Part shown: positions 1-35,573 of the stretch, one piece after another | How positions within the stretch are numbered: position 1 is the stretch's first letter | How the letters are laid out: each line of letters begins with the position of its first letter | Source: Candidatus Gallacutalibacter pullistercoris | GTDB taxonomy: Bacteria > Bacillota > Clostridia > Oscillospirales > Acutalibacteraceae | Assembly: GCA_018710915.1 (NCBI GenBank) | Contig: DVIY01000258.1 | Coordinates: 1 to 35,573 of the forward strand | Reading direction: 5' to 3' | Length of the DNA stretch: 35,573 nt | The notes under the pieces: generated by a model | What the model was told of the DNA's origin: nothing | Databases searched by the model: none | Seen by the model: the letters and a program-made list of their open reading frames with translations, nothing else | Made by a program: the position numbers and the translations under genes

Positions 1-130
1 CTTGATTTTTCACTATATTTTGCTTTTCAAGTTTATTTTCTATTCGATTCTCTACATCTTGGGCACTTGTTATTTTTACACCTGTATGTAGTGACAAAAT
101 CCGACAAAATTCTATTAAATGAAAATACAG

Positions 131-165
131 AAGCCCGCTTCCAAGGAAAAGGAAGCGGGCTTTTT
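131..165. terminator. Rho-independent terminator-like hairpin, possibly bidirectional
   Basis: AAGCCCGCTTCC-aaggaaaa-GGAAGCGGGCTT followed by TTT on +; lies just downstream of the minus-strand pgcA stop. Confidence 0.75.
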
Positions 166-182
166 GCAAATCAAATACAGGT

Positions 183-1895
183 TCAGATACCCAGCAGAGT
201 CGGTACAGCAGCCTTCATCTTTTCAACAATAGCTGCGGAATCATCACGGCTAGTACCCTTTGCGGACAGATAGATCTTGATCTTGGGCTCAGTACCGGAA
301 GGACGGACGATCAGCTTGCTGCCGTCTGCCATACGATATTCGAGCACATTGGACTTCGGCAGAGTGATTTCGGACTTCTCTTCGCCGTCATAGCGGACAG
401 ACTCCTTATAGTCGCTCCAGCCCACTACCTTCTGGCCTGCGATTTCAGCAGGTGCATTGGCACGCAGAGTGGACATGATGCTTTCCATCTTCTTCATGCC
501 GTCTTCGCCTTCAAAGCCGAAGTTGCACAGGTCGTTGCGGTAGTAACCATATTTCTCATACAGGGCATTGATGGCATCCACCAGGGTCATGCCCTTCTTC
601 TTGTAGTAATAAGCCATTTCGCAGATCAGCATGCTGCCGTCCACAGCGTCCTTATCGCGCACATAGCCGCCGGACAGATAGCCATAGCTCTCTTCAAAGC
701 CCAGCAGGTAACGCTCGGGATGACCTTCTGCTTCCAGAGAAGCGATCTGGTCGCCGATGTACTTGAAGCCGGTGAGTACGCGGCGCATCTCTACACCGTA
801 ATCTTTTGCAATCGGGTCTACCATATCGGTGCTGACGATGGTTGTAACAGCCACAGGGTTCTCCGGCAGAGTGCCGTTTGCCTTCTTCTGGGAAGCAATG
901 AAGTCCAGCAGCAGGATACCAACTTCGTTACCGGAAAGCAGGATATACTCGCCGTTCTGGTTAACAGCAATACCCACGCGGTCGCAGTCGGGGTCAGTTG
1001 CCAGCAACAGGGTGGGCTCTACCTTTTCGCACAGCTCCAGGCCCTTCTGCAGTGCTTCGCGAATCTCAGGGTTCGGGAAGGGGCAGGTGGGGAAGTTGCC
1101 GTCCGGCTCGGACTGCTCGGGTACGATAGTGACATCGGTAATGCCAATGCGCTCCAGAATACGGGTAACGCACATTTTACCGCTGCCGTTCAAAGGCGTA
1201 TAGACGATCTTGAGGCTGCCATCGGTGCCGCCCAGAACGCTCTGAGACTGCACGTCATCCAGGAATGCATCCACACAGTCGTCTCCGATCCATGCGATGA
1301 TGCCATCCTTGAGGCCTTCCTCAAAGTCCATTTTCTTTACGTCGTCGAAAATATCCAGATTATTGATTTCCTGCAGGATCTCATCGGCCATTTCCAGAGT
1401 TACCTGGCAGCCGTCATTTCCATACACCTTGTAGCCGTTATACTTTGCGGGGTTATGGCTGGCGGTTACGCAGATACCAGCGTCACACTTCAGATAGCGC
1501 ACCGCGTAAGACAGGGAAGGAGTCGGCATGAGCTGCGGATACAGATATGCTTTGATACCATTGGCAGCCAGAACTGCTGCGGATTCACGGGAGAACACAT
1601 CGCTCTTAATACGGCTGTCGTGAGCAATCGCAACGCTGGGTACTTCGCCTTCTGCCTTATGCTTGTTCAGGTAGTTAGCCAGACCCTGAGTTGCTTTACG
1701 AACCGTATACACGTTCATGCGGTTGGTACCCGCACCAATCACACCGCGCAGGCCGCCGGTACCGAATTCCAGATTGCGATAAAAACGATCGTTAATTTCT
1801 TCAGGTTTTCCTTCAATCGCCTTGAGTTCCTCCGTCAAATCAGGATCATCCAGGGATACAGAAAGCCATCTCTCATATTCGTTCATTGGTAACAC
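183..1895 (-). CDS. pgcA: Phosphoglucomutase/phosphomannomutase
   Basis: 570-aa ORF; TASHNPAKYNGYKVYG phosphoserine motif, DPDCDR metal motif, GFEESYGYL sugar motif, RPSGTEPKIKIY phosphate-binding motif. Confidence 0.95.
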   Translation of the reverse strand: MLPMNEYERWLSVSLDDPDLTEELKAIEGKPEEINDRFYRNLEFGTGGLRGVIGAGTNRMNVYTVRKATQGLANYLNKHKAEGEVPSVAIAHDSRIKSDVFSRESAAVLAANGIKAYLYPQLMPTPSLSYAVRYLKCDAGICVTASHNPAKYNGYKVYGNDGCQVTLEMADEILQEINNLDIFDDVKKMDFEEGLKDGIIAWIGDDCVDAFLDDVQSQSVLGGTDGSLKIVYTPLNGSGKMCVTRILERIGITDVTIVPEQSEPDGNFPTCPFPNPEIREALQKGLELCEKVEPTLLLATDPDCDRVGIAVNQNGEYILLSGNEVGILLLDFIASQKKANGTLPENPVAVTTIVSTDMVDPIAKDYGVEMRRVLTGFKYIGDQIASLEAEGHPERYLLGFEESYGYLSGGYVRDKDAVDGSMLICEMAYYYKKKGMTLVDAINALYEKYGYYRNDLCNFGFEGEDGMKKMESIMSTLRANAPAEIAGQKVVGWSDYKESVRYDGEEKSEITLPKSNVLEYRMADGSKLIVRPSGTEPKIKIYLSAKGTSRDDSAAIVEKMKAAVPTLLGI

Positions 1896-1981
1896 GTTCC
1901 TTTCAGCCGCTTCAGGCGGTGTTTTTAATCAGACCCTTCGGGATGGCGTGAAAACGTCTTTTTCACGCAATTGTTTCCCTG

Positions 1982-2015
1982 TTTATAGAATACCATTCTT
2001 TTCCGTCAATGTCAA
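1982..2015 (-). promoter_or_regulatory. Overlapping sigma-A type promoters for pgcA
   Basis: On minus: TTGACA-17-TATTCT (2010-2015/1987-1992) and TTGACG-16-TATAAA (2004-2009/1982-1987). Confidence 0.65.
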
Positions 2016-2037
2016 TGACAATACTTAGATGAAACTA

Positions 2038-2505
2038 TTATTTTCTGTCAATAATGTTCGTAACGATTCCCTGTGGTGTAATATCAATGACTCCGTATGT
2101 GCCATAAGTTCCATGCAATGTTCCGGGATTCATAATATATAGGCCATCCCGATAAACCGTCTCCGGCATATGGGTGTGGCCGTATAGGGCAATCCTGGCT
2201 TTATGGTCACGGGCTGCCCGTTCAAATTCATACGTTCCGTATTTTACATCGTAAGCATGACCATGAGTATAAAAAATGCGAATTTCTCCAATCGATATTT
2301 CTCCTATTACCGGAAGGTCAGACCCCCAGTCGCAATTCCCGCGCACCTGAAAAAAAGTTTTTTGGGGGAACTGGTACCGCTGGTTTTCTACATCGCGCTC
2401 TCCATCTCCCAGATGGATCACAATTTCTGCTTTTGGCTGCGCCATCAGAACTTCGTGCAGACCATTTTCATCTCCATGTGTATCAGAAACGACTAAAATT
2501 CTCAT
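2038..2505 (-). CDS. YfcE/MJ0936-family metallophosphoesterase
   Basis: 155 aa; VVSDTHGD, HLGDGE, GNCD, THGH, YGHTH metallophosphoesterase motifs. Confidence 0.9.
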   Translation of the reverse strand: MRILVVSDTHGDENGLHEVLMAQPKAEIVIHLGDGERDVENQRYQFPQKTFFQVRGNCDWGSDLPVIGEISIGEIRIFYTHGHAYDVKYGTYEFERAARDHKARIALYGHTHMPETVYRDGLYIMNPGTLHGTYGTYGVIDITPQGIVTNIIDRK

Positions 2506-2684
2506 GAGAATAACCTCTTTTCCCTTATCCGGCCTTCCTGCGCCGGCATGTTCTTTCTTTCCATTTTTCCTGCCGCTTGTGTCATGTTTTCAGGCAGCAG
2601 GCATATTCTGTAACAGGGGCTTTTTGCCTCCAATGATATTCCGGGGATTCTGCCCGGTATGTAAATTCGAAAGGAATGACTTTT

Positions 2685-2936
2685 ATGGCCAATCAAAATC
2701 AACTGGAAGCTTTGCTCCGGCAGGCGGCCAGGCAACTGGGAACCAGCCCCGAGCAGCTGAAGCAGGCTGCTCAATCCGGAAAACTGGACCGTATTATTGG
2801 CGGTATGAATGCCGGTGACGCAGCGCAGTTTGAAAAAGTACTGTCTGATAAAGATGCCGCCAACAAACTTTTAAGCACGCCGCAGGCACAAAAACTGCTG
2901 CAGATGCTTTCCGGCCAACAAAAAGGAGGCAACTGA
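2685..2936 (+). CDS. Small helical hypothetical protein (83 aa from the preferred start)
   Basis: SD AAGGA about 9 nt before ATG 2685; the ORF-track ATG at 2676 would abut the SD. Directly followed by another ORF. Confidence 0.7.
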   Translation: MANQNQLEALLRQAARQLGTSPEQLKQAAQSGKLDRIIGGMNAGDAAQFEKVLSDKDAANKLLSTPQAQKLLQMLSGQQKGGN

Positions 2937-2940
2937 CCCC

Positions 2941-3354
2941 ATGGATGACCTGGCAGGGAAGCTCAGTGAGCTGCTGAACAGTCCGGAAGGCATGGCGCGT
3001 ATCCAGAATCTGGCCGGCATGCTGGGCCGGCAGTCACAGGAAAATGATACAGCATCATCCGAACCGCCGCCAGACCATTCTGGCGGAAACGGGCTGGGTG
3101 CGCTGGCTTCCCTGCTGGGTAACAGCGGGAACAGCCAGCCTGCATTGCCGGATAGCGGTACGCTCCAGCTTGTCACAAAACTCGCCCCTATGCTGTCAGC
3201 CGTACAGCAGGAAGATGAAAGCACCCGGCTTTTGCAAGCTCTTCGTCCGCTTTTAGGAGAGGAACGCCAGAAAAAGCTGGATGAAGCAATTCGAATTTTA
3301 CAGCTTCTGCGAATGTTGCCGCTGCTGCGCCAATCGGGGCTTTTGAATCTCTGA
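2941..3354 (+). CDS. Hypothetical protein, helical ends with a Pro/Gly/Ser linker
   Basis: 137 aa; AGGAGG-type SD upstream (aaaaaggaggcaactgaccccATG); starts 4 nt after the upstream stop. Confidence 0.7.
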   Translation: MDDLAGKLSELLNSPEGMARIQNLAGMLGRQSQENDTASSEPPPDHSGGNGLGALASLLGNSGNSQPALPDSGTLQLVTKLAPMLSAVQQEDESTRLLQALRPLLGEERQKKLDEAIRILQLLRMLPLLRQSGLLNL

Positions 3355-3358
3355 GGGG

Positions 3359-3688
3359 GTGTTCACCATAAGCGGAAGGGATTTTACCGGTGGAAAGGAT
3401 GATATGCGCCGGATGCAGGAGGATGCTGTGCGCCGCGTCCGGGAAATGCAGAACCGCGCACGGGGGCACCTTGAAGCACCTTCCCCACGAAATCAGAAAA
3501 AGGAACCTGAACCCGAGCTGCGGGAAACAACCGTACAGGAAACCCATATTGCTGAAACTGCCTTGTCTCCGCTCGAAACACTGATGCATGACCATGAACG
3601 AACACTGGTTTTGGCGTTATTGATACTGCTGGGAAGCGAAAAGACCAACACGGAACTTCTATTTGCTCTCCTCTATCTGCTGCTTTAA
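3359..3688 (+). CDS. Hypothetical protein with hydrophobic C-terminus
   Basis: 109 aa; starts 4 nt after the previous stop (track start uses a non-ATG codon; ATG at 3404 is an alternative); C-terminus LVLALLILLGSEKTNTELLFALLYLLL. Confidence 0.55.
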   Translation: MFTISGRDFTGGKDDMRRMQEDAVRRVREMQNRARGHLEAPSPRNQKKEPEPELRETTVQETHIAETALSPLETLMHDHERTLVLALLILLGSEKTNTELLFALLYLLL

Positions 3689-3695
3689 AAGCGCG

Positions 3696-4706
3696 TTACT
3701 GTGAAGAAGAAGGCACCGGGCCATCTGCCGGCTCGCGAATCTGCACCACATATTCTGTTTCGTTATCCTTTTCCAGCACATACTCCATATATTTCACAGG
3801 GGTTGGCTTTTCCGGTGCATCTTCTTCATCACTGCGCCAGCTGTCGGTTGGTGCCACATACCCCACACGCAGAACCGTTTTTCCGTCTTCGGTGCGAATA
3901 CTCTCTGTATACGGAACATAGCTGCTTTGTGTACTGAAGGGCGTTACGTGAAACTGGTTGGTATCCGTATCAAAGGTAAAAAAGCTGTCAATTTCGGTAT
4001 TATTCAGCTGAAGCTCTGCTTCCGGGCCAAATAGGGAATGGCAGGCATCAGATACATCCGCCAGCGGGACCAGCGTCCGGCCAGACTCATCATAACTGGT
4101 ATAGGATGCACTGTTATCCTCCAGTGCTTTCCACAAAGAAGCAGCCAGGACCATCTGCTCGTCAGCTGATGCCTGAGAAGAAAAAGCATCCGGGTCCTGC
4201 ATCACCAGCGGTTCGAGGAATTCATCATACGCGCGTTCGCGGCTGTCATCGGTCACTGCACGATAAATTTGCGTACCCAATGCTGTAGCAAGGTAGCCAA
4301 CGCCCACCAGCGCCAGCAGCAATACCACAATGCCTGTCGCCAGACGAGGCGCCCGATGGGTGCCCCTTGCATGAAAATGAGGCTCTTCTTCTCCGGATGG
4401 AGAAGGAGCAGCCGTTTCCGGCTTTTCCTCCTGCAAAACATCGAACCCCTCTTGCGCTGCCTTTACTGCCGCTTTGACTGCACCGGCCGGGTCTGGCCAA
4501 TGCTTGGCTGCACCTTCTTTTTTCTCCTCTTCCCCTTCCGGCAAAGCCGACGCTGTATCTTCGGCTCTCAAATGCTCTTTCGGTTCTCTGGCTTCAGCCT
4601 CTTTGAACAACTCCCGATAATCTGAAGAAATCACCTTTCCTTTGGGCGGGGCTTTTTTTATGACCCCACCGTTCTTTTGATGATTTATCTTTTTCTGATC
4701 GTTCAT
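3696..4706 (-). CDS. Single-pass membrane protein of unknown function
   Basis: 336 aa; charged N-terminal cytoplasmic-like region, TM LATGIVVLLLALVGVGYLATAL, then an extracytoplasmic-looking domain. Confidence 0.75.
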   Translation of the reverse strand: MNDQKKINHQKNGGVIKKAPPKGKVISSDYRELFKEAEAREPKEHLRAEDTASALPEGEEEKKEGAAKHWPDPAGAVKAAVKAAQEGFDVLQEEKPETAAPSPSGEEEPHFHARGTHRAPRLATGIVVLLLALVGVGYLATALGTQIYRAVTDDSRERAYDEFLEPLVMQDPDAFSSQASADEQMVLAASLWKALEDNSASYTSYDESGRTLVPLADVSDACHSLFGPEAELQLNNTEIDSFFTFDTDTNQFHVTPFSTQSSYVPYTESIRTEDGKTVLRVGYVAPTDSWRSDEEDAPEKPTPVKYMEYVLEKDNETEYVVQIREPADGPVPSSSQ

Positions 4707-4742
4707 TGTGTACCTTCCTTCCGTTTTGATACATCAGGCTTC

Positions 4743-5984
4743 TCAGCGAATCTGGCCATTGCCCCGAATGACAAATTTCTGAGAAGTCAGCTGCCGGATT
4801 CCCATGGGGCCCCGGGCGTGGAGCTTCTGGGTGGAAATACCGATTTCTGCCCCCAGCCCGAACTCTCCGCCGTCGGTGAACCGGGTGGAAGCATTGACAT
4901 ATACAGCCGCCGCGTCCACTTCAGAGAGGAACCGCTCTGCATTGCGATAGTTTTCCGTCACGATACATTCGCTGTGTCCGGAAGAATAGCTTGCAATGTG
5001 GGCCATGGCCTCGTCCAGAGAGTCAACCACTTTTACGGCCAGAATATAGTCCAGATATTCCGTGGCCCAGTCCTCTTCACAGGCCGGCACACAGTCCGGA
5101 AGAATCTCCCGGGCCTTCTCACAGCCGCGAATTTCCACCTGCTTCTCATCCAGCTTTGCCTTCATCTTGGGCAAAAATTCACCTGCAATGGCCTGATGTA
5201 TCAATACAGTCTCAATCGCATTGCACACCGAAGGCCGAGAGGTTTTGGCGTTGAAAATAATGTCCGCCGCCATTTCCAAGTCAGCCGCATCATCCACATA
5301 CACATGGCAGTTGCCCACACCGGTCTCGATTACCGGCACATGGGAATTCTCCACCACAGCGCGAATCAGCCCCGCACCACCGCGGGGAATCAATACATCC
5401 AGATACCCGGTCAGCCCCATCATTTCAATGGAGGAAGCCCGGCTGGTATCCTGCACCAGCTGGATGCTGTCACGAGGCAGTCCGGCGGTTTCCACTGCGT
5501 CCCGCATCACTTCGGCAATAGCCTGATTGGAGCGGAACGCCTCTTTTCCGCCCCGGAGAATCACCGCGTTTCCTGCCTTCAGGCACAGTGCTGCCGCGTC
5601 GGCGGTCACATTGGGACGGGCCTCATAGATGATGCCAATCACACCCAGAGGGACGGCGACTTTCTCAATGCGCAGGCCGTTGGGCCGCACGCCGCCTTCC
5701 AGCACCTGCCCCACCGGGTCAGGCTGGGCCTTTACCTGCCGTACGCCGTCGGCCATCCCTGCAATCCGCTTTTCATTCAGCGCCAGCCGGTCCATCAGCG
5801 AACGGGACATACCATTCTGTTCCGCCGCGAAAAGGTCTTCCCGGTTTGCAGCCAGAATTTCTTCCGTATGTGCCTCCAGCGCGGCAGCAATGGCCTCCAG
5901 CGCTGTGTCCTTCTGATTTCCGGCAACCGCCAGTTTTCGGGCCGCCTGCTTTGCAGCTGCGCCCATTTCTTCCAGTCTTGTCAT
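4743..5984 (-). CDS. proA: Gamma-glutamyl phosphate reductase
   Basis: 413 aa; GVIGIIYEARPNVTADAAALCLKAGNAVILRGGKEA, RPSVCNAIETVL, FGLGAEIGISTQKLHARGPMG. Confidence 0.97.
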   Translation of the reverse strand: MTRLEEMGAAAKQAARKLAVAGNQKDTALEAIAAALEAHTEEILAANREDLFAAEQNGMSRSLMDRLALNEKRIAGMADGVRQVKAQPDPVGQVLEGGVRPNGLRIEKVAVPLGVIGIIYEARPNVTADAAALCLKAGNAVILRGGKEAFRSNQAIAEVMRDAVETAGLPRDSIQLVQDTSRASSIEMMGLTGYLDVLIPRGGAGLIRAVVENSHVPVIETGVGNCHVYVDDAADLEMAADIIFNAKTSRPSVCNAIETVLIHQAIAGEFLPKMKAKLDEKQVEIRGCEKAREILPDCVPACEEDWATEYLDYILAVKVVDSLDEAMAHIASYSSGHSECIVTENYRNAERFLSEVDAAAVYVNASTRFTDGGEFGLGAEIGISTQKLHARGPMGIRQLTSQKFVIRGNGQIR

Positions 5985-6020
5985 TTTTGCGCCTCCCTCA
6001 CATAAATACTATTTGATTTC

Positions 6021-6803
6021 TTATCCGAAAATTGTCCCAATCTGTGCCCCGTCAAATAATTGATACAGCACATGGGGGTCTTCTCCGCTGACCACACAGC
6101 AGGGAATCCCCTGCCGGTTGGCAATTTCTGCGGCTTTGATTTTGGTGGCCATGCCGCCGGTACCCCGGTTGGAGCCTGCCCCTCCTGCCAGTGCCCGGAC
6201 TTCGTCGGTAATTTCCTTCACAACAGGAATCCGTCTGGCATCGGGATTCTTTCGGGGGTCGCTGTCATACAGGCCGTCAATATCGGTGAGAATCACCAGC
6301 GCGTCGGCCTCCACCAGCTGGGCCACCACCGCCGAAAGGGTGTCGTTATCGCCAAAATGGCTGCCCACCAATTCGTCGATAGCGACGGTATCATTTTCAT
6401 TGACCACCGGGATAATCCCCAGCTCAATCAGCTCCCGGAAGGTGTTCTCAACATTGCGGCGGCTGCGGGGCTGTTCCACCACGTCGCCGGTGAGCAGCAC
6501 CTGTGCCACCATCTGGTTATATTCCCCGAAGAGCTTGTCATACATAAACATCAGCTCACACTGCCCCACAGCGGCCAGCGCCTGCTTTTTCTCTGTTTCG
6601 GTGGGGCGCCGGGTCTGGCCCAGCTTTCCCATACCGACACCAATAGCGCCGGAGGTCACCAGCACCACCTGCCGTCCGGCATTCTGCAAGTCTGTCAGCA
6701 CCTTGCACAGCGTTTCCATCCGCCGAAGGTTCAGTTTTCCGTTTTCATAGGTCAGGCTGGAAGTGCCCACCTTGACTACCACGCGCTTTGCATCTTGTAT
6801 CAT
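6021..6803 (-). CDS. proB: Glutamate 5-kinase
   Basis: Start set at MIQDAKRVVVKVGTSSLT; VTSGAIGVGMGKLG, NENDTVA, FGDNDTLSA, GTGGMATKIKAA motifs. The ORF track extends further upstream. Confidence 0.96.
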   Translation of the reverse strand: MIQDAKRVVVKVGTSSLTYENGKLNLRRMETLCKVLTDLQNAGRQVVLVTSGAIGVGMGKLGQTRRPTETEKKQALAAVGQCELMFMYDKLFGEYNQMVAQVLLTGDVVEQPRSRRNVENTFRELIELGIIPVVNENDTVAIDELVGSHFGDNDTLSAVVAQLVEADALVILTDIDGLYDSDPRKNPDARRIPVVKEITDEVRALAGGAGSNRGTGGMATKIKAAEIANRQGIPCCVVSGEDPHVLYQLFDGAQIGTIFG

Positions 6804-6858
6804 CGTTTTTGTCCTTCTTTCCTTCTTTTCTTTTTGCTTTTCTTCTCCTAAAAACCTC

Positions 6859-8448
6859 TTAAAACCTGGCCAGCACCAGTGTGTCGTCCAAACAAATTTC
6901 CGTGTTGCCGTCGGGAATAATCGTCTCGTCATGGCGCTTGACCAGCACCACCAGCAGCCCTTTGCCGGTATCCAGCTCTTTCAGCTTCTTTCCCGACCAC
7001 TTATGCCCTTTATCAATACTGATTTCGTACAAATACAGGTTCCGCCGGTTTTCAAATTCCCTTGCCGCCGCCACCAGCAAATCTCCCGGCAGGACTTCCG
7101 TCTCCCCATTGGGAATAATATTTTCCTCTCCCCGGATAATGACCACAATCAAAAAGCCCGTGGGCAGCGACAGTTTACTCAGCTTTTTATGTGCCATCCC
7201 GCTGTCCGCATCCACATGGATTTTGACAAAGGAAATATTGCTGTCCTCCTGATAATCGTTAAATGTCTTCTGGATATCCGCACACTGGTCAATCATCCCC
7301 AGCTTTCCGGCAACCCACGGGAGCAGCGTCCCCTGTAATCCCAATGAGAGGAGCACCACACAAAACACCAGATTGAAAATATTGAAGGTCATGTTGACCT
7401 GATGAAGGATGACATAAATGGCGAACACAATAGAGGCCACACCCCGCAGCCCGGCCCAGGAAACAATCCCGATCTGCCGTAGGGAAGAGCGCAGCGGCAG
7501 CAATATCGCCGATACGGCCAGCGGCCGCCCGATGACGGTCATAAACACCATAATCAATATGGCAGGCAGCAGTACCTGCGGAAGCTCCACTGGGGTTACC
7601 AGCAATCCCAGCAAAAAGAAAATCATCATCTGGGAAATCCCGGTCACGGCGTCGAAAAAGTGCACCAGCTCCCGTTTTCCCGGAAAATACCGGTTTCCCA
7701 TCAGAATCCCGCACAGATAGACGCTCAAATACCCGTTTCCGCCCACCGCATTGGGCAGCGCATAGGCAATAATCGCGGCGGAAAATACAAAAATAGTCTT
7801 CCCCTGCTCCATGGAAAAGTCAAACCGGTTCAACAGCAGCACCGATATCCATCCGATCAGCAGGCCTCCCAGCACGCCGAAACTCATCTGCTGCAAAAAC
7901 AGCACCGGCACCGAAACCTGCTGTCCGGTGACCAGCGAAACCATGACTACCGTCAGCAAGTAGGACATGGGGTCGTTGGAGCCGGACTCCAGTTCCAGCA
8001 GCGAGTCGGTATGGTTTTTCAGAGCCATCTTCTGGGAACGCAGGATATTGAACACCGACGCGGCATCGGTGGAGGAAAGCACTGCTCCGATAAGAAAGCT
8101 CTCCATCCAAGCCAGCCCTAATGCATAGTGAGAAAAAATGCCCACCAAAGCGGCAGTGAAAAGTACGCCCAAGCTGGCCAGAAAAAAGGCTCTGCCCGCC
8201 ACCGGCCTTGCAACATGGATATTGGTACCAAAACCACCGTAAAACATCACCACTATCAAACAGGCAGAACAGATATTTTCTGAAACAGCGTATTCGTTGA
8301 AAACAATTCCCAAAGGCCCGTTTTCCCCAAAAAACATCCCCAGTGCAATAAAGATCAGCAAAGAGGGAACCGGCAGCTTCTCGGCAAACCGGTGAAGCAG
8401 AACACAGGCGGCAATCACTACCCCTGCCAATAACAGATATTGATTCAT
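6859..8448 (-). CDS. CPA1-type K+/Na+:H+ antiporter with C-terminal RCK_C/TrkA_C domains
   Basis: 529 aa; multi-TM N-terminus, SSTDAASVF, ESGSNDPMSYLL, GLRGVASIVFA; two C-terminal regulatory repeats (LPTGFLIVVIIRGEENIIPNGETEVLPGDLLVAA and TGKGLLVVLVKRHDETIIPDGNTEICLDDTLVLA). Confidence 0.9.
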   Translation of the reverse strand: MNQYLLLAGVVIAACVLLHRFAEKLPVPSLLIFIALGMFFGENGPLGIVFNEYAVSENICSACLIVVMFYGGFGTNIHVARPVAGRAFFLASLGVLFTAALVGIFSHYALGLAWMESFLIGAVLSSTDAASVFNILRSQKMALKNHTDSLLELESGSNDPMSYLLTVVMVSLVTGQQVSVPVLFLQQMSFGVLGGLLIGWISVLLLNRFDFSMEQGKTIFVFSAAIIAYALPNAVGGNGYLSVYLCGILMGNRYFPGKRELVHFFDAVTGISQMMIFFLLGLLVTPVELPQVLLPAILIMVFMTVIGRPLAVSAILLPLRSSLRQIGIVSWAGLRGVASIVFAIYVILHQVNMTFNIFNLVFCVVLLSLGLQGTLLPWVAGKLGMIDQCADIQKTFNDYQEDSNISFVKIHVDADSGMAHKKLSKLSLPTGFLIVVIIRGEENIIPNGETEVLPGDLLVAAAREFENRRNLYLYEISIDKGHKWSGKKLKELDTGKGLLVVLVKRHDETIIPDGNTEICLDDTLVLARF

Positions 8449-8563
8449 TTGCTGCCCCCTTTGCCCATTTGTTTTTCCAAGTTACTATTTCAGTATATCA
8501 TATTTTACCGAAGTTCAGAAGAGAGAAACAAAAATTTTGCAGCTGCCAGGAATTTTGCCACGT

Positions 8564-8602
8564 AAAAAATAAGGTCCCTGCTCAAATCAAAGCAGGGACT
8601 TT
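8564..8602 (-). terminator. Rho-independent terminator of pnp
   Basis: On minus: AAGTCCCTGCT-loop-AGCAGGGACC followed by TTATTTTTT. Confidence 0.8.
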
Positions 8603-8617
8603 ATTCTTTATTAATTA

Positions 8618-10852
8618 TCAGCCGTTATGGCGGGGCTTATTGGTGTTGGCAATAAAGCCGTTGCTTGCACGGGGACGGTCGTCATGGCGGCGGTGTCCGT
8701 CACGGCGGTCATCACGGCGGCGGGGAGCATCAGAAATGGTGTTCTCCGGCACCATGCCGTCCAAATCAATGAGAGCGTCACGGCGGGACAGGTTCAGGCG
8801 ACCCTTGTCGTCGATTTCCAAAACCTTGACCTTGACCACATCGCCTACATCTACCACGTCGGTGACTTTCTCGGTGCGCTTCACGTCCAGACGGGAAATG
8901 TGCACCAGGCCTTCCTTGCCGGGAGCGATTTCCACAAAGGCGCCGAAGTCCATAATACGGGTAACCTTGCCGGTGTAATAGGTGCCCGGCTCAGGGTCAT
9001 TGACAATAGTATCGATAATGGTCATAGCGCGTTCGCACTTCTCCTGATCGATACCGGAAACGAACACGTGTCCGTCTTCTTCCACGTCCACCTTGACCTC
9101 GCACTCAGCGCAGATCTTCTGGATGACCTTTCCGCCGGAACCAATGACCTCGCGGATCTTGTCCACGGGAATCACGGTGGAGAGCATCTTGGGCGCATAC
9201 TTGGAGAGTTCCGGACGGGGCTCGGGAATGGCCTTGAGCATGATCTCATCGATGATATAATCGCGGGCCTTGTGGGTCTTCAGCAGGGCTTCCTTCACCA
9301 TAGCGGGAGTCAGGCCGTTGATCTTCAGATCCATCTGAATGGCGGTAATGCCCTTATGGGTACCGGCAACCTTGAAGTCCATGTCGCCGAAGAAGTCTTC
9401 CACGCCCTGAATGTCCACCATGGTCATCCAGCGCTCGCCCTCGGTAATCAGGCCGCAGGAAATACCGGCTACGGGAGCCTTAATCGGCACGCCGGCATCC
9501 ATCAGCGCCAGGGTGCTGCCGCAAACGGAGCCCTGAGAAGTAGAGCCGTTGGAGGACAGAACCTCGGACACCAGGCGCAGGGTATAGGGGAATTCCTCTA
9601 CCGGCGGGATAACTGGCACCAGGGCACGCTCTGCCAGAGCGCCGTGACCGATTTCACGACGGCCGGGGCCGCGGCTGGGCTTGGTCTCGCCTACGGAGTA
9701 GGAGGGGAAGTTGTAATGGTGGATATAGCGCTTGGACTCTTCATCGTCGATGCCGTCCAGCAGCTGGCAATCGCTGACCGGGCCCAGGGTCGCAACGGTG
9801 AGCACCTGGGTCTGGCCGCGGGTAAACATACCGGAGCCGTGCACGCGGGGCAGCAGTCCCACTTCGGCAGCCAGCGGGCGGATTTCGTCCATGCCGCGGC
9901 CGTCTACGCGCTTCTGCTCGTCCAGCAGCCAGCGGCGCACGATATATTTCTGGGTGCGGTACATGCAGTCGTCAATGAGAGCTTCCTGCTCGGGGTAAAT
10001 GGGGTCAAAGTGCTCGTGCACTTTCTCGTAGATGGGCTTCAAACGCTCGTCGCGGACGGTCTTGTCATCGGTGTCCATGGCGAACTTCACGTCCTCCATA
10101 GCGAATTCCTTGATAGCCTCGATCATTTCCTCCGGCGGCAGGTTGCTGGGATATTCAAACTTGGGCTTGCCGATTTCGGCCTGGATGCCCTTAATGAATT
10201 CGATGATATGCTGGTTAGCCTTATGGCCTGCAATGATGCCGTTGTACATATCTTCGTCGGAGATCTCGTTGGCGCCTGCTTCGATCATGGCGATACGGGA
10301 ATCGGTAGAAGCAACGGTCACAGCCATCTGGGAAACCTTGCGCTGCTCGGCGTCGGGGTTGATAACGAGCTCGCCGTCAATCATACCCACGCTGACAGCG
10401 GAAATCGGGCCGTTCCACGGCACATCAGAGATGGACAGAGCAATGGAGGTACCTACCATTGCGGCAATCTCGGGAGAGCAGTCCTGATCCACAGACATAA
10501 CGGTGCAGACAATAGAAACGTCATTGCGCATATCCTTGGGGAACAGGGGACGGATGGGACGGTCAATCACGCGGCAAACCAGAATCGCCTTGTCGGTGGG
10601 ACGGCCTTCTCTTTTCAGGAAAGAGCCGGGAATCTTGCCCACGGAATACAGCTTCTCTTCATAGTCTACAGACAGGGGGAAGAAATCCACACCTTCACGG
10701 GGCTTGGCGGCAGCGGTTACCGCTACATGCACCACGGTTTCGCCATAACGAACCAGGCACTCGCCGTTGGCCAGCTGTGCCATTTTTCCGGTTTCCACGA
10801 CCAGCGGACGGCCGGCAAATTCGGTTTCAAATACGCGGAATTTCTCGAACAT
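8618..10852 (-). CDS. pnp: Polyribonucleotide nucleotidyltransferase (PNPase)
   Basis: 744 aa; two RNase PH domains, KH (VIGSGGKVIQKI) and S1 domains. Confidence 0.98.
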   Translation of the reverse strand: MFEKFRVFETEFAGRPLVVETGKMAQLANGECLVRYGETVVHVAVTAAAKPREGVDFFPLSVDYEEKLYSVGKIPGSFLKREGRPTDKAILVCRVIDRPIRPLFPKDMRNDVSIVCTVMSVDQDCSPEIAAMVGTSIALSISDVPWNGPISAVSVGMIDGELVINPDAEQRKVSQMAVTVASTDSRIAMIEAGANEISDEDMYNGIIAGHKANQHIIEFIKGIQAEIGKPKFEYPSNLPPEEMIEAIKEFAMEDVKFAMDTDDKTVRDERLKPIYEKVHEHFDPIYPEQEALIDDCMYRTQKYIVRRWLLDEQKRVDGRGMDEIRPLAAEVGLLPRVHGSGMFTRGQTQVLTVATLGPVSDCQLLDGIDDEESKRYIHHYNFPSYSVGETKPSRGPGRREIGHGALAERALVPVIPPVEEFPYTLRLVSEVLSSNGSTSQGSVCGSTLALMDAGVPIKAPVAGISCGLITEGERWMTMVDIQGVEDFFGDMDFKVAGTHKGITAIQMDLKINGLTPAMVKEALLKTHKARDYIIDEIMLKAIPEPRPELSKYAPKMLSTVIPVDKIREVIGSGGKVIQKICAECEVKVDVEEDGHVFVSGIDQEKCERAMTIIDTIVNDPEPGTYYTGKVTRIMDFGAFVEIAPGKEGLVHISRLDVKRTEKVTDVVDVGDVVKVKVLEIDDKGRLNLSRRDALIDLDGMVPENTISDAPRRRDDRRDGHRRHDDRPRASNGFIANTNKPRHNG

Positions 10853-10895
10853 TCAGCTTTCCTCCATTTCTTTTTTTCGGAGAAGGCAGAACCGA

Positions 10896-10946
10896 TTTAG
10901 CAATAAAACCAACGCGCAGCCTCTGCGCCCTCGTTTCACTGCTAAA
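10896..10946 (-). promoter_or_regulatory. Long hairpin in the pnp 5' leader
   Basis: On minus: UUUAGCAGUGAAAC pairs with GUUUUAUUGCUAAA (14 bp including G-U pairs), with inner GCGCAG-agg-CUGCGC. Confidence 0.65.
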
Positions 10947-11009
10947 CACAGCTGTCCTTCTTCCAGAAACAATTTCAATACTTCTCACAGGGGTTCCAGA
11001 TAGCCTAAA

Positions 11010-11035
11010 GGCAGGCGGCTATATGGCCGCCTGCC
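11010..11035 (-). terminator. GC-rich hairpin between rpsO and pnp (weak terminator/attenuator or processing site)
   Basis: Perfect 10-bp stem GGCAGGCGGC/GCCGCCTGCC with 6-nt loop; weak U-run on minus (CCUUUAGG). Confidence 0.6.
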
Positions 11036-11069
11036 CTTTTCAGCTTTCTGTGAAAAATGCTTCCGCAAA

Positions 11070-11333
11070 TTACTTACGGATACCCAGCTTGGCAATGATT
11101 GCACGATAACGCTCGATGTCAACCTTCATCAGGTAGTTGAGCAGGTTACGGCGCTGGCCAACCATCTTCAGCAGGCCACGACGGGAGTGGTGATCCTTCT
11201 TGTGGGTACGCAGGTGATCGGTTAGGTCATTGATGCGCTTGGTCAGAACAGCGATCTGCACCTCGGGGGAGCCAGTGTCGCCCTCGTGCATAGCGTATTC
11301 CTTAATAATTGCGGTCTTTTCTTCTTTCAACAT
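11070..11333 (-). CDS. rpsO: 30S ribosomal protein S15
   Basis: 87 aa; [51 protein letters not shown]. Confidence 0.99.
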
Positions 11334-11340
11334 TGTAATT

Positions 11341-11396
11341 CCACCTTTTCTGCGGCCATGCCGCTATAGATTCCCTCATTCACAGAAAAAGGCTGG
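11341..11396 (-). promoter_or_regulatory. rpsO leader structure able to sequester the Shine-Dalgarno
   Basis: On minus: CCAGCCUUUUUCUG pairs with CAGAAAAGGUGG, which contains the SD; inner GCGGC-aug-GCCGC hairpin. Confidence 0.6.
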
Positions 11397-11452
11397 TGAA
11401 CTCCCCGTACGGGGCTTTACCCTTTATCCGGGAAAGGGGTTGCAACTGTAGT

Positions 11453-11481
11453 ATTATAGCACGGGGAAACTGCTTTGTAAA
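11453..11481 (-). promoter_or_regulatory. Sigma-A promoter of rpsO
   Basis: On minus: TTTACA (11476-11481), 17-nt spacer, TATAAT (11453-11458). Confidence 0.75.
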
Positions 11482-11525
11482 TCATTTTCCGCCATTTGCC
11501 GGGATTTTTTCCTGGGGAATCTTTT

Positions 11526-12452
11526 TTATCTTTTCCAGAAAGGCTCTTTCCATTCCCGCTCTGCAATTTTCCGGGCCAGCACGCCGTTTTCCAAAATCTC
11601 GTTTTTCAGCTCATCCAGGCTGTCGAATTTCTTTTCCGGGCGAATAAAGTCCAATAGTTCCACCGGAACTTTTTTTCCGTACAGGTCACCGGAAAATTCA
11701 GGAATCCAAGTTTCTGACAAGGCACAGTCAGAACCCACGGTGGGTTTCACCCCAATATTGGTCACGCCGTAATATTTTTTACTATCCACTTCTACCAGCG
11801 ATGCGTATACGCCAAAGCGGGGCAGAACATATCCCGCCGGAAACGGCTGATTGATGGTAGGAGTTCCCCAGGTGCGCCCGAGCTGGCGGCCATGGGTTAC
11901 CTCAAAATCATAGCCGAAAGGCCTTCCCAGCAGCTGCCCGGCCTGCTGCACGTCTCCCTGTTCCAGACAGGCGCGAATCCGCGTGGAACTAACCGGCTCG
12001 CCGCCAATTGCAACCGGCGGCACGACACAAAGCTCAATTCCCTTTTCCCGGCACAGTGTCTTCAACAATTCGGCGTCACCCCTGCCATTTTTTCCAAATC
12101 GGAAGTTAAACCCACAGCAGAGCTTCCGAACCCGGCATACCTGGTACAGGGCATCCACAAAGTCCTCGGGTTCCATATCACGAATCTGGTCAAACGACAG
12201 CAGATAGACAGTGTCCACCCCTATTTCTTCCAGTAAATCCAGCTTTTGTTCATTGGTAGTGAGCAGGGGAACGGGTTTTTCTTTCAGAGAAGCCGATGGG
12301 TTCTGCTGGAATGTCACTACTGCTGGAAGCAATCCATGAGAAGAAAGCGTATTGCCAATCACCTGCCGGTGACCAAGGTGCAGTCCATCAAAGCTGCCCA
12401 ATGCTGCCGCCAATTCTCCGGTAGATGGCTGCATCTGTTTATAGCATTTCAT
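11526..12452 (-). CDS. ribF: Bifunctional riboflavin kinase/FAD synthetase
   Basis: Start set at MKCYKQMQPS; ALGSFDGLHLGHRQVI, SSTRIR, GRPFGYDFEVTHGRQLGRTWGTPTIN. Confidence 0.95.
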   Translation of the reverse strand: MKCYKQMQPSTGELAAALGSFDGLHLGHRQVIGNTLSSHGLLPAVVTFQQNPSASLKEKPVPLLTTNEQKLDLLEEIGVDTVYLLSFDQIRDMEPEDFVDALYQVCRVRKLCCGFNFRFGKNGRGDAELLKTLCREKGIELCVVPPVAIGGEPVSSTRIRACLEQGDVQQAGQLLGRPFGYDFEVTHGRQLGRTWGTPTINQPFPAGYVLPRFGVYASLVEVDSKKYYGVTNIGVKPTVGSDCALSETWIPEFSGDLYGKKVPVELLDFIRPEKKFDSLDELKNEILENGVLARKIAEREWKEPFWKR

Positions 12453-13203
12453 CTTGCCCTCTTCTCCCTTCCGAAATCCTTTCTTGGCTTTGACACTGCG
12501 CCCAGCGGCCACAGCAGACAAAGCCCAGCTGTTCATAAAATGCGCGGTTCTCCCGTTCGCTTCGGAACAGAAAAATCTCCCGTCCCGGAAGCTGCCCAGC
12601 CAGCCGCTCTATCATTTGGCTTCCCAGCCCCCGATGGCGAAACGGCGGACAAACTGCTGCTGCGGTCAGCAAAGCCGCCGTATCGGTTACTGCCAGTGCC
12701 AGCGCACAGGCTGCCGGTTTGCCATCCTCTTCCGCCAAAACTGCTGCCGCTGTCCCATGGCGCAGCCGGTGGGATGTATCCAGATAAAACGGTTCAAACT
12801 CCGGCACCGGAAAATGTTCCCCTTCACAGTCGGAGAGCACCTGATACAACGCGCGTGGCGAAGGAAAATCCGCCGGAACCGGTACCGGCTCGCCCGGCTG
12901 TCTGCGGTGCAGAATGGGCCCAGCTTCTATTGGACTCAATCCCAGCACCTGTGCGGCCTCTTCTGCACATAAAACCTCATCCACACCACAGGAAGCAATA
13001 AACAGCGCGGTCTCTTCTGTTTCCTGCGGAATACCGGCAATGGTCAGCACACCATCCATGCGGGAAAACAGACACCCGTTCCCCTGCCATACATCCAGAA
13101 AGGGAACGTTTATCCCATATGCCTGCACCGCAGAGACAATGCGCAGTGTAAAGGGGTCACGCGGCTGGGGCAAAGCCCCGCTGTCGGTCACAAGGGAGAT
13201 CAC
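12439..13203 (-). CDS. GNAT-family N-acetyltransferase
   Basis: 254 aa; AAVCPPFRHRGLGSQMIERL acetyl-CoA loop; FYEQLGFVCCGRW C-terminus. Confidence 0.85.
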   Translation of the reverse strand: MISLVTDSGALPQPRDPFTLRIVSAVQAYGINVPFLDVWQGNGCLFSRMDGVLTIAGIPQETEETALFIASCGVDEVLCAEEAAQVLGLSPIEAGPILHRRQPGEPVPVPADFPSPRALYQVLSDCEGEHFPVPEFEPFYLDTSHRLRHGTAAAVLAEEDGKPAACALALAVTDTAALLTAAAVCPPFRHRGLGSQMIERLAGQLPGREIFLFRSERENRAFYEQLGFVCCGRWAQCQSQERISEGRRGQDEML

Positions 13204-14231
13204 TCCGTCTCCCCTCCGGCAATTGCCATAGCCAGCGCTTCCACCAGTTTTTCTGTGTTATGAAAATCTTCCTGAGAAATCATCCCCACCGGTGCATGCA
13301 GATACCGGCAGGCCATGGAAACTGCCGCTGTGCGCACACCGCCGCGGGAAGTATGAATGGCGCCGGCATCGTTGCCGCCAGCAACTGCCTGCTTCACCTG
13401 ACAGGGGATTTCCTGCTCGGCAGCCAGTTTCTGTGCCAGCCGGAAATATGCGCGGTCATAAATGGTCGAACGATCCATGAAGGAGAGAACCGGGCCTTTG
13501 CCTACATGGCACACCTGTTTTCCCTCATCCACGCCCGCGATATCAGCAGCCGTGGTGGATTCCACCACTACCGCTGCTTCAGGTGCTGCGGCAAAAGCTG
13601 CGGTTTTTCCGCCGCGCAGGCCCACTTCTTCCTGTACACAGAACGAAAAAATGCAATCATAAGGAAGTTCTTTCTTCATCAGGTCAATCAGAATCGCACA
13701 GCCTGCACGGTCATCAATTGCGCGGCTCTTGATTTTGCCATGTGCCGTATCGAACAGGGAAACAAAGGTCACGCTGTCCCCCAGAGAGACGGCCTTCTCG
13801 GCCTCTTCCTGTGAATCTGCACCGATATCGATGGTCAGGGTATCCAGCGCAGGGGCTTTTTCTCTCTCGTCGCTTTCCAGCAGATGAATCGGCTTGGCGC
13901 CGATAACGCCGGGAATCTTTCCCGCCACCAGCACGGATTTTCCGGGCAGGATGCGCCGGTCAATGCCGCCAACCGTGGTAAAGCGCAGCAGGCCGTCCTT
14001 ATTGATACCGGTCACCAGCAGCCCTACCTCGTCCATGTGGGCATCCAGCAGCACACGGGTTTTGGCGCGCTGTGCGCCCTTCTTTTCAGCAATAATATTG
14101 CCCAGCGGCGTAATGGTAATACGATCGGCGAAGGGGCGAATCTCTTCCAGAATGATCTCCCGCACCTCGCCCTCGTCTCCGGAAATACCCTGTGCAGTGC
14201 ACAGGCGCTCCAACAACTGCAAATCTGCCAT
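13200..14231 (-). CDS. M42-family metallopeptidase (aminopeptidase/endoglucanase-like)
   Basis: 343 aa; DAHMDEVG, AIDDRAGC, QEEVGLRGG, RYLHAP motifs; 4-nt overlap with the GNAT gene. Confidence 0.92.
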   Translation of the reverse strand: MADLQLLERLCTAQGISGDEGEVREIILEEIRPFADRITITPLGNIIAEKKGAQRAKTRVLLDAHMDEVGLLVTGINKDGLLRFTTVGGIDRRILPGKSVLVAGKIPGVIGAKPIHLLESDEREKAPALDTLTIDIGADSQEEAEKAVSLGDSVTFVSLFDTAHGKIKSRAIDDRAGCAILIDLMKKELPYDCIFSFCVQEEVGLRGGKTAAFAAAPEAAVVVESTTAADIAGVDEGKQVCHVGKGPVLSFMDRSTIYDRAYFRLAQKLAAEQEIPCQVKQAVAGGNDAGAIHTSRGGVRTAAVSMACRYLHAPVGMISQEDFHNTEKLVEALAMAIAGGETE

Positions 14232-15259
14232 TATGCTCCAACCTCCCTGATAAATGCCGCCAGCAGGCGCGCCACATTTTCAATGTCCTCCAGATCGCAG
14301 ATTTCTGCCGGAGTGTGCATATTCCGCTGGGGAATGGACAGCAGTCCGCACGGGACGCCTGCACGGCTGACATTGATTTCATCTGCGTTCGTACCGGTCA
14401 CGCCGCCCATAACTTCCAGCTGGAAGGGAATTTCATTCTGTTCGGCCAACCGTTTCAGGGAAGCGGTCATCTCTTTGTCGAGAATCGGCGAGATACCGAT
14501 CATGGGGCCGCCCGAAAGCTTGCCGCACTTATGCGCCGGAACACCGGGCTGCTCGGCAAAGCTCACGTCTACCGCAATAGCCATATCGGGCTCTTCACGG
14601 AATGCGGCGGTTTCTGCGCCCTGAGCACCCACTTCCTCGCGGGTACTCAGCAGCAGCGTCACTTTACAGGAAATCTCTTCGCCCTGCAAAAGCTGTGCAC
14701 AGCGAATCAAGGCAGCACACCCGGCACGGTCATCCAGCGCAGCGCCGGTCACACGGCTTCCCAGAAGGCGGCGCGGCTCACCCGGCAGCAATACGACATC
14801 GCCGGGCTGAATCAGCTCGTCTGCTTCTTCTTTGGAAAGCCCCACATCTACTGCCATATCAGTGATATCCGGCACCTTGTCCTCTCCGCCGTCGGTGAGG
14901 TGCGGCGGCATGCAGCAAACGATGCCGTTCAATGTTTCTTTGCCGTACACCACTACACGGCTGCCCGGCAAAACCCGGCGATCCATACCGCCGTCACGGG
15001 CAACTTTGACAAAGCCATTTTCATCAATCCGGGTGACCAGCATACCGATCTGGTCAATATGGGCATCCAGCAGCACATGTTTCTGTGCATCCGGGTTTCC
15101 AAAATGGGCTATCACACTGCCCATGGTATCTACCTGCACATCCGGCAGAAAGGAAAGGATTTCTTTTGCCGTTTCTGCGGCGCTGTCTTCGCGGCCAGCC
15201 GCACCCTGTGCGCGGCAGAGCCGGAACAACATTTCCTGTAACTGATTCAATTGGGTCAT
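14231..15259 (-). CDS. M42-family metallopeptidase, second paralog
   Basis: 342 aa; DAHIDQIG, ALDDRAGC, REEVGAQGA, RNMHTP motifs; TAATG stop/start overlap with the next gene. Confidence 0.92.
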   Translation of the reverse strand: MTQLNQLQEMLFRLCRAQGAAGREDSAAETAKEILSFLPDVQVDTMGSVIAHFGNPDAQKHVLLDAHIDQIGMLVTRIDENGFVKVARDGGMDRRVLPGSRVVVYGKETLNGIVCCMPPHLTDGGEDKVPDITDMAVDVGLSKEEADELIQPGDVVLLPGEPRRLLGSRVTGAALDDRAGCAALIRCAQLLQGEEISCKVTLLLSTREEVGAQGAETAAFREEPDMAIAVDVSFAEQPGVPAHKCGKLSGGPMIGISPILDKEMTASLKRLAEQNEIPFQLEVMGGVTGTNADEINVSRAGVPCGLLSIPQRNMHTPAEICDLEDIENVARLLAAFIREVGA

Positions 15260-15296
15260 CTCCTGTTTTTCATATGTTCTTTTCTATTCCAGAAAA

Positions 15297-16307
15297 TTAT
15301 TTTAAAAAGGTCTTGTAATCCTCATAGTTCCGGCGCAGCAGCTCCGGAGTATTCAACCCATACGGGCAGTGATTGACACAGTGGTTGCAGTGGATGCAGT
15401 CATCAATATGGGACATCATTTCCTGTGTTTTTTCGCTTAAATGTCCGGCTGTGGGGGAACGCCGCAACAGCAGCGACATTCTTGCCGCAGTGGGAATGTC
15501 AATCTTTGCGGGACATGGCAGGCAATATCCGCAGCCACGGCAGAAATCGCCGGTAAGCTCCTTGCGGTCGTGGTCAATAATCGCTTTCAGCCCATCGGTC
15601 ATAGCGGGCGGGTTGTGTATGTAGGAAAGGAATTCGTCCAGCTCTTTTTCCCGCTGTACACCCCAGATGGGAAGTACATTGTCAAACTGTGCGAGATACG
15701 CATAGGCGGCATCAGAACGGGTAATCAGGCCGCCGGAAAGAGGCTTCATGCAGATAAATCCCACATTTTTCTCCTTGCACAGGTGTACCAGCTCTTCATC
15801 CTTTTCGCTGGCCAGATAGCTGAAGGGGAATTGCAGCGTGTCATACAATCCGGACTCCACTGCTTCGCGTGCCACCGGCAGACGGTGGTTGGTCAAACCG
15901 ATAAAGCGGATTTTTCCCTGTGCTTTTGCCTCCTGCATGGCTTCATACAATCCGGTACCGTCGCCGGGCTTGGGGCAGAAAGCAGGGTTATGGAATTGAT
16001 AAATGTCAATATAGTCGGTTTTCAAAAGGCGCAGGCTCGTCTCCAAGTCCTTCCAGAATCCCTCCACCGTGGTGGAAGGGGTCTTGGTGGCAATAAAGAT
16101 TTTTTCCCGCATCCCCGCAAAGGCAATGCCCAGTTTTTCTTCACTGTCGGTATAGCTGCGGGCCGTGTCGAAAAAGGTAATCCCTCCCTCATAGGCTTTC
16201 CGCAGCAGATACGCGGCGTCCTCTTTGGAAACGCGCTGTACCGGCAGCGCGCCAAAGCCGTTTTTGTCGGTGATAATTCCGGTTCGTCCCAGTGTAACAG
16301 TTGGCAT
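15297..16307 (-). CDS. Aldo/keto reductase with C-terminal 4Fe-4S motifs
   Basis: 336 aa; DTARSYTDSEEKLG, RFIGLTNH, CRGCGYCLPCP and CIHCNHCVNHCPYG cysteine clusters. Confidence 0.9.
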   Translation of the reverse strand: MPTVTLGRTGIITDKNGFGALPVQRVSKEDAAYLLRKAYEGGITFFDTARSYTDSEEKLGIAFAGMREKIFIATKTPSTTVEGFWKDLETSLRLLKTDYIDIYQFHNPAFCPKPGDGTGLYEAMQEAKAQGKIRFIGLTNHRLPVAREAVESGLYDTLQFPFSYLASEKDEELVHLCKEKNVGFICMKPLSGGLITRSDAAYAYLAQFDNVLPIWGVQREKELDEFLSYIHNPPAMTDGLKAIIDHDRKELTGDFCRGCGYCLPCPAKIDIPTAARMSLLLRRSPTAGHLSEKTQEMMSHIDDCIHCNHCVNHCPYGLNTPELLRRNYEDYKTFLK

Positions 16308-16359
16308 ATGAATTCCTCCTTTATGGTTGCTGTAAAAATTGATTTATGGCTGTATCTGT

Positions 16360-16575
16360 AGGGGCGTGCATTGCGCGTCTGCAAATTTTGGGAATACACT
16401 ATAATCCAAGCATATTCCTCGTCAGCCCTCGCGTCGCCTTCGGCAACTCTTGGGGAGAGATATAAATTTTAATTTTTCACAGGCTCGCTTACGCTTCGCA
16501 ATATCGGGGCTCCTCGCCCCGAACCCTCGCCAAAGGGGATAATCCCCTTTGGAATCCGTACATTCTGCGGACACT
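16360..16575. repeat. Compound intergenic palindromic repeat downstream of polA
   Basis: CGGGGC-tcctc-GCCCCG (16505-16521), CCAAAGGGGAT-a-ATCCCCTTTGG (16530-16552), and GGGGCGTGCATTGCGCGTCTGC near 16370. Confidence 0.55.
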
Positions 16576-16582
16576 ACCGGCA

Positions 16583-19186
16583 TTATCCCTTTGCATCATA
16601 CCAGGTCTTGCCGATATTGGCGTCGGCCACCATGGGCACCGAAAGCTGCACAGCGCTCTCCATTTCCTCTTTGAGCAGCGCGGCTACCTGCTGGGCCTCT
16701 TCTTCAGGAGCCTCTACAATCAATTCGTCGTGCACCTGCAAAATCAGCCTTGCCTGAAGCTTTTCCTTCTCCAGCCGGTTTTCCACCCGAATCATGGCGA
16801 TTTTAATGATATCTGCCGCCGCCCCCTGAATGGGCATATTCCGGGCTACCCGCTCTCCAAACGCGCGCATATTGAAGTTGCTGGAGCTGAGTTCGGGCAG
16901 ATAGCGCCGCCGGCCAAAAATAGTTTCAGAGTATCCCCTGTCTTTGGCTTCGGCCACCACTTTTTCCATATAATCCCGAACACCCGAATAATGTTCCAGA
17001 TAGGCGTTGATATAATCAGAAGCTTCTTTGCGGCTGACGCCGATATCCTGTGACAGTGAAAATGCACCGATACCATACACGATACCGAAGTTAACCGCCT
17101 TTGCGCGCGAACGCATCAGAGGGGTGACCATTTCGGGCGGCATGTGGAATACCTGCGCCGCGGTCGCACGGTGGATATCTTCACCGTTTAAAAACGCATC
17201 TATCATGTCTTTATCATTTGCCACATGCGCCAACACCCGCAGTTCAATCTGGGAATAGTCAGCATCCACCAGCACCCAGCCGGGACGGGCCATAAAGAAA
17301 CGGCGCAGTTCTCTTCCCAGTTCCGTCCGCACAGGGATATTTTGCAGGTTGGGCTCGGTAGAGCTGATGCGTCCGGTGCGGGTCTCGGTCTGGTTAAAGC
17401 TGGAATGGATACGCCCATCCTGCCCGATGACTTTCAGCAGGCCGTCGCAGTAGGTGGATTTCAGTTTGGTCAGAGTGCGGTACCGCAGCACACGGTCTAC
17501 CACCGGATGCTCATACCGCAGCTTTTCCAGCACATCCACATTGGTGGAATATCCGGTTTTGGTTTTCTTGCCGTGGGGAAGCCCCAGCTTGACAAACAGC
17601 GCTTCTCCCAGCTGTTTGGGGGAATTGATATTGAACTCATACCCCACTTCTTCAATGATTTGCGCCTGCACCTCATTGATTTCCATTTGCAGGGTAATGC
17701 CAAACGCACGAATTCCTTCTGCGTCTACGCCAAAGCCTTCCGCCTCCATTTTTGCCAGCACCCGGGCAAGGGGCATTTCCATGGTTTCCAGCAGAGAGCG
17801 CTGATCGTTTTCATCAATGGCACGGGTCAAACGGTCGCACAGCGCGGGCAGCACTGCTGCCTCGCGGCATTTTTCGTCTTCCAGTGCGGGAACGGGTAGC
17901 TGATATTCCTGTGCCAGCCGTAAAATGCCGTATCCGCTGGCAGAAGGGTTCAGCAAATATGCCGCCAGCATGGTATCCATGCCGCCGCCCTCCCACGGGA
18001 TGCCCATATCGACAGCGGTAGACGGCAGCTTTTCCAGCGCCGCAAAAAATGGCTTGCTGTCGTGCAAATTCTTGCGAATCAACGGGTTTTTACACAACGC
18101 CCGCAAAAATGCCGCGTCTGCATGGATTTTATAAATGGTATTTTTATAGTTTAATAATACAAATTGTATAGAACCGTCTTCGTTGTACAACGGCACAAAG
18201 TCCGCCCGCTTCTGTTCTTCCAACAAGGGAAGCAGCGCAGCGCCGTCTTCATATTCGCGCACCTCCGGCAAAGGCAGCTCGGCTGTTTCTTCTTCCACTG
18301 CACCGGCAAGCGACTCTTCTTCCAGTTCCAGTTTCTTCAACAGAGAAAACAGCTCCAGTTTGGCCATTAGCCGTGCAGCGGCGGTATGGTCGCCGGGCCT
18401 GGGCAGATAATGTTCGGGGTTGGTATCAATCGGTGCGTCCCGGCGGATGGTTCCCAGTTCATAGCTCAAAAAAGCGGATTCTTTTCCGGATTCCAGCTTT
18501 TTGCGCATACCGGGCTTGATATCCAGTTCGTCCAGATGGTCGTAAATATATGAAAGGCTGCCGTACTTCTGTATCAGCTCTCCTGCGCCTTTTGGGCCAA
18601 TGCCGGCCACACCGGGAATATTATCGGAGGAATCGCCCTGAATGGCCTTGATGTCAATCATTTGAGGCGGTGTTACACCGTATTCCTCTTTTACCCGGGC
18701 TTCGTCATACAGCGTTACCTGCGGCTGCCCGAATTTGGTAGCAGCAAGGCGCACGCTGACATGCGGAGCCACCAGCTGCAGGCTGTCGCGGTCACCGGTA
18801 GCAATCAGACACTCATTGCCGGTATCTTCACAGGCTTTTGCCAGCGTACCGAGAATATCGTCAGCCTCAAAGCCCTCGCACTCGATGAGCGGATAGCCCA
18901 AATCCGTCAGCAGCTCTTTCAATGTTGGCATCTGCTGTGCCAGTTCCGGGGGCATACCTTTGCGCTGTGCCTTGTATCCGGCGTACATCTTGTGCCGGAA
19001 GGTGGGAGCTTTCAGGTCAAAGGCAATCGCCACGGCATTGGGCTGAGATTCGTCCTTGAGTTTTTGCAGCATGGTCATAAAACCGTAAATGCCGTTGGTG
19101 AACAGACCGTCTTTTGTAGAAAGGAGCTTGACTCCGTAAAAAGCGCGGTTGACGATGCTGTTTCCGTCCAGAACCAGCAGTTTCAT
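16583..19186 (-). CDS. polA: DNA polymerase I
   Basis: 867 aa; N-terminal 5'-3' exonuclease (LVLDGNSIVNRAFYG), polymerase motifs DADYSQIELRVLAH, RSRAKAVNFGIVYG, LQVHDELIVEAP. Confidence 0.98.
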   Translation of the reverse strand: MKLLVLDGNSIVNRAFYGVKLLSTKDGLFTNGIYGFMTMLQKLKDESQPNAVAIAFDLKAPTFRHKMYAGYKAQRKGMPPELAQQMPTLKELLTDLGYPLIECEGFEADDILGTLAKACEDTGNECLIATGDRDSLQLVAPHVSVRLAATKFGQPQVTLYDEARVKEEYGVTPPQMIDIKAIQGDSSDNIPGVAGIGPKGAGELIQKYGSLSYIYDHLDELDIKPGMRKKLESGKESAFLSYELGTIRRDAPIDTNPEHYLPRPGDHTAAARLMAKLELFSLLKKLELEEESLAGAVEEETAELPLPEVREYEDGAALLPLLEEQKRADFVPLYNEDGSIQFVLLNYKNTIYKIHADAAFLRALCKNPLIRKNLHDSKPFFAALEKLPSTAVDMGIPWEGGGMDTMLAAYLLNPSASGYGILRLAQEYQLPVPALEDEKCREAAVLPALCDRLTRAIDENDQRSLLETMEMPLARVLAKMEAEGFGVDAEGIRAFGITLQMEINEVQAQIIEEVGYEFNINSPKQLGEALFVKLGLPHGKKTKTGYSTNVDVLEKLRYEHPVVDRVLRYRTLTKLKSTYCDGLLKVIGQDGRIHSSFNQTETRTGRISSTEPNLQNIPVRTELGRELRRFFMARPGWVLVDADYSQIELRVLAHVANDKDMIDAFLNGEDIHRATAAQVFHMPPEMVTPLMRSRAKAVNFGIVYGIGAFSLSQDIGVSRKEASDYINAYLEHYSGVRDYMEKVVAEAKDRGYSETIFGRRRYLPELSSSNFNMRAFGERVARNMPIQGAAADIIKIAMIRVENRLEKEKLQARLILQVHDELIVEAPEEEAQQVAALLKEEMESAVQLSVPMVADANIGKTWYDAKG

Positions 19187-19238
19187 GGGATTCCTCCTTT
19201 TCTTACAGCCCCTTTAGGGGCAGTTGTGCAGGGCCCGA

Positions 19239-20624
19239 TCAGCCCGGCAAAGCCATTACCAGACGCTTAAAGTCATTGCCTCTGGCTTCAAAATCAGTAT
19301 ACATATCAAAACTTGCACTTGCGGGTGAAAGTGCCACGATATCGCCTGCGGAAGAGAGTTCTTCTGCCAGAGCGACCGCCTCTTTCATGGAACCGGCACG
19401 TACAATTGCAGGGCTTCCATTCCGATATTCGGGCGCATTGCGCACAGCCTCTTCGATTTTGTCGGCTGTTGCACCCATCAAAATCAATATTTTTACCTTG
19501 CGCACCACTTCAGGCCCCATCGAGTCATACGGGATATGCTTATCATAGCCGCCGGCAATCAGGATAATCTTCTGCGGGAACAGCGACAGCATACCCTTTA
19601 CGGTGCGGGTAGGGCTGGAAGCAATGGAGTCGTTATAATAGGCAACACCATTCAGTGTGCGTACCAGCTCTGCGCGGTGCGCCACGCCCGAAAAGCTGGA
19701 AGCCACCTTGCGGATTACCTCAACTGGCACATCGCCCCAGACAGCCGTAATGGCAGCCAGGTAGTTTTCCAAATTATGCAGGCCGGGAATTTTGATATCT
19801 TCGGTACGCATCACGCGCGTTTCATTCATGCGGATAAATCCCTCATCATCCACCCACGCGCCGTGCGGAACTTTTACCTGACGGCTGAACGTGAGCGCCT
19901 GCCCACGGGCCTCCGGTACAAAAGAAAGGGTGATTTCATTATCTTCATTAAACACTGCTTTGCCAAAAGCATTCTGATGCAGGAATATATTCATTTTTGC
20001 CCAGACATACTCATCCATATCCTTATGCATATCAAGATGATTGGGGGAAATATTGGTGACCACGGCCACATCCGGGCTGCGGCGCATGGAAATCAGCTGG
20101 AAACTGGAAAGCTCTGCCACTGCCACATCATCGGGCTTGATGGTTTCCAGCCGGGGGAACAGCGGCTTTCCAATATTGCCGCCCAGATGGACGGTCTTTC
20201 CGGCAGCCTGCAGCAGTTCTGCAATCACAGTTGTCGTTGTGGTTTTACCGTCACTGCCGGTCACACCATAAGTTTTACACGGGCAAAGCTCAAAAAAGAG
20301 TTCCATTTCGCTGGTAACAGCACAGCCCTCTTCACGGGCAGCTTCCAGCTCGGGCAGGGTGAATTTCATGCCCGGTGTGCGCAGAATCATATCCTCATGC
20401 AGGTTGCTGAGGTAATCCTCGCCCAAAATCAGCTGGGCGCCCCAGCCTTCCAGCTTTTCAGCGGTCTCTCCCAGCGCTTCACGGCTGCGCTTATCACGAA
20501 CGGTCACGTGGGCTCCCTTTTCGCAGAATATACGAATCATTTCCTCATGGCTTCGGCCGATACCGCAGAAAGCCACGGTTTTTCCTTCCAGGCTCTGATA
20601 GAAGCGTTCCAGTCTGCTGTCCAT
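19239..20624 (-). CDS. murD: UDP-N-acetylmuramoyl-L-alanine--D-glutamate ligase
   Basis: 461 aa; GVTGSDGKTTTTTVIAELL, LSSFQL, NISPNHLDMH, LIAGGYDK, LSPASASFDMYTDFEARG. Confidence 0.96.
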   Translation of the reverse strand: MDSRLERFYQSLEGKTVAFCGIGRSHEEMIRIFCEKGAHVTVRDKRSREALGETAEKLEGWGAQLILGEDYLSNLHEDMILRTPGMKFTLPELEAAREEGCAVTSEMELFFELCPCKTYGVTGSDGKTTTTTVIAELLQAAGKTVHLGGNIGKPLFPRLETIKPDDVAVAELSSFQLISMRRSPDVAVVTNISPNHLDMHKDMDEYVWAKMNIFLHQNAFGKAVFNEDNEITLSFVPEARGQALTFSRQVKVPHGAWVDDEGFIRMNETRVMRTEDIKIPGLHNLENYLAAITAVWGDVPVEVIRKVASSFSGVAHRAELVRTLNGVAYYNDSIASSPTRTVKGMLSLFPQKIILIAGGYDKHIPYDSMGPEVVRKVKILILMGATADKIEEAVRNAPEYRNGSPAIVRAGSMKEAVALAEELSSAGDIVALSPASASFDMYTDFEARGNDFKRLVMALPG

Positions 20625-20788
20625 AGGTATTCACTGCCTTTCTTTATTGATACGCCCCGCTGAACGGAGCATCAGGATTCATTGGTATTCTTTATCATAC
20701 CACAAAAACACCAAAACGTACAGCCAAAACCCGCCTGCACGGGCAGAGTTATAAAAACCGGATAACGGTGGATTGAAAAAAATAAAAA

Positions 20789-21817
20789 TTATTTTTTCAG
20801 CCCCAATTCGTTAAAATAGGCCTTGAACGCAGAAGGAAGGGTACACTGCTGTTCCAGCGCGCGGCGGTCAGCCCAGAAAAATTCAGGAAGCGGCTCGGCC
20901 AGCTCTGCGAAGAATCCCTGCATGTGCCATTCCACATGCGTAAAAATGTGTTTGGACCCCGCCAGCGGCCGTAAGGAGAGAACTTCTGCCCCCTGCTGCT
21001 CAAGCCATTTTTCGACTTCCTCCCGTCCACAAAAACCTTCCAGAGAGGGCAGTTCCCACAACCCTGCCAGCAGCCCTTTTTTGGGACGCTGGCGCAGTGC
21101 AAATGTGTCGCTGCAATGCAGAAGCAGAACCGTTTTTTCCTCGATTCGCCGGGGCTTTTTCGGGGCTTTTACCGGAAGTTCACCGGCAATCCCCTGTGCA
21201 AAACCCTCACAGATTGATTGCAGCGGACAGCACAGGCATTTCGGCTCTCCATTCCCCAGGCATACCATTGCGCCAAGCTCCATCAGCGACTGGTTAAAAT
21301 CCCCGGCCCGGTTTTTGGGGAGTATTTCCCGAATCTGTTTTTCCATCCCCTTTTTACATTGCGGCGCGGTAATATCTTCCCGGCTGGCAGTTACCCGGGA
21401 AATTACCCGAAGCACGTTCCCATCCACTGCGGGCACCGGTACGCCAAAAGCAATGGAGGCAATCGCACCGGCTGTATAGCTGCCGATTCCGGGAAGCTTT
21501 TCGAGCAGCGCAGGGTTTCCGGGCAGCTTTCCGCCATATTCTTCCATTACCACACGGGCAGCTTTTTGCAGATTCCGCACCCGGCTATAATAGCCCAATC
21601 CCTCCCAAAGCTTGAGAAGCAGTTCTTCGGGGGCATTTGCCAGGGCTTCTATCGTGGGAAGCACCTCTAAAAACCGTGCAAAATAAGGCTTTACTGTTTC
21701 CACCCGTGTTTGCTGTAACATAATTTCTGACAGCCAAACTGCATAGGGCTGCGGGTCTTCACGCCAGGGAAGTATGCGCCGGGTATTGTCATACCATTGC
21801 AGCAGCAGCGCTGGCAT
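20789..21817 (-). CDS. mutY: A/G-specific adenine glycosylase
   Basis: Start placed at MPALLLQWY (track extends to 21955); LQQTRVETV, LPGIGSYTAGAIASIAFG, CxnCx2Cx5C Fe-S cluster (CLGNGEPKCLCCPLQSIC). Confidence 0.95.
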   Translation of the reverse strand: MPALLLQWYDNTRRILPWREDPQPYAVWLSEIMLQQTRVETVKPYFARFLEVLPTIEALANAPEELLLKLWEGLGYYSRVRNLQKAARVVMEEYGGKLPGNPALLEKLPGIGSYTAGAIASIAFGVPVPAVDGNVLRVISRVTASREDITAPQCKKGMEKQIREILPKNRAGDFNQSLMELGAMVCLGNGEPKCLCCPLQSICEGFAQGIAGELPVKAPKKPRRIEEKTVLLLHCSDTFALRQRPKKGLLAGLWELPSLEGFCGREEVEKWLEQQGAEVLSLRPLAGSKHIFTHVEWHMQGFFAELAEPLPEFFWADRRALEQQCTLPSAFKAYFNELGLKK

Positions 21818-22005
21818 CTTTTTCAGCACTTCTTTTTTTGTCACTTCCTGTGTTAAAATTCCACTATCATAGCATTGCAAATCCGTCACCTCTTCATAAA
21901 AATAAAAATAAATCTTTAAAAATTTTATAAAATGATGTATACTGTAAAATAACAAACTGGTTTCTGTACATATCAGGAACTAATAGAGAAAACGGAGGAT
22001 TTCCC

Positions 22006-23499
22006 ATGCTGGATTCTGTCAATATGAAGAGCACCATAAGCAAGGAAGAGTTCAAAAAGCAGTCCAAAAAGCTGGAAAAAGAGTTGGAAACTCTTCCCCA
22101 ACGCATTAAGGAAGCAAAAATCCCCGTCATCATCCTGTTTGAAGGCTGGGGCGCTGCCGGTAAAGGCAGCATTATTTCCGAACTGATTTTGAACTTTGAC
22201 CCCCGCGGATTCAAAGTGTATTCGACTACCAACCCCACAGAAGAAGAGCGCCGTCATCCGCCCATGTGGCGACATTGGAAAAATCTCCCCGAGCAGGGGC
22301 TGATGTCTATTCTGGACCGCAGCTGGTACCAGGATGTTTCTGTGGCACGCGTAGAAGAAGACCTGTCGGATGCAGAAAACCTGCACCGGATGAACAGCAT
22401 CAACACCTTTGAGCGTCAGCTGACCGATAACGGTTATCTCATCCTGAAGTTCTTCCTGCATATCAGCCAGAAGGAGCAGAAAGCCCGTTTTGACAAGCTG
22501 GAAGAGGATAAAAACACCGCCTGGCGTGTCAATGAGCGCGACCGCTGGCGCAACAAGCACTATAACCTGTATTACCGTACACTGGACGAAATGCTGGAAT
22601 ATACCAATACGCCCAACGCCCCCTGGCATGTGGTTTGCAGCAACGACAGCCAGGCTGCCCTGCTGAGTATTTACCGTACGGTTCTGGATTCTGTGCAGGA
22701 TGCAATTGAAATGAAAAAACAGGGGATTTCCATCAGCGCTGCAAAGGGAATCCCCGCACCCAAGCCGTTCAACCTGGTACACACGCCCCTTCTTTCTGAA
22801 ATCACGCTGGAAGACAAAACCATTACGGATGAAAAATACAAGCGTGAGCTTGCAAAGCTGCAAAAAAAGTTAAAAGCCCTGCACTATAAGCTGTACCGCC
22901 GCAAGCTTCCGGTCATCGTAGCCTATGAGGGCTGGGATGCTGCCGGTAAAGGCGGCAATATCAAGCGTATCTCCGCAGCCCTGGACCCACGCGGCTATGA
23001 AGTCATCCCGATTGCTGCTCCCACAAAGCCCGAACTGAACCGGCACTATCTGTGGCGGTTCTGGACCAAAATCCCCAAGACCGGGCATATCGCCATTTTT
23101 GACCGTACCTGGTATGGCCGTGTCATGGTAGAGCGTATTGAAGGATTCTGCACAGAAGAAGACTGGAAGCGTGCCTATCAGGAAATGAACGAATTCGAGC
23201 GGGAACTGACCGACTGGGGCGCCGTCGTCGTTAAATTCTGGATTCATATTGATCAGGATGAGCAGCTGCGCCGCTTCACCGACCGCCAGAACACGCCTGA
23301 AAAACAGTGGAAAATTACCGAAGAGGATTGGCGCAACCGTGAAAAGTGGCCACAATACGAAGTCGCTGTAAACGATATGCTGCAAAAGACTTCTACCGAG
23401 TTTGCCCCCTGGCACATTATCGAAAGCCAGGATAAAAAGTATGCCCGCATTAAGACATTAAAAATCCTTATCAAGGCCATCGAAGATGCACTAAAATAA
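22006..23499 (+). CDS. Two-domain PPK2-family polyphosphate:AMP/nucleotide phosphotransferase
   Basis: 497 aa; tandem PPK2 domains with FEGWGAAGKGS...LDRSWY and YEGWDAAGKGG...FDRTWYGRV. Confidence 0.92.
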   Translation: MLDSVNMKSTISKEEFKKQSKKLEKELETLPQRIKEAKIPVIILFEGWGAAGKGSIISELILNFDPRGFKVYSTTNPTEEERRHPPMWRHWKNLPEQGLMSILDRSWYQDVSVARVEEDLSDAENLHRMNSINTFERQLTDNGYLILKFFLHISQKEQKARFDKLEEDKNTAWRVNERDRWRNKHYNLYYRTLDEMLEYTNTPNAPWHVVCSNDSQAALLSIYRTVLDSVQDAIEMKKQGISISAAKGIPAPKPFNLVHTPLLSEITLEDKTITDEKYKRELAKLQKKLKALHYKLYRRKLPVIVAYEGWDAAGKGGNIKRISAALDPRGYEVIPIAAPTKPELNRHYLWRFWTKIPKTGHIAIFDRTWYGRVMVERIEGFCTEEDWKRAYQEMNEFERELTDWGAVVVKFWIHIDQDEQLRRFTDRQNTPEKQWKITEEDWRNREKWPQYEVAVNDMLQKTSTEFAPWHIIESQDKKYARIKTLKILIKAIEDALK

Positions 23500-23509
23500 A
23501 AACGTATAA

Positions 23510-23543
23510 AGCCCGCAGGGGATTCCCCTCTGCGGGCTGTTTT
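23510..23543. terminator. Rho-independent terminator of the PPK2 gene, possibly shared with tsaD
   Basis: AGCCCGCAG...CTGCGGGCT followed by GTTTT. Confidence 0.8.
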
Positions 23544-23553
23544 GCGTCTGTTT

Positions 23554-24567
23554 TTATTTCAGTGTGTCTACCGACATATTGGCACAGGCATTCAATTCCA
23601 TTCCGGCAAGATTCCCCTGCAAAAACTCATAATAGCCCTGAGCCGCCACCATTGCGCCATTATCGCCGCAATAGCACAACTCCGGACGGAAGAACTCCCA
23701 TCCGTTTTTCCGGCATTCTTCTTCCAGCCTTGCACGCAGCAGGCGGTTTGCCGAAACACCGCCGGCAATTACCAGACGCTTTGCACCGGTCTGGCGGGCT
23801 GCCTCTACGGTGTTGTGCACCAGGCACTCTACCACCGCTTTGCGGAAAGAAGCGGCCATATCGGGAATACAGATTTCCTGCCCTTTTTGGGCGGCATTAT
23901 GCAGCTGGTTGATGACTGCTGTTTTTAACCCGGAAAAACTGAAATCGAGCGGCGCACCGTTTACACTGGGGCGCGGAAAAGAAAATGCATCTGGATTCCC
24001 GGTTTCGGCCAGCTTATCCAGATGGATTCCCCCGGGATAGGGCATCCCCATGGCGCGGGCTGCCTTGTCAAATGCTTCTCCCGCAGCATCATCACGGGTG
24101 CGGCCCAGAATATGAAGCTGGGTATAATCCTGCACTTCAATCAGATGGGTATGGCCGCCCGAGACCACCAGGCACAAAAACGGCGGCTCCAGCTGCGGGT
24201 TGGTGAGGTAATTGGCGGCAATATGGCTGCGCAGATGATGTACCGGCACCAGCGGCTTGCCGCTGGCCATGGCCAGGCCCTTGGCAAAGTTCACGCCTAC
24301 CAGCAGTGCCCCAATCAATCCGGGGGCATATGTCACTGCAATTGCGTCGATTTCTTCCAGTGTGCAGCCTGCTTCTTCCAGCGCATGGCGCACAACACCC
24401 GAAATTGCTTCGCTGTGACGGCGGGAAGCGATTTCGGGCACAACACCGCCGTATAATTTATGCTCTTCTACCTGCGAAGCCACCACATTCGAGAGGACTT
24501 TTCTTCCATCCTCTACCACCGAAGCGGCTGTCTCATCGCAGGAACTTTCAATTCCTAAAATTCGCAT
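23554..24567 (-). CDS. tsaD: tRNA N6-adenosine threonylcarbamoyltransferase
   Basis: Start at MRILGIESSCDETAAS; PLVPVHHLRSHIAAN, LVVSGGHTHL, GEAFDKAAR, VIAGGVSANRLLR. Confidence 0.97.
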   Translation of the reverse strand: MRILGIESSCDETAASVVEDGRKVLSNVVASQVEEHKLYGGVVPEIASRRHSEAISGVVRHALEEAGCTLEEIDAIAVTYAPGLIGALLVGVNFAKGLAMASGKPLVPVHHLRSHIAANYLTNPQLEPPFLCLVVSGGHTHLIEVQDYTQLHILGRTRDDAAGEAFDKAARAMGMPYPGGIHLDKLAETGNPDAFSFPRPSVNGAPLDFSFSGLKTAVINQLHNAAQKGQEICIPDMAASFRKAVVECLVHNTVEAARQTGAKRLVIAGGVSANRLLRARLEEECRKNGWEFFRPELCYCGDNGAMVAAQGYYEFLQGNLAGMELNACANMSVDTLK

Positions 24568-24608
24568 AAGGACAATCCTTTCTATCAACAACAAATATCA
24601 TTGGAATT

Positions 24609-25304
24609 TTATTGCACAGATTGCTCCGGAACGTTCTCCCCTTGCTCCGGTTCGTCCTCCTCTTCGTCCTCCTGATTATTTCGAGGATGATACAAAAGGT
24701 AAAACAGCGGAATGGTCAGGAACAGCACCCATGCAGGATGCCACCAGCCAAATCCAAAACCGGCGAGCAAATAGCAAAAAACCATCAAAATCGGATATCC
24801 ACCATAAAGCCCGGCATAATAAATGGGGATCAGCAAAAACAATATCCATCCGGGATGCCAAATCTGAAATATGGCTCCCAGAAAACCATAAATCACAGCA
24901 ATAAGAATTGGGAACGCCGCGTCAAAATTCCGATGCATTTGTTCCCAGATTTCTTTTTTTCGGGATGTTTCCCGGCTTGCTTCAAAAGGCCATGCAGGCT
25001 CCTCTTCCATATGGGGCGGTTCCGGTGCCTGCGGAGCGGGTTCCTCAAAAGGGTGCGCCTCCTTGGGCTCTTCAGCAGGGATTTCTGCTTCTGCATCAAC
25101 AGAATCAGTACGCACCAGCTCATCCAGTGAAATCCCATAAATGCGCGACAGCGCAATCAGATTATCGGTATCCGGAGAAGATTCCGCACGTTCCCATTTG
25201 GAAACCGCCTGCCGGCTGATTCCCAATTTTTCCGCCAGTTCTTCCTGTGAAAGCCCAGCCTGTTTTCTCAGCTGTGCAAAACGCTTTGCCATCAGTAAAT
25301 TCAT
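24609..25304 (-). CDS. XRE-family HTH regulator fused to a C-terminal membrane domain
   Basis: 231 aa; KRFAQLRKQAGLSQEELAEKLGISRQAVSKWERAESSPDTDNLIALS HTH; C-terminal hydrophobic segments with a WHPxW repeat. Confidence 0.88.
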   Translation of the reverse strand: MNLLMAKRFAQLRKQAGLSQEELAEKLGISRQAVSKWERAESSPDTDNLIALSRIYGISLDELVRTDSVDAEAEIPAEEPKEAHPFEEPAPQAPEPPHMEEEPAWPFEASRETSRKKEIWEQMHRNFDAAFPILIAVIYGFLGAIFQIWHPGWILFLLIPIYYAGLYGGYPILMVFCYLLAGFGFGWWHPAWVLFLTIPLFYLLYHPRNNQEDEEEDEPEQGENVPEQSVQ

Positions 25305-25404
25305 AAATTTTCGCTCCTCTCAACCGTCAGTCGGTTATTTTTCTGCCCTGAGTATACATTTTACCCCCGAAAATCGCTACCAACTTCCGGTTGAAAGGGC
25401 GCAA

Positions 25405-25848
25405 CTATTGGTTGCCAAGCGTAAAAGTCATCAACAAAGCGTCTTCTGTGGGCGCAGTATAGAAGCGGGGCCGCCGCCCGGCCTCTTGAAACCCCAAAGA
25501 GCGGTACAGCGAAACAGCGGCTGCATTAGAAGGACGTACCTCCAATGTCAGGAATACCCCTTGCTGCTCCCGCAGCCGTTCAATAAGGGAATTTATCAGC
25601 TGCCGTGCCACTCCCTTGCGGCGCGCTTCGGGAAAAACCGCTATATTGTCGATGTACCCTTCTCTACATACAACATGCATCCCGGCATAGCCCAATATAT
25701 GGTCATCTTCTTCTGCTACCAGAAAAACCGCAGTCGGATTTTCAATTTCTTCCAGAAGCGATGCCCTGCTCCATGGCTGAGAAAAGCATATCTGTTCCAA
25801 CCGTGCAAGGTCATCCAGATGGCGCTCCTGCATGGGAAGTATCTGCAT
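25405..25848 (-). CDS. rimI: Ribosomal-protein-alanine N-acetyltransferase
   Basis: 147 aa; IDNIAVFPEARRKGVARQLINSL, LEVRPSNAAAVSLYRSLGFQEAGRRPRFY. Confidence 0.9.
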   Translation of the reverse strand: MQILPMQERHLDDLARLEQICFSQPWSRASLLEEIENPTAVFLVAEEDDHILGYAGMHVVCREGYIDNIAVFPEARRKGVARQLINSLIERLREQQGVFLTLEVRPSNAAAVSLYRSLGFQEAGRRPRFYTAPTEDALLMTFTLGNQ

Positions 25849-25872
25849 AGCCCCAGCTCCTTTCCCAATTTT

Positions 25873-26295
25873 CTATTGGTTTAAGAGCGGCAAGACCCGC
25901 TCCCTCAATCGCTGCTCAAGCAGGTCCCGGCACTTGCGGTAATTATCTATTGACCCGCCATAAGGATCTTCTACCCCTAACAGCACCACCTTATTCTCTG
26001 GAATTCCTGCTCCAACTATCACCATACGCTGATCTTCTGTCATGACTACCAGCAAATCCCATTCTGCCATCTTTTCGTCTGTCAGACACTCCGCACGATA
26101 CTGCGAAATATCTACCCCGATCTCCTGACATACTTGCCGCGTCCACGGTGTGACCTTTTGCCCTTTAACAGCCAGTATTCCAGCGCTGGCACATTCTGCC
26201 TTTTGCGAAAAATTTTTTGTCAATTTTTGAAAAATCCCTTGTGCCATGGGTCCCCGGCAGGTATTTCCTGTGCAGATAAAAAGTACCTTTTTCAT
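25873..26295 (-). CDS. Low-molecular-weight protein phosphatase (tyrosine or arginine)
   Basis: Start set at MKKVLFICTGNTCRGPMAQ; CX5R P-loop and the general-acid region GVEDPYGGSIDNY. Confidence 0.88.
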   Translation of the reverse strand: MKKVLFICTGNTCRGPMAQGIFQKLTKNFSQKAECASAGILAVKGQKVTPWTRQVCQEIGVDISQYRAECLTDEKMAEWDLLVVMTEDQRMVIVGAGIPENKVVLLGVEDPYGGSIDNYRKCRDLLEQRLRERVLPLLNQ

Positions 26296-26401
26296 TCCCA
26301 GTCCTATCCTTTCAAAATCTGTCGGGTCAAAAACGGGCGGCCCGAACAGCGGGGTTTTCCTGTATCCTTTCACCATATACCGTGCCCCCGGCATATGGCA
26401 G

Positions 26402-27190
26402 TCAGGAAAGATGCAGGATCCTTTTCGCGTTTCCGTTGAAAATCAGTTCGTTTTCCTCCGGCGTCAGGCCAAGAGAAAGCAGGGTATCCACCTCACTTGT
26501 GTGATCCCACATGGGAAAATCATCCCCAAAAACAATCCGATCAGCGCCATAAGCCCGTATCAGCTCACGGGCACGCACTTTACCCAGAAATTCAAACGAG
26601 CTGGAAGTATCCAGCCAGCACCGGCGCTGCAGCAGATACTCCATCGCCAGATCCCACAGGGACCATCCGCCAAAATGCGCAGCAATCACTTCCAGTTGTG
26701 GGAATTCATCCAATACATGCGCAAGGCGCTTGGGATGAGAATACTCGTACCGGTAATCACCGCAGTGAATTAAAATTGGCAAACGCCCCTGAATCGCGTC
26801 GTAAATTGGAAACATCTCCGGGTCATCCATATGAAACCGCTGTACATCCGGATGGATCTTGATGCCGTGCAGCCCCATCTGGATGCAGCGCTCAATCTCT
26901 TCTTCCGGGTTTTCAAGCCCCGGATGGATGGTACCAAAGCCAATCAGACGGCAGGGATACTCCAGACAGGTCTCGTGAATAAAATTATTGATACTGACTA
27001 CCTGACGCGACTCTGTTGCAACTGACTGCACTACAAACCGGTCTACACCGGCGGGATCGCCGCTGCGGAAAAGAGCTTCTACGCTTCCCACATTCTGCAT
27101 GGGGATCGAATAAAAATCCCCAACACTGTGTGAAGCTTTTTCTGCAATCTTATTGGGATAAATATGCGCGTGAAAATCGATGATTTCCAT
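26402..27190 (-). CDS. Amidohydrolase_2-type TIM-barrel metal-dependent hydrolase
   Basis: Start at MEIIDFHAHIYP; HxH, GIKIHPDVQ, HCGD, AAHFGG, FGDDFP motifs. Confidence 0.85.
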   Translation of the reverse strand: MEIIDFHAHIYPNKIAEKASHSVGDFYSIPMQNVGSVEALFRSGDPAGVDRFVVQSVATESRQVVSINNFIHETCLEYPCRLIGFGTIHPGLENPEEEIERCIQMGLHGIKIHPDVQRFHMDDPEMFPIYDAIQGRLPILIHCGDYRYEYSHPKRLAHVLDEFPQLEVIAAHFGGWSLWDLAMEYLLQRRCWLDTSSSFEFLGKVRARELIRAYGADRIVFGDDFPMWDHTSEVDTLLSLGLTPEENELIFNGNAKRILHLS

Positions 27191-27321
27191 CCTGCGCGTC
27201 GCCTTCCTTCCATTCAATCTGAGGATGTTACTATTATGGTAACAAATTCCCTTTTTTCCGGCAAGAGGCAACCGCAGCCTTCAACAAAATTTTTATTATT
27301 GAAAAGGATGCTATTGAAAGG

Positions 27322-28122
27322 TTATTTTTTTACTTCTTCACATATACGCTCCAAAAACCAGCCAAATTCCCGCTCTACTGCTTCCTTTTCCCCGGAAATA
27401 TAATAGGAATGCCAGGAATTTTGCAGCCACACAACCCGGCAGGGGGCGTTTTTCATCCCTGCGGAGAGATCTACGGCACTGCGCCACTGTACAGTTTCAT
27501 CCCGGCGCGACTGTACAATGGTCACCGGCACACGCACTTGGGGCAGCTCTTCGCGCACACGGTGCATCAGCTTTTGCAGATCGGCCACCCGGGGCAGCAT
27601 CTGCAAATACTGCGGCGGCGCCATGCGCTGCACACTATTCACCTGACGGTAACTTCTGGCAACCACATCCAGATACTTTTGGGGAGCGAATACCGCTTTC
27701 AGGCCATTGGCAGTGCCGCGCGGCGTGAAGTGAATCGAAAGCGGGGTATTGAGCAAAAACACCCCGGCCACATGGTTTTCCGGGAACAAACTGGCGTGCA
27801 GCGACAACAGCCCGCCCATGGAATGGCCGACCAGCAGTACCCGGCGGTATTTCAGCGCATAGCGGCGAATTCGCTGCATGGCAAAACGAACCCATTGCCT
27901 GCCCGGTGTCCGGGTAAATTCGCGCCCGGAGCCTCCGTGCCCGGGCAGCAGCAGTGAAGCGATGCTGTATCCCTTTTCCCAGGCAATCTGCGAAAGCTCC
28001 CAAAACTGGCTGGGGCTTCCGAAAAAGCCGTGAATAAAGACAATAATGGTGTCAGAGCCTTCCTGCTCGCGGTAATAGGGGCGGTGTGGATGTTCACGGT
28101 CAAAAGGTTCCACAAAAATCAC
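27322..28122 (-). CDS. Alpha/beta hydrolase (carboxylesterase/lipase-like)
   Basis: 266 aa; FIHGFFGSPSQF oxyanion region, LVGHSMGGLLSL nucleophile elbow, C-terminal NSWHSYYIS. Confidence 0.87.
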   Translation of the reverse strand: MIFVEPFDREHPHRPYYREQEGSDTIIVFIHGFFGSPSQFWELSQIAWEKGYSIASLLLPGHGGSGREFTRTPGRQWVRFAMQRIRRYALKYRRVLLVGHSMGGLLSLHASLFPENHVAGVFLLNTPLSIHFTPRGTANGLKAVFAPQKYLDVVARSYRQVNSVQRMAPPQYLQMLPRVADLQKLMHRVREELPQVRVPVTIVQSRRDETVQWRSAVDLSAGMKNAPCRVVWLQNSWHSYYISGEKEAVEREFGWFLERICEEVKK

Positions 28123-28955
28123 TTCCTCTGATATAAGAGAAAATCAAACCGGATTTCGGTTTCCAGATGGTTGGTTTCCGCCAGACGGCGGCTGCCGGAT
28201 TCCGGCGTTTTCCAATAATAAGGCGTCATGGCAAAGAGGTTTTGAATCTGTTCTGCGTCGTCCAGTGTAAGCGTTTGGCACACAGTTTCGCGGCGCACAA
28301 ATACAAATCCCGGGTATTCCGTTTCGCGGTACTCGTTTTCATAGGGTGCATCATACAGAATCTCTTTGAGGCCGTACAAATGCCGCGGCCCCGGTACGGC
28401 AAGAATCATCATACCGCCGGACTTGACTACACGGGCACATTCTTCGGGGACAATCGGCGCAAATACGTTGGTCAGGCAGTCGGCGCATCCATCCGACGCC
28501 GGCACGGCAAAGGCGCTGGCCACGGCAAACTGGCAGGTTTTATACTTACCCGCAGCCGCCCGCACCGCAGACTTGGAGATGTCAAACCCCGCTACACGTG
28601 GGACAAGACCCTTTCCACGTAAAAAGGATTCCATTTTTCCGGTATAGTATCCCTCTCCACAGCCGGCATCCAGTAAAAACGGCTCGGGGATTTCGCGCAG
28701 CGCCTCCCACACCAGCTCACACAGACGGTCTGCAAAGCAGTCATACGCGCCGCTCTCCAAAAATGCGCGGCGAGAAATCACCATTTCACGGGTATCACCC
28801 GGCTCTTTTGAATGCATCCGGTTTGGGGGCAGCAAGTGGGTATACCCCTGCCTTGCCCGGTCAAAGCTGTGGCCGTTTGCGCAGAACAGACGGCCCTTTT
28901 CCATTTCCAGTGCGCTGCCGCAAATCGGGCAGGCGAACAGGCTGTACTCTGTCAT
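28119..28955 (-). CDS. RlmA-like 23S rRNA guanine-N1 methyltransferase
   Basis: 278 aa; N-terminal Zn motif CPICGSALEMEKGRLFCANGHSFD, RQGYTHLLPPN, SAM motif LLDAGCGEGYYTG. Confidence 0.85.
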   Translation of the reverse strand: MTEYSLFACPICGSALEMEKGRLFCANGHSFDRARQGYTHLLPPNRMHSKEPGDTREMVISRRAFLESGAYDCFADRLCELVWEALREIPEPFLLDAGCGEGYYTGKMESFLRGKGLVPRVAGFDISKSAVRAAAGKYKTCQFAVASAFAVPASDGCADCLTNVFAPIVPEECARVVKSGGMMILAVPGPRHLYGLKEILYDAPYENEYRETEYPGFVFVRRETVCQTLTLDDAEQIQNLFAMTPYYWKTPESGSRRLAETNHLETEIRFDFLLYQRK

Positions 28956-29956
28956 TTTGATTCCCCCTGCTGTATGGCATACAGATCCCGCAGCAAAATC
29001 TCAAGGTCATGGAAAGTGCGCAGCTCTCCGGCACGGCGGCGGAACTCCGCAGCCCCACGCATCCCGTGCAGATACCAGCCCACATGCTTCCGCGCTTCCT
29101 GCATGCCCACACGTTCCCCTTTATCTTCACACAATTCTTTCATGTGGCGCATCATTACCAGCATCCGCTCGTGAAACCCCGGAGGCGGCACAATTCGGCA
29201 GCTGTCGGTCAGATACATATTGATTTGGCGGAAAATCCACGGATTTCCCAATGCGCCGCGGCCTACCATGACCAAATCGCAGCCCGTCTGCTCCAGCATC
29301 AGCGCGGCTGACTGCGCGTCGGTCACATCCCCGTTTCCGATTACCGGCACTTTCACAGCTTCCTTGACCTGACGGATAGCATCCCAGTCAGCGGGCGGCT
29401 GGTACATCTGGGTACGGGTGCGGCCATGCACGCAGATTGCTGCGGCTCCGGCTGCTTCACAGATTTTTGCCACCTCGACGCAATTCACACTGTTTTCATC
29501 CCAGCCCTTGCGGATTTTCACTGTGACCGGCACCTCTACCGCGCGGCTGACTGCCTCTACAATCCGTCCGCACAAGTCGGGATTTTTCATCAGCGCACTG
29601 CCGCTGCCGTTGTTGGCAATTTTAGGCGCCGGGCACCCCATATTGATATCGATGGCGTCGGGAGAAAATTCCATCGCTTTCTGGGCGGCAAGAGCCATGA
29701 CTTCCGGCTCGTCACCGAAAATCTGAATAGCTGCGGGGTGTTCGTTTTCATCCAGCCGCATGAGCAGCGGCGTTTTTTTATCTTTAAATTGCAGGGCTTT
29801 TGCACTCACCATCTCTGTCACGCAATAAGCCGCGCCAAATTGGCGGCACAGTCTGCGGAAGGGGCGGTCGGTCACACCCGCCATGGGCGCGAGCACTGCT
29901 TTTCCCTGAATTTCCATGCTTCCGATTTTCAAAATACATCGTTTCCTTTCCGGCAT
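28952..29956 (-). CDS. dusB: tRNA-dihydrouridine synthase
   Basis: 334 aa; APMAGVTDRPFRRLCRQFGA, DINMGCPAPKI, VHGRTRTQMY, VMVGRGALGNPWIF. Confidence 0.94.
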   Translation of the reverse strand: MPERKRCILKIGSMEIQGKAVLAPMAGVTDRPFRRLCRQFGAAYCVTEMVSAKALQFKDKKTPLLMRLDENEHPAAIQIFGDEPEVMALAAQKAMEFSPDAIDINMGCPAPKIANNGSGSALMKNPDLCGRIVEAVSRAVEVPVTVKIRKGWDENSVNCVEVAKICEAAGAAAICVHGRTRTQMYQPPADWDAIRQVKEAVKVPVIGNGDVTDAQSAALMLEQTGCDLVMVGRGALGNPWIFRQINMYLTDSCRIVPPPGFHERMLVMMRHMKELCEDKGERVGMQEARKHVGWYLHGMRGAAEFRRRAGELRTFHDLEILLRDLYAIQQGESK

Positions 29957-30036
29957 TGAAATCGTTATTCAGTATACCACGGATTGAACCCCGGGAAAAG
30001 TAGAAAGGCCAAATAATCGCATGGCCTTCGCCTTTC

Positions 30037-30065
30037 TTGACAGCCGTACCCGCTGATTTTATACT
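30037..30065 (+). promoter_or_regulatory. Sigma-A promoter of the amidohydrolase gene
   Basis: TTGACA (30037-30042), 17-nt spacer, TATACT (30060-30065). Confidence 0.75.
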
Positions 30066-30108
30066 GAGATTATTCCCGTTATCTTATCTATTGAAAGGAA
30101 TCTTTTCC

Positions 30109-31368
30109 ATGAAATTATTAAATGCACTTTGTTTTTTGCCGGACGGTTCTCTGCAAAACCGCGACCTGACCACCGAAAATGGCCGGCTGAAGCTGCTGCC
30201 TGCCGGAACGCTCACAGACGGAATGGACGCTTCTCAAATGCTGTGTCTGCCCGGAATGGTCAATGCCCATTTTCACGGGCTTTCTACACCGGGAAAGGGG
30301 CTGGAGCATGACCACCCCCTTGTGGAATGGTTTGGAGAAATCCCGGAAACCGCTATGCAGGCCCGGGTATATGATGTAATCGAACAGGATTTGCTGGAAG
30401 AAGAGATGGAAGCCATCGCCCGGTTTGAATATATGCAGCTCGTAAAACAGGGTGTTACCATGGTATTTGACGGCGGCGCTGTGAATGGCAGCCTTTTGGC
30501 GCAGAAGCGGGCGCTGGAAGCACTGGGCATGCGCGGAATTCTGGACGCAGACGCCCTGTTGCCCGACTTTGCCGGACAGGATTCCCAGCTGGTTTCTTTT
30601 GCCGGGCATCTGCTGGAAGAAGAAGATTTGACGGAAGAATCACTTTCTGCCGTCAAATCGATGTATGACCGCTTTCCGGACAGAATTTTTGGCAGCCATT
30701 GCCTGGAAACCGCTTACCGGCGGCAGATGGCAGAGGAATTCTGCGGAAAATCTTCGCCGGAACTATTTTTGGAAAAGGGACTGCTGTCCCATCAAAACGT
30801 ACTGTATCACTGCGTCCATACAACAGAAAAAGACTGGGATATCATCGCCAAAAGCGGCGCAGGCGTTGTGCATAATCCGGTAAGCAACCTGTATACCGGA
30901 ACCGGGATTATGAATCTTCCGGCAGTATTGAAACGCAGAATTCCCTGCGGGCTTGGCACCGACTGGGGCTCCGCCGACTGGTGGGAAGTGCTCCGCACAG
31001 CCTATCATCTGATGAAGGTGCAGCCCGGCGGTGAAGCGTACCGGGCACAGGATATTTTGCAGCTGGCCTGTCAGGGCGGCAGCAAGGTGCTCGGTCACTC
31101 CGGCTGCGGCGTATTGTGCGACGGCGCACAGGCAGATTTGGTGTTGATTTCGCTGCAAGACCCTGCACTGTACCCTGATTTTCCCGGACATCCGGCGCTT
31201 TTACACAACCTGGTGACCCAGTGTGGTGCAGGTGCCGTCTCTCACGTGTTCATTGATGGGAAAATGGTAGTTGAAAACGGCAAGTGCAAAATGCTGGACG
31301 AAACTTCCAGTATCAGGGAATGGCGGCGTGTCATGGAAAAAATTCAAGCCAAAGTCTTTTCAGAGTAA
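30109..31368 (+). CDS. ATZ/TRZ-type amidohydrolase (nucleobase/SAH deaminase-like superfamily)
   Basis: Start at MKLLNALCFLPDGS (track start 30037 lies on the promoter); LPGMVNAHFHG, GVTMVFDGG, HNPVSNLYTGTG, GLGTDWGSAD. Confidence 0.88.
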   Translation: MKLLNALCFLPDGSLQNRDLTTENGRLKLLPAGTLTDGMDASQMLCLPGMVNAHFHGLSTPGKGLEHDHPLVEWFGEIPETAMQARVYDVIEQDLLEEEMEAIARFEYMQLVKQGVTMVFDGGAVNGSLLAQKRALEALGMRGILDADALLPDFAGQDSQLVSFAGHLLEEEDLTEESLSAVKSMYDRFPDRIFGSHCLETAYRRQMAEEFCGKSSPELFLEKGLLSHQNVLYHCVHTTEKDWDIIAKSGAGVVHNPVSNLYTGTGIMNLPAVLKRRIPCGLGTDWGSADWWEVLRTAYHLMKVQPGGEAYRAQDILQLACQGGSKVLGHSGCGVLCDGAQADLVLISLQDPALYPDFPGHPALLHNLVTQCGAGAVSHVFIDGKMVVENGKCKMLDETSSIREWRRVMEKIQAKVFSE

Positions 31369-31402
31369 GATGTGTTGTGTATAATTATTTTTGAATGGAG
31401 CA

Positions 31403-31431
31403 TTGACGAATCCTGCATAAAAGGATATAAT
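31403..31431 (+). promoter_or_regulatory. Near-consensus sigma-A promoter of ilvBNC
   Basis: TTGACG (31403-31408), 17-nt spacer, TATAAT (31426-31431). Confidence 0.8.
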
Positions 31432-31439
31432 GGATGAAA

Positions 31440-31486
31440 CACACCTCATCAGACAACTAAACCGGTTGTCTGATATATCTGGTGTG
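31440..31486 (+). promoter_or_regulatory. Nested inverted repeat/hairpin in the ilvB 5' leader
   Basis: CACACC(31440-31445)...GGTGTG(31481-31486) enclosing ATCAGACAAC(31448-31457)-taaaccg-GTTGTCTGAT(31465-31474). Confidence 0.7.
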
Positions 31487-31515
31487 AACCCATAACAAAA
31501 GGAGGGGGATGCTTT

Positions 31516-33135
31516 TTGATAAGCGGAGCCGAAATGATGGTCAAGTGCCTGGAAGCAGAAGGCGTCGAAATTGCCTTTGGATATCCCGGCGCAGCAATAT
31601 GCCCTTTTTATGATTATTTATACCAGTCTTCTGTCCGCCATGTCCTGGTACGGGAAGAGCAGAACGCGGCCCATATGGCCAGCGGATACGCCCGCAGCTG
31701 CGGAAAACCCGGCGTATGCATCGCTACCTCCGGCCCTGGCGCTACCAACCTGATTACCGGTATTGCCACGGCTTACATGGATTCGATTCCGATGATTGCG
31801 ATTACCGGACAGGTAAGCTCCGAGCTGCTGGGTAGGGACGTTTTCCAGGAAGCCGATGTAACCGGCGCCTGTGAGTCCTTCACCAAGCACAGCTATCTGG
31901 TAAAGGATGTCAAAGAGATTCCCCGTATTTTTAAAGAGGCATTTTACATCGCCTCTACCGGCCGGCCCGGCCCGGTACTGATTGATGTACCGGTTGATAT
32001 TCAGCAGGCGCAGACAGACAGCTTTACTTATCCGGAAAAAGCCGAGATTATCGGCTATAAGCCCCGTACGCAGGGACACGGCCTGCAAATCAAGCGGGCC
32101 ATTCAGGCCATTGAAGAAGCCAAACGCCCCCTGATTTGCTGTGGCGGCGGTGTGGTGCTGGCAGGAGCAAGGGAAGAAATGAAGGCCTTTGCCAAAAACA
32201 GCGGGCTTCCCATTGTGGCCACGATGATGGGTATCGGCGTGGTTCCTATGGACAGCGACCGATATTTGGGAATGATTGGTTCTCATGGCCGTTCTTACGC
32301 CAACCGGGCCATGCACGAAGCGGATTTGATTATCCTGTGCGGTGCGCGGGTAGGCGACCGTGCAGTGGCAGCACCGGAACAGGTAGCGGAGCAGGCCAAG
32401 ATTATTCATATTGATATTGACCCGGCAGAAATTGGAAAAAATATGCCGGTGGACATTCCCATTGTGGGTGATATCCAGCAGGTACTGGCGCAGATGGCGG
32501 AGAAAATCCACTATATCGACCGTCCGGAATGGGTAAAGCGTGTCGTAGATTTAAAAGTGGACTATGTTCCCCACGGAACCGACCGGGAGGACGCAGTGGA
32601 GCCCCGCTCGTTTATCCGCAGCCTTTCCCAATTGATGGACGAAAATGCCATTTTGGTGGCGGATGTGGGACAGAACCAAATCTGGTGTGCCAGAAACTAC
32701 AATGTAAAAGAGGGCCGGTTCCTCACTTCCGGCGGTTTGGGAACGATGGGTTATGCCCTTCCCGCCGCGATTGGTGCGAAGCTGGCAAAACCGCATCGGG
32801 AAGTCGTTGCGGTATGCGGCGACGGTTCCTTCCAGATGGTGATGGGTGAACTTGGTACCCTTTGCCAGACCGGTGCAGATATCAAGCTGATTATCATGGA
32901 AAACGGCCGTCTGGGCATGGTGAAGGAATTACAGGATAAACTGTATGGCCATCGCTATGCTGCTACCACACTGGACGGAAATCCGGATTTCGTGGCGCTG
33001 TGCGCGGCCTATGGCCTTCCCGCCAAACGTGCGGAAAGCAACCGGCAGGCAGTGGAATACGCAAAAGAGATGCTGGAGCACAAGGGCCCCTTTGTGCTGG
33101 TGTGCCGGGTAGACCCGGACACGCCTACCATATAA
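31516..33135 (+). CDS. ilvB: Acetolactate synthase large subunit (TTG start)
   Basis: 539 aa; SD ggaggggg then TTG; GYPGAAICPFYD, REEQNAAHMASGYAR, GDGSFQMVMGELGT ThDP motif. Confidence 0.96.
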   Translation: MISGAEMMVKCLEAEGVEIAFGYPGAAICPFYDYLYQSSVRHVLVREEQNAAHMASGYARSCGKPGVCIATSGPGATNLITGIATAYMDSIPMIAITGQVSSELLGRDVFQEADVTGACESFTKHSYLVKDVKEIPRIFKEAFYIASTGRPGPVLIDVPVDIQQAQTDSFTYPEKAEIIGYKPRTQGHGLQIKRAIQAIEEAKRPLICCGGGVVLAGAREEMKAFAKNSGLPIVATMMGIGVVPMDSDRYLGMIGSHGRSYANRAMHEADLIILCGARVGDRAVAAPEQVAEQAKIIHIDIDPAEIGKNMPVDIPIVGDIQQVLAQMAEKIHYIDRPEWVKRVVDLKVDYVPHGTDREDAVEPRSFIRSLSQLMDENAILVADVGQNQIWCARNYNVKEGRFLTSGGLGTMGYALPAAIGAKLAKPHREVVAVCGDGSFQMVMGELGTLCQTGADIKLIIMENGRLGMVKELQDKLYGHRYAATTLDGNPDFVALCAAYGLPAKRAESNRQAVEYAKEMLEHKGPFVLVCRVDPDTPTI

Positions 33136-33148
33136 GGAGGGAACCGGG

Positions 33149-34740
<1,592 letters not shown>

Positions 34741-34756
34741 TTTTCACAAAGCAAAT

Positions 34757-34790
34757 CGGGATGCAGAAACCATCTGCATCCCGGTTTTTT
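34757..34790 (+). terminator. Rho-independent terminator after ilvC
   Basis: CGGGATGCAG-aaaccat-CTGCATCCCG followed by GTTTTTT. Confidence 0.88.
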
Positions 34791-34802
34791 ATTTCTGTCT
34801 TT

Positions 34803-35570
34803 TTACAGAATCTCTTTCAGCATTTCTTTCGCAAAGGCTTGCAGCGATGCTTTTTCTATATACTGAGGAAACGCAGAAGCGGTTCGATAGCTTTCACCCG
34901 CTGCACGGATGATTCCCTGATACTTTTCAGGAAGATGTTCCCTTCCCCATTTTTCACCTTCCGCTTTCGAGAGAATCAGGCGGCTTTTTCGATAGGCCAG
35001 CACCCGGCAAAGGTTCAGCACCATATAGACAGGCTGATGCAGGATTTCCTCCGGAGCCTCTGCAACATCCCGGCAGATACTGTCCCAATACTCCCGCTCC
35101 GGAACTTCTCCAAATACCTCTGGTATCGGTTTTCCGCAAAGCGCAATTCCCCTGCTGCGAATCACGGTAAAGTGGGCAGCCAGATCCCGGTCTGTCCCAT
35201 GCATCTCCTGGCAATATTTCTGCACATCTGCACGGCATCGTTCGCGGTGGAAATTGGAAAAATGCAGTTCAAATGGCGTCGGATATCGAAATGGATTGCA
35301 GTTTTCGTGCAGCACCAGGCTCATTTCCATCCCTTTTGGCGGACATTGGGAATCGATTTTCAGGAGGAAGTGTATCAACTCGATTTTCTGTCCCAAAGAG
35401 GGTGCTTTTTCGGTTACAATGATAAAATCAATATCCCCTGTTTCCCAGGAAAAGCAGCCAAAGGCCAGTGAACCATGCAGATAGATTCCTGTGATATTGT
35501 CTTCCAGTATTTTGCTGCATCCTGTCGTAATTTCTGACAGCAAAGATTGCACTTGTTCCTGCATCATCAT
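34803..35570 (-). CDS. AadA-like/DUF4111 nucleotidyltransferase
   Basis: 255 aa; GSLAFGCFSWETGDIDFIIV nucleotidyltransferase motif, RYPTPFELHFS. Confidence 0.8.
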   Translation of the reverse strand: MMMQEQVQSLLSEITTGCSKILEDNITGIYLHGSLAFGCFSWETGDIDFIIVTEKAPSLGQKIELIHFLLKIDSQCPPKGMEMSLVLHENCNPFRYPTPFELHFSNFHRERCRADVQKYCQEMHGTDRDLAAHFTVIRSRGIALCGKPIPEVFGEVPEREYWDSICRDVAEAPEEILHQPVYMVLNLCRVLAYRKSRLILSKAEGEKWGREHLPEKYQGIIRAAGESYRTASAFPQYIEKASLQAFAKEMLKEIL

Positions 35571-35573
35571 TCC

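Follow-up and report, generated by a model that had tools for sequence, protein, structure and literature searches.

A candidate S15-responsive rpsO leader with an additional apical hairpin in a member of the Bacillota

The analyzed window, a 35,573-nt stretch of contig DVIY01000258.1 from Candidatus Gallacutalibacter pullistercoris, contains upstream of rpsO a leader that is a real and conserved regulatory element according to its architecture, covariation and distribution. With good confidence, this leader can be regarded as an S15 autoregulatory operator of the Bacillota kind, in a variant with an additional hairpin (P3), in which a pseudoknot between the apical loop and the ribosome-binding site (RBS), stabilized by S15, would block the RBS. 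Autoregulation of rpsO by S15 via the leader is very likely, judging from sequence comparisons. The S15-leader reading is strongly supported, since a conserved covarying leader abuts rpsO and carries, besides a GU/GC step like that of the rRNA site of S15, a strand that can pair with the RBS. The kind of element proposed in an earlier note on this DNA, an S15 autoregulatory leader, is thus retained, but the pairing that was thought to sequester the Shine-Dalgarno (SD) sequence is not. The same note had left a choice between a known S15 leader and a new variant. On the best reading of the sequences, the leader appears to be the P3-bearing variant of an S15 leader family widespread in Bacillota, and not an unrelated new class; the variant is found in the order of the window and in its family. 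This family is most likely Acutalibacteraceae, since one of its genomes has a leader nearly identical to that of Anaeromassilibacillus senegalensis (L187 and L035).

Locus and extent of the leader

ribF and rpsO are 192 nt apart, and the leader occupies part of this gap (Table 1). The promoter TTTACA-17-TATAAT, previously assigned to rpsO itself, was found with 11/12 matches as the top promoter-like site in the region, and 68 of 72 family leaders have an equivalent promoter in front of them (6.2 expected from shuffles). If transcription begins ~7 nt past the -10 element, the length of the leader is ~113 nt, in agreement with the earlier estimate of roughly 110 nt. Since no terminator-like site was found on the minus strand of the leader, translational control is preferred over transcription attenuation. 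The fold of the leader strand is no more stable than that of shuffles (z=-0.15), and therefore thermodynamic stability alone gives no evidence.

The scan with Rfam ribosomal-leader models, which had been proposed as a check, gave no match in the window; RF00114, the E. coli S15 leader model, left the window leader unmatched at both the gathering and a relaxed threshold. This says little about the window, because Rfam did not match any of 20 rpsO leaders sampled from relatives and from other Bacillota either.

Table 1. Positions of the genes and leader elements in the window
Feature	Position	Strand	Remarks
ribF	11526-12536	-	same strand as rpsO and pnp
Sigma-70 promoter TTTACA-17-TATAAT	11453-11481	-	-35 at 11481-11476, -10 at 11458-11453
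rpsO 5' leader	11334-11446	-	from sequence; start placed ~7 nt after the -10 element
P1 5' strand CCCUUUCCCGG	11428-11438	-	last two G are part of the GU/GC step
P2 5' strand AUAAAGG	11421-11427	-	
P3 hairpin CCCC-GUAC-GGGG (CCCCGUACGGGG)	11403-11414	-	inserted in the apical loop of P1+P2
Anti-RBS strand UUCACC	11395-11400	-	3' of P3, in the apical loop
P2 3' strand CCUUUUU	11386-11392	-	placed in the SD-pairing helix in the earlier note
P1 3' strand CUGUGAAUGAGGG	11373-11385	-	partners in the GU/GC step: C11385 (of G11428) and U11384 (of G11429)
GCGGC-AUG-GCCGC hairpin	11352-11364	-	outside the conserved core
RBS strand GGUGGA	11340-11345	-	complementary to UUCACC; pseudoknot with P1/P2
rpsO (30S ribosomal protein S15, 87 aa)	11070-11333	-	S15 equivalog TIGR00952, E=3.4e-40
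pnp (polynucleotide phosphorylase)	8618-10852	-	next gene downstream of rpsO

Conserved architecture and covariation

One architecture recurs across the relatives: a long helix P1+P2, P3 in its apical loop, and an RBS-complementary strand in the same loop. The pattern common to these leaders is YNCGG-N5-GG, the loop, UUCACC-NN and CC-N5-CUGNG, followed by the RBS GGUGA/GGUGG. The GU/GC step (G11429·U11384 and G11428-C11385) is invariant, lies 9-11 nt up from the P1 base and resembles the GU/GC motif in the rRNA site of S15. In 16S rRNA, the motif consists of G666-U740 and G667-C739, and the step of the window is presumably oriented to the P1 base as these pairs are to the rRNA junction. At the P1 base, the flanks AACC..GG.GA are conserved in the short form of the leader described below, and the model resolves no third arm there like that of the three-way junction in rRNA. 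The CCCCGUACGGGG hairpin, noticed earlier upstream of the SD-pairing region, is present and corresponds to the covarying P3. The GCGGC-AUG-GCCGC hairpin is likewise present; read by eye, it was seen only in the genus of the window and in one further leader (L027).

Among leaders anchored by sequence alone (n=73, with anchors fixing the GU/GC and GG/CC positions), the P2 core was paired in 62% in register versus 30-39% in shifted registers, and several P1/P2 positions covaried (z 4-10). Alignment A1, comprising 51 leaders of relatives with the genus of the window left out, had a covariation score of 0.378 versus 0.155±0.012 for shuffled alignments and <=0.16 in slid registers. Changes on both sides were found in 20 of its 24 pairs; in P3, this applied to all 5 pairs. 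The percentage paired in A1 is biased upward, because pairing score was among the criteria for selecting the seeds; the test on the 73 sequence-anchored leaders is free of this bias. RNAalifold independently predicted the P1-top/P2 helix on the alignment. Thus, P1, P2 and P3 covary strongly, and for the leader as a whole this rules out a lack of covariation, which the earlier note regarded as refuting.

The covariance model R1 was built from A1, and hence without the genus of the window. Its sole match in the window (11440-11374, minus strand, 70.9 bits, E=5.8e-18) was also the sole significant match in the 2.35-Mb genome. R1 matched 85 of 120 family genomes, 33 of 97 genomes in a sample of the order and few others in the phylum sample, where E<0.01 was reached by one genome of the same order (G365) and one other (G377). 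Among the matches listed, those compared with rpsO positions lay just upstream of rpsO. One family member (G186) has two rpsO matches and two R1 leader matches (C26:28374-28439 and C42:1586-1651); it may be a mixed bin, because contamination of this genome is 5%. A second, weaker R1 match (E=0.002) was noted at G036:C12:69340-69423 (+), on the strand opposite to the rpsO leader and ~5 kb away from it.

As for the loop-RBS pairing, UUCACC and GGUGGA together with P1/P2 would form an H-type pseudoknot; in the window, a linker of 27 nt connects P1 with the RBS strand. The loop CAC stands opposite the RBS GUG, with covariation at the positions on either side (N1, p=0.0008; N2, p<0.0002). In the family, complementarity of the loop to its own RBS was 15.11 versus 14.54±0.15 for permuted partners and 9.8 for shuffled loops; the corresponding values for 82 short-loop leaders from other Bacillota were 13.43, 12.58±0.17 and 10.3. 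Loop and RBS thus fit their own partners above permuted ones by about 4-5 SD, with a modest effect size and with support resting on few positions, because the highly conserved SD leaves most pairs invariant. Co-changed loop and RBS partners are AUGCACC/GGUGUAU (L258), UCUGCC/GGCAGG (L259), ACACC/GGUGU (L114) and UUUAUCC/GGAUAAA (L087). In the leaders L259, L262 and L263 of Bacilli, the loop UCUGCC pairs with GGCAGG right at the GUG start codon and not with the SD.

Leaders of other Bacillota and known S15 operators

The leaders of other Bacillota, Bacilli among them, have the same helix with a loop of 7-12 nt and no P3. Alignment A2 of 54 such short-loop leaders had a covariation score of 0.439 versus 0.154±0.012. 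The G/U letters of the GU step were present in 71 of 82 short-loop leaders, G not being a selection criterion. The covariance model R2, made in this analysis from the short-loop leaders and describing a related form rather than a published definition, matched 93 of the 120 genomes sampled from the phylum; among the Bacilli sampled, it matched 45 of 61. Where R2 matches were compared with rpsO, those listed lay immediately upstream of the gene, except in G458 of the Bacilli sample, where the match is on another contig. The short-loop architecture is also present in the genome of L257, whose S15 is 96% identical to B. subtilis S15.

On the window leader, R2 gave no significant detection (6.7 bits, E=8.6), and the P3 insertion is a likely cause. 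A two-block motif that allows free insertion, designed after the P3 insertion had been seen and trained only on the A2 short-loop leaders including Bacilli, placed the window leader first (33.8 at 11442-11371, minus strand), with 8.5 for the best unrelated window site and <=7.4 for shuffled leaders. Within the family, loops of >=20 nt hold a hairpin of >=4 bp in 65 of 69 cases, and two family leaders (L007 and L008) have 15-nt loops and no P3. R2 matches L008 (E=0.006) and L223 (E=0.002), and R1 matches the genome of L007 (E=3.5e-8). With the short P3-less loops set against the family hairpins, P3 would therefore be a hairpin inserted into a shared leader in the lineage of the window, or else lost elsewhere.

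The GU step itself differs in some short leaders. In Clostridium and relatives (L108, L111 and L112), CUAAG/CUUGG replaces the G-U of the GU/GC step by A-U. In the Bacilli leaders L179-L181 and L257, the last of them near B. subtilis, the step is apparently a G/G opposition (UUGG..GAGG, read by eye), as is described for the Thermus operator with its G-G mismatch (PMC4684408).

The operator of Geobacillus (B. stearothermophilus/G. kaustophilus), like the leader of the window, lies upstream of rpsO in a member of Bacillota and is associated with translational control. The GU/GC step is common to both: by description (PMC4684408), it lies roughly one turn from a junction in the Geobacillus operator, and in the window leader it lies about one turn from the base of its helix. 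The window leader has the extra P3 in its apical loop. The determinants named in that paper are a GU/GC motif and, at a distance of one turn, a junction. Both seem to be imitated by the G. kaustophilus operator, and mutating either of them alters S15 recognition. Repression acts at translation initiation (PMC10931766). A Geobacillus locus was looked for by S15 identity to PDB 1A32, with a query that agreed with the PDB chain at each of the 88 aligned residues; the closest S15 in the sampled genomes was 84% identical, and no Geobacillus genome was found among them. The shared clade and features indicate that the validated Geobacillus operator, known here by description, probably belongs to the same Bacillota leader family. 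The loop-RBS pair is UUCACC/GGUGGA in the window, whereas CUCC/GGAG is common in other Bacillota.

Other S15 operators share less with the window leader. The E. coli rpsO leader (RF00114) also has an RBS pseudoknot and a U-G/C-G motif recognized by S15 (PMC10931766), but it is published as independently derived, and its Rfam model does not match the window. Mycobacterial rpsO likewise has a pseudoknot, and a U-G/C-G motif is required for its repression by S15 (PMC8470358, PMC10931766); by description, this pseudoknot lies upstream of the initiation site, whereas in the window the RBS itself would be paired. The operator of Thermus thermophilus is comparable as an rRNA mimic blocking ribosome binding (PMC10931766), but, by description, what it mimics is the three-way junction, and a G-G mismatch stands in place of GU/GC (PMC4684408).

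Proposed mechanism and alternative explanations

In the mechanism suggested by these comparisons, the GU/GC step ~ten nt above the base of the long P1/P2 helix would mimic the GU/GC motif of the 16S rRNA site of S15. S15, the presumed ligand, would bind this helix when it is in excess of free rRNA and would stabilize the H-type pseudoknot in which UUCACC, located 3' of P3, is paired to the RBS GGUGGA. With the RBS paired, 30S subunits could not start on rpsO, and translation would be repressed; when S15 is scarce, the loop-RBS helix would open and rpsO would be translated.

Another way of hiding the SD had been put forward in the earlier note, in which CCAGCCUUUUUCUG pairs with the SD-containing CAGAAAAGGUGG and encloses the GCGGC-GCCGC hairpin. 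The 12-bp complementarity is exact letter for letter and is mostly kept in three congeners (12, 11, 11 and 12 of 12 pairs, counting the window), and the helix could be a transient alternative conformer. However, it takes up the P2 3' strand and cannot coexist with P2. Its pairs have a predicted probability of ~0.01, and the energy of the full structure is about -21.8 kcal/mol versus -30.3 kcal/mol for P1+P2+P3 with the GCGGC hairpin, i.e., ~8.5 worse. In 73 family leaders, the excess of own-partner pairing was z=0.4 for this helix versus z=5.7 for P2. In two congeners (L002 and L003), U-to-C changes in the P2 3' strand are compensated in the P2 partner (AUGAAGG and AUAGAGG), with 6/7 P2 pairs kept, whereas each of these changes breaks one pair of the CCAGCCUUUUUCUG/CAGAAAAGGUGG helix. 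Nor can the 12-bp helix enclose the complete 5-bp GCGGC hairpin as written, because both use C11352. The helix was rejected as a conserved state because of its z value, its pair probability and its clash with P2, and its part as the sequestering state is extremely improbable; what stands of it is the complementarity.

The window leader might also be an S15 operator of independent origin that only resembles those of other Bacillota, given that selections readily yield RNAs that bind S15 (PMC5100602), that several of the known S15 leaders are unrelated to each other (PMC4137082) and that the short-loop R2 misses this leader. Such an origin is improbable in view of the order of elements, the invariant positions and the flanks, all the same as in other Bacillota, as well as the two-block scores (33.8 versus 8.5) and the P3-less intermediates of the family with their matches to R1 and R2. 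A conserved leader with some other function (an RNA thermometer, mRNA stability or RNase processing, or response to another ligand) would fit the circumstances that S15 is a predicted ligand and that GC-rich hairpins could affect decay. It is nevertheless very improbable, as the leader adjoins rpsO in diverse genomes, its GU/GC step is the rRNA determinant of S15 itself, and S15 operators are proven in Bacilli (PMC4684408, PMC10931766).

S15 leaders are a standard case of one protein acquiring different RNA regulators. R1 (with P3) and R2 (without P3) describe leaders that had no Rfam match in the 21 sources searched, and they give an alignment-based and testable mechanism, the loop-RBS pseudoknot. 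Within this one leader family, the expression platform and the presence of P3 vary, and the protein-binding helix is constant. A speculative and rather unlikely extension is that the pseudoknot has shifted its target along the RBS across Bacillota (GGAG, GGUG, GGUGGA, or GGCAG by the start codon) with the S15 helix fixed, and that the junction hairpin added in the clade of the window creates a P2/P3/pseudoknot three-way junction, a second and differently placed imitation of the rRNA junction.

Outside the leader, the rpsO-pnp gap holds a strong inverted repeat at 11006-11040 (minus strand), GGCAGGCGGC-CAUAUA-GCCGCCUGCC, followed by UUUAGG, which we take to resemble the E. coli rpsO-pnp intergenic hairpin (processing or partial termination).
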